DNA from: Alphaproteobacteria bacterium
GTDB lineage: Bacteria; Pseudomonadota; Alphaproteobacteria; Caulobacterales; Caulobacteraceae
Direction: 5' to 3'
Length of the DNA: 44,409 bases
Assembly (NCBI GenBank): GCA_003241825.1
Contig: QBLX01000002.1
Location: 4,532-48,940 of the forward strand
In this document: positions 1-44,409 of the stretch, in pieces
Numbering within the stretch: the stretch's first letter is position 1
How the letters are laid out: the number at the start of each line of letters is the position of its first letter
The notes under the pieces: generated by a model
The model's database searches: none
What the model saw: the letters and a program-made list of their open reading frames with translations, nothing else
What the model was told of the DNA's origin: nothing
Position numbers and translations under genes: made by a program

Positions 1-16
1 AGAAAGGGCCTGCCCC

Positions 17-727
17 ATGTCAGACGCTGCACTCGTTCCCACCGACATCCTTGCCGCCAAACGCCGCGCGCCGTTCCCGGGCGAAAGCGCGGAATACGCC
101 GCCGCCCGCCTGGCGCTGCTGGCCGACGAGATCGAGTTTCGCCGTCATGAAACCCGGGTCTCGGCCAGCCGCCGGGCGCTGCCGCCCGGTCCGGTAATCG
201 AGAAGGACTACCGGTTTCATGACGCCAATGGCGAAGACGTCGGCCTGATCGACCTGTTCGGCGACCACGACACCCTGATCACCTATTTCTGGATGTATGG
301 CCCCACGCGTGAGCGGCCCTGCCCCATGTGCACCAACATGCTCGGCGCGGTGAACGGCAATGCGACCGATATCAAGCAGCGTGCCGCCTTGAAAATCTTC
401 GGCCGAAGCCCGGTTGAGCGCCAGGTCGCGTTCGCCGGAGAGCGAGGTTGGACGGCCCTCGATTTTGTCCAGACGGTCGGCGACGACTATGCCACCGACT
501 TGGGCGTGCTAAGCCCCGACGGATCCGAGAGCCCTGCCCTCGTCGTCTTCCGTCGCGACGGCGACAGCGTCCGGCTGTTCTGGTCAGGCGAGATGCGGCT
601 GGAGATGGCCGACCCCGGCCAAGACCCTCGCGGTGCCCCGGACATTGCCGCGCTCTGGACCATGCTGGACATCACCCCCGAGGGCAGGGGCAACGACTGG
701 TATCCAAAACTGGAGTATGGCCAATGA
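17..727 (+). CDS. DUF899 family thioredoxin-like protein
   Basis: This 236-aa soluble protein matches the DUF899 family, which has a thioredoxin-like fold of unknown substrate. The N-terminal helix-rich part is followed by the conserved stretch around 'ITYFWMYGP' and a CPMC pair near residue 100, in the position of the redox CxxC of the family. No signal peptide is visible. The ATG is preceded by an AAAGGG-like ribosome site at the window edge. Its stop overlaps the next start as ATGA, so it is coupled to the GFA gene. A role in thiol or glutathione chemistry is suggested by the neighbour but is inference. Confidence 0.85.
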   Translation: MSDAALVPTDILAAKRRAPFPGESAEYAAARLALLADEIEFRRHETRVSASRRALPPGPVIEKDYRFHDANGEDVGLIDLFGDHDTLITYFWMYGPTRERPCPMCTNMLGAVNGNATDIKQRAALKIFGRSPVERQVAFAGERGWTALDFVQTVGDDYATDLGVLSPDGSESPALVVFRRDGDSVRLFWSGEMRLEMADPGQDPRGAPDIAALWTMLDITPEGRGNDWYPKLEYGQ

Positions 728-1095
728 CCCTCGCTGGCCACTGCCACTGCGGTCGCAACGCCTTCGAAGTCGATGGCGATCTGCCGGAGACGCTGACCCG
801 CTGCACCTGTTCGTTCTGTTCCAGACGCGGAATGCTTTACGCCGACTACCGCCCGGACCAGCTCAAGATCACCGAAGCCACAAGCGACGCCATCTATCGC
901 TGGCAGACCAAACAAGTGGCGCACCATTTCTGCAGCGCGTGCGGATGCAGCCTCTACGCCGACAGTCCCGCCTTCGAGCCGGATGGCAAATGGGACGGCA
1001 AGACCCGCCGTATGGGGGTCAACGCGCGCCTGTTCGATGACTTCGAGGCCGCGGACTGGCCCGTTACGGTGATCGACGGAAAGAATCGGTGGTGA
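724..1095 (+). CDS. GFA family zinc-binding protein (glutathione-dependent formaldehyde-activating type)
   Basis: This 123-aa protein has the GFA (CENP-V/GFA) zinc pattern: CHCG at the N-terminus, a CTCSFC cluster near residue 30 and FCSACGC near residue 75. These cysteines bind structural and catalytic zinc in the family. The start is set by the ATGA overlap with the DUF899 stop, so the longer ORF on the track (from 448) is a shadow upstream. Its stop overlaps the next gene. Members are annotated as formaldehyde-activating, but most have unproven substrates, so the biochemical role here is open. Confidence 0.88.
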   Translation: MTLAGHCHCGRNAFEVDGDLPETLTRCTCSFCSRRGMLYADYRPDQLKITEATSDAIYRWQTKQVAHHFCSACGCSLYADSPAFEPDGKWDGKTRRMGVNARLFDDFEAADWPVTVIDGKNRW

Positions 1096-1559
1096 CCGGC
1101 ACTCCCATGCGCAACGCGCAACATGCAGCGCTGGACGTGTTCCTCGGCAAATGGACTGCGCGAGGCATGTCATACGGTGGCACCGGTCACTCGGGCGACG
1201 TTCCAAAAAGCAACGGCGAGCCTTGGGTCAGTACGCACGAGGGAGCGTGGCACACAGGGTCTTTCTTCCTCGTCCAGGACGAGCGAGCCGATATCGCCGG
1301 GAGTCGCTTCGACACGCTGAGCATCTTGGGCGTCGATCCCCAAACCGGTCGGTATTTCGCCAGGTCGTTTGAGAATCACGGGTTCTATCGACACTATCGG
1401 CTCACCCGCACTGGCAAGGTCTGGACGCTGACAGGCGACATGGAACGTGCCACGACGACTTTCGCGGACAATAACCGGACTCAGAATATCGAATGGGAAT
1501 GGAAGCGTGGCGATGCGTGGATTCCGCTTTGTGATCGCATCGCCGTTCGCGTCGATTGA
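1089..1559 (+). CDS. DUF1579-like lipocalin-type small protein
   Basis: This protein of about 150 aa has a 'FLGKW' motif near the N-terminus and alternating beta-strand segments ending in 'WIPLCDRIAVRVD', resembling DUF1579 and related lipocalin-like proteins. No signal sequence or membrane segment is visible. The start is ambiguous between two adjacent GTG codons (1089, 1092) and ATG 1107. The second GTG makes a GTGA overlap with the GFA stop, favouring translational coupling. With the two upstream genes it forms a three-gene transcription unit of unknown function. Confidence 0.7.
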   Translation: MVTGTPMRNAQHAALDVFLGKWTARGMSYGGTGHSGDVPKSNGEPWVSTHEGAWHTGSFFLVQDERADIAGSRFDTLSILGVDPQTGRYFARSFENHGFYRHYRLTRTGKVWTLTGDMERATTTFADNNRTQNIEWEWKRGDAWIPLCDRIAVRVD

Positions 1560-1830
1560 AAAGTCGCGGCTGAAGTGGGCAGCAAGCGCTCAGCGCGCCA
1601 ACGCGGTCCACGGCGAAAACAGCCGACGCTGACCCGTCCTGTCCCGCCCGCGAAATGCGTCTAAGAAGCGTTCCGCGAAACGTCACCAGAACTTCGGATG
1701 CCGCCCGCCCCGAAGGGGCTTGTCGGGCATTGTCAGCCCAAATTATTCCGTTGGTAATCCCGCCCGACTAGGGTCGGCAGTCTGCGAAGGTCGACAGGCC
1801 GTTCCACTGTTTGACAGCTCGGAGGCACTA
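1560..1830. other. Intergenic region ahead of the hybrid kinase
   Basis: No convincing gene is seen; the ORFs listed here are shadows. A small hairpin with gcccg/cgggc arms around a ccccgaagggg core lies at 1703-1728. A strong ribosome site GGAGG at 1821-1825 serves the kinase start at 1831, so the promoter of the kinase is probably in this stretch. Confidence 0.5.
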
Positions 1831-3609
1831 ATGACGCCGCACCATCGGCGAGCCATCAATCAGGCCATGACCAATCGGGCCAGCCAGTGGGCTTTGCGCG
1901 TGGGTATCGGGGTCCTGATCGCGCTCGCCTTCTTTCCTCTCGTCGGACAGATGTTCGCGGTCGGCTGGTTGACGGTCTATGGACTGCTTCAGGTGGTCGA
2001 ACTGCGTTTCCAGGCGCGATCGAAGGCTGCAGCCTGGCTGGGGGAAGAGCGATACGCTTGGGCCTGTCTGGCCTTGGTGGTGGTCAACAACATGGTGTTC
2101 GGTGCCTTCGGCGCGGCCCAGGCCTTGGGCGGGACTGTGACCGGTCTGTTGTGCGCATCCCTGCTGACGAGTGGTGCCATAATCAATGCGGTGACAGTAA
2201 GCCACGCGTCGCGCCGGCTGTTGGCGGCTTCGCTCGCCCCCCAAGCGGTCTATCTGGCCTTCCTGCCGATTGGAGCCTATGCCTCCGGCGTCGAACTGCT
2301 GCCCTGCCTCCAGATTGCTCTGGCTGCGGCGTTCATCTTCGCTGGTGGGTTGGTGATGGCTGAGCGTCTGGCCGCATCCCTGCGCTCGATCGAAGAAGCC
2401 CAACACGCCGCCGAGGATGCCAACTCAGCCAAGAGCGCATTTCTGGCCACCATGAGCCACGAGATTCGCACGCCGTTGAACGGCGTTCTGGGCATGGCCC
2501 AGGCCATGGCCGCCGATGACCTGTCCGAACGGCAGCGTGAACGCCTGGACGTGGTCAGTTAGTCGGGACAAGCGCTTCTGGTCATCCTCAGCGACGTGCT
2601 GGACTTGGCGAAGATCGAGGCAGGCAAGGTGGAGCTCGAATTCGCCGCCTTCGATCTGGAGACCATGGTCCAGCGGTCCCAGGAGACGTTTCTGGCCGTC
2701 GCGGAATCCAAAGGCTTGGCCATCGAGACGCGGATCGATCCCGGTGCCCTCGGAATCTGGCGCGGCGACACGAATCGGCTGCGCCAGATCCTGTCCAACC
2801 TGATTTCCAATGCGGTCAAGTTCACCGACGAGGGCCGCGTGACCGTAACCGCAAGCGCCGCCGGCGTTGGCCTGCGTTTCGTCGTCGAGGATACCGGGTC
2901 GGGGGTGACGCCGGAGCAACTGGCGCGGCTGTTCATGAAGTTCGTCCAAGCGGATGCTTCGACTACGCGCCGGTTCGGCGGTACGGGCCTCGGCCTCTCG
3001 ATCTGCGGAGAGTTGGCCCTGCTGATGGGCGGGTCGATCAAGGCTGACCATGTCGAGCCGCACGGTTTGCGCTTAACATTTGACGTGCCGGTTGAGAGGA
3101 TTGACGCGGAACTGTGCCCGGAGGACGTGTCGGCAATGATTTCGACGGACGGCCGCACGGAAGGCGGTCGACGCCTGCGCGTACTCGCGGCCGAGGATCA
3201 TCCGGTAAACCGTCAGGTCCTGACACTCTTGCTCAGCCAGGTCGGGATCATCCCCCACATCGTCGAGAACGGCGCTGAGGCCATTCAAGCGTGGCGCGAG
3301 GGGGCACCGGACGGTCCTTGGGACCTGATCCTGATGGATGTGCAGATGCCAGTGATGGACGGCCCGACTGCAGCCCGTTCAATCCGCGCCGACGAAAAGT
3401 CGATGGGCCGAGCGCCCGTCCCAATCGTCGCCCTGACCGCCAACGTCATGACCCACCAGATCGAGGCTTATAAGCAAGCTGGCATGGATACGTTCGTGGC
3501 CAAGCCGATCCAGGTCGAGGCCTTGCTGGAAGGCATCGAGACAGCTCTGGTTAGGGTGCCTGCTCCGCAACTGAATGCAGGGAAGTACGGCAAGATCGCC
3601 ACGCGCTAA
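1831..3609 (+). pseudogene. Hybrid histidine kinase interrupted by an in-frame amber stop
   Basis: The start ATG 1831 is chosen because GGAGG lies five bases upstream. The N-terminal part has about six hydrophobic segments. A HisKA domain with '[11 protein letters not shown]' comes next, followed by a HATPase with 'DTGSGV' and 'FGGTGLGLSI' boxes, then a receiver domain with 'LILMDVQMPVMDG' and a conserved K in 'FVAKPI'. A TAG codon at 2560-2562 splits the frame inside the second HisKA helix, directly before 'SGQALLVILSDVLDLAKIEAG', and translation resumes in the same frame. A CAG (Gln) to TAG transition would explain it. Without suppression, phosphotransfer and output are lost. A second product could start internally (the track offers 2596), but it would lack the phospho-accepting His. 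Confidence 0.88.
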
Positions 3610-3690
3610 CTTAGGCTGTCAGTGTTGGCGGGCTGCGTCTGCGAAGACCGGCCTGTTGCCCCCCCCGCCCTGTGGATCGGCGTGGAAAAG

Positions 3691-4097
3691 GGGCTCTGAC
3701 GCAGTTTTGGTGACGGTCTCCCGAGATGCGCTCACAAAGGCCGACACAGTCACCGTCGCTGCGGTCGAGACCGGCGTACCGGCGCTGATCGAAGCTCGCG
3801 AGATCATCGCCGGCTTCCACCTGATGATCCGTCGCAAGACTGAGAGCGGCCTGTGCGCCTGGATCGAGCGTGGTCGCGCCAGCCTGGTGTCGTCCTTCGC
3901 CAACGGCATTGACCGCGATATCAATGCCGTCCGCGCGGCGATCACCTCTGGTTGGTCCAACGGCCAAGTCGAGGGTCAGATCACCAAGCTCAAGCTCGTC
4001 AAACGCCAGATGTACGGCCGCGGAAAGCTCGATCTCCTACAGGCCAAGCTGATAGGCTCGACACCGTGATCCCGTCACCAAAACTGTGTCAGAGCCC
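3691..4097. mobile_element. 407-bp ISL3-type non-autonomous element (internal deletion derivative)
   Basis: The ends form 26-bp terminal inverted repeats that match at 25 positions: gggctctgacgcagttttgg at 3691 onward and its complement ending at 4097. Between them lies only the C-terminal third of an ISL3-family transposase. AAAAGG occurs at both outer flanks, but I cannot define a clean 8-bp target duplication. The element sits 81 bp downstream of the hybrid kinase stop. It resembles a MITE made by internal deletion, which a full-length relative elsewhere could mobilise. Confidence 0.75.
3713..4069 (+). pseudogene. ISL3 family transposase, C-terminal fragment
   Basis: Translation gives the characteristic ISL3 transposase C-terminus, with 'WSNGQVEGQITKLKLVKRQMYG' type sequence (quoted in part: SNGQVEGQ and KRQMYGRGKLDLL) containing the last acidic residue of the DDE catalytic triad. 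The N-terminal DNA-binding and first two acidic catalytic segments are missing. The track ORF start at 3575 lies outside the inverted repeats and is not a real start. Nothing suggests the fragment is expressed. Confidence 0.8.
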
Positions 4098-4156
4098 AAA
4101 AGGGACCCCGTTAGCGGTGTGATCGTCGTCGAATAAGGCCCCCTCATTCCTGAGGT

Positions 4157-4525
4157 CTAGGCGTAGAGACCTGGAAACAAGACGTTGAGCGTATCCGCCG
4201 GGAAGCGGAGCGAGACGGGTCCTTTCGGCGTATCGGACACGAGGAGCTCGCGTTCCGTCAGTTCCTTGAGGATGCGCCGGGCGCTGCGTTCGGGAAGGCG
4301 GGTCACGCGCTCGGCCTCGCCGCGATCGAGCTCCCCCCGGATCAGGGTTTCCTGAACCAAGGCGAAGAGCGGCACGCCCTGGGCCCCAAGCCCACGCGTG
4401 CGCCAGTCTGTTGCGACGTCCGCCACACCGAGAAGGATCATGTCGTTCTGGGCTGTGACCGCGTCCGCGACACGGTTTCCGATGACGCCGTAGCCGTTCA
4501 CCGCGACCCGCACCGGACGGGTCAT
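4157..4525 (-). pseudogene. Chimeric remnant: type II GAPDH N-terminus fused in frame to Fic-family C-terminus
   Basis: The first ~42 residues (MTRPVRVAVNGYGVIGNRVA...) are the Rossmann nucleotide-binding start of an archaeal-type (type II) glyceraldehyde-3-phosphate dehydrogenase. From about residue 45 the sequence is the winged-helix C-terminus typical of Fic proteins (GEAERVTRLPERSARRIL, then SDTPKGPVSLRFP). The fusion point is near 4399. The GAPDH catalytic Cys domain and the Fic HPFxxGNGR core are both absent, so neither activity remains. The start ATG overlaps the stop of the upstream small ORF (ATGA). A deletion between two formerly adjacent genes is the simplest origin. Confidence 0.72.
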
Positions 4526-4737
4526 GACACTCGTCCCGGGAGGTTTGAAACCTGCGTCGGCATCGGCTCTGTTGCCATCCTGCAAAACGATGGTTCAGAC
4601 TGCGGGTAGGCCGGTGAACGCGGCCTCGGAACTGACGGCTCCGATGCCCGTTCCGACCCTGCCCCGGAGTCAAGAGTCGCGACAGGGCCGCCTGTGCCGA
4701 ACTTGCCGGGGTGGGTCATGGTTGTCGCGTGGATCAT
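4522..4737 (-). CDS. Small 71-aa ORF ahead of the GAPDH remnant
   Basis: I do not recognise this protein (MIHATTMTHPGKFGTGGPVA...). Support for it being real: AGGGAG lies seven bases before the ATG, an FNR/FixK box lies about 50 bases upstream, and its stop overlaps the GAPDH start as ATGA. The C-terminal half is rich in Pro, Ser and Arg and looks less like a folded protein, so it may be a remnant or a coupling leader. It is divergent from the HAD/GH65 operon. Confidence 0.35.
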   Translation of the reverse strand: MIHATTMTHPGKFGTGGPVATLDSGAGSERASEPSVPRPRSPAYPQSEPSFCRMATEPMPTQVSNLPGRVS

Positions 4738-4785
4738 CGTTCAGCTCCCTGGATTGCACAGGACGGACGCGGCCCTGATCCCGCA

Positions 4786-4799
4786 TTGATCAGGATCAA
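4786..4799. promoter_or_regulatory. FNR/FixK box TTGATCAGGATCAA
   Basis: This is a perfect match to the TTGAT-N4-ATCAA consensus of FNR/FixK-type regulators, which switch genes under low oxygen in alphaproteobacteria. A TATGTT hexamer at 4821-4826 is correctly placed for activation from a site centred near -41.5 of a rightward start at about 4834. The box lies between the divergent GAPDH-side ORF and the HAD/GH65 operon. Confidence 0.75.
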
Positions 4800-4804
4800 C
4801 GTCC

Positions 4805-4834
4805 GTCGATCCAGAACAGCTATGTTGGATCGAC
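4805..4834. promoter_or_regulatory. 9-bp inverted repeat overlapping the putative -10 region
   Basis: Perfect arms gtcgatcca (4805-4813) and tggatcgac (4826-4834) are separated by 12 bases that contain most of the TATGTT hexamer. This is the position of a repressor operator covering the core promoter. It could also fold in RNA if transcription starts upstream. Confidence 0.45.
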
Positions 4835-4858
4835 GTTTAATCTGAGAACGGAGCGCGA

Positions 4859-4909
4859 ATGACCATGTGCGGAACTACAAAATCCTGGTTTCAACGCTGG
4901 AAACGCTGA
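4859..4909 (+). CDS. Possible 16-codon leader ORF overlapping the HAD gene start
   Basis: ATG 4859 has GGAG spaced normally upstream, but this frame ends after 16 codons (MTMCGTTKSWFQRWKR). Its TGA overlaps a CTG codon (4906) that directly precedes the HAD domain's first residues. Either the HAD gene is translated by coupling from this leader, or the annotated GTG 4867 start is used inside it. Confidence 0.25.
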   Translation: MTMCGTTKSWFQRWKR

Positions 4910-5601
4910 CCGCCTTCATTTTCGACGTCGACGGGGTCCTACTCGCCTCCCCTCACGAACGCGCCTGGCGTGAGGCGTTGGGCGACCTCGCCGAAGCGGA
5001 GCGGTTCACGACGGCCCTGTATCAGGCCCACGTCGCAGGCAAGCCGCGCCTGTCCGGTGCCATCTCCGGACTCAAGGCTCTAGGCGTCCGTAACGCCGAA
5101 CGCGAAGCGGTCGGTTACGCCGAGCGCAAGCAGGCCCGGCTTGAAGGTTTGATCGCGATGGGGACGGTAACCGCCTTCCCGGACGCACTGCGATTCGTCG
5201 AGGCCGTCGGTATTCTCGGCTGGCCCCTGGCGGTCGCCTCCTCGTCAAAGAACGCCGATGCGATGATGCGAGCAATCCTCCTCAACAGCGCCCGGAGCCT
5301 GCTCGACGTCTTCACGGTCAACGTCTGTGGTCGCGATCTGAGACGAGGCAAGCCGGACCCGGAGATATTCCTGATCGCGGCTTCCGAGCTCGGTGTCCCG
5401 CCGGCTCAATGCATTGTGGCGGAAGACGCGACCGCCGGCATTGCGGCAGCGCGTGCGGGCGGCATGACAGCACTTGGCGTCGCCCGGCTCGGCGATGCCG
5501 AGGCACTCAGGAAGGCCAGGGCAGATCTGATGGTGGCAAGTCTGGACGAGATCGCCCTCGGCGACCTTGCGCTCGGCCGGCTCAGCGGACGGACGTCATG
5601 A
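4867..5601 (+). CDS. HAD-superfamily beta-phosphoglucomutase-like hydrolase
   Basis: This is a 244-aa (or shorter) HAD subfamily IA protein. The motifs are FDVDGVL (nucleophile Asp and acid/base Asp), SSSKN (motif II), GKPDPEIF (motif III lysine) and VAEDATAGIAAARAGG (motif IV). A cap domain lies between the first two motifs, as in beta-phosphoglucomutase. The partner GH65 enzyme overlaps by ATGA. A phosphorylase yielding beta-glucose-1-phosphate followed by conversion to glucose-6-phosphate is the established pairing. The start is uncertain: GTG 4867 lacks a good ribosome site and CTG 4906 is an alternative. The regulatory box upstream predicts expression under low oxygen. Confidence 0.85.
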   Translation: MRNYKILVSTLETLTAFIFDVDGVLLASPHERAWREALGDLAEAERFTTALYQAHVAGKPRLSGAISGLKALGVRNAEREAVGYAERKQARLEGLIAMGTVTAFPDALRFVEAVGILGWPLAVASSSKNADAMMRAILLNSARSLLDVFTVNVCGRDLRRGKPDPEIFLIAASELGVPPAQCIVAEDATAGIAAARAGGMTALGVARLGDAEALRKARADLMVASLDEIALGDLALGRLSGRTS

Positions 5602-7901
5602 CTGGTCACAGAACGATCTGGCAGGCTCTGGAGCCAAGCCTGGATACGACATGGCTTCTGCATGCGGATGGCTGTGATCCGCTGCGCGAGAGCAATCGCG
5701 AAACGCGTTTCGCAATCAGCAACGGCTTTCTGGGCGTGCGGGGAATTCAGGCGATCAATCCATCGCCGCGGGCGCTCGTTTCAGCGCAAACCTACGTGGC
5801 GGGGCTGTTCAACACGCCAGATACCGATCGGCCTGTTCCGGAGCGCGTTGCCGCTCCCGGGTGGCTACAGATCCGCATCTCCTCTCCAGACGGACAACTC
5901 GTCCAGCATTTCGACGATGGGCCGGCGCATCCTCTGACGCTCGACATGCGTCGAGGTGTGGTGCTCACGCGATGTCGCCAGGTTGGTGACGCGGTCGCTG
6001 ACGTCCGAGTGCACATGTTGCGCCTCGTGTCACAGAGCCAGCGCGCCATCGGCCTGCAACTCCTTTCTCTTGAAGTCGATCACGGCGAGGTCGAGATGAC
6101 CCTCGAAGCCTCGATCGAAGGCGGCAGCCGGGCCCTCGTATCCGAGCGCCTTGAACAGGATCTCGGTGTTTGGCGAACCAGACAGTCCGGAAAAGAAGTC
6201 GCCATGGCCACGATGGCGGCCTTGCGCATCGACGGCGACGAGATCGAGGCGACCACAGCCGATCCGTTCAGATGGTCATGGACCTGGACGACCCGCCCGG
6301 GACAGGTCGTCTGCTTTGAGCGCACGGTCGCCGTCTCGCGGGGCGACGCGCAAGGTCTCGGTTCCGGCCAAGGGGCGCGGGAAAGTCTCGCCACCGCCGG
6401 GAGACGGGGCTGGCGACGTGTGCTCGAGGATCATGAGGCCGCCTGGGCGGACCGCTGGGCTTGCAGCGACATCGAGGTCCAGGGCGACGACGTGGCGCAG
6501 CAGGCGCTAAGGTTTGCGGCGTATCAACTGAACAGCGCCGCCAATCCCGCGGACCCGCGGGTTTCTATCGGGGCGCGGGCGCTGACCGGGGACGACTATC
6601 TGGGGCATGTTTTCTGGGACACGGAAATCTTCCTGTTGCCCTTCTACACCCTGACCTGGCCGGAGGCGGCCCGATCACTGCTCATGTACCGCTTCCATAC
6701 CTTGGGTGGCGCACGAAAGAAGGCAGCCGACCGAGGATGGCGCGGCGCTTTCTATGCCTGGGAGTCCACGGATACCGGAGACGAAACGACGCCGGAGCAG
6801 TCCATCGGCCCCGACCGACAGATCCTCGACATCCTGACCGGCGCGCAGGAACAACATATCAGCGCCGACGTCGCCTATGCCGTCTGGCAGTACTGGCAAG
6901 CGACGGGCGACGAAGCATTTCTGAACGAGGCCGGAGCCGAAATCCTGTTCGAGACTGCCCGTTTCTGGTCCAGCCGGGCCCAGCCTGAAGCGGATGGGCT
7001 CTGCCATATCCGTGGCGTGATGGGCCCGGACGAATATCACGAGGGTATCGACGACAACGCTTTCACCAACGTCATGGCGCGGTGGAACATTCGGCGCGCC
7101 CTTGAGGTGGTCGGCTTGTTTCGCGAGCGGTGGCCGGAGCGCTGGGGCCAACATTCAAGACAACTCGGTCTGGACGATGCTGAGCTTCGACACTGGTCCG
7201 GCGTCGCAGAAACCATGGCGATCGGCCTCGACCCGCGCTCCGGAATGTACGAGCAGTTTTCGGGGTATTTCGGTCTGGAGGATGTGGACCTGTCGGCCTA
7301 TGCGGGCCGATCCGTCCCGATGGACATCGTGCTCGGCCGTGACCGGACCCAGCGGTCCCAGGTGATCAAACAGGCCGATGTCGTGGCCCTGCTGGCGTTA
7401 CTGCCCGCTGAGTTCGCCGGCGATGCGGGCAGGAAAAACTTCCAGTATTACGAGCCCCGTTGCGGCCACGGCAGCTCCTTGAGCACCGCGACGCATGGCC
7501 TCGTTGCCGCTCGTCTGGGCGAGACCGGTTTGGCGCTGGACTATTTCCATCGGACGGCGGCGATCGACCTCGCCGACACCAAGTTGGCGATCGGCGGCGG
7601 CGTCCACATCGCGGCCCAGGGCGGCCTGTGGTCGATGACGGTGTTTGGTTTTGCGGGTCTGTCGTTCGGGCCGGACGGCTTGAGCCTCGCCCCCCGCTTG
7701 CCACCCGGCTGGAGCAAACTGGGTTTCAGCGTCCAATGGCGAGGTCGCCGGCTGACAATCACGATCGACCAGGCATCTCTCCAGCTCAACGTTTCCATGG
7801 AAACCGGCGAGCCGATGATCCTCGCGATCTACGGCGAACCACACCCGTTGAGATCAGGCAAGCCGATCGTAATCGGCATCAGAGTGGCGAGCGCAAAATG
7901 A
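5598..7901 (+). CDS. Glycoside hydrolase family 65 (disaccharide phosphorylase type)
   Basis: This 767-aa protein has the usual GH65 layout: an N-terminal beta-sandwich (about residues 1-260), a linker, an (alpha/alpha)6 barrel and a small C-terminal beta domain. The general acid Glu lies in GPDEYHEG near residue 480. HGSSLST near residue 625 is the phosphate-binding signature of maltose, trehalose and kojibiose phosphorylases, so inorganic phosphate rather than water is the likely acceptor. Exact disaccharide specificity cannot be read from sequence. The start is fixed by ATGA overlap with the HAD gene; the longer track ORF from 5409 overlaps that gene and is rejected. No signal peptide is present, so it acts in the cytoplasm. 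Confidence 0.92.
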   Translation: MTGHRTIWQALEPSLDTTWLLHADGCDPLRESNRETRFAISNGFLGVRGIQAINPSPRALVSAQTYVAGLFNTPDTDRPVPERVAAPGWLQIRISSPDGQLVQHFDDGPAHPLTLDMRRGVVLTRCRQVGDAVADVRVHMLRLVSQSQRAIGLQLLSLEVDHGEVEMTLEASIEGGSRALVSERLEQDLGVWRTRQSGKEVAMATMAALRIDGDEIEATTADPFRWSWTWTTRPGQVVCFERTVAVSRGDAQGLGSGQGARESLATAGRRGWRRVLEDHEAAWADRWACSDIEVQGDDVAQQALRFAAYQLNSAANPADPRVSIGARALTGDDYLGHVFWDTEIFLLPFYTLTWPEAARSLLMYRFHTLGGARKKAADRGWRGAFYAWESTDTGDETTPEQSIGPDRQILDILTGAQEQHISADVAYAVWQYWQATGDEAFLNEAGAEILFETARFWSSRAQPEADGLCHIRGVMGPDEYHEGIDDNAFTNVMARWNIRRALEVVGLFRERWPERWGQHSRQLGLDDAELRHWSGVAETMAIGLDPRSGMYEQFSGYFGLEDVDLSAYAGRSVPMDIVLGRDRTQRSQVIKQADVVALLALLPAEFAGDAGRKNFQYYEPRCGHGSSLSTATHGLVAARLGETGLALDYFHRTAAIDLADTKLAIGGGVHIAAQGGLWSMTVFGFAGLSFGPDGLSLAPRLPPGWSKLGFSVQWRGRRLTITIDQASLQLNVSMETGEPMILAIYGEPHPLRSGKPIVIGIRVASAK

Positions 7902-8020
7902 GCATCGAGCCCGATCCGCGCGAAGTCGCGATTTCATATGAAACGCCTCACTTCAAGTGGGCCGGTCGATTGAGCGCCCGCAAGCCCGATCCGACTTGGC
8001 GCATAGGTCCGCAATCATGA
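7898..8020 (+). CDS. 40-aa protein coupled between GH65 and glycosyltransferase genes
   Basis: This short ORF (MSIEPDPREVAISYETPHFK...) begins inside the GH65 stop (ATGA) and ends inside the glycosyltransferase start (ATGA). Double coupling is unlikely by chance and argues that it is translated. The product is polar, has no membrane segment and ends in a basic Arg/Lys/Pro-rich part. I do not recognise a family. Alternatively it is only a translational bridge that carries ribosomes to the next gene. Confidence 0.55.
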   Translation: MSIEPDPREVAISYETPHFKWAGRLSARKPDPTWRIGPQS

Positions 8021-9210
8021 AGATCGCGCAAGTTACGCCGCCGTATGAAGCCGTGCCGCCCAAGCTGTACGGCGGGACCGAGCGGGTGGTTGCCCATTTG
8101 ACCGACGCCCTGGTCGATCTGGGTCATGACGTGACCCTGTTCGCCTCGGCTGACGCCGAGACGCGGGCGCGTCTGATCCCGGTGCGCGATCAGGCCATCC
8201 GGCTGGACCCGGCCGCGCTGAAGTCGGATCTGGCCGCTCACATGATCATGCTGGCCGAGGTGCTGAAGCGCGCCGACGATTTCGACGTGATCCATTTCCA
8301 CACCGACATGATCCAGTTTCCGATGTTCGGACGCCACGCCGACAAGACGCTGACGACGCTGCACGGGCGGCTGGACATGAAGGATATCGGGGGCGTCTAC
8401 GAACGCTGGCCCGAATTCGGTCTGGTTTCGATCTCGGATGATCAACGCCGGCCCCTGCCGCTGGTCAACTGGAAGGCCACGGTGCACCACGGTATGCCGG
8501 ACGAGACCTACCGCTTCTCGCCGAAGTCCGACGGTTACCTCGCCTTCCTGGGCCGGATATCACCCGAGAAGCGGCCTGACCGGGCGATCCAGATCGCCAC
8601 GGCCCTGAACAAGCCGCTCAAGATGGCGGCCAAGGTCGACGCCGCCGACAAGGTCTATTGGGAGACCGTCATCAAGCCGATGATCGACGCCAATCGGCTG
8701 GTCGAGTTCATCGGCGAAATCGGCGATCACCAGAAATCGGCCTTCCTGGGAGGGGCCGAGGCCCTGCTGTTCCCCATCGACTGGCCCGAACCCTTCGGCC
8801 TGGTGATGATCGAGGCGATGGCCTGCGGTACCCCCGTCGTGGCCTTCCGCTGCGGTTCGACGCCCGAAGTCATCGAGGACGGTGAGACCGGCTATCTGGT
8901 CGATACGCTGGAGCAGGCCATCGCGGCCGCCGGGCGGGCCCATCTGCTCGACCGCGAGGCGATCCGTGCCCGTTTCGACCTCCGCTTTTCGGCCACGGCC
9001 ATGGCCCGACGGTATCTGGACGTCTACGGCGACCTGCTGGCCAAAAGACCTTTCGCGGAAGCGCCGCGGGACGTAGCAGACACCACGCTTTATGCGACAG
9101 CGCTCATCGACCGCCAGGAAAGCAAGGAAACCTGCGCCGACATCGTGGTTGGTCCGCCCGCAGCGACGTTTGGTTCATTATCGGCTAAACAAGGCGCGCC
9201 TCTTGTCTGA
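8017..9210 (+). CDS. GT4 family glycosyltransferase
   Basis: This is a 397-aa GT-B fold glycosyltransferase. The N-terminal 'YGGTERVVAHLTDAL' acceptor-side signature and C-terminal 'LGRISPEKRPDRAI' and EPFGLVMIEAMACGTPVVAF mark family GT4, the last including the E-x7-E nucleotide-sugar motif. The start at 8017 is set by the family's MKIAQVTPP opening and ATGA overlap with the 40-aa ORF. It is cytosolic with no membrane segment. The last ~45 residues after 'DVYGDLLAKRP' look unstructured. Placement with GH65 and HAD genes suggests synthesis or turnover of an alpha-glucoside, but the acceptor is unknown. Confidence 0.88.
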   Translation: MKIAQVTPPYEAVPPKLYGGTERVVAHLTDALVDLGHDVTLFASADAETRARLIPVRDQAIRLDPAALKSDLAAHMIMLAEVLKRADDFDVIHFHTDMIQFPMFGRHADKTLTTLHGRLDMKDIGGVYERWPEFGLVSISDDQRRPLPLVNWKATVHHGMPDETYRFSPKSDGYLAFLGRISPEKRPDRAIQIATALNKPLKMAAKVDAADKVYWETVIKPMIDANRLVEFIGEIGDHQKSAFLGGAEALLFPIDWPEPFGLVMIEAMACGTPVVAFRCGSTPEVIEDGETGYLVDTLEQAIAAAGRAHLLDREAIRARFDLRFSATAMARRYLDVYGDLLAKRPFAEAPRDVADTTLYATALIDRQESKETCADIVVGPPAATFGSLSAKQGAPLV

Positions 9211-9266
9211 CGGCGGGGGGGGCCGTCATCCTTGACTGGACACGACCTGATTTTCGCTTCACGGAC

Positions 9267-10322
9267 GTGAGCCAGCTGGAACAGAAGAAAACCTATGGTC
9301 TGCGCAGGCAAGGGCAAGACAAGCTCGTGACGGAGTTTCCCTTCGGGGCGGATTTTCAGTCGATCCTGTCGCTGATCGGCGACGGCGTGCTGAGCACCGA
9401 TCACACCGGCCGCGTTATCCTGTTCAACCGCGCGGCTGAAGAAATCTTCGGGTACACCAGCGACGAAGTTCTGGGCGGCTCAATCGACGCGCTCATCCCG
9501 ACGCGCTTTCATGATCGGCATCGCCAAGACGTGAGACGCTTCTGTTCGTCCAATGCGCCAGTGCGCAGATCCATGGGCGAAGGGCGAGAAGTCCTGGGAC
9601 GACGTAAGGACGGCGAAGAACTGTCGATGGAAGCGACGCTGTCGCGTCAGGTGATTGGCGGGCAACACATCGTCACTGTCGTCGTACGCGACGTCAGCGC
9701 CCGAAAGACCGCGGAACGGCAGCGACAGCTTATAGCGAGCGAAGTCGCGCATCGACTGAGGAACACCATGGCGGTCGTCGATTCGATCGTGACCCTGACC
9801 GCCCATCGGGCGGTCTCCGTCGTTGATTTCAAGGAGGCGCTGCAAGGTCGGTTCGCCGCCATCTCAAGGACCAACGATGCGCTCGTCCGCAGCTCATGGA
9901 CCGATGTCAGTTTTCGACTTTTGCTCGAGTCGGAATTGGCGCCCTATCGGGACGATGACAGCAAGATTACCTTGACCGGACAGGACATCGGTCTGGACGG
10001 ACAGGGCGCTGTTGCCCTGGCTCTCGTCCTGCACGAGCTTGCCACTAATGCGGCGAAGTATGGCGCGCTTTCGACCTCAGCCGGGCGGCTGAGCGTGGAC
10101 TGGAAAGTCCCTCTAGACGCGCCGCCTCTGCTGGATGTGACATGGCTGGAACGTGACGGACCTGTCGTTGCCCCGCCGACGAGACGGGGGTTTGGAAGCG
10201 AGCTGATCGCTCGCAGCCTGGGTGTCCATGGCGGCACGGCGATCTCCTCCTATGCCGCCTCCGGTGTCGGCTGCAGCATTCGACTACCGCTCAACAGTGG
10301 CCCGCGCCCCCTGACGCAGTAG
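9267..10322 (+). CDS. PAS-domain HWE-type sensor histidine kinase
   Basis: This 351-aa soluble kinase has a PAS domain at about residues 30-150 (GDGVLSTDHTGRVILFNRAA) and then an HWE dimerisation/phosphorylation segment with 'EVAHRLRNTMAVVDSI'. The ATPase domain shows 'HELATNAAKYGALS', a WLE motif and RRGFGSELI. The His, Trp-x-Glu pattern defines the HWE/HisKA_2 class common in Caulobacterales and Rhizobiales, often feeding the general stress response or light/redox signalling. The GTG start is the best available; no strong ribosome site is seen. No cognate regulator is adjacent. Confidence 0.88.
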   Translation: MSQLEQKKTYGLRRQGQDKLVTEFPFGADFQSILSLIGDGVLSTDHTGRVILFNRAAEEIFGYTSDEVLGGSIDALIPTRFHDRHRQDVRRFCSSNAPVRRSMGEGREVLGRRKDGEELSMEATLSRQVIGGQHIVTVVVRDVSARKTAERQRQLIASEVAHRLRNTMAVVDSIVTLTAHRAVSVVDFKEALQGRFAAISRTNDALVRSSWTDVSFRLLLESELAPYRDDDSKITLTGQDIGLDGQGAVALALVLHELATNAAKYGALSTSAGRLSVDWKVPLDAPPLLDVTWLERDGPVVAPPTRRGFGSELIARSLGVHGGTAISSYAASGVGCSIRLPLNSGPRPLTQ

Positions 10323-10732
10323 GTTGTCGGCCAGAATCCATTGGCGAAGGACGTAGTTACCTCCTCCCGGGGACAGCGACGAAGGGGCGCTTCAGGACAT
10401 CTGGCACAGGACAGCGGTGTCCGACGCCAGGACCATCGCTATTGACGGCGAAACCAGAGCCCGAACAAGGCTGATGCTGTCGCAGCCTTGCTGCTTTTCC
10501 ATCGGCGACGCCGGACGCCTGTCACGCGGCGACTCTAGGTTCGCCAGCGCCGCAGCCGCACCTGTTGTGAAGTGCCTCAGGGCAAGAGGGCTTTGGACTC
10601 GCCTCCGCCCGCCACCCCCGTGGAGCAAGTTGAGATACAACATTCAGTAGCGGGGTCGAAGGCTGATGATCGGGTCAGCCTCGGTTTTCGGTTCGCGACA
10701 ATTGCGGACCCTCCGGCATCGCAGCTTGAAAC
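10323..10732. other. Non-coding or decayed stretch after the HWE kinase
   Basis: ORFs on both strands (10417-10650 plus, 10392-10643 minus) lack recognisable domains, good starts or plausible composition. I see no RNA gene, repeat or clear promoter. Confidence 0.4.
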
Positions 10733-10981
10733 TTACCTTCTCCGGACGAACCTGACGGTTTCTCTTTGCAAATCAACTTCCGGCGCGAAACGAACGGACG
10801 CCCAAGCCTGCTTCTGCGGCGCCTCATCCGCCATATTCCCACCTAAAGCCCACCAGAGCGGGTCGTTTGCCGCCCTCGGCAGAATACCGCCGACAATCCG
10901 CTCGACCGCGCGAAAGCTCAGCCGTACTTCGGGTTGGTGCTTGCGCCGCAAATAGCCGGCCAACGAACCATATTTGCCCAT
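10733..10981 (-). CDS. Small DUF7662-like protein
   Basis: This 82-aa protein begins MGKYGSLAGYLRRK, contains 'VRLSFRAVERIVGGILPRAA' (as FRAVERIVGG), then NDPLWWALGG, and ends in 'ETVRFVRR'. This order resembles small orphan proteins annotated as DUF7662 or, in restriction contexts, short N-terminal modules. The start at 10981 rather than the track's 11032 is preferred because AGAGG lies seven bases upstream and the family begins there. Function is unknown. It stands alone in a mosaic region. Confidence 0.65.
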   Translation of the reverse strand: MGKYGSLAGYLRRKHQPEVRLSFRAVERIVGGILPRAANDPLWWALGGNMADEAPQKQAWASVRFAPEVDLQRETVRFVRRR

Positions 10982-11158
10982 GCTGACCTCTCGACTGTCT
11001 GCTGGTCGACCGTCCAGCTGCCTTTCGGACATCAGATTGCCTGTCCCGTCGAACAGGAGACTCTAGTGATGAGATTCAAAGGCCTGGAACCCGCACAGCG
11101 CTTGTAAGAAGCTGTTTTATAAGACTCTAATACGGTTCCTTCCGTCACATTCTATCCA

Positions 11159-11374
11159 CTAGTTTGGCCAAATGCAGCGCATCCTGCTGCGGTGGTCCGG
11201 CGACACCACGCCGCTGGACTGCCCTTTCGCATGCGCCTGCTTGGCAAGTCGGATAGCGGCTTCCTCGGCATCGATTTTGTAGTCGTAGTTTCCGCGCACG
11301 GTCCCGTCGCACATCACTGTCCAGCGGTCATCATTTCGCGACACGACCAGTTCGACGGTTCTACCGATTGGCAC
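11159..11374 (-). CDS. Small DUF2188-like protein
   Basis: This 71-aa protein has a GTG start with GGAGG spaced five bases upstream. The body 'VVSRNDDRWTVMCDGTVRG' followed by 'DAEEAAIRLAKQAHAKGQ' and a final 'SGVVSPDH' strand resembles DUF2188 small proteins, a short beta-beta-alpha-beta unit of unknown function. The longer track ORF (to 11449) ignores the ribosome site. It may be chromosomal or cargo; the flanks give no operon context. Confidence 0.6.
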   Translation of the reverse strand: MPIGRTVELVVSRNDDRWTVMCDGTVRGNYDYKIDAEEAAIRLAKQAHAKGQSSGVVSPDHRSRMRCIWPN

Positions 11375-11551
11375 CGTAACCTCCGAGCAGTACCGCCAGT
11401 GCGGTCGACGCACCGTTCGACTTGTACCGCAATGCTTCGCCCAAACCATCCTGAAGGCTGACGGCGACGTCGTTGCCCAGGTCCGAGGTTGGACGCCGTC
11501 ACCCGAAAAGCAGCGCGCCCACGGTTCTGGCGTCCCGGGCTGGCCATGCTC

Positions 11552-11679
11552 CTAGAGCGTTCGACGGGTGAGTTGCGGCGCCCTTGGAGCGCGGACCTCC
11601 AGGTCCGCTTTTCGGCGGCGACAAGAGCGGACCTGAGGTCCGCGCTCCTTTGATTCCTTTTGACCGCCGAACGCTCTAG
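11552..11679. repeat. 128-bp nested palindromic repeat (MITE/REP-like)
   Basis: Outer arms ctagagcgttcgacgg (11552-11567) and ccgccgaacgctctag (11664-11679) pair with one mismatch. Inside them a second pair, ggagcgcggacctccaggtc... and its near complement ending cgcgctcc, each itself a palindrome (gcggacct/aggtccgc), flanks a short centre. No ORF is present. The structure could fold into a long cruciform or RNA hairpin and looks like a short non-autonomous repeat. Confidence 0.75.
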
Positions 11680-11755
11680 CTCGCCGATCGGCATAACGAT
11701 CCGGTGTCGCGAACAGGGGTCATGGCCAAGTTGAAGTCTCGAATCGGTAACATCG

Positions 11756-12140
11756 TTGGACCTTCATCGGGCCAGCCACCGCTGGGCCATTGAGGACAGC
11801 TTCGAGACCGCCAAGAACGAACTAGGCCTCGATCACAATGAGACCCGCTCCTGGCACGGCTGGCATCGGCACGTCGCCCTGGTCATGCTGGCATTCGCCA
11901 TGACCGCCGCCATCCGCCACCACGCCAACATCCCACGCCCCCAAAAACGAAAGCGTGGAGGACGCGACAGCTGCTTCAAAAGAGTTGATCCGCTGGTCGA
12001 CCCAGGAAATCCGCCGCATCGCCAATCGCCTGGCTCAGCGCCAGATCCGGCCAGCCCAAGTCATCGCATGGTCCCTATGGCGAAGAGCACACCAGGCCGT
12101 CGCTCGACGGGCCCACCTCCATATAAAAGCGCAAATGTAA
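11756..12140 (+). pseudogene. IS701-family transposase remnant with frameshift
   Basis: The frame at 11756 encodes the transposase C-terminal hallmark RWAIEDSFETAKNELGLDHN and SWHGWHRHVALVMLAFAM. Near 11955 it shifts to another frame, giving ELIRWSTQEIRRIANRLAQR and 'VIAWSLWRRAHQA' to the natural end at 12140. The N-terminal two thirds are absent. The remnant sits between small orphan genes and the mobile-element core, so it may mark an old recombination boundary. Confidence 0.75.
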
Positions 12141-12488
12141 TGCTACGGCAGGAGTTACACTGTGGGACTGCGCTACAAGTTCTCGGCTCGACTATTTCGA
12201 TCGAACAAATATCCGGTGCCCGCGGACTCACAGCCGCGAGCCAGAATTTTTGCATCCCATCGGCAACAAGTGTCGTCACAGCCTTCGCAACGGCCACGAG
12301 ATTTGCCTCAGCTGGCACGCTCAGCACTGACTAGGTCAGGTTGCCACCAGCGAGGTTTGCAACCGCACCAATGCCGGCCTGTTCCCTCGCGCTGTCCCTT
12401 CGCTTGGCCGTTTCGGGTGCCTATGCAAAGGGAGAAAGTGAGGGCGTTGGCCGGCGCTCCGACGCGGAGCGGAAGCCGGGAGGCCGCC
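12141..12488. other. Intergenic region before radC
   Basis: No gene is supported. The first part is probably the outer end of the IS701 relative. The end carries the strong ribosome site GGGAGG at 12478-12483 for the RadC start. The promoter of the element's core operon should lie here. Confidence 0.4.
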
Positions 12489-13184
12489 GTGAGAAAGATT
12501 TCAGCCCATTCCCATCCGATCCGACCTGCGCGATCGAACGCATGTCTAGACACGCCAGAGCCATCGAGCATGGAGCGGATGTCCGACTACGATCTGCTGT
12601 GTCTGCTTCTCGGTCGAAACCTCGCGGCTCCCGTTGTGGGGCGGGTGGCCGCTGACCTGCTGGAACGCTTCGAAGATTTGGGCGGCATCGCCGCCGCTGA
12701 CGCCACCGAACTGGCGCGCGTGCACGGCGTCGGAGCGGCGGCAACCCTGGATCTCAAACTTCTACGCCAGCTGAGTGTTCGTCTGGCGCGCAGCACAGCT
12801 TGCTCGCGACCAGTTTTGACGTCCTGGCATGCCCTGCTGGCCTATGTTCGGGTCGCTCTGGCTGATCTGCCCCGTGAGCAGTTTCGCACCCTCTATCTCG
12901 ATCGCCGCAACATTCTGTTGCGCGACGAGTGGGTCGCCGACGGCTCGGTAGACCATGCTCCCGTCTATCCCCGCGAAGTGATCCGTCGCGCTCTCGAACT
13001 CTCGGCCTCCGCGCTGATCCTGATCCATAACCATCCCTCCGGCGACCCGGCCCCGTCGCAGGCCGACATCAAGGTGACCCGCCAGATCGTCGACGCGGCG
13101 AAGCTCTTCAATCTCCAGGTCCACGATCATCTGATCGTGGGCCGGGAAGGCACGGCGAGCTTCAAGTCACTGGGTCTGATCTGA
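12489..13184 (+). CDS. radC: RadC family JAB-domain protein
   Basis: This 231-aa protein has a helix-hairpin-helix part (HGVGAAATLDLKLL) followed by an MPN/JAB metalloprotease-like domain with 'ILIHNHPSGDPAPSQAD', which holds the His-x-His and distal Asp zinc ligands. The GTG start at 12489 is chosen because GGGAGG precedes it by five bases and because it restores the usual ~30-residue N-terminal lead; ATG 12570 would cut into it. RadC genes are frequent on mobile elements, where they are thought to aid replication or anti-restriction, but a biochemical role is unproven. It overlaps the Toprim gene by TGATG. Confidence 0.85.
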   Translation: MRKISAHSHPIRPARSNACLDTPEPSSMERMSDYDLLCLLLGRNLAAPVVGRVAADLLERFEDLGGIAAADATELARVHGVGAAATLDLKLLRQLSVRLARSTACSRPVLTSWHALLAYVRVALADLPREQFRTLYLDRRNILLRDEWVADGSVDHAPVYPREVIRRALELSASALILIHNHPSGDPAPSQADIKVTRQIVDAAKLFNLQVHDHLIVGREGTASFKSLGLI

Positions 13185-14089
13185 TGACCCTGCGCCCCAT
13201 CGTCACCGCCTTGGGCGGTGACCTCTATTGCGGCGGCACTCGCGCGAACGTCCCTGCCCCGGGTCACAGCGACGCGGACCGGTCGGTGTCCCTCCTGCTC
13301 TCAGAGGGACGTGTGGTGATCCACGGTTTCGCCGGGACAGACTGGCGTGTCATACGCGACGATCTGCTTCAACGCGGCTTCATCGATCGAAGCGGCCAGC
13401 TTACCTGCGGCAGGTTGGTCGGGGCCTCCTTCTCAAAGCCGGATCGTCGGCAGCGGGTGGAAACCGCCGCTCGTCTATGGGACGGGACTCTGCCGATTGG
13501 CGAGGGATCAACGGCTGACCGCTATCTTCGCCATCGCGCCGTGCGATGCGGCAGGTCCGTGCTGAACCTTCGGCATCACACGAACGCACCGATCTCGGTC
13601 TATCGTGTCGGCAGCCACGTGCGGCATGCCCTCACCGCCCGGATCAGCAACGCGAACGACCAGCTTACCGCAGTCGAGCTGACCTATCTGGACCCGGTCG
13701 GACGTCCAGCCTCGGGACTGAGCTTGGTCCGGAAGACGGTCGGCATCGTCCCGGCGGGCGCGGCCGTGAGGCTCTCTGCCGCCGGCGAGGAAATGCTCGT
13801 GGGTGAGGGTGTCGTCACCACCCTGTCCGCTATCGATTGTTTCAAGCTTCCGGGCTGGGCTCTTCTGGCGGCCAGTAATCTGGCCGCGTGGTCGCCGCCG
13901 CCAGAGGTGCGACGGGTGCTGATCGCCGCCGATCGCGGAGAGGTGGGTGAGAACGCGGCGATGCGGTTGCGCCGACGCCTCATCCGCCTGGGCGTGGCGG
14001 CAGAAGCCGTCTGGCCCAATCCGCCCTTTGGTGACTGGAACGACGTCGAGGCCGACGAGGCAAAGCGGAGGGAAAAGGAAGGGCGCTGA
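13184..14089 (+). CDS. Toprim-domain protein, primase-like
   Basis: This is a 301-aa protein of the plasmid/ICE Toprim type (DUF7146-like N-terminus plus Toprim). The N-terminal half has 'PAPGHSDADRSVSLLL', a degenerate relative of the zinc-ribbon/primase opening. The C-terminal half carries the Toprim signature with 'LVGEGVVTTLSAI' (acidic E) and 'VLIAADRGEVGENAA' (D-x-D-like position reading D-R-G). The second acidic pair is D-R-G instead of the usual D-x-D, so catalytic competence is uncertain. It is coupled to radC and lies in the element's replication/maintenance block. Confidence 0.78.
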   Translation: MTLRPIVTALGGDLYCGGTRANVPAPGHSDADRSVSLLLSEGRVVIHGFAGTDWRVIRDDLLQRGFIDRSGQLTCGRLVGASFSKPDRRQRVETAARLWDGTLPIGEGSTADRYLRHRAVRCGRSVLNLRHHTNAPISVYRVGSHVRHALTARISNANDQLTAVELTYLDPVGRPASGLSLVRKTVGIVPAGAAVRLSAAGEEMLVGEGVVTTLSAIDCFKLPGWALLAASNLAAWSPPPEVRRVLIAADRGEVGENAAMRLRRRLIRLGVAAEAVWPNPPFGDWNDVEADEAKRREKEGR

Positions 14090-14137
14090 GGGACGCCGGA
14101 GCGGCGGGATGGCCCGACGCCCGGCCGGAGAGCCTTC

Positions 14138-16189
14138 ATGACCAATCCAACCCAAATCCCTGCCCCCGCCCAGGTGACCGCCGTCGTGGTTGATCGCGAC
14201 GAGCGTACCGCCCGCCTTGGCGACGTGAACGTCGCCCGCGAGAACCTTCGCTACGACGAGCCGGCCGATGACGACATCTCCACTTTAGCCTCCACCATCA
14301 AGGCTGCGGGCCTGCTCCAGCGGCTGACTGTTCGCCCAGGTCGCGGCAAGAAGGAAGCCGCCTGGATGGCGCTCGACGGCCGCCGTCGCCTGCTCGCCCT
14401 TGGCCTCCTGCTGGAGGCCGGCGTCATCGACGACAATTATCCTGTCATCATCGTCGTTGAGATCGATCCAGCGCGTCAGGCCGCAGCTGTGTTGCTCACC
14501 AACACCGCCGTTCCGGTTCACATCGCCGATGTCATCGCCGCCATCGGCCGGATGCTGAAGTCCAAACTGACCATCGACGTCATCGCCAAGGCGTTGGGGT
14601 ATGCGGAGGTCGAGATCCGGCGGCTCGCCGCGCTCTCTGCCCTGCCCTCCGTCAGCCTGGAGGCCCTGAAGGCCGGACGCCTGACGCTGAAGCAGGCCAA
14701 GCTTCTCGCTCGTCTGCCCGACAAGACCGAACAGGCAGACCTCGCCGAGGCGGCCATGGCCGGCCACGGTTTCCAGGACTGGCGCATTCTCGAGCGGCTG
14801 GACGAGAGCCGCGTGACGATACGGGATCGCCGCTGCGCCCTCGTCGATCCCGTCGCCTACGGTGGTGCCGGTGGCCGCACGGTCACCGACCTGTTCGGCG
14901 AACTGGCTCCGGTCCTGCTTGATCCGGACATCCTGACCGACCTTTGGACGGAGCGTGTTCGCGGCATCGCCGCCGTGTTCGAAGCCGAAGGGGTGACGGT
15001 CCATGTCACCGCCGGTCCGGAACCCGAGCTACCCAAAGATCTCGAGGCGCTCGGCTATGTCTATGGTGGTCAACTGCCGGCCGAGGACATGGAGCGCTAC
15101 CGCGCCCAACGCGAGGCGTTCAATGAGCGCGCCGAGGCGGTTCGCACAGCTTTGGCCGATACCGATAGCGCCAATCTCGCCGATCTCGCGATCGTCGACA
15201 TGATCCGCGCCAGGATCACCGCAGACCAGACCGGCTGTGGTGGCCGAGCGGTCACCACGCTGATGCTTTGGCCGGCATCGGGCACCGGTGTCGATATTCG
15301 ATGCTACACGCCCGAAGAACCCCAGGCAGATGAAGAGGTCGCGTTGGAGGATGCGCCCGGTCGCTCACCGCCTCCGCCAGCCTATCGGCCGCCCGAAACC
15401 GAGGCCCCCGAGCCCGAGACCGAGGGCGTCAACCACGCGCTTCACGCTGTCCGGACCGATGTGGCGACGCGCGGGCTGATCCGGGCCCTGGCCGACGACC
15501 CCCGCGTCGCGCTGACCTCCCTGATTGCGCGGTTGTTCACCGTCCTGGTCCTGCGAACCCTCGTGGCGCGCTCGGATTCGGCCCTAACTATCCTCGCCAG
15601 CGGTTTTAACCCGACGGGGGGGCGAGTGATCGCCTCCTTGGACGGTGAAGTGTATGAACGGATCGACGAGCGGCGAGCCGCCTGGCAGGCTTCGGGGGAG
15701 ACCGTGATTGCCTGGGTCCATGCGCTAGCCCACGGCGACAAGATGGGTCTGCTGGCCGAACTGACGGCCATCAGCCTCGACCTACGCGAAGAGCGGACGA
15801 GCCTGATCCGTCGCCGGGCCCGGGCCGAAGCGGCGGAGCTGGCTGAGCTCTGCCATGCGGACATCACCCTGCATTGGACGCCCGACGCGGGGTTCCTGCA
15901 GCCGCACTCCAAGGCCCTGTTGTTGGGTATGCTGGAAACCATGGGTGCCGAGGACGAAAGGGCCAAGTCACTCAAGAAAAACGAACTGGTCGATTGGGTG
16001 GCCGAGCAGGCTGCGGCGCGGAGCTGGTCACCGCCCGGCCTGTCATGGTCGAACCCTGCCGATGCGGACATTGATGTCGAGTCCGGTGATGGTGACAGTG
16101 ACGCCGAAGAGGAGCGGGCTGACGACCGCGCTGGCATCTTTGTGGTGACCACTTCCGGGGAAGCCGCGCTCGAGTCCGCCGTCGCCTAA
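14138..16189 (+). CDS. ParB/RepB-like DNA-binding protein (ICE/plasmid type)
   Basis: This 683-aa protein has a ParB N-terminal (ParB/Srx-fold) domain at residues 20-130 ([20 protein letters not shown] and '[11 protein letters not shown]'), then an HTH ([21 protein letters not shown]). A long C-terminal region of ~450 residues ends in an acidic tail. Canonical ParB is ~300 aa, so the extension is typical of the ICE/plasmid 'ParB-like' class. No adjacent parA is present, so roles in regulation or DNA processing are as likely as segregation. The start ATG has GGAGAG upstream. Confidence 0.82.
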
Positions 16190-16207
16190 CCAGCTTTGCC
16201 AGAAGAC

Positions 16208-16239
16208 AACGCCGCTCCGGTTCCGACCGGGGCGGCGTT
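16208..16239 (+). terminator. GC-rich hairpin after the parB-like gene
   Basis: Arms aacgccgctccgg and ccggggcggcgtt pair over 13 positions with one G-U and a six-base loop. Only a weak T-rich tail (ttctcatt) follows, so it may be an intercistronic stabilising or processing hairpin rather than a full terminator. Confidence 0.5.
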
Positions 16240-16332
16240 CTCATTGCACCCCGGCGTCCGAAAGGTTGGGAAAGGGCGGGGTTGGAGGATTGAGAGGGAG
16301 GTGCCCTCCACTCCAGGCGACCGGAGCCCGCC

Positions 16333-19300
16333 ATGCCCTCGACCTCAAGCCTGTCGCTGTTCGCCGATCCCACAGCGTCCGACGCCGCCGCCAATATCAT
16401 GGCCGCCGCCCGAGCGTTCGCCGTCCATCTGGCCCGATCCCGGCCTCTGGATCGACGCCTGGTCGCCGGCGTAATGACCAACGCCTTCGGAGCGTCAGAC
16501 GCGGAAGGTGCCTGGTGCTGGCGTGACGCCTACGACGCGATCGAGGCGTCGACGGTACTTCAGATCCGTCGGCTCGCGCCACAGGTGGCCCGTCTAGAGG
16601 ACGCGCCCTTGGAAATCGCCACCCTCCTGGCTTCGGTCTCTGCGCTTGGACTGACCCATACGCGCCGGAGCGAAGAGCAGGTCGCGCTGGATCAGTTCTC
16701 GACGCCGCCGCAGCTGGCAGCCCTGGTCGTGCTCGCCGCGCAGGTCCGGCCCGGCGACCGGGTGCTTGAACCCTCGGCAGGTACCGGTCTGCTGGCTGCG
16801 GTCGCCGAGGCATGCGGCGGCGTTCTGGCGCTGAACGAGATCGCGCCGGGACGCGCGAACTTGCTGGACCGTCTGTTTTCATCGGCGACGCGAACGCGCC
16901 ACGATGGGCGACACATCCACGATCTGGCTGCGGGCGCGGGCGGGTTCGACGTGGTGGTCACCAACCCACCCTTCGCCGACCTCGCCGATCATATCGTCGC
17001 GGGCCTCAAGTCTCTTTCCGACGACGGCCGGATGGCGGCGATCGTTCCCCTGTCGGCGCTCAGCGATGATGTTTTGGCGCGCCGCTTTCGCGCGCACGGC
17101 ACCGTCATCGGCCGGATCGCCCTACCCCCCGGCGCATTCGCCAAACATGGAACGTCAATCGAGACCGGGTTGGTGGTCGTTGATCGGACCAAGGCGGTCG
17201 AAGGCGAGGCGCCGGTCATCGACGCTGCCGATTTGGTGGAAGCGATCGCGGCCATCATCCGGCTCCCAGAACGCAAGGACGCCAAACCTCGTGTCCTCAC
17301 CATCCTTGCGGCCCAGGCCTTCCTGAGCCCGCGCGAGCGGAGTTTGGCCCTCCCTACCGGGCGGCTGGCGCTCCTGGCCGGGGCCGAGCCCTTGGCTTAT
17401 GAAGTCCGCGCTTGGAGTGGCGAAGGCCGCGACGTTGGCCTCTATCAAGCCCACGGCCTCGCGCGGATCGTCCTGTCCGATCCTCGGCCACACCCGTCGC
17501 CGTTGGTGGAGTCCGGGCCGATGGCCTCGGTCCCGCCGCCGGCTCCGACCTATCGCCCGATATTGCCGCCCGCAATGCGCGAGGATGCACGAATTTCGGA
17601 TGCTCAAACCGAGACCGTCATCTACGCCGGAGAGGCGCATGGTTCGCATCTTCCGGGTCGCTGGCGGCTTGGCGAAGCGCCGCAGGATGTGGTTCTCTCG
17701 CGCGACGACGACGAGGCTGCCGTCCAGCTTCGGCGCGGCTTCTTCCTCGGCGACGGAACTGGCTGTGGCAAGGGCCGCCAGATCGCCGCCGTCGTCGCCG
17801 ACAACATGGCCCAGGGCCGGGTCCGAGCCGTGTGGCTGTCGCGCAATGACGCCCTCCTGGAAGACGCGCGGCGCGACTGGGCTGCCATCGGCGGCGGCGC
17901 CCATGACCTCGTCCCTTTGTCGAGCTGGAAACAGGGCGAGGCGATCCGGCTGGATCGCGGCGTCCTGTTCACCACCTATGCGACCCTGCGCCAGCCCGCG
18001 CGGGGCGCTCGCCCGTCTCGGCTCGACCAGATCATCACTTGGCTCGGTGAAGACTTCGACGGCGTCATCGCCTTCGACGAGGCCCACGCCATGGCCAATG
18101 CTGCCGGTGGCGGCAAGGGCGCGCGGGGAACGAAGAAGGCTTCGCTCCAGGGGATGGCGGGGCTGGCGCTGCAGAACCGCCTACCGGATACGCGCGTCCT
18201 CTATGTCTCCGCCACGGGAGCGACCACAGCCGAGAACCTCGCCTATGCCGCCAGGCTCGGGCTGTGGGGCGGACCGGAAGCGCCGTTCGTGGCTCGCGCG
18301 GACTTCCTGGAGGCCATGGACCGAGGTGGGGTCGCGGCCATGGAGCTGGTGGCGCGTGAACTGAAGGCGCTCGGCCTGTATGTGGCGCGCAGCCTTTCGT
18401 TCGAGGGCGTCGAGTATGAGCCGCTCGTCCATCCCCTGACTGCGGACGACATCGCGATCTGGGACGCCTGGGCCGACGCCTTCCAGCTGATCCACGCCAA
18501 TCTGGCCGAGGCGCTGAAGGCCACGGGCCTGTCGGATGACGACGGCAAGCCGAAGAGCCCTCAGGCGGCCTCGGCGGTGCACTCCGCGTTCGAGGGCGCA
18601 AAGCTGCGCTTCTTCGGTCATCTGCTGGCAGGACTAAAGGCCCCGAGCCTTGTCGCCTCGATCCAGGAAGACCTCGCTTCGGACCGGTCCGCCGTGGTCC
18701 AGATCGTCTCGACCAATGAGGCGGTGATGGAGCGGCGGCTGGCGTCCATCCCGCCTGAGGAGTGGAACAATCTCTCGATCGACCTGACGCCGCGAGAATA
18801 CGTCCTCGACTACCTGCGCGAGGCCTTCCCAGTTCATCTGATGGAGGCGGTCGAGGGTGAAGACGGCGCCGTGACCCTGGTTCCAGTCATGGTCGACGGC
18901 CGGCCGGCGATCAGCCGGGAGGCTTTGGAGCGGCGCGAGTTCCTGATCACCCGCATGGCCTGCCTGCCCGCCGTTCCGGGCGTGCTCGACGCCGTCCTAG
19001 CCGCTTTCGGCACAGACGCCGTCGCCGAGATCACCGGCCGGTCCCGACGTGTGGTGGAGCGTGACGGTCGCCGTGTGGTCGAACGACGGGGTGCCTCGGC
19101 GGCCCGAGCTGAGACCGACGCCTTTATGTCCGGTCGCAAGCGCGTGCTGATCTTCTCGGACGCGGGCGGGACGGGCCGAAGTTACCACGCCGACCTCTCG
19201 GCCGGAAACCAGCAGCGCCGCGTCCACTATCTGGTCGAGCCCGGCTGGCGGGCGGACGCCGCCATTCAGGGTCTGGGCCGCAGCCATCGGACGCACCAAG

Positions 19301-20595
19301 CGTCCGCGCCTCTGTTCCGGCCGGTGGCCACCGACATCCAGGGCGAGAAGCGCTTCACCTCGACCATCGCGCGGCGGCTGGATACCTTGGGCGCGCTGAC
19401 GCGCGGGGAGCGTCGCACCGCCGGGGCCGGTCTGTTCCGTGCCGAGGACAATCTGGAGAGCCCCTGGGCGCGCCGGGCGCTGCTGGTCTTCTATGGCGCC
19501 CTCGCCTTCGGCGAACTCGCCTCGATGACCCTGGAGACCTTCATGGCCAAGACCGGCCTGAAGCTGCTCGATGCGGACGGTGGCCTCAAGCCCTCGGACG
19601 ACTTGCCGCCCATCCACACCTTCCTGAACCGGCTGCTGGCGCTGCGCATCGCCGACCAGAACGCCCTGTTCGAGGACTTCGATCGCATTCTGTCCGGCAT
19701 ACTCGAACGCGCGGCGGCTTCGGGCGATCTGGATCGCGGCCTTGAGGACATCGAGGCCGAAGAGCTGGAGGTGGTCGATCAGGAGACGATCCGAACCGAT
19801 GTCTCCACGGGCGCGGAGACCGCCCTGGTCACCTTCTCGCTCAGGGTTCGCCGAGAGATCCTGACATCCGACGACGCGGTGGCCCAGGTCGACGATCTTG
19901 CCCACCAGTTCGTCGTCAATGAAAAGTCCGGACGGGCTGCAGTCGCAGAGCTGGGGCTGACCACGACCACGGACGAAGACCGGCTAGTCGCGGCCGTGCG
20001 GCTCGTCCGCCCGGATGGACGCCAGACCATGCCGGAGAAGGCATTTGAGGAATCCGCCTGGAAGCCGACCACCGTCGTCGATTGGCGGCGGGTCTGGGAT
20101 GAGGAGGTAGCCAGGACCGATCCTTGGCGCACGCGCCAGCTCACCCTCGCCACGGGTCTCCTGCTTCCCATCTGGGGTCGGCTGCCGGCGCGCGGATGTT
20201 CCGTTCGCCGGGTGCGCGCGCCCGATGGGCGGCGTTGGCTAGGCCGGGTGCTGGACGAGGTCCAGGTCCGGAGCCTCAAAGCGAACCTGGGCCTGACCGA
20301 TGTCTCGGAGGCCTGGGCTGACGGCGGAAAGACCGCAGCCACGATCCTGGACCGGAACGTACAGCTCTCGCTGAGCGGTGGGCTGTGGCTGAAGCGCTCG
20401 CGGGTCATGGATCGGTGGCGGATCGAGGTGGTCGGGGGCCGCACCGACCGGGACGCCCTGGTCGCGCTCGGATGTTTCGTCGAGATCATCGCCTTCACGC
20501 CCCGGGTGTTCGTGCCCGTGGATCGGCCGGAGGTGCTGGAGGCGGTGCTGCGGCGACATCCGGTGCAGACTGTCCTCGACGGCTTGGCAGCCTGA
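16333..20595 (+). CDS. Fused N6-adenine methyltransferase / strawberry-notch type helicase
   Basis: This 1420-aa protein joins two enzymes. The N-terminal ~300 residues form a class I SAM methyltransferase (VLEPSAGTGLLAAVAEACGG and the catalytic VVTNPPFADL). From about residue 460 an SF2 ATPase follows, with Walker A-like 'GDGTGCGKGRQIAAVV' and 'VIAFDEAHAM' (DEAH). The second RecA lobe has 'SDAGGTGRSYHADLS' and 'QGLGRSHRTHQ', as in strawberry-notch proteins. A C-terminal domain of unknown role completes it. This architecture is common on alphaproteobacterial plasmids and ICEs, where it is annotated but not characterised. Coupled methylation and DNA remodelling for element maintenance or anti-restriction is inference. 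ATG 16333 is preceded by CGGAG. Confidence 0.9.
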   Translation: MPSTSSLSLFADPTASDAAANIMAAARAFAVHLARSRPLDRRLVAGVMTNAFGASDAEGAWCWRDAYDAIEASTVLQIRRLAPQVARLEDAPLEIATLLASVSALGLTHTRRSEEQVALDQFSTPPQLAALVVLAAQVRPGDRVLEPSAGTGLLAAVAEACGGVLALNEIAPGRANLLDRLFSSATRTRHDGRHIHDLAAGAGGFDVVVTNPPFADLADHIVAGLKSLSDDGRMAAIVPLSALSDDVLARRFRAHGTVIGRIALPPGAFAKHGTSIETGLVVVDRTKAVEGEAPVIDAADLVEAIAAIIRLPERKDAKPRVLTILAAQAFLSPRERSLALPTGRLALLAGAEPLAYEVRAWSGEGRDVGLYQAHGLARIVLSDPRPHPSPLVESGPMASVPPPAPTYRPILPPAMREDARISDAQTETVIYAGEAHGSHLPGRWRLGEAPQDVVLSRDDDEAAVQLRRGFFLGDGTGCGKGRQIAAVVADNMAQGRVRAVWLSRNDALLEDARRDWAAIGGGAHDLVPLSSWKQGEAIRLDRGVLFTTYATLRQPARGARPSRLDQIITWLGEDFDGVIAFDEAHAMANAAGGGKGARGTKKASLQGMAGLALQNRLPDTRVLYVSATGATTAENLAYAARLGLWGGPEAPFVARADFLEAMDRGGVAAMELVARELKALGLYVARSLSFEGVEYEPLVHPLTADDIAIWDAWADAFQLIHANLAEALKATGLSDDDGKPKSPQAASAVHSAFEGAKLRFFGHLLAGLKAPSLVASIQEDLASDRSAVVQIVSTNEAVMERRLASIPPEEWNNLSIDLTPREYVLDYLREAFPVHLMEAVEGEDGAVTLVPVMVDGRPAISREALERREFLITRMACLPAVPGVLDAVLAAFGTDAVAEITGRSRRVVERDGRRVVERRGASAARAETDAFMSGRKRVLIFSDAGGTGRSYHADLSAGNQQRRVHYLVEPGWRADAAIQGLGRSHRTHQASAPLFRPVATDIQGEKRFTSTIARRLDTLGALTRGERRTAGAGLFRAEDNLESPWARRALLVFYGALAFGELASMTLETFMAKTGLKLLDADGGLKPSDDLPPIHTFLNRLLALRIADQNALFEDFDRILSGILERAAASGDLDRGLEDIEAEELEVVDQETIRTDVSTGAETALVTFSLRVRREILTSDDAVAQVDDLAHQFVVNEKSGRAAVAELGLTTTTDEDRLVAAVRLVRPDGRQTMPEKAFEESAWKPTTVVDWRRVWDEEVARTDPWRTRQLTLATGLLLPIWGRLPARGCSVRRVRAPDGRRWLGRVLDEVQVRSLKANLGLTDVSEAWADGGKTAATILDRNVQLSLSGGLWLKRSRVMDRWRIEVVGGRTDRDALVALGCFVEIIAFTPRVFVPVDRPEVLEAVLRRHPVQTVLDGLAA

Positions 20596-20612
20596 GCGGG
20601 ACCGGCCAAACC

Positions 20613-20642
20613 GACCGGAAGGGGCGAAGGCCCCGTCCGGTC
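20613..20642 (+). other. Intercistronic hairpin after the helicase gene
   Basis: Arms gaccgga-ggggc and gcccc-tccggtc pair with one internal mismatch around a four-base loop. The next bases are purine-rich (aggaggagg), not T-rich, so it is probably not a terminator. A second short stem (agggag/ctccct, about 20690) lies just upstream of the next gene. Confidence 0.5.
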
Positions 20643-20730
20643 AGGAGGAGGCCCGGAGGAAGGGAGGTCTCGGGTGAAGCGGGATGAGGGAGATCAGCTC
20701 CCTTGGCGCTTCGATCAAATGGAGACTGCC

Positions 20731-21096
20731 ATGCAGACCATGGTGTTCACTGGCCGGTTGGCGGCCGACCCACAGATCAGCGAGGATTTCGCAAAGGCGG
20801 TGTTCCGGCTACTCGAGAAGCGCGGCGTCGACAACGCCGGCAAGGACCGGATCGTCGGCGTAAACTGCGTCAGCTGGTCCAAAGGCCTGAACGAGAAGGT
20901 CATCGCCCGCGGCCTGGCCAAGGGATGTGAGGTCGTCGTGATCGGCGCCTTCATCGACACCGCCTACGCCACCCGCGAGGGACAGGAGCGCACGGCCAAG
21001 GAGCTGGTGGTCAACCGGCTGACCGTCCTCGACTGGGCCGAAGACCGGGAGATCCACGCCGACCGCGATGACGGCTCCGACCGCCTCGCCGCCTGA
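20731..21096 (+). CDS. SSB-like OB-fold protein, first copy
   Basis: This 121-aa protein reads MQTMVFTGRLAADPQ and continues with beta-strand pattern and 'KGCEVVVIGAFIDTAYATREG', resembling a divergent single-strand DNA-binding OB fold. It lacks the acidic DDIPF tail found in its neighbour, so it may not recruit SSB partners. The start is placed at 20731 because GGAG precedes it and the same leader (ggagactgNccATGCAGACC) occurs at the next gene. The ORF start at 20674 is rejected on that basis. Confidence 0.7.
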   Translation: MQTMVFTGRLAADPQISEDFAKAVFRLLEKRGVDNAGKDRIVGVNCVSWSKGLNEKVIARGLAKGCEVVVIGAFIDTAYATREGQERTAKELVVNRLTVLDWAEDREIHADRDDGSDRLAA

Positions 21097-21133
21097 CCCC
21101 CGTCAATCGACTTTTATCATCAGGAGACTGACC

Positions 21134-21550
21134 ATGCAGACCCTTACCCTCGAAGGCTATCTGGCCGCCGACCCGTCCATCCTGTCCGCCCAAGGCTCCG
21201 GCCGTAAACGGGCCAGCTTCCGCGTTCTGGAGACGACCCGGTTCAGACGTGCCGACGGCACGCCCGGCGAGCGCACCACCGGCTTCAACTGCCTGTGCTT
21301 CAACGAGGCGACGACCGAGAAATACATCGAGCCGTTCGCCAGGAAGGGCAGTCGCGTCGTCATTCAGGGCCATGTCGAAAACGACACCTGGACCGGCAAG
21401 GACGGAGTGGAACACTACGACCTGCGCCTGATCGTGAGCGACATCCGGTTAAAGAACCGACGGATCCAGCCGGAAAAGACCGCCGCAGACGACAACCAGG
21501 TGCAGGAGCCCGCCGGCGGCTATGACTTGAACGACGACATCCCGTTCTGA
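21134..21550 (+). CDS. ssb: Single-strand DNA-binding protein (SSB family), second copy
   Basis: This 138-aa protein has the OB-fold of SSB: MQTLTLEGYLAADPSI, 'ERTTGFNCLCFNE', 'KGSRVVIQGHVENDTW' and 'YDLRLIVSDIRL'. It ends in an acidic tip, DLNDDIPF, the partner-recruiting tail of bacterial SSB. ATG 21134 has GGAG spaced seven bases upstream. It probably coats the element's single strands during transfer or replication. A strong terminator follows. Confidence 0.85.
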   Translation: MQTLTLEGYLAADPSILSAQGSGRKRASFRVLETTRFRRADGTPGERTTGFNCLCFNEATTEKYIEPFARKGSRVVIQGHVENDTWTGKDGVEHYDLRLIVSDIRLKNRRIQPEKTAADDNQVQEPAGGYDLNDDIPF

Positions 21551-21575
21551 TCTACCATCTCATATCCACGATCTG

Positions 21576-21608
21576 CGGCTCGGCGCGTAAGCGTCGGGCC
21601 GTTTTTTG
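21576..21608 (+). terminator. Rho-independent terminator after ssb
   Basis: Stem ggctcggcgc/gcgtcgggcc with two G-U pairs, loop gtaa, followed by gtttttt. It ends the radC-to-ssb transcription block. Confidence 0.8.
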
Positions 21609-21960
21609 TTTTAACTGCCGGCGACCGACAGGCCGAGGCCCCTCCCCGTCACTGGCTATCTGGATCACCGTCTATGCCACGACCGCGGCTCGCCGCCGTC
21701 GACGGACGAGAAGATCGTTGTCCATCTGTTCGCATCGGCGCGACGGCGCCGAACGGTGTCGTCGTCGCCAAGGGCGACGACGACTTGCCCCCACACAACG
21801 CCCTCCGATTTTGTCACATCACCCTGAAAGTCAACGGCTTCGCCTTATCCCCTCCACAGCCCGCGAAGGGCGGTCCGCTCCGGTGACTTTCCGGGGCCCA
21901 ATGTGCCGAAAATCGGGGTCGTTGCGCATGGGGCGCTCGACATTCTCAAGGAATGTTTCA
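21609..21960. other. Intergenic leader with strong hairpin before the DUF2493 gene
   Basis: No gene is supported. A perfect 12-bp stem gtcgtcgtcgcc/ggcgacgacgac with a 3-base loop lies at 21758-21784, next to a 6-bp cggcgc/gcgccg stem. AAGGAA before ATG 21961 is the ribosome site. The stem may be a transcriptional leader or an operator. Confidence 0.5.
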
Positions 21961-22908
21961 ATGACCTACTACAGCAATCCCTTCATCGCCTCCGCCTCCC
22001 AGAAGTCCAACTCCGCCTTCGACGACCTGACAGGTTCGCTCGGCGATCAACGTCCGCACCCGACAGAGGACGCCCTGGTTCAGCTCGGGCGAGCCCTCAT
22101 GACAGAGCTGGTGGACGTGATCTCGGATACGGCGCTGGAGGACTACCAGACGATCCTGGGAGAGGCTCTGATCGGCGCCTTCCATTCGGCGGCCGGGCGG
22201 ATCGAACGAGACGCAGACCGGTCACGCGATACGATGCGATCGCTTGACCGAGACTTCGACGGTTCAGAAGCGGCCGATACCGAGCTTCAAGAAGCCACAG
22301 CGAAAGCCCGAGCAGGCGATACGGCGACGCAGGCCTGCGAGATGATCAGGGACGCGGCGTCGGAAACCTGGACGATCGCGACCGGGGAGGTCTGGACGGC
22401 ATGGCGGGGTTCGAGGCGCGGTACGCACCTGACCGCGGCCCAGCTGGAAGCCAAACAGGCGATCCGGGCGATCCGCAGTCGGAAATCTGGAGAGGCCGAC
22501 CCGGGCGGTCCGGTGATCGCCTTCCGGGGCGCGCCGACGGCTGACACCTCGGACGACGCGGGCCGGATCTTCGACGCCCTGAACTGGGCAAAGCAGGAGT
22601 GGCCCGACATGGCCCTTGCCACCACCGGGGCGAAGGGGGCTGAGAAGTTGGCGATCAAATGGGCCCAGCAGAAGGGGGTGAAGCTGATCCTCGCTCGCGC
22701 CGATTTCGACACCCACGGCAAGGCAGCTCCGTTCAGAGCGAATGACGAGCTGATCGCGCTTGAGCCCACCTGCTGCCTCACCTTGGTGCATTCGGTGGAT
22801 CGGACGCGCTCGGGAGATCAACGGCCGTTCGGACCGGCGCTCAACCTTGGGCAAAAGGCCATGGAGTCCGGGCTGCGGCACGTCCCCATCAAGGCACGAG
22901 CCGCCTGA
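21961..22908 (+). CDS. DUF2493 (SLOG-like) domain protein
   Basis: This 315-aa protein has an N-terminal ~130 residues of helical, charged sequence. The C-terminal DUF2493 domain carries 'VIAFRGAPTADTSDDAGRIF', 'ALATTGAKGAEKLAIKWAQQ' (GAKGAE nucleotide-binding loop) and 'GPALNLGQKAME'. DUF2493/YspA belongs to the SLOG superfamily, which binds nucleotide-derived signals, and it is very frequent on plasmids and ICEs. Its ligand here is unknown. AAGGAA lies upstream of ATG 21961; the longer track ORF has no ribosome site. Confidence 0.85.
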   Translation: MTYYSNPFIASASQKSNSAFDDLTGSLGDQRPHPTEDALVQLGRALMTELVDVISDTALEDYQTILGEALIGAFHSAAGRIERDADRSRDTMRSLDRDFDGSEAADTELQEATAKARAGDTATQACEMIRDAASETWTIATGEVWTAWRGSRRGTHLTAAQLEAKQAIRAIRSRKSGEADPGGPVIAFRGAPTADTSDDAGRIFDALNWAKQEWPDMALATTGAKGAEKLAIKWAQQKGVKLILARADFDTHGKAAPFRANDELIALEPTCCLTLVHSVDRTRSGDQRPFGPALNLGQKAMESGLRHVPIKARAA

Positions 22909-22929
22909 CAGATCGAGACTGAAGTCAAC

Positions 22930-22957
22930 GACCCGCTCGGCTTCGGCCGGGCGGGTT
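22930..22957 (+). terminator. Terminator hairpin with UUCG loop
   Basis: Arms acccgctcggc and gccgggcgggt close a ttcg tetraloop (cUUCGg), followed by tctctgcgttt. It ends the DUF2493 transcript. Confidence 0.65.
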
Positions 22958-23237
22958 CTCTGCGTTTGGCCGCTGTGGAGGCACCCGACGGCGGCAAGCG
23001 AATCGGGATAGCTCGTCAAATCAGAAAACACGGTATTACTGTTGTCTAGCGTTGATCGTGTATGATGATGATAGACTGGTGATCGTAATTTAGGTTTTAG
23101 GGCAAGATAAAAGAAGATGAGAGCGTGCCCGTTTTGTTGTAGGGTATGAGCAACTTATGATGACCTCGAAATGCTTCCACGACTTGCGGTGAGTTAGGGG
23201 CGGATTTTGGGGACGTCGCATCTTCGGAGTCGAGGCT
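22958..23237. other. AT-richer intergenic region upstream of relaxase: candidate oriT
   Basis: This stretch is visibly lower in GC than its surroundings (especially 23018-23220) and contains no credible ORF. A gggca/tgccc pair of short arms flanks about 21 bases near 23100-23132. Relaxase genes usually lie next to their transfer origin, so oriT is the best guess, but no known nick motif is recognised. Confidence 0.35.
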
Positions 23238-24485
23238 ATGTCGGTCAGGAGCGGCATCCAGGCGCGGTTGGAAGAGCGCGGTGAGAACGACGGCAAAGCG
23301 GGTCGCGTCCGTTTGCCGACGACGCTCAAAAGCGACAGGATCAACGTCCGGACCGCGATGTTCCAGCGGCTCGCGGCCTCCCGGCTGTTTGCTTACGGGG
23401 ACCGTGCAGGCGTGCTCAGGACAGCGCAGAAACGTTCAGGGCGCGCCTTCCGCCTGGACGTCCGGCAGAAGGTCATCGTCAAGGCACTAGTATCCCGGCA
23501 CGCCGGCAAAGGCGTGGCGCGGGCGGCGGCTCTAGCGGCCCATGTGAGCTATCTCGGGCGGGCGGGAGCAGGCGCAGAGGGAAAGCCGGCAGAGTTCTTC
23601 AGTCGGACGGACGACGCTGTCGATGCGGCAGAGGCGACCCGGGACTGGGGGACAGACCGGCATCATTTTCGGTTCATCGTGTCGCCGGAGCATGGCGATC
23701 GGATCGCCGATCTGAGGGGGTACACCCGCGAGATCATGGCGAGGGTGTCGGCCGATCTTGGCGAGCCGGGATTGCAATGGATCGGCACCTGTCACTTCGA
23801 TACCGATCAGCCGCATGCGCATCTGGTTGTTCGCGGCAAGCGAGGTGACGGGCGCGATCTGGTGATCCCGCGCGACTACATCGGCTACGGGTTTCGGGCC
23901 CGGGCGCAGGAGGTGGCGCAGGAGCGGCTGGGCGATCTGTCCCGCGCCGACGCCGAGCGGCGCATCTGGAAAGAGACCGAGGCGGATCGGTTCACGGGGT
24001 TTGATCGGCGGCTGGTGCAGGCGGCTGACGCGGACGGTCTGGTTGAAGACGGTGTCGGGGGGACGGATGCTTGGGCGGCACTGTCGCGGGGTCGATTGCG
24101 GCATCTGGAGCGGTTGGGATTGGCGGAACGAACCGGCCCCCGATACCGGCTTGATGCGCGAATGGAGACCAAGCTTCGGACCCTGCAGATCCGGCGGGAT
24201 GTGATCCGAACGCTGAACCAAAGGCGGATGGCGGGTGCGAAGTCAGTACGCCAACTGGGAGCGGAGACTGTGCGCGGTCGGGTCGTTCAAGCGGGGCGAC
24301 ACGACGAGGTCGGGACGTCGCCCTTCGTGGTGGTGAAAGATCGCGCGGGCATGGAGCACTATGCAAGGCTGGCCCCAGGGACGACCACACCCGCAGTCGG
24401 CAAGGCCGTCGAGATCCTTGGCACCGATCGCGGGGTCGCGAGGCTCGGAACCTTGGGTCGCGGTCAGCCGACACTGGAGCGATGA
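23238..24485 (+). CDS. VirD2/DUF3363-type relaxase (short form)
   Basis: This 415-aa protein resembles relaxases of the MobP/DUF3363 group: DRHHFRFIVSPEHGDRIA, then 'HFDTDQPHAHLVVRG', which holds the His-rich metal site, and a catalytic-tyrosine region ahead of it (HVSYLGRAG). Family members are usually near 600-650 aa; this one stops after the start of DUF3363 (HDEVGTSPFVVVKDRAG). It may be a shorter functional form or C-terminally truncated. No coupling protein (TraG/VirD4) or type IV secretion genes are in the window. The start ATG is the only good one. Confidence 0.82.
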   Translation: MSVRSGIQARLEERGENDGKAGRVRLPTTLKSDRINVRTAMFQRLAASRLFAYGDRAGVLRTAQKRSGRAFRLDVRQKVIVKALVSRHAGKGVARAAALAAHVSYLGRAGAGAEGKPAEFFSRTDDAVDAAEATRDWGTDRHHFRFIVSPEHGDRIADLRGYTREIMARVSADLGEPGLQWIGTCHFDTDQPHAHLVVRGKRGDGRDLVIPRDYIGYGFRARAQEVAQERLGDLSRADAERRIWKETEADRFTGFDRRLVQAADADGLVEDGVGGTDAWAALSRGRLRHLERLGLAERTGPRYRLDARMETKLRTLQIRRDVIRTLNQRRMAGAKSVRQLGAETVRGRVVQAGRHDEVGTSPFVVVKDRAGMEHYARLAPGTTTPAVGKAVEILGTDRGVARLGTLGRGQPTLER

Positions 24486-24653
24486 AGCGATTGATGAAGG
24501 GCCAACCGGCAACTCGCGACGTCGCAAACGCGCCAAGATCGGACATACCCTCAGGGGCGAGAACACGACATTCAGCCACGGGATCGGACCAACTGGCTTG
24601 TAAGCTGCGCTGCTGCCGACCAAATCGCATCGTTCAGCAACTAGCGGGGTCCC

Positions 24654-24956
24654 ATGCCTCACGAGCTGCGCAGCCGCGACGGCCAGCCAGTTACTATTCC
24701 AGACGGCGGCCACGGTTTGCAGGGGCAAGACTGGGACATGGTCACCATTTCGACCGGCAGTCACGGCCTCCAAGGGCGAGACGGAAGGATGGTTGCGATC
24801 TCTGCGAACGGCCACGGCCTCCAAGGTCGGGATGGCCGGATGGTTGTCTCCCGCGGAGGACACGGCTTGCGGGGCCCTGACAGCCGAATGGTTGCGATCC
24901 GACCCGGTAAGCACGGCGTAGGTGACACAAACGGCAGAATGCGAAACAAGCCATAG
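24654..24956 (+). CDS. Five-repeat HGLQGRDGRM small protein
   Basis: This 100-aa protein is built from about five 16-17-residue units (HGLQGRDGRMVAIS and variants) after a short unique head (MPHELRSRDGQPVTI). ATG 24654 has a GGGG-type ribosome site nearby. The second and third units differ by five base changes within their first eleven codons, and all five are synonymous. This argues strongly that this frame is translated and under selection. I do not recognise a family. Regular G-x-D-G-R-M spacing with beta-prone M-V-x-I suggests a short beta-solenoid. It lies between the relaxase and the cargo block. Confidence 0.68.
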   Translation: MPHELRSRDGQPVTIPDGGHGLQGQDWDMVTISTGSHGLQGRDGRMVAISANGHGLQGRDGRMVVSRGGHGLRGPDSRMVAIRPGKHGVGDTNGRMRNKP

Positions 24957-25199
24957 CTTTGACTGGCCGGCGCACGATCGGTCTGCACCAGGAACGGTCA
25001 TCGGCGTGCAGTTGCAAAGCGGACCTTGCCAAGGACCGGGACGGTTTAGAGTCGGCAGTGGGACCTCCCTCGCCAGTCAGGTTCGCGCCCATGCCCGATT
25101 CCAAGAAGCGTCACCACGGTTCGATTTCTGGCCACAGCCGTGCCCGCGAAGATCCGGCCAATCAACGCGCCCAGATCCGTCTCACAAAAGTTGGCCAAC

Positions 25200-25237
25200 A
25201 AAAGCGGGACCGTCTCGTGATTGACGAGACGGTCCCA
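25200..25237 (-). terminator. Rho-independent terminator of the cargo operon
   Basis: A perfect 13-bp stem gggaccgtctcgt/acgagacggtccc (25207-25237) with a five-base loop is followed on the minus strand by gcttttgtt. It lies just past the stop of the secreted hydrolase gene (25262). The preceding 24957-25199 stretch has no supported gene. Confidence 0.85.
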
Positions 25238-25261
25238 AGGTACGCGGCGGCCGGGTTGGCC

Positions 25262-26530
25262 TCAGGCGGCCGCGAGCCATGACTTGACCTGGGCGATCGC
25301 GGACGCCTCCCAGCCAAGTTCGAGGTGGTTGACGGCGAGGGTGGCACTGCCGCCATGGTTGGTGACGCCGACAATGTCGCGGCAGCTCTGGATGAACACC
25401 ACGCCATCGGACGGACCGGTGTGCTCATTGTGCAGCAGGGCAATGTCGTTCTGGTTGCCGCACAGATTGTGGATACGGACCGCCGAGGGAGCGGGAGCGT
25501 TCCGGATGACATCGACCAGCGATCGGCTGAGATAGGCGGCAATACCCGGACCGCTGCTGTAGAAGCCCTGGCCGCCGTGGAAGGTCGTGTACCAGTCCTG
25601 CTCAATAGTCGGCAAGGCATAGGTCGCGTCCCACCGCTTCAGAAGCTGGGCCGAGCCGGGGAAATAGGGCGAGCCATAGGTCCACTCCGCCCCTTCGCGG
25701 TTCAAACCGTAGCAGACCAGATTGTCATGGGGCGTCGGTCCGTTGATGACGCCGCCACACTGGGGATAGACCACGAGGCTGAAGGTCCAGCCGTGTCTGA
25801 ACGACAGATCGATGCCGTTGTTGGCCGAGCCCAGCAGGACCAGTCGTCGAATATCACCGCGATAGGTGGTGCCCCAGCTCTTGCGCACGTTGGAGACATA
25901 CATCCGGGCGTTCGAGGCGGCCTTGGACCAAGCGATTACATCCACCTGGGCCGCGCCGGTGCGAGCCTTCACGATCGCGACCGCGTCGGCGATCTGTTCT
26001 GACCAGAAATAGCCGTCGCCGTTCTTGTGCGGCAGGCCGATCGCGAAGACCTTGTGACCGGCCGTCGACAGGGACTGCATCATGCCGGTCGAAGGACAAC
26101 TGGCGCGGCCACAGCCATACGAGCCTGCCTCGTTCGGATCGGCCCAAGCGACATCGGCGTCCTGGTTGGCTCCATGCACCAGCAACACGGGCACCGGCCG
26201 CGTCCCTGTGTCCCAACCGGGCGCATAATACATCAGGAACTTCGACGAATGCGGGCTGGAATCATTGCCGAAAAACGTCGAGCGCTGGCCGCTCTGGTCG
26301 CCGCGACCATCCGGCGGGAAGGCTTCCTGCGTGAAGGCGGTCGTGTCGTCACGCCAACGTTCCACGCGCACCCAGCCGTTTTGGATGCCGCTGCTGTAGG
26401 TAGTCTCCAGCGTGGTCGGGCCGGCAGCGACCGGGCCGGCGAGGGTCATGGTCAGGCCGCAGGCAAAAGCGAGGACAGCCAAAAGCCGTCGCGCCGCTCT
26501 TTCGGGGCCGCATTTCCGGATCTTCAGCAT
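25262..26530 (-). CDS. Secreted alpha/beta hydrolase (lipase / polyester depolymerase-like)
   Basis: This 422-aa protein starts with a Sec signal peptide (basic head, then LLAVLAFACGLTMTLAG, cleavage near AAG). The mature part is a lipase-type alpha/beta hydrolase: 'VPVLLVHGANQDADV' (oxyanion side), the nucleophile region VDVIAWSKAASNA, an Asp-bearing region 'CGNQNDIALLHNEH' and a C-terminal 'VNHLELGWEAS' with the likely catalytic His. Several Cys could form disulfides. The nucleophile elbow reads A-W-S-K-A rather than G-x-S-x-G. The start is ATG 26530 with GGGAG upstream; the TTG one codon earlier is less likely. It is the last gene of the AraC/TonB operon before a terminator. The substrate is probably an ester or polyester, but this is inference. 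Confidence 0.82.
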   Translation of the reverse strand: MLKIRKCGPERAARRLLAVLAFACGLTMTLAGPVAAGPTTLETTYSSGIQNGWVRVERWRDDTTAFTQEAFPPDGRGDQSGQRSTFFGNDSSPHSSKFLMYYAPGWDTGTRPVPVLLVHGANQDADVAWADPNEAGSYGCGRASCPSTGMMQSLSTAGHKVFAIGLPHKNGDGYFWSEQIADAVAIVKARTGAAQVDVIAWSKAASNARMYVSNVRKSWGTTYRGDIRRLVLLGSANNGIDLSFRHGWTFSLVVYPQCGGVINGPTPHDNLVCYGLNREGAEWTYGSPYFPGSAQLLKRWDATYALPTIEQDWYTTFHGGQGFYSSGPGIAAYLSRSLVDVIRNAPAPSAVRIHNLCGNQNDIALLHNEHTGPSDGVVFIQSCRDIVGVTNHGGSATLAVNHLELGWEASAIAQVKSWLAAA

Positions 26531-26563
26531 CAACGTCTCCCTGAAGCCCCCATTGATCTGCGC

Positions 26564-27535
26564 TCAGTCTGCGGGCGGGCTGAACCGCAGACGGATATCG
26601 TTGGCGATCCGACGTCGCCCCGCGTGGCACACGTCCAGAACGCCGAAAGTCAGAAAGCCGTGGATGGTCTGCGCGCCGACATCCGAGGTGACCGGCACGC
26701 CTGACGCGCGCAACCGGTCGGCGTAGACCAGACCCTCATCCCGCAAGGGATCGAACGCGGGCACCAGGACGAATGCAGGTGCGAGGCCGGTCAGGTCTGC
26801 GGCATTGATCGGCGACACCCGCGGATGGTCTGCTGCACCGCCGCCCGAGGCCAGATACCAGGCGGCTGTCCCGTCGATGGCGTCGCGCGTCAGAAACAGG
26901 TCGCCATCGCCGAACGCGAGGCGCGACGGATAGGCGGCGTGCGGCCGGCTGGAATCGATGACCGGATAAAGCAGATACTGGGCGGCCAGGGGAGGTGAGT
27001 CCTCACGCACGACCTGTGCCACAACGGCGGCCAGATTACCGCCGGCGCTGTCGCCCATGACAGCCAGCTTTTCGGGATCGCAGCCCAGGGCAGAAGCGTG
27101 CCGCGCGGCCCACCGTGTCGCTGCCACGGCGTCTTCCAACCCGGCCGGAAAGCCATGCTCGGGGGCCAGCCGATAATCCACACTGATGAAGACCGCACCC
27201 GACAAACGGCACAGCGCCCGCATCAAGCCATCGTAGCAGTCCAGATCGCCGACCGCCCAGCCACCGCCATGGAAGAAGACGATCAGCGGCAGCGCGGCAT
27301 CGGATGAGCCTTCGGCGCGATACAGCCGGGCTGGTCGATCACCGTCGCCGCCGGCCACCGCTATCCCGGACACAGCAACACGCTCTTCATCGTCCGACCG
27401 ACCGGCAAAGGCTTTGAAAATTGCGACGGCCTGGGCGCGTGCCGCAACCGCGAGGTCCGGTGCTTTGCCCATGTCCATCGCGCGGGTCATGGCGTTGAGG
27501 TCCTCGAGCAGGGCCCGGGATTGAGGTTCCAGCAT
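26564..27535 (-). CDS. HSL-family alpha/beta hydrolase (acetyl-esterase type)
   Basis: This 323-aa cytosolic esterase of the hormone-sensitive lipase family has an oxyanion-hole 'FFHGGGWAVGDLDCYD', nucleophile 'VMGDSAGGNLAAVVAQ', an Asp in 'FDPLRDEG' and a His in 'TIHGF'. The start at 27535 is chosen because it lies eight bases after the TonB receptor stop and begins the natural N-terminal cap sequence; the track's longer ORF runs back into the receptor gene. It would hydrolyse short-chain esters, possibly products brought in by the receptor. Same operon as the receptor and secreted hydrolase. Confidence 0.9.
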   Translation of the reverse strand: MLEPQSRALLEDLNAMTRAMDMGKAPDLAVAARAQAVAIFKAFAGRSDDEERVAVSGIAVAGGDGDRPARLYRAEGSSDAALPLIVFFHGGGWAVGDLDCYDGLMRALCRLSGAVFISVDYRLAPEHGFPAGLEDAVAATRWAARHASALGCDPEKLAVMGDSAGGNLAAVVAQVVREDSPPLAAQYLLYPVIDSSRPHAAYPSRLAFGDGDLFLTRDAIDGTAAWYLASGGGAADHPRVSPINAADLTGLAPAFVLVPAFDPLRDEGLVYADRLRASGVPVTSDVGAQTIHGFLTFGVLDVCHAGRRRIANDIRLRFSPPAD

Positions 27536-27543
27536 GGCCCGGC

Positions 27544-29841
27544 TCAGTAGCGCCAGATCAGGCGCAGATCGTAGGTGCGCGGCGCGGCGTAGAAGCCCAG
27601 CTGGACGCCCGGGAAGTCGGCCAGATTGAAGCCCTGGACCCGCACCTCCTCGTCGGTCAGGTTTTGAACCCCGGCGCGGACCTCCCAAACCCCGTCGGTG
27701 GATCTGAGTGCGGCAAAGGCGCTGATCAGGGTGTAGGCGTCCTGTTGCAGGACCGGAGAGTCAGTGATCTCGGTGGCCACCGTGCTGCGATAGCCGGCGT
27801 CCCCGTGCAGGACCAGGCTGTAGCCATCGCTGAGCGGCTGTTCCCAGGTCACGGCCAGGCTGGCGTTGACCTCAGGACTGTTGACAAGGGCGCGGTCGCT
27901 GACGTCGGTGATTGTGCCGCCGACAAGGATGTCGAATTCGTCGTACTGCGCGTCCAGCAAGCCGAGCGAGGCGTTGATCGACAGCTGATCGGTGGGCCGT
28001 GCCGCCAGTTCGAACTCCAGACCCTGAATGGTCGCCGCTGCGGCGTTGGTGAACAGGCTGACGAAGACGCCGGTCACCGGGTCGGAACCGAAACTGGTGA
28101 CCTGGATATCGGTGTAGTCGTTGTAGAAGTAGGCCGCGTTGAAAGTCAGCCGACCGTCCAGACCAGTGATTTTGGCCCCCGCCTCATAGCTCCAGACGAA
28201 CTCGGGCCGGAACGGTTCGAAGCTGAAGTTATTGGTCGCCCGGCCATCGAAGCCGCCACTCTTGAACCCGCGCGACGCCGAACCGTAGAGCAGCACGTCC
28301 TTGTTGGGCGTGTAAGACACCGAGACTTTCGGGGTGAAGGCATCGAAATCAGCGTCGCCAGTGATCGGCGTCCCGGCGACGCCGCGTCCCGCCCGGAATG
28401 GCGGCGTGTTGCGGATCACCGATACCGCTGGATTGAAGAAGTTCTCGAATCGCCTGCCCGAGAACTTTTCCTCTTGTGTATAACGCAGGCCGCCACCGAT
28501 CGAGAGCCTGTCGGTCAGGTCGTAGGAGACGTCGGCGAACGCCGCCCACGACCGGGTCTCCTGACGGGTGTCGGCGAGGCTCGAGGTCTGGAAGCCGAAT
28601 GCGACCACAGGAAAGCCGAAGATGGTGGCTGCACCATTGTCGACGCCGGAGAAGGTCGTGTCCTCGTCACGGAAATAGTAGAGGCCCGCTGTCCCTGTGA
28701 GGCGACCCCCCGCGTCGTAGCTGGCGCGCAGTTCCTGGCTGAACTGGTTCTGATCCTGCAACACCAGGATATCGAGGATGGGCAGGGGCGCACCGTCGAC
28801 GTCCAGGTTCAGGTCAAAGGCCATTTCGCGGTAGGCTGTAATCGACTCGATCGTCACCGCATCCGAGGCCTCGTAACGCACGGTGACCGACGCGCCTAAG
28901 CCGGTCAGGTCCGACAGCCCGTTGGCGTTGACATTAACCCGATAGGGATCGGTCGCGGCCGGATAGGTCACCAAGGCGCCGTTGGTCAAAGCTCCGGTGA
29001 TAGCCGTCTCGCGTGCCGGACTGCGCGACGTGTCTGGTCGATCGCGTTTGGCGTCGACGCTGACCAGCACCTGCAACCGATCGGTGGGCGTCCAGTCCAG
29101 GGCGATACGACCTGCAAGGCTGTTCTGATCACCATCGTCCCGACCGTCGACGGCGTTCTCGGCATAGCCGTCGCGTCCGGAGTAGGCGAAGGCGACCTTG
29201 CCGTTCAGTACCCCGTCGATCAGCGGACCACCGATACGGCCGTTCAGGATGCGTGAAGCATAGTTGCCGATGCCGGCTTCGAGATAGGCGGCTGGCGTCG
29301 AGGACGGCGGCGAGGAAACGAACTTGACCGCACCGCCAATCGTGTTGCGGCCGTAGAGCGTGCCCTGCGGTCCCCTGAGGACCTCGATCCGGGCCACATC
29401 AAACAACTCCAGGAACGCGGCCTGCGAGCGGGCGATAAAGACATCGTCGACATAGATTCCCACGCCCGGATCGGCGAAGGCGAGCGAGTCGTTCTGACCG
29501 ACGCCGCGCAGGTAGACGACCGCGTTAGAGGCGTCGCCCTTGTCCAGATAGAGGTTCGGCACCGAATACTGGATGCCCGAAATGTCATCCGCCTGAAGGT
29601 CCGATAGCCGCTCCGCGCTGAATGCGGAGACGGCCACAGGAACATCCTGGAGCGATTCCGAACGACGACGCGCTGTGACCACGATCTCGTCCAGCCTCGT
29701 CGGCTCGGCCCGGGTCTCGGCGGCTTCCTGAGCGACTGCGGCGCTGGCCGTGGCCAGCGCCGCCAGCGAACCAGCGGCCAGCAACGCGGCCCGGCCACGG
29801 CACGCCGCCGCGCCAAGCAGATTCATGCCTCGGAAATGCAT
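27544..29841 (-). CDS. TonB-dependent outer membrane receptor
   Basis: This 765-aa protein has a signal peptide (LLAAGSLAALATASAAVAQ), a TonB box region (DEIVVTARRR), then a plug domain with 'VPNLYLDKGDASNAVVYLRG' and 'RIEVLRGPQGTLYGRNTIGG'. A 22-strand barrel of typical length ends in a terminal aromatic strand (RLIWRY). The layout is that of sphingomonad/Caulobacter-type receptors for carbohydrates, aromatics or steroids, not of a siderophore receptor with a lock motif. The ligand is unknown. An esterase gene follows eight bases away, and an AraC gene lies upstream on the same strand. Confidence 0.93.
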   Translation of the reverse strand: MHFRGMNLLGAAACRGRAALLAAGSLAALATASAAVAQEAAETRAEPTRLDEIVVTARRRSESLQDVPVAVSAFSAERLSDLQADDISGIQYSVPNLYLDKGDASNAVVYLRGVGQNDSLAFADPGVGIYVDDVFIARSQAAFLELFDVARIEVLRGPQGTLYGRNTIGGAVKFVSSPPSSTPAAYLEAGIGNYASRILNGRIGGPLIDGVLNGKVAFAYSGRDGYAENAVDGRDDGDQNSLAGRIALDWTPTDRLQVLVSVDAKRDRPDTSRSPARETAITGALTNGALVTYPAATDPYRVNVNANGLSDLTGLGASVTVRYEASDAVTIESITAYREMAFDLNLDVDGAPLPILDILVLQDQNQFSQELRASYDAGGRLTGTAGLYYFRDEDTTFSGVDNGAATIFGFPVVAFGFQTSSLADTRQETRSWAAFADVSYDLTDRLSIGGGLRYTQEEKFSGRRFENFFNPAVSVIRNTPPFRAGRGVAGTPITGDADFDAFTPKVSVSYTPNKDVLLYGSASRGFKSGGFDGRATNNFSFEPFRPEFVWSYEAGAKITGLDGRLTFNAAYFYNDYTDIQVTSFGSDPVTGVFVSLFTNAAAATIQGLEFELAARPTDQLSINASLGLLDAQYDEFDILVGGTITDVSDRALVNSPEVNASLAVTWEQPLSDGYSLVLHGDAGYRSTVATEITDSPVLQQDAYTLISAFAALRSTDGVWEVRAGVQNLTDEEVRVQGFNLADFPGVQLGFYAAPRTYDLRLIWRY

Positions 29842-29917
29842 CGTCGGTCCCCGTCCCTGTCGATCCTGGTTCGCCGCTCTTCGGTCGGCGTTGGACCAAC
29901 ACTAGTTCCGTCGGCAC

Positions 29918-29938
29918 GAACCGGTCCACGACTGGTTC
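29918..29938. promoter_or_regulatory. Inverted repeat between araC-type gene and TonB receptor
   Basis: Arms gaacc (29918-29922) and ggttc (29934-29938), extendable as aaccggt/actggtt with one mismatch, lie just after the regulator's stop and about 80-95 bases upstream of the receptor start. This is a suitable site for the AraC-type regulator, but it is not proven. Confidence 0.4.
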
Positions 29939-29940
29939 GA

Positions 29941-30960
29941 TCAATCGATCAGGACATTTTCGCTCACGCGCGGGCTCCAGTTCGAAGGCGTGACGCCGTT
30001 CCAGGCCTTGAATGCACGGGAAAAACTGCGGCTGTCAGAAAAACCGAGCACTTGCGCCACATCGTCGGGGTGACGATGGCGATCCAGCATCTGTTTCGCC
30101 CGATCGTTCAGGCCGCGCGCGCGCAGGTCCCGGAACCGAACCCCGGCCAGGTGAAGTCGCCGCCTCAGCGTCGCCACGCTGACGCCCAACCGCAGGGCGG
30201 CGTCGGCCTGATCGTCAATCCCGGCGGCGATGGTATCCGACACCCTCTGGATGAAGTCGGTCGGATCGCCAGCCTGTTCGCGCTCCACGATCATGGCCTC
30301 GACCGCACCGTAAACGTCGACCCCCCGCCCGGACTTCTGTGTCAGGCACACCGGAACGGCTGCCGTTTCAAGGTCATACTCCAACGCGTAAACGCTTCCT
30401 CCGGTCCTGACCGGCACAATCCAGAACGACAGGAAGCCATCGGGCCCGGTCCGCCTGGGCCTCCGGGTCCGGACGGTTTTGAGCATGGGCGACAGGTCGC
30501 GTCCTGCAGCGAGGGACAGCATGGCGTGGAGAAAGATCAGCACCCCCTCAAGCGTGGCGTAGGCCGCCACTGAATCCGCTGGAAAGGCGTAGGGGAAGTC
30601 CCGGTCGTCGATCAGGTAGATCAGACGATCGCGGCGGCGCTCGACCCGATTGAAATGCCCGCCGTGCACCAGATTATAGGCCCGTGCGATCCGCGCCATG
30701 GCCTCATGGACGTCGCCGGCGTCAGCCAGGGTCTCAACCACGAAGTCGGTGGTGCCGACGGCCAGTGGACGCAGCGAGAGATGGCAGGTCTCGTCGCCGG
30801 CCTTGACTGACAGGCGTTGCAGCAGCCGGAAATGCTCGATCAATGGAAGTCGACTGGCCGGCGCGCTGAGTTCCAGCGTATCGGCGAAACGCCAGAGCGC
30901 GGCGACCTCGTCACCATCGATGGTCAACCGTTCCAGTCTGACACCCTCTGTCGGCTCCAT
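29941..30960 (-). CDS. AraC family regulator (arabinose-binding-like N-terminus)
   Basis: This 339-aa protein has an N-terminal ligand-binding type domain of the PF12625 class (HFRLLQRLSVKAGDETCHLS and GHFNRVERRRDRLIYLID). At residues 240-339 it has two helix-turn-helix motifs of the AraC family (VSVATLRRRLHLAGVRF and 'DVAQVLGFSDSRSFSRAFKAWNGVTPSNW'). It is encoded directly upstream of the receptor/hydrolase genes in the same direction and probably activates them in response to the substrate. The start ATG has no strong ribosome site. Confidence 0.9.
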   Translation of the reverse strand: MEPTEGVRLERLTIDGDEVAALWRFADTLELSAPASRLPLIEHFRLLQRLSVKAGDETCHLSLRPLAVGTTDFVVETLADAGDVHEAMARIARAYNLVHGGHFNRVERRRDRLIYLIDDRDFPYAFPADSVAAYATLEGVLIFLHAMLSLAAGRDLSPMLKTVRTRRPRRTGPDGFLSFWIVPVRTGGSVYALEYDLETAAVPVCLTQKSGRGVDVYGAVEAMIVEREQAGDPTDFIQRVSDTIAAGIDDQADAALRLGVSVATLRRRLHLAGVRFRDLRARGLNDRAKQMLDRHRHPDDVAQVLGFSDSRSFSRAFKAWNGVTPSNWSPRVSENVLID

Positions 30961-31223
30961 TCCAACATGCTCTCAACTTCGGAGCCTGTATGCAATGGCC
31001 ACACGAGGTGCCTAAAAATGAAATGCGTGGGCCCAGTACAAAGCAACGTAGACAAGCAGGAAGCCTCAGTTGGCTCAGCCCTCGGCGTTCGGCGGTTGAT
31101 TGGTAACTCCCGACCCAGAAGCGGGCTTCGCTAACCACCGCCTTGAGTCAGGAACGGCGGTTGCCAGTGGACGTCCGAGAAGCGCCAACACCTGCCTTAC
31201 CCAGCTTGGCTTTGTCCACCGGG

Positions 31224-32555
31224 TCAAGCAAGGCGTCCACGCGCCGCCGAGGGAAGTGCGATTTCGCGCCGCATCGCCGCGTGAATTCGTCGGGTGGAGT
31301 CCTCTGATACTCCGGCCTGTTCGGCGAAGGTCGGCCAGGCCTCGACCTGATCGTGGATGGCGCGGATCATCGCCTCCGCCTTTTTTGCCTTGAAGCCGCA
31401 AAAGGCGCCGAAGGCGAGGAGATCCGCTAGGTCAAAGGCGTCGCGTCTGCCGTTCAGGCTCATCTGGTGCTGGCTGGTCCAGGGCCCGGACGGATTGTAG
31501 GCGTAGCTGACATCAAAGGCTGGCGAGAGCCGCCACTCGCCCTTTCGGTTCATGAGGAAGGCAATATTCTTGACGTGATCGTCCTGGTTGCGGACGAGGA
31601 TGTTGAAGACCGCACGCCGGAACTGCTGCTCGATATCGTAAGCGGGCAGATCCAGAAGACGGATGGTCTCGACCGCCTGTTCGTAGCTGTAGGCCCCGGC
31701 GGCGTTGAAATCATAGTGGCGGAGCGCAGCCAAGGACTGCATGTGCAGCTTCTGACCCGAAGCGGAGCGGTCGAACCGCCGTGTCATGAAATGAGACCGC
31801 CCGCCCTCGCGGTGGATGCGACACTCGCTCATGTCGATGCCTGCCGCGACCGCCAAGAGATGAAAGCCGTATTCGATCAGGCCGAATCCCTGAGGATCGG
31901 CAAGCTCCTTGTCGCGATTGTTGCTGACCCCATCGAACTTCATCAGCCAGTAGGAGAAGCCCTCCCCGGCTTTGACTTGCCCGGATCGAAACTCGCCGGT
32001 CTCGGCGTTCCAGGCCAGGATCGCCTTGGCGCGCGCGCCGCCCGCTGAGGTGCCGACACGAAGGATTTCCTCGAGCGTCTCTCGGTCGTCTTCCCCGGAC
32101 AGTGCGCCCTTGAGCTCCAGGCGGTTGTTCAGGACCTGGTTGGCGAGATCGACGAGGGCGTCAATCTGGAGACGTCGAGATCGACGCGCCGCCTTGAGCA
32201 AGGTGGGATGAAACTCGAGGGCACCCATGCCGCGGGTGCCGATGTAGCAGAGGCGCTCGACCGGATTAAAACTCCCTGCCGGGCGTCCCTGCCCTGCCAG
32301 CCAAGCGTCGATGAGGGCGTTGCCGAACTTGTCCGGCAGGGAGTCGGCCAAGAGGCCGGGAAGACCTTTGAACCCGTCTTTGGGCAGGCCAAGAAACTCA
32401 TAGGGCATCGTTTCGAGGGGCATGACGATCGGGGACAGCTGAATACCGCTATCCACGAAGTCCGGAGCGTACTGGAAGACGCCGAGCGCGCGGTCCTCAA
32501 CCCAGCTGACCGCGCCGATGTCCTTTCCCCATAGCCGGACGGTGGCGTCGGTCAT
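31224..32555 (-). CDS. hipA: HipA family Ser/Thr kinase toxin
   Basis: This 443-aa kinase matches HipA. It has an N-terminal couple-like domain, then 'VGTSAGGARAKAILAW' (ATP-loop region), a 'LMKFDGVSNNRDKE' segment, the catalytic loop 'FNILVRNQDDHVKNIAFLM' (the DDHxKN core) and 'LSPAFDVSYAYN' (metal-binding Asp). In characterised HipA proteins the kinase phosphorylates a glutamyl-tRNA synthetase and is neutralised by HipB. Its start overlaps the HipB stop as ATGA. The target here is not known. Confidence 0.93.
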   Translation of the reverse strand: MTDATVRLWGKDIGAVSWVEDRALGVFQYAPDFVDSGIQLSPIVMPLETMPYEFLGLPKDGFKGLPGLLADSLPDKFGNALIDAWLAGQGRPAGSFNPVERLCYIGTRGMGALEFHPTLLKAARRSRRLQIDALVDLANQVLNNRLELKGALSGEDDRETLEEILRVGTSAGGARAKAILAWNAETGEFRSGQVKAGEGFSYWLMKFDGVSNNRDKELADPQGFGLIEYGFHLLAVAAGIDMSECRIHREGGRSHFMTRRFDRSASGQKLHMQSLAALRHYDFNAAGAYSYEQAVETIRLLDLPAYDIEQQFRRAVFNILVRNQDDHVKNIAFLMNRKGEWRLSPAFDVSYAYNPSGPWTSQHQMSLNGRRDAFDLADLLAFGAFCGFKAKKAEAMIRAIHDQVEAWPTFAEQAGVSEDSTRRIHAAMRREIALPSAARGRLA

Positions 32556-32908
32556 TCGCTGTCGTCCTCACCCCACGCCCAAGCCGACGCCGGGCCGGTG
32601 ACGCGTCGTCCACTAGCGCGCTGGCGCTCCTGACCGGACAGTTTAACCCGGTCCAGCGGGCGAATGTTCGGATCCGGCAGGAAGGTCTCCAAATGGCTGT
32701 CGAGCCGAAGCGCTCTGAGAACGCTCAGGAAGGTATCGAGCGAAGCGTTCTCCCCCGATTCCAGCCGTTTGACGGTGCGGAGAGATGTTCCGGCGTTCTC
32801 CGCGAGCTGAGCCTGGGTCATATTGCGGCTGAGACGGATGTGTCCAAGCCGAGCTCCCAGCGCTTCAGCCAGTGTTTGTGTGAGCTTGTCTCGGACAGGA
32901 GGGGTCAC
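32552..32908 (-). CDS. hipB: HipB family antitoxin (XRE helix-turn-helix)
   Basis: This 118-aa protein has the Xre HTH 'ARLGHIRLSRNMTQAQLAEN' plus 'GTSLRTVKRLESGENASLDTFLSVLRAL'. A longer C-terminal tail extends beyond the HTH. It is the antitoxin partner of hipA (ATGA overlap). The GTG start has AAAGGG six bases upstream. Two palindromes lie in the promoter stretch, so autoregulation is expected from family knowledge. Confidence 0.9.
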   Translation of the reverse strand: MTPPVRDKLTQTLAEALGARLGHIRLSRNMTQAQLAENAGTSLRTVKRLESGENASLDTFLSVLRALRLDSHLETFLPDPNIRPLDRVKLSGQERQRASGRRVTGPASAWAWGEDDSE

Positions 32909-32925
32909 ATTCGGCCCTTTGAGGC

Positions 32926-32957
32926 TTGTATACGCAATAACGGGTCATATACGACCC
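32926..32957. promoter_or_regulatory. Candidate HipB operators
   Basis: Two palindromic elements, ttgtatacgcaa (32926-32937) and gggtcatatacgaccc (32942-32957), lie about 20 bases upstream of the hipB start. HipB proteins bind such palindromes to repress hipBA. Confidence 0.5.
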
Positions 32958-32987
32958 CTTCTAACCGGTCCATGAAAAACTCGATAG

Positions 32988-33045
32988 GGTGCCACTTTTG
33001 GCCCGTTGTGGCGCTGAAATGTCGCAAGGGGCCAAAGTTGACACC
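32988..33045. repeat. Imperfect inverted repeat at the integrase 3' end (IS-end-like)
   Basis: Arms ggtgccacttttggccc (32988-33004) and ggggccaaagttgacacc (33028-33045) are near complements around a short gtggcgctgaaat centre. The second arm abuts the integrase stop. The motif order resembles the ends of IS21-like insertion sequences, so it could be an IS remnant or the integrase terminator. Confidence 0.4.
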
Positions 33046-34284
33046 TTAACGATCATACGGAAATTTGCTCAGACAGTATGTAGACCAGGCTTCAAGCACA
33101 GCCTTTCGTTTCTTCAAGGCATCGCTGCGCCTGTAGGCCCGCTCCGTTTCGTCGCCGACCGCATGCGATAGACACTCCTCGATCACCTCGCGCGCGAACT
33201 CGGTTTCGTCGCCGGCCCAATCCCGGAAGGTGGATCGCATACCGTGGGGCGTCCAGGGCGGCGCCAGATCTCGCAGGAGCATATCCATCGCCATGTTCGA
33301 CATGACCCCGCCCTTCTGGGCCGGAAAGACGAGATCGTTCGGCCGGACGGGATCAGGACGAACCTTGGACAGCACGGCAAGCGCCCCGGTCGACAGGGGC
33401 TGGCGAAACGGCCGCTCCTTCATCCGGCTGGCATCCAAGTCCCAGATGTCGCCACTGACTTCACGCCAGGTGGCTTCCAGCGTCATCGTCTCTCGCGCGA
33501 CCGTCAGAATGGTGAACTCGAGCGCCCGCGCGGATATCCCCTTGCTGGCTGCGAGCTTGATCATGAAGTCGGGCACGTCCTCATAGGGCATGGCCGGCAT
33601 GTGCCCCCGTTGAAGCTTGGGACGCGGCGGCAACAAGTGAATCAGGTTGCCCTTCCACAGGGCCGGGTTTTCGCCACTGCGTAGTTTGCGAACCCGTGCA
33701 TAGTCCAGGACCCGCTCCAGGCGCTCGCGCAGCTTTCCAGCCGACTCGGCCTTGGTCATCCACAGCGGCTCCAGAACCAGGATGACGTCGTCCACACCGA
33801 TCTCGCGAACCGGCCGATGCTGAATCGCCGCAGCGTGTTTCTCAATGGACCGCATCCAGCCCGCCTTGGTCTTGCGGCCGCGCCAGCCCCCCTCCTGGGC
33901 GCGCACATAGTCGTTCCAACACTCCAGCAGCGTGGGTTCAGCGTTCGCTGCAGTGGCGGTGGCCACCGAACCGACATCGGCCGCACCGGGAACCACGACA
34001 TCAGCCTTGGTTACCCGAACACGCCGACCGGCGAGCGGATCAGCCCCCTTGGCCAGACCGCGCTTCGCGTCATCACGCACCAGCCTCGCTTCGGCAAGAT
34101 TCAGATCATGGAACGAGCCCAGCCCCATCTCGCGACGACGGCCCTCAATGCTGTAGCGATAGATCCAGCTCCGCGAGCCGCCCTGCGTGACCTGAAGATA
34201 CAGACCGCCCCCGTCCGCGTGATATCCCGGTTCCTTGAGGCCGCGAACGGCGCGATCGGTGAGCTTGTTTACGCTGACAGGCAT
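33046..34284 (-). CDS. P4-type tyrosine integrase
   Basis: This 412-aa protein opens with the DUF4102 arm-binding domain (MPVSVNKLTDRAVRGL and 'DGGGLYLQV'), followed by a core-binding domain. The catalytic domain has 'ILTVARETMTLEATW' (first Arg), K in 'MKERPFRQPLS', HGMRSTFRDWAGDE (H-x-x-R), EECLSHAVG (third basic/His position) and tyrosine in 'ERAYRRSDALKKRK'. All catalytic positions are present, although the box around the first Arg is unusual: RETM replaces the common RsGE. It is the only integrase in the window and reads leftward into the element, so it most likely drives integration near the moa operon. Confidence 0.92.
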   Translation of the reverse strand: MPVSVNKLTDRAVRGLKEPGYHADGGGLYLQVTQGGSRSWIYRYSIEGRRREMGLGSFHDLNLAEARLVRDDAKRGLAKGADPLAGRRVRVTKADVVVPGAADVGSVATATAANAEPTLLECWNDYVRAQEGGWRGRKTKAGWMRSIEKHAAAIQHRPVREIGVDDVILVLEPLWMTKAESAGKLRERLERVLDYARVRKLRSGENPALWKGNLIHLLPPRPKLQRGHMPAMPYEDVPDFMIKLAASKGISARALEFTILTVARETMTLEATWREVSGDIWDLDASRMKERPFRQPLSTGALAVLSKVRPDPVRPNDLVFPAQKGGVMSNMAMDMLLRDLAPPWTPHGMRSTFRDWAGDETEFAREVIEECLSHAVGDETERAYRRSDALKKRKAVLEAWSTYCLSKFPYDR

Positions 34285-34601
34285 ACTGAGAAACGACCCA
34301 AAAAGGTTCGGATCCTTATACCCGCGAACAGGTCGAAAAACTAGCCGCTACCCACCAGGCTACCCACCAGGCAAACAGAGACTTGGTGAAACGCCTCGAA
34401 ACGCTCTGAGACAGAATGCCTCAATAACACGTTGTTTTACTTCGCTTACTTGAACGTGATCGACGCCGCGTGAAAAACGCCGAAAACGCTGGAAAGCTCC
34501 TACCCGCGGAGCCACTCGGGGATTTCAGCGATCCAATGTAACGAGGTAGCCGTACAATGCGTACGACAGGCTGCTGATCGCATGAAACCAATCCTGCCGA
34601 C
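34285..34601. other. Integrase upstream region / probable right attachment region
   Basis: No gene is supported. The region contains a tandem 12-mer repeat and, near 34498-34520, a gctcc/ggagc inverted arm pair. The att core should lie between 34370 and 34600, but I cannot find its left partner. No tRNA is recognised despite a ccgagtgg-like string on the minus strand. The moaA promoter must also lie here. Confidence 0.4.
34347..34370. repeat. Tandem 12-mer repeat upstream of integrase
   Basis: Two exact copies of gctacccaccag lie head to tail, about 65-85 bases before the integrase start. Short repeated TACCCACC-like words upstream of P4-type integrases are typical of arm-type binding sites. 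Confidence 0.6.
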
Positions 34602-35598
34602 ATGAGCGCCCCCACTCCTGCCCTGACGGACCCTTTCGGTCGCGTCATCGACTATGTGCGGGTGTCGGTCACGGACCGATGTGACCTGCGCTGCACCTAC
34701 TGCATGGCCGAACGCCAGACGTTCCTGCCCCGCGACGAACTGCTGACGATCGAGGAACTCGACAGACTCTGTTCGACCTTCATCGACCTCGGCACCCGGC
34801 GGCTCCGGCTGACAGGGGGAGAGCCGCTCCTGCGCAGGGGCTTTCTGGATCTGGTGGCCGGTCTGTCACGGCACCTCGACAGCGGCCGACTGCGCGAACG
34901 GGACCCGGCTCGCCGCCCATGCCGACGCTCTTGCCCGGTATGGCGTGAAACGCATCAATGTCTCGATCGATAGTCTGGACCCGGACACCTATCGACGGAT
35001 CACGCGAGGCGGTGACCTTGGCGCAGTGTTGAACGGGTTGGAAGCCGCTCAGGCGGCCGGGCTGAAGGTCAAGATCAATACCGTGGCGCTGAAGGGCGAC
35101 AATGCCGGGGCGCTGCCGGACATGGTCGCCTGGGCCCACGCCCGCGGTATGGAAATCACCCTGATCGAGACCATGCCTCTGGGGCAGATCGAAGCGGATC
35201 GGACGGATCAGTTCCTGCCTCTGTCGACGGTCAGGGCTGGTCTTGAAGCCCGCTGGACCCTGGTGCCCTCCTCCAGACGTACAGGCGGGCCGGCACGTTA
35301 TGTCACCGTCGAGGAAACAGGCGGGACCCTGGGGTTCATCACGCCCCTGACCCATGGCTTCTGCGAGACCTGCAACCGGGTCCGTGTGACCTGCACAGGG
35401 ACCCTGTTCCTGTGTCTGGGTCAGGAGGACCAGGCGGACCTCCGAACAGTGCTGCGCGCCAATCCTGACGATGACAGCCCACTCCGCGACGCCATCCGGG
35501 AGGCGATCGCCCGCAAACCGGGCAGCCATGACTTCACCCTCCCCGTCAGGGGGGCACGGCCCGCCGTCCCGCGCCCCATGTCGATGACGGGGGGCTGA
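34602..35598 (+). pseudogene. moaA: Molybdenum cofactor enzyme MoaA, broken by a frameshift (apparent 17-nt deletion)
   Basis: The gene starts with '[11 protein letters not shown]' (radical SAM CxxxCxxC) and [10 protein letters not shown]. The frame then shifts near 34896-34899, and the rest ([20 protein letters not shown], then [11 protein letters not shown] and LCLGQ, the second 4Fe-4S site) is in the other frame. The consensus LTLTTNGxxL between these parts is missing: sequence passes directly from LRE to NGTRL. This fits a 17-nt deletion. Unless error or programmed frameshifting is involved, GTP 3',8-cyclase activity is lost. The downstream moaD-E-B-C-moeA genes are intact and coupled. 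Confidence 0.88.
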
Positions 35599-35837
35599 TG
35601 GCCCGCGTGCTGATGTTTGGAGCGCTGCAGGACCTGGCCGGCTGGCGTGTCAGGGAGATCGAGACGGACAGCCTGTCGTCCCTCAGGCTCGTCCTCTCGG
35701 GCGAGAACCCCGTACTTGGGGATCGCCTGTCCGGACCAGGTGTGTTTGCGGTGGTGAACCAGACCATGGCCAGAAGCGATGTCGGCCTGGCCCCTGACGA
35801 CGAGGTTGCCTTCGTCCCGCCCGTAAGCGGGGGCTGA
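35598..35837 (+). CDS. moaD: Molybdopterin synthase sulfur carrier subunit
   Basis: This 79-aa ubiquitin-like protein ends in SGG, the C-terminal Gly-Gly that is adenylated and thiocarboxylated. It begins within the moaA stop (TGATG). It acts with MoaE to sulfurate cyclic pyranopterin. The central part 'VFAVVNQTMAR' and 'DDEVAFVPPVSGG' are typical of MoaD. Confidence 0.88.
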   Translation: MARVLMFGALQDLAGWRVREIETDSLSSLRLVLSGENPVLGDRLSGPGVFAVVNQTMARSDVGLAPDDEVAFVPPVSGG

Positions 35838-35840
35838 GCC

Positions 35841-36296
35841 GTGGTCCGGCTGGAAAGCACGCCAATAGACCCCGGCTTGCTGCTGGCTGGCTTCATGCTT
35901 GACCGCACCGACGTCGGGGCAATCGTCAGCTTCACAGGACTGACGCGGGAGACCACAGCAGGTCAGGCGGTGGCGCGCCTGACACTGGATGCCTATCCGG
36001 GCTGGACCGAAAAGGTCATGGCGGAACTGGAGGCCGAGACTTGCGCCCGGTTCAAGATCCTCGATGTGCTGGCCGTTCATCGCTGGGGCGTGGTCGAGGT
36101 CGGGCAGCCGATCGTCTTCGTCGCTGTCGCCGCAGCCCATCGCCGTGCAGCCTTCGAGGCAGCCGATTTCCTGATGGACCAGTTGAAGACACGGGCTCCC
36201 TTCTGGAAGAAGGAGGATGGACCGGACGGTGCCCGCTGGATCGAGGCGCGTCCAGACGACCACACCGACGCCGCGCGATGGACAAAGCCCGAATGA
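35841..36296 (+). CDS. moaE: Molybdopterin synthase catalytic subunit
   Basis: This 151-aa protein has 'GAIVSFTGLTRETTAG', 'AVHRWGVVEVGQPIVFVAV' and 'LKTRAPFWKKE', with the active-site lysines near the end. It starts at GTG three bases after the moaD stop and overlaps moaB by ATGA. It forms a heterotetramer with MoaD and converts cPMP to molybdopterin. Confidence 0.9.
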   Translation: MVRLESTPIDPGLLLAGFMLDRTDVGAIVSFTGLTRETTAGQAVARLTLDAYPGWTEKVMAELEAETCARFKILDVLAVHRWGVVEVGQPIVFVAVAAAHRRAAFEAADFLMDQLKTRAPFWKKEDGPDGARWIEARPDDHTDAARWTKPE

Positions 36297-36844
36297 CCGA
36301 CACCCTCCCCGCCCCCGCCGGAAAACTGCTGGATCAGCCCATCATCCCGATCAGGATCGGCGTGTTGACGGTCTCCGACACGCGCGACGAAGAGAGCGAC
36401 ACCTCAGGCACCATTCTCGCCGAACGCATCGTCTCGGCAGGTCACGCCTGCGCCGCACGCGCCATCGTGCCCGACGACATCGAGGCCATCCGGCATCAGG
36501 TACGCCAGTGGATCGCCGCGCACGAGGCCGATGCCATCGTCACGACAGGCGGAACGGGGCTGACCGGGCGCGACGTCACGCCTGAAGCCCTTGAACCCTT
36601 GTTCGACAAGCGGATCGACGGCTTTTCCGTGATCTTTCATACCGTCAGCTACCAGACCGTCGGCCTTTCGACCCTGCAGTCCCGCGCCACGGCCGGGATC
36701 ATCGACGGGGTGTTCGTCTTCTGCCTGCCGGGATCCAATGGCGCAGTCCGGGACGGCTGGGACAAGGTCATCCGCTGGCAGCTCGACAGCCGCCACCGCC
36801 CCTGCAACCTCGTCGAACTGATGCCCCGGCTGGGGGAAGTCTGA
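36293..36844 (+). CDS. moaB: Molybdenum cofactor adenylyltransferase-type protein MoaB
   Basis: This 183-aa MoaB/MogA family protein has '[18 protein letters not shown]', '[20 protein letters not shown]' and '[20 protein letters not shown]'. The start ATG 36293 is set by ATGA overlap with moaE. Family enzymes adenylylate molybdopterin before metal insertion. It has a short N-terminal extension compared with MoaB of enterobacteria. Confidence 0.88.
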
Positions 36845-37326
36845 TGGCGGAGGACCGCCTCTCCCACATCGACGAACAGGGCCGCGCCCGGATGGTCGAC
36901 GTCTCTGCCAAGGCCGTGACAGCGCGCGAGGCCACGGCCACGGGACGGATCGTCATGGCCCCCGGGACCCTGGCGCTGGCCCTGTCCGGTCAGGGCAAAA
37001 AAGGCGACGTCCGTGCTGTGGCTGAAATCGCCGGTGTCATGGCTGCCAAGCGAACCAGCGACCTGATCCCTCTGTGTCATCCGCTGATGCTGAGCTCGGT
37101 GAAGGTCTCGGTCGAGCCTTCGGTGGATGGAACCGGCCTGCAGGTTGTTGCGACGGCACGCGTCAACGGCCAGACCGGGGTGGAGATGGAAGCCCTGACG
37201 GCGGCCACCATCGCGCTGCTGACACTCTACGACATGCTCAAGGCCGTCGATCGCGGCATGACCATCGAGGCCGTTGGACTGGTCGCCAAGTCGGGCGGAG
37301 TATCCGGCGACTGGACCCGCGCATGA
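36844..37326 (+). CDS. moaC: Cyclic pyranopterin monophosphate synthase
   Basis: This 160-aa enzyme begins inside the moaB stop (TGATG). Motifs include [16 protein letters not shown], '[12 protein letters not shown]' and '[24 protein letters not shown]', the catalytic and substrate-binding parts of MoaC. It turns the MoaA product into cPMP. With MoaA broken it would lack substrate unless another source exists. Confidence 0.92.
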
Positions 37327-38519
37327 ACCTGCCGACGGTCGAAGACGCACGGGCCACGATGTTCGATACCGTGCAGCCCCTGCCGTTCGAAGATGTGACG
37401 GTCGCTCAGGCGGACGGGCGTTGGCTGATGGGCGACGTGCTGGCGATCCGTGACCAGCCGCCCTTCGATGCCTCGGCCATGGACGGATGGGCGGTACAGG
37501 CTGCCGATGTGGCTCCGGGCGCAGTGCTGGCCATCGTCGGCGAGAGCGCGGCCGGGCGAGGCTTTTCCGGCTTGGTCGGATCGGGCCAGACAGCCCGCAT
37601 TTCGACGGGAGCTCCCCTGCCCGCGGGGGCCGACCATGTCGTGATCCAGGAGGATGCCAAACGAGAAGGTGCCACGGTCATCCTGCAGGGCCCCGTCACT
37701 GCGGGGCATATCCGTCGACAGGGCTGCGACTTTCGTGCGGAGGAAAGGCTGCTGTCCGCAGGGACGCGTCTGAACCCGTGGCAGCTGGCCCTGGCAGCGT
37801 CGGCTGGCACAGCGACCCTGATCTGCGGGCGACGGCCCGTCGTCGCGATTCTTGCGACCGGCGACGAACTGGTCGAGCCCGGTCAGCCCATCGGCGCAGA
37901 CCAGATCTTCAACGCCGGTTCACCCGCGCTCGCAGCCTTCATCGTCAGGCATGGCGGGATTGCTACGGCCCTGACCAGCGCGGTGGACAGGGACGATGCT
38001 GTCATCGAGGCGGTCACCCTCGCGACCTTTGACGTCCTCGTCACCATCGGCGGAGCCTCGGTCGGGGACCACGACCGCGTCAAACCGGCCCTGCGCACCC
38101 TCGGAGCACAAATCCGGGTCGAGGGCGTCGCCATGCGCCCGGGCAAGCCGGTCTGGTTCGCAACCCTCCCGGACGGCCGTCTGGTCCTTGGCCTCCCCGG
38201 CAACCCGGCATCGGCACTCGTGTGTGCAGAGCTGTTTCTGGCTCCGCTGATGGCAGCCCTTCAGGGTGCCACTGTTGAAAGCCACTTTCAGACGGCCATT
38301 CTGACAGCTCCGCTCCCCGCCAACGGGCCACGGGATCACTACCTCCGTGCCCGGTCCGCGTCCGAACCGGATGGTCGTTTGCACGTCACGCCCTTCTCCG
38401 ATCAGGATTCGTCTCTGGTGACCGTCATGGCGGCCGCCAATGCCCTGATCCGTCGCCCGCCCCACGCACCACCTGCGGCCATGGGCGACGCTGTCAGCGT
38501 CCTGGGCCCGACGCTTTGA
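37323..38519 (+). CDS. moeA: Molybdopterin molybdenumtransferase
   Basis: This 398-aa protein shows the MoeA signatures '[16 protein letters not shown]', '[13 protein letters not shown]', '[17 protein letters not shown]' and '[17 protein letters not shown]'. The start at ATG 37323 overlaps the moaC stop. It inserts molybdate into adenylylated molybdopterin. The four-domain length is normal. It is the last gene of the moa unit; 58 bases separate it from xseA. Confidence 0.93.
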
Positions 38520-38577
38520 GAGCCTAAGGGGCGCGACAGGCGTTCTCGAAGCCAGCGACGCGGTCTATGCTCCCCCC

Positions 38578-40158
38578 ATGAGTTCTGACGACTATGTCTT
38601 CGCCGAGCCGGTCGAAACCCCGGTACCCGCCCGGGACAACAACCCGCCGCTGTCGATCACCGAGCTGTCGTTTGCGCTGAAGCGCACGCTCGAGGATCGA
38701 TTCGGTCACGTCATGCTTCGTGGCGAGATTTCCAAGGTCAATCGCCATGCCTCGGGCCACGTCTATCTGACGCTCAAGGACGACAAGGCGGCCATCGATG
38801 GCGTCGTCTGGAAGGGTCAGGTCCGGGGCCTGGGTGTCCAGCCCGAGTCCGGGCTCGAGGTCATCGTCACTGGCAAGATCACCAGCTACCCTGCCCGATC
38901 GTCATACCAGATCGTGATCGAGACGATGGAGGCCGCCGGTGCCGGTGCCCTGCTGGCTCAGCTCGAGCGGCTCAAGGTCCGACTGTCCGGCGAAGGCCTG
39001 TTCGACGCGGCGCGGAAGCGCCCCATCCCTGGCTATCCTGCGACCATCGGCGTGATCACCAGCCCGACCGGTGCTGTCATTCGAGACATCCTGCACCGGA
39101 TCGCCGAACGCTGGCCCTGCCGGGTCATCGTCTGGCCGGTCGTAGTGCAGGGCGATGCCGCCAGCGGTCAGGTCTCTGCCGCCATCCGGGGCTTCGACGC
39201 CATGACCCCGCACGGAGCCATCCCCCGTCCCGACCTGCTGATCGTCGCGCGAGGGGGAGGCTCGGTCGAGGACCTCTGGTGCTTCAATGACGAGGGACTG
39301 GCCCGCACGGTCGCCGCTGCCACGATCCCGATCATCTCCGCCGTCGGGCACGAGACCGACACCACCCTTATCGACTTCGTTTCCGACCGTCGCGCCCCGA
39401 CCCCGACCGGCGCGGCCGAAATCGCGACGCCGGTGCTGGCCGATCTGCGCCTCATGGTCGGTGACCTCGATAGACGGCTGCAAAGGGCCGGGTCCCGCTT
39501 GCTGGATGACCGGCGAACCAGACTGCGCGCCGTGGCCCGGGGCCTTCCCGCACGGCCTGAGGAACTGGTCGCCCTGGCCCAGCAGCGTCTGGATCACGCC
39601 TCCAGCCGGCTTGCCTCGGGACTGAACCGGAATACGGCCCTGCACGAGCGAAGGCTGCTGGCCGGGTCCGGGCGACTGACACGCGCCCTGCTGGATCGCG
39701 CCATCGAGCGTCGCTCTGACCGGCTGGACGCCGCGTCGCATCGACTGGCGGCCGGCCTGCAGGCCAATGCCGTGGCGCATGAGAGCCGCCTTGCGAAGGT
39801 CGCCGCACGCCTGACCCTTGACCCCGTCCACCGGCGTATCGACCAGCGTCAGGCCCGTCTTGATGCTGCGACAGCCCGGCTGGGGAGGCCCCTGCCCGCC
39901 GCACTGGAAAAGGCCGGGATTCGCCTGACGGCCCTGTCGCGAGCCTTGTCGACCCTTAACCCGCGCACACCCAAGCCCGGGTTTGCACGTATCGAGGGCT
40001 CCGACGGCACCATGATCGCGAGCGCTGCCGCCCTTGCTCCGGGACAGACGGTCCAGATCGTGTTTGGCGACGGTCAGAAGGGTGCCGTCATCGAAGGGGG
40101 AGCCGTACGCCCGGGGACCCGCAAGTCAGCCGGGACGGACCAGGGCAGTCTGTTCTGA
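38578..40158 (+). CDS. xseA: Exodeoxyribonuclease VII large subunit
   Basis: This 526-aa protein has an N-terminal OB-fold ([20 protein letters not shown], '[20 protein letters not shown]') and the nuclease core with '[18 protein letters not shown]', '[15 protein letters not shown]' and '[14 protein letters not shown]'. A long coiled-coil C-terminal part holds repeated Arg/Leu segments ([20 protein letters not shown]). It degrades single-strand DNA with the small subunit XseB, which is not in the window. Confidence 0.93.
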
Positions 40159-40175
40159 GGCGGACCCTCAGCGGC
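40155..40175 (+). terminator. Short hairpin at the xseA end
   Basis: Stem ctgagg/cctcag with a five-base loop, then cggctttt. It covers the xseA stop and overlaps the convergent gene's end, so it may serve xseA; the stem is short. Confidence 0.35.
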
Positions 40176-40587
40176 TTTTCAAACGGTCCCGCGCGGCATT
40201 CAGGCGAGCCGCCAGACCCTCTGTCCCGCCCTGATCAGGATGCGCCCGGCCCATCAGCCTGCGCCATGCCGTATTGATGTCCTCTGGCGTCGCATCCGGC
40301 CCGACGCCCAGTATCGACCTTGCCTCGGCTTCATCGAGCGTCTCGCGACGACCCGGGAGCGCACGGATGCGTGAGGCGACCACGAGATAGAGGCCGACGG
40401 CGATCATCCCGCCCCCGGGGATATAGGCTCCCCGCGACAGGGCTAGCGCACCGCCGCCCAGCAGGGCCGTGGCCAGAAGCGTCGCTGCGATCCGCCATTG
40501 CCCGCGCTGGGGCCCTTCGGTTTGCCGCCCCAGTCGCACCAGCGCCCAGACCGCCAGCGCTGCAAGTGCTGCAGCGATCAGGAACAT
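40168..40587 (-). CDS. Membrane-anchored J-domain protein
   Basis: This 139-aa protein has two to three hydrophobic segments in the first ~75 residues (FLIAAALAALAVWALV, LLATALLGGGALAL, GMIAVGLYLVVAS). A C-terminal J domain follows, with 'EARSILGVGPDATPEDINTAW' and the HPD tripeptide in 'GRAHPDQGG'. This layout is that of small inner-membrane DnaJ-like cochaperones (TIM14 type). It lies seven bases after mipZ in the same direction. The DnaK partner role is from family knowledge. Confidence 0.87.
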   Translation of the reverse strand: MFLIAAALAALAVWALVRLGRQTEGPQRGQWRIAATLLATALLGGGALALSRGAYIPGGGMIAVGLYLVVASRIRALPGRRETLDEAEARSILGVGPDATPEDINTAWRRLMGRAHPDQGGTEGLAARLNAARDRLKSR

Positions 40588-40594
40588 GGCAGGC

Positions 40595-41428
40595 TCAAGC
40601 CGCCGCGTTCAGCGGGGCGACGACGTCGTCTAGACCAAGAGCCTGCATCAGGTTCCGCAGTTCCTGCCGTGCAGCGACATGGGCGAGGGATACGGCAACG
40701 GGCCGGATGTCGTTCGACAGGTCGGCGACCGTGAGGCCGAACGGAAAAAGCTCGCGATAGATGACCCGGTCGCGCAGCCCGGGCCCGACCCGGAAACCGA
40801 CCCGCTTGGCCAGTTTGTTGAGCTTGTCATCCAGACGACGGCGGTTGCGTGCCTCGGCGACCGCGAGACGATTGGTCATCACGATCCAGTCGATCGCGGC
40901 ATGACGGCCTTCGTTGATGGCCCGGTGCTTGCGCGCCTCCCAGACGCTTTCTGAGTAGATCGACGGTTTCAGCAGATCGAGAGTGACCGGATCGACCTGA
41001 CCCAGGAGATCGAAATCAACGAAGCTGTCGTTCATGGGCGTCACGATCTGGTCGGCGCGTCCGTGTGCTGCCCTCGACAGGGTCGTGTCTCCGCCCGGAG
41101 TGTCGATCACGACGACATCGGCCAGAGACCTGGCCTCGGCAAAGGCGGCTTCGAATCGTTCCATCTGTTCGGCAGCGTCTGCCTTGGCCAGTTTTGCACC
41201 ATCGCCCATGTCCGGCTCCACCGGATGTGGAAGAGGAAAGCCGTTGGCTGCCGTCCAGGCGACGCGGTTGGCAAAGAATTTGGCCATCGACCGCTGGCGC
41301 AGGTCCAGGTCTATGATCGCCACTCGCTTGCCTGCGTGCAGCAGGCCGGTGACGATATGGATGGCCAGGGTGGATTTACCCGCCCCGCCCTTTTCGTTGC
41401 CGATCACGATGACCTGCGGCTGCGCCAT
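40595..41428 (-). CDS. mipZ: Division-site positioning ATPase MipZ
   Basis: This 277-aa ParA-like P-loop ATPase begins with 'VIGNEKGGAGKSTLAIHI' (deviant Walker A), then 'IIDLDLRQRSMAKFF' and 'VVVIDTPGGDTTLSR'. In Caulobacter, MipZ binds ParB near the poles and blocks FtsZ assembly away from midcell. Length and motif order fit MipZ rather than ParA. It is a strong marker for an alphaproteobacterium of Caulobacter type. The J-domain gene follows directly. Confidence 0.92.
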   Translation of the reverse strand: MAQPQVIVIGNEKGGAGKSTLAIHIVTGLLHAGKRVAIIDLDLRQRSMAKFFANRVAWTAANGFPLPHPVEPDMGDGAKLAKADAAEQMERFEAAFAEARSLADVVVIDTPGGDTTLSRAAHGRADQIVTPMNDSFVDFDLLGQVDPVTLDLLKPSIYSESVWEARKHRAINEGRHAAIDWIVMTNRLAVAEARNRRRLDDKLNKLAKRVGFRVGPGLRDRVIYRELFPFGLTVADLSNDIRPVAVSLAHVAARQELRNLMQALGLDDVVAPLNAAA

Positions 41429-41565
41429 GCTCTGAACCCGATAACTGGAACGCCGCGATTCGCGAGGCGTCCTCTGGAACGGACAGAATCGGACCGCGCA
41501 GGGCGAACGTCAACAAACGGTTAGCAATCAGCTGTGCGAAACCCCGTGACGGTCATTTCGCCGGC

Positions 41566-42195
41566 TTAGCCAGCCGGGGCGCACCATGGAGCATCGATCC
41601 GGGTCGACTGGCAGACGGCCGGGATGCGATCGGCAGGCGCTGACACCTTCAACCGCACGAGGGAGCGTCCGTTAACCTCGACCTGTTCGTAACGAGGCTC
41701 AAGGTCCGACAGAACGACCCCTGCTTCGCCCGTGTTGAGCCTGCGCCACGCTGCTCGCGCAGCGGTATCGCTGGAATAGGCACCGAGCTGGATCGTGCGG
41801 CGCTTCACTTCCGGTGCCAGCGCCGGGCGCAGGTCGTCAATACGACCGGTATTGCCGCCAAACTGTCTTTCAGCGCGGGCCACGATCGTGCGGGCGACGA
41901 CAGGTGCAGCGGCGTCCACGACTGCCGGCACAGCCCGGTCAACGGCCTGCTGAACCACGCCGTCACGAGCGTCCCAGAGATCATGGGGATCCAGTACCTC
42001 CACCCGGACTGCAGGCCTGAGACCGGCTTCCGCTGCAGAGCGTGGCACATAGCTGCGCCCCTCCAGCGGGATGTCGGCTATGCCTTGCGCCAGTTTCTCG
42101 AACCGTTGGGGATCGCCTTCCACCATGGAGCAGCCCGTCCCCGACAGGGCGAACAGGCAAACCAGGGCTGGACGAAGCATTCTGCTGGACGTCAT
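41566..42195 (-). CDS. SPOR-domain lipoprotein
   Basis: The start at ATG 42195 gives a lipoprotein signal (LVCLFALSGTGCSM, lipobox ending in Cys near residue 22). The 209-aa protein ends with a SPOR domain (RRTIQLGAYSSDTAARAAWR to 'VNGRSLVRLKVSAP'), which binds peptidoglycan stripped of stem peptides at division sites. The middle is a helical linker. It lies next to mipZ, which also concerns division. The track's 14-residue upstream extension would block the signal peptide and is rejected. Confidence 0.82.
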   Translation of the reverse strand: MTSSRMLRPALVCLFALSGTGCSMVEGDPQRFEKLAQGIADIPLEGRSYVPRSAAEAGLRPAVRVEVLDPHDLWDARDGVVQQAVDRAVPAVVDAAAPVVARTIVARAERQFGGNTGRIDDLRPALAPEVKRRTIQLGAYSSDTAARAAWRRLNTGEAGVVLSDLEPRYEQVEVNGRSLVRLKVSAPADRIPAVCQSTRIDAPWCAPAG

Positions 42196-42270
42196 AACCC
42201 GGACCCTAGCGACAGGACTTTTCAACCTGGTGCACAAACAGGCTTAAGGTTCAGAGTTAACGTGAAAACC

Positions 42271-43131
42271 ATGACCGCGAGGCCCTCCCCCTTACTTGTC
42301 GCGCGAACCGTCGAAGCGTTGCGGGCAACCGTTGGCGAGTGGCGACATCAGGGGCTGGGCGTGGGATTTGTGCCGACGATGGGAGCCCTGCATGAGGGAC
42401 ATCTGACGCTGATCGCCGAGGCGAAGCAGCGCGCGGACCGGGTCGTCGCCAGCGTGTTCGTCAACCCGACCCAGTTCGCGGCGCACGAGGATCTCGGCAC
42501 CTACCCCCGCAATGAAGATCGGGATGCCGATCTGCTGGCCGAGGCGGGCTGCCATCTTCTTTTCGCACCTGGCGTGGCGGACATGTATCCCGAGGGTTCC
42601 ACGACGCGCATTGATGTCGGCGGCCCTTCGCTGGGGCTCGAAAGCGACTTTCGGCCCCATTTCTTCGGCGGCGTGGCCATTGTCGTGGCCAAGCTGCTGA
42701 ACCAGGTCCAGGCCGATGTCGCGGTCTTTGGCGAGAAGGACTACCAGCAACTGCTCGTCGTCCGGCGCATGGCCCGGGACCTCGATATCCCGACCGAGAT
42801 CCTCGGCAGCCCGACCCTGCGCGACGGCCATGGCCTCGCGCTGTCATCGCGCAACGCCTACCTCTCCGAAGACGAACTGGTCGTGGCCCGCCAGCTGAAT
42901 GGCATCCTCTTCAAGGCCGGGGTCGACGTTTCAGCCGGCACGCCCGTTGAGGTGGTAGAGAGCAATGCGACCGCAGCCCTGCTGGCCGCGGGCTTTGGCA
43001 CAGTCGACTATGTTGCGGTCAGGCGTGCTGACGACCTGTCGACGTTCACAGGCGCGGTTGACGCGCCTTCCCGCATCCTGACCGCTGCCTGGCTAGGCAG
43101 GACCCGGCTTATCGACAACCTGCCGATCTAG
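42271..43131 (+). CDS. panC: Pantothenate synthetase
   Basis: This 286-aa enzyme has the adenylation signature 'FVPTMGALHEGHLTLI' (HIGH-type), 'PTQFAAHEDLGTYPR', 'VFGEKDYQQLLVVRRM' and 'LALSSRNAYLSEDE' (KMSKS equivalent). It joins pantoate and beta-alanine for coenzyme A synthesis in the cytosol. ATG 42271 is used; GTG 42262 nine bases before is an alternative. panB is not adjacent. Its end overlaps the convergent chorismate-mutase gene by four bases. Confidence 0.93.
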   Translation: MTARPSPLLVARTVEALRATVGEWRHQGLGVGFVPTMGALHEGHLTLIAEAKQRADRVVASVFVNPTQFAAHEDLGTYPRNEDRDADLLAEAGCHLLFAPGVADMYPEGSTTRIDVGGPSLGLESDFRPHFFGGVAIVVAKLLNQVQADVAVFGEKDYQQLLVVRRMARDLDIPTEILGSPTLRDGHGLALSSRNAYLSEDELVVARQLNGILFKAGVDVSAGTPVEVVESNATAALLAAGFGTVDYVAVRRADDLSTFTGAVDAPSRILTAAWLGRTRLIDNLPI

Positions 43132-43889
43132 CCGATCGCGCCTACGCAGCCCTCGGCCTCGCCCGGCGTCAACTGGGCGTCGGTGAGCGCGAGGGTCCAG
43201 CCGTGATGGGTGTTGATCCCCCAGCGACGTGCTCCGCCGCCGTCCCCGGCGTCGCCACCGGCCGTAACCACCACGCGGCGGCCGTGAGGCAGGGCAGCCG
43301 GGTCGATCTTGCCGACAGCCAGAGAGGTCGGCACCTCGCCCCCGAAGCCCTCGAATACCGACAGGCTCGACCATTCGCGCCTGAGGCCCAGCCACCATGC
43401 ATCATCGGTATTGACCGCCAGAACCGCAACGCCGAGCCCTTCGGCGGCGAAGCGCAGCGCAGCCTGAGGGTCGCGCACCATGCGAATGCCGGCTGCCATG
43501 CCAAAGCGCTGGCGGGCACCGTCGAAATGCCGGGTCGGATCGGTCGGAGCCCAGACGTGGACCTGAAGCTGACCCTGACGCGCAAGGCCCCAGCCGACGA
43601 TCTCGCGCCATAGGCCGCGCACGGCGTCGACGTTGTCGGGCTCCGCACCGGTGAGCATCCGCGTCATCACCCGCTGTTCACGGTCCGGGCGCAGCTTGGT
43701 ATGCGGCCCCTGGGGTGCGTCCTTGGCGTGGCCGACACGGGCAGCGATGGAGAGCCGCTTCTGGAACAGTCGGAGAAGTTCGTCATCGACGGCATCGATT
43801 TCGGCCCGCAGGCCTGCCAGGGCCATCTGCTCGGGAGACAGGTCTTCGGTCATTTCAGGCCAGACTCGCTGGAGATTCAATTGGGACAT
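43128..43889 (-). CDS. Chorismate mutase (AroQ-type) domain protein
   Basis: This 253-aa protein carries an AroQ chorismate mutase helix bundle in its first ~110 residues (LRAEIDAVDDELLRLFQKRL with conserved Arg/Glu, then 'SIAARVGHAK' and 'REQRVMTRML'). A C-terminal ~140 residues begins 'VHVWAPTDPTRHFDGARQR' and resembles a substrate-binding-type domain of unknown role, found in caulobacterial versions. It converts chorismate to prephenate for Phe and Tyr. The start may be 43889 or MTED at 43853. A Phe/Tyr-rich leader ORF and hairpins lie upstream, and prephenate dehydratase precedes it. Confidence 0.8.
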   Translation of the reverse strand: MSQLNLQRVWPEMTEDLSPEQMALAGLRAEIDAVDDELLRLFQKRLSIAARVGHAKDAPQGPHTKLRPDREQRVMTRMLTGAEPDNVDAVRGLWREIVGWGLARQGQLQVHVWAPTDPTRHFDGARQRFGMAAGIRMVRDPQAALRFAAEGLGVAVLAVNTDDAWWLGLRREWSSLSVFEGFGGEVPTSLAVGKIDPAALPHGRRVVVTAGGDAGDGGGARRWGINTHHGWTLALTDAQLTPGEAEGCVGAIG

Positions 43890-43938
43890 GGGATTGGCTT
43901 TCGAATATTCGGGTTCGATGGGGTGCAGGCGCGCGCCG

Positions 43939-44033
43939 CCGCTCTGGTCCAGAGCGGTCGCCGGCGAGGCTGTCAGGAGCGAGGAGCGCTCGAGGCCTCA
44001 GCCGGCGTATCGAAAGCCGGAAAAACGATAGCC
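43939..44033 (-). promoter_or_regulatory. Candidate attenuator structures before the chorismate mutase gene
   Basis: Three possible stems overlap the leader's end. A: ggc-tatcg with cgata-gcc (44004-44033). C: the leader's last codons and stop, gcctcagccggc (43995-44006), with gccggcgaggc (43960-43970). B: ccgctctg with cagagcgg (43939-43957). Stems A and C share bases, so they exclude each other. B has no U-rich tail. The arrangement fits ribosome-controlled folding, but the terminating step is not clear. Confidence 0.5.
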
Positions 44034-44099
44034 AAAATAAAGGGCAGCCGCGCGCGAACGGAGCGAAAGAACGGAAGCGTCAGCGCGTAGCGGGGACAT
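43998..44099 (-). CDS. 33-aa Phe/Tyr-rich leader peptide ORF
   Basis: The ORF encodes a peptide whose residues 21-31 read YFGYRFSGFRY, six of eleven being Phe or Tyr, just before the stop. Such codon runs are typical of attenuation leader peptides. It lies about 108 bases before a chorismate mutase gene, the branch-point enzyme for these very amino acids. No strong ribosome site is seen (a GGA at a suitable distance). It is too short for the ORF track. Confidence 0.6.
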   Translation of the reverse strand: MSPLRADASVLSLRSRAAALYFGYRFSGFRYAG

Positions 44100-44165
44100 G
44101 GGTGGGTCCAATCATCGGATCAAGGCGATCCGGGCAGTCTTAAGACACGCAACGATCGTGCGGCG

Positions 44166-44409
44166 TCAAGCCTTTGGTGCCCCGATCAGCACAAAACGCG
44201 TGCGATTTTCGGCGGAATCCTGAAGGTCGTTGCGCAGAATGGTCAGGCCGTAGACCTCCGCGGCTCCGGCCGGGGCCAGGGCAGCGCGCATCGGGTCTGC
44301 GCCTTCGGCCACGGCACGGGCAGCGCCGGCGGTGTCGAAGACCTCAACCGGAGCAAGTCCGAGAGCCTTGATCTGACCCTGGCACTGGCGCAGGGCGACG
44401 GGGTGGCTT
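44166..44409 (-). CDS. pheA: Prephenate dehydratase, C-terminal part (runs off the window)
   Basis: The visible ~80 residues are the end of a PDT domain: 'HPVALRQCQGQIKALGL' (matching HxALxQC), an 'AAEVYGLTILRND' segment and the catalytic TRF motif in 'ENRTRFVLIGAPKA', followed at once by the stop. Typical monofunctional enzymes continue ~80 residues with an ACT domain that senses Phe. Here it is absent, so direct feedback by ACT is not expected. The N-terminus lies beyond the window. Confidence 0.85.
   Translation of the reverse strand, partial: SHPVALRQCQGQIKALGLAPVEVFDTAGAARAVAEGADPMRAALAPAGAAEVYGLTILRNDLQDSAENRTRFVLIGAPKA

Follow-up and report, generated by a model that had tools for sequence, protein, structure and literature searches.

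A conserved Phe/Tyr leader peptide before the chorismate mutase gene of Brevundimonas, probably acting as a translational attenuator

The chorismate mutase (CM) gene of Brevundimonas is preceded by a short conserved open reading frame, the final codons of which specify Phe and Tyr and are at the same time complementary to the Shine-Dalgarno sequence of the CM gene. The best explanation for this arrangement is a ribosome-dependent translational attenuator of CM that would sense the charging of both tRNA-Phe and tRNA-Tyr, a reading to which we give, from comparison of sequences and from predicted RNA folds, a probability of about 0.68.

The leader was found in a window of 44,409 nucleotides, by which is meant the whole stretch of DNA analysed, from a Brevundimonas genome whose CM shares 97% identity with the B. 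variabilis enzyme. In window coordinates its parts and its neighbours are as follows.

44166..44408, minus: 3' end of the prephenate dehydratase gene (PF00800, profile match), upstream neighbour outside the regulated unit
44164..44169, minus: -35-like TTGACG of the leader-CM unit, overlapping the dehydratase stop codon (TTGAC upstream of the leader in 59 of 59 loci)
44140-44145, minus: candidate -10 TCTTAA, downstream of the -35-like TTGACG
43998..44099, minus: leader peptide ORF, MSPLRADASVLSLRSRAAALYFGYRFSGFRYAG and stop (frame open in 95 of 95 distinct homologues)
44007..44039, minus: aromatic codon block TAT TTT GGC TAT CGT TTT TCC GGC TTT CGA TAC (Phe/Tyr conserved in homologues)
44010..44018, minus: switch strand, or 5' arm of helix P4, GGCUUUCGA (codons Gly-Phe-Arg), within the invariant 24-nt GGCTTTCGATACGCCGGCTGAGGC (pattern search, complementarity to the CM Shine-Dalgarno)
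43959..44007, minus: P2, long stem over the last leader codons and the stop, with base CGCCGG:CCGGCG, UGAGGC:GCCUCG and a covarying distal part (covariation, z)
43939..43957, minus: P3 hairpin CCGCUCUGGACCAGAGCGG with no U-tract after it (compensatory changes, z)
43914..43919, minus: distal partner AUCGAA(A), able to pair with UUUCGAU in the switch strand (folds of loci L010 and L054)
43896..43904, minus: 3' arm of P4, UCGAAAGCC, holding the putative CM Shine-Dalgarno GAAAG at 43898-43902 (pairing versus slid controls)
43128..43889, minus: CM, the regulated gene (CM_2, PF01817, residues 27-105, profile match)

The leader ORF and its conservation

The leader ORF lies on the minus strand between the prephenate dehydratase gene, which ends at 44166, and the CM gene (43889 to 43128). 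It starts with ATG at 44099, runs over 33 codons to 43998 and ends in ...YFGYRFSGFRYAG before a stop located 108 nt from the CM start. Six of the eleven residues in the segment YFGYRFSGFRY are Phe or Tyr, and the chance of at least six is about 6e-6 when these two amino acids account for 5.0% of codons, as they do in sampled genes of the genus. The leader is thus a short ORF before a gene, enriched in codons for the products of the pathway, as are the leaders of ribosome-dependent attenuators of amino-acid genes. A preliminary description of this DNA had proposed such a Phe/Tyr leader peptide in control of CM, with the same ORF (strand not given), the same aromatic segment and the same position between the two genes; these particulars hold, and the core idea is well supported by the comparative data. 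Of its bounds of 43939-44099, the lower one, 43939, marks where the second stem ends; the functional element continues to the CM start at 43889.

The leader is probably translated, judging from the conservation of its frame, which is free of stops in all 95 distinct copies when the other two frames have stops in 36 and 35 copies. Relative to the GGC at 44018, Phe or Tyr is kept at offsets -6 (90%), -3 (86%), +3 (100%) and +9 (97%). At offsets -18, -12 and -6 the codons alternate between TTT, TTC and TAT, with 40 TTT, 24 TAT and 22 TTC among the 95 copies at -6, so that an aromatic residue is kept while the nucleotides vary. Since Phe and Tyr replace each other upstream of the leader end, it is the aromatic character that is the kept trait, and in short natural leaders (e.g., ...NLYSGFRYAG and stop) the sole aromatic codons left are those next to the leader end. 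The last codons, in contrast, are fixed in their nucleotides as GGC TTT CGA TAC GCC GGC TGA GGC, with essentially no synonymous change in TTT CGA .. GCC GGC, even though TTT makes up only 9.5% of the Phe codons and CGA only 5.8% of the Arg codons in the genus. On this codon evidence, the swapping of Phe and Tyr upstream bears the mark of tRNA sensing, and the frozen codons at the end bear the mark of RNA pairing.

The 95 distinct leader copies, and the 59 non-redundant loci among which most quantities below were calculated, were collected with the regular expression TTTCGA[TC][AG]CGCCGG, and invariance within this set is therefore partly due to selection. An unbiased basis is given by loci chosen by their CM protein, where every Brevundimonas locus with available DNA upstream of CM carries the leader ORF, and by a search with a degenerate pattern for GFRYAG-stop-Gly/Ala that admits 1024 synonymous forms. 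Matches to the pattern were obtained in 67 of the 73 Brevundimonas genomes and in representatives of two sister genera, with one leader copy per genome, and the genuine matches all read GGCTTTCGATACGCCGGCTGAGGC, save one with a single change in its final base (GAGGT). When the slightly diverged leaders of five more Brevundimonas genomes (L136, L137, L160 and G177/G219, the genomes of L078/L080) are added to the 67 found by pattern, the leader is present in 72 of the 72 CM-bearing Brevundimonas genomes examined. Conservation of the ORF and its aromatic codons among relatives had been suggested as a check on the proposal, and this attempt at refutation failed. One Brevundimonas genome that is 99% complete (G092) lacks CM as well as the leader, which makes it a natural case of double loss; it is possibly an aromatic auxotroph or the user of another CM.

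Outside the genus the leader precedes CM in a few genomes of three sister genera (L120-L124, L138), and it is missing upstream of the sampled CM homologues of other Caulobacteraceae, which are more distant. A covariance model of its 3' part (R1) gives 60-108 bits for Brevundimonas, whereas hits in the rest of the order and class do not exceed about 28 bits and are about as numerous as chance would produce in some 680 genomes; putative distant copies at other genes or in other orders were therefore rejected. These comparisons indicate that the leader is a real, conserved regulatory leader with a single target, and that it is a feature of the Brevundimonas clade and not of Caulobacterales in general. 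A contig of a metagenome-assembled genome assigned to Bordetella (L063) also encodes a Brevundimonas-type CM (71% identity) with the leader, and is probably mis-binned.

RNA structure and the chorismate mutase Shine-Dalgarno

The RNA of the leader region folds better than its shuffles (z of -4.1). P2 pairs the leader codons and stop in CGCCGGCUGAGGC with GCCUCGCCGGCG; it has a mean z of -4.5 over the 59 sequences and compensatory changes in its distal part. P3 has compensatory changes in five of its eight pairs and a mean z of -3.1. A conserved RNA structure thus overlaps the leader, and its state is predicted in silico to depend on ribosome position, in that the Shine-Dalgarno opens as described below. 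An Rfam search returned no family match, its best matches being far below the gathering scores.

The preliminary description had taken a leader-end stem and a downstream stem as mutually exclusive. The mechanics turn out otherwise: P2 (43959-44007) and P3 (43939-43957) do not overlap, and they fold together in the minimum-energy structure. Moreover, neither stem is followed by a U-tract in any of the 59 sequences, from which follows that intrinsic termination at P2 or P3 is unlikely, and a scan for terminator-like sites found none. With compatible stems and no U-tract, the intrinsic terminator that defines attenuators of the pheL/trpL type is absent, and the strand that would switch is instead GGC-TTT-CGA, paired with the CM Shine-Dalgarno. 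A hairpin of the pause type (P1, 44048-44061) in the N-terminal half of the leader, plausible on inspection, was rejected, as its mean z of -0.4 is no better than that of shuffles and its register differs between clades, and an antiterminator formed by the 3' arm of P1 with strands of P2 and P3, suggested by eye in GC-rich sequence, was dropped.

The frozen GGC-TTT-CGA is complementary to CGAAAGCC, which contains the unusual Shine-Dalgarno of CM. The motif GAAAG, which matches the 5' part of the Shine-Dalgarno consensus AGAAAGGAGG, is probably that of the CM gene; it occurs before only one of 73 other genes sampled, and GAAAG[CT]C before none of the 73. When GGCUUUCGA is set against UCGAAAGCC, 90.1% of the alignment cells are paired, compared with 24-57% for slid controls, and where the 3' arm changes at C:G positions the change is mostly from C to U, so that a G-U pair is kept. 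The alignment contains no compensatory double changes for P4, because the leader arm does not vary. The leader thus has a strand complementary to the Shine-Dalgarno of its gene, as have attenuators like the LEU element and ermC, here with no compensatory changes to accompany it. Conservation of the pairing has its limits: much of the complementarity is gone from five divergent leaders (L072, L123, L136, L137, L160), at least four expected pairs between element and Shine-Dalgarno form in only 25 of 59 sequences in a strict test, and in many sequences of the main clade the Shine-Dalgarno pairs with upstream aromatic codons instead. In the folds of L010 and L054, for example, UUUCGAU pairs with a first copy, AUCGAAA, and the Shine-Dalgarno copy is bound by Gly-Tyr codons further upstream.

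To see what such pairing would imply, consider the 59 non-redundant sequences folded in two ways, with an unoccupied leader or after deletion of all RNA as far as the leading edge of a ribosome. These models leave out tertiary structure, proteins, kinetics and trailing ribosomes, and the probabilities that follow are model values. When the leader is free, the mean probability that the CM Shine-Dalgarno is unpaired is 0.24, and it is 0.26 when a ribosome stands 24 nt upstream of the switch strand. When the P-site is at most 12 nt from the switch strand or later, the probability becomes 0.53-0.57, and with the ribosome on the last aromatic codons it is 0.53; in 54 of the 59 sequences the Shine-Dalgarno is more open in this stalled state. 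The stall positions that open it coincide with the best-conserved aromatic codons, at -6, -3, +3 and +9. The free-state probability rises to 0.41 when the four switch codons are synonymously recoded and to 0.44 when the leader codons are permuted, and shuffling of the 45 nt before CM brings the number of pairs between leader and Shine-Dalgarno from 4.3 to 1.0.

Proposed mechanism, alternatives and known systems

In the mechanism that we propose, transcription would start from a promoter just past the dehydratase gene and the leader ORF would be translated first. When Phe and Tyr are ample, the ribosome would complete the leader and depart. In the empty leader, the RNA of the last codons would form P2 and GGC UUU CGA would pair with the CM Shine-Dalgarno CGAAAGCC, assisted by upstream Gly-Tyr and Gly-Phe codons, so that the Shine-Dalgarno is sequestered and CM translation is low. 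When either Phe or Tyr is short, the ribosome would stall at the aromatic codons of the leader end (offsets -6 to +9) and cover the switch strand with its footprint, and neither P2 nor the sequestering helix could form; the Shine-Dalgarno would be freed and CM, which catalyses the step common to Phe and Tyr, would be produced. Comparative support comes from the apparently translated and conserved leader, the frozen switch strand, P2 and P3, the complementarity to the Shine-Dalgarno, a promoter of its own and the lack of an intrinsic terminator; what we infer beyond this is that the ribosome stalls, in which direction expression responds, and that control acts on translation and not on transcription or mRNA stability. 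The pathways to Phe and Tyr part after CM, and the mixture of codons fits this better than a leader with Phe codons only would. In the same genome there is a second ORF with a CM domain (L209:1471-1854; G000:C123:57236-57469), in an unrelated neighbourhood, which counts against the proposed control, though isochorismate lyase is its nearest match (PRK07075, below cut-off).

An alternative is that translation of the leader sets premature termination of transcription before CM, most likely by Rho, with P2, P3 and the position of the ribosome deciding on Rho access and with the complementarity to the Shine-Dalgarno as a secondary matter. Phe leaders of gamma-proteobacteria are transcriptional attenuators. 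So is trpL of Sinorhizobium (PMC7298713), and attenuation of ilvIH is reported in Caulobacter (PMC4117421). The 108 nt between leader stop and CM in the window also form a long untranslated stretch. Control by termination is less probable than translational attenuation: no U-tract follows P2 or P3 in the 59 sequences, no terminator-like site was found, and the conserved complementarity reaches into the Shine-Dalgarno, for which a terminator model has no need. One may also regard the invariant 24 nt as the binding site of a ligand or protein in a riboswitch-like cis element, as was proposed for the LEU element, with the ORF incidental or only modulatory. The 24 nt are indeed invariant also at positions that are single-stranded in some states, and P2 and P3 form a compact structure with a base stem that closes it at the Shine-Dalgarno, but a non-coding element needs neither a frame that is open in 95 of 95 copies, when other frames often have stops, nor Phe or Tyr retained at -6, -12 and -18 despite nucleotide changes. 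There is also no Rfam family match, and we consider such a binding element quite improbable. Least credible is that the conserved GFRYAG C-terminus itself arrests the ribosome, as in TnaC, and senses free Phe or Tyr. The residues FRYAG are almost invariant; their invariance is, however, at the level of codons and not of amino acids alone, as an RNA constraint predicts, and the Ala-Gly is dictated by the P2 stem. Furthermore, one sister genus (L123, L124) has its stop six codons further downstream, and in others Arg or His stands in place of Tyr, so that the amino acid conservation and fixed stop of TnaC-like arrest are not seen.

Relative to known systems, the proposed attenuator combines traits that otherwise occur apart. 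In pheL/pheA of enterobacteria, control is transcriptional through an intrinsic terminator and the leader has Phe codons only. Like these and trpL-type leaders, the Brevundimonas leader has codons for end products before a gene of the aromatic pathway, and ribosome position would set the RNA structure; unlike pheL/pheA, it lacks a terminator with U-tract, has Tyr codons as frequently as Phe codons, and has a ribosome-binding site as its target. With translational attenuators of the ermC/cat type it would share that a ribosome stalled on the leader ORF frees a sequestered Shine-Dalgarno. Those systems respond to antibiotics by nascent-peptide arrest, whereas the Brevundimonas leader would sense the supply of charged tRNA, and its anti-Shine-Dalgarno lies within its own sensing codons.

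In mode of action, the nearest known systems, by analogy, are the ermC type and the actinobacterial LEU element, which precedes leuA and in which consecutive Leu codons base-pair with the Shine-Dalgarno of that gene (Seliverstov et al. 2005, PMC1262725). In the LEU element as in Brevundimonas, the leader is rich in the amino acid of the pathway, the base stem is made of regulatory codons and the Shine-Dalgarno of the first biosynthetic gene, and there is no terminator. The LEU element is marked by leucine codons, leuA and a candidate conserved pseudoknot, and a sequence relation was neither looked for nor seen; the Brevundimonas leader differs by its nested hairpins P2 and P3, which need no pseudoknot, by its invariant Gly-Phe-Arg switch strand, by its Phe and Tyr codons, by CM as target and by its occurrence in Alphaproteobacteria. 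Mutation of the leucine codons reportedly leaves regulation by the LEU element unaffected (PMC1262725), and therefore a design of this kind need not mean sensing by a leader peptide. For Phe or Tyr genes of Actinobacteria, no conserved RNA structures were reported in that study (PMC1262725). In Alphaproteobacteria, leader-peptide attenuation is described for Trp genes in Sinorhizobium (trpL, PMC7298713) and for branched-chain genes in Caulobacter (ilvIH, PMC4117421), in both cases as transcriptional, and the parts of these accounts available to us describe no aromatic CM leader. No description of a CM leader for the group was found in the open literature searched.

A more specific claim is that the sensing codons themselves are the anti-Shine-Dalgarno of a translational attenuator for Phe and Tyr, of a class confined to the Brevundimonas clade and residing in part on leaderless leader mRNAs; for this the odds seem to us about even. 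Detector and switch may be the same nucleotides because UUU/UUC and the codon pairs Gly-Phe and Gly-Tyr complement the purine-rich ribosome-binding site GAAAGCC. If the proposed mechanism is true, Alphaproteobacteria gain an attenuator for the step common to Phe and Tyr that is apparently translational and not transcriptional, and the leader exemplifies that sensing codons and anti-Shine-Dalgarno can be one strand. Leader control could keep a pathway responsive to the supply of aromatic amino acids even though its dehydratase lacks the Phe-binding ACT domain. The system is directly testable, as it has one target gene, a switch sequence that does not vary and about 95 variants found in nature, and the leader might find use as a Phe/Tyr sensor part.

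The transcription unit and its neighbours

TTGAC(G/C) occurs upstream of the leader in 59 of 59 non-redundant loci, and a scan with a sigma-70 consensus gave no site. The controlled unit appears to be CM alone, because it has a promoter of its own and because leader and CM stay together in sister genera (L120-L122, L138) where the upstream gene is not dehydratase-like. One subclade has its leader ATG at a distance of 35-36 nt from TTGAC, which suggests that its leader mRNA is leaderless. The stretch from promoter to leader ATG (44100-44163, minus, in the window) contains a conserved GGATC...GATCC hairpin in most loci of the main clade and is absent from the leaderless-type subclade.

About 145 residues at the C-terminus of the CM protein belong to no Pfam family, and the nearest NCBIfam model to the protein is PRK06034, "hypothetical protein", below cut-off. 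The AlphaFold model of this part is poor, with pLDDT <50 from residue 198, and a fold search with it gave only non-significant matches, which included prephenate dehydratase and GqqA structures. The prephenate dehydratase upstream covers positions 1-179 of the 181 of PF00800 and then ends, and so lacks an ACT domain, as had been noted from the window alone. A run of Ns splits its gene exactly at the window end (L002 ~2430; G000:C90 about 48940), and the halves on the two sides match PF00800 positions 1-106 and 99-179.
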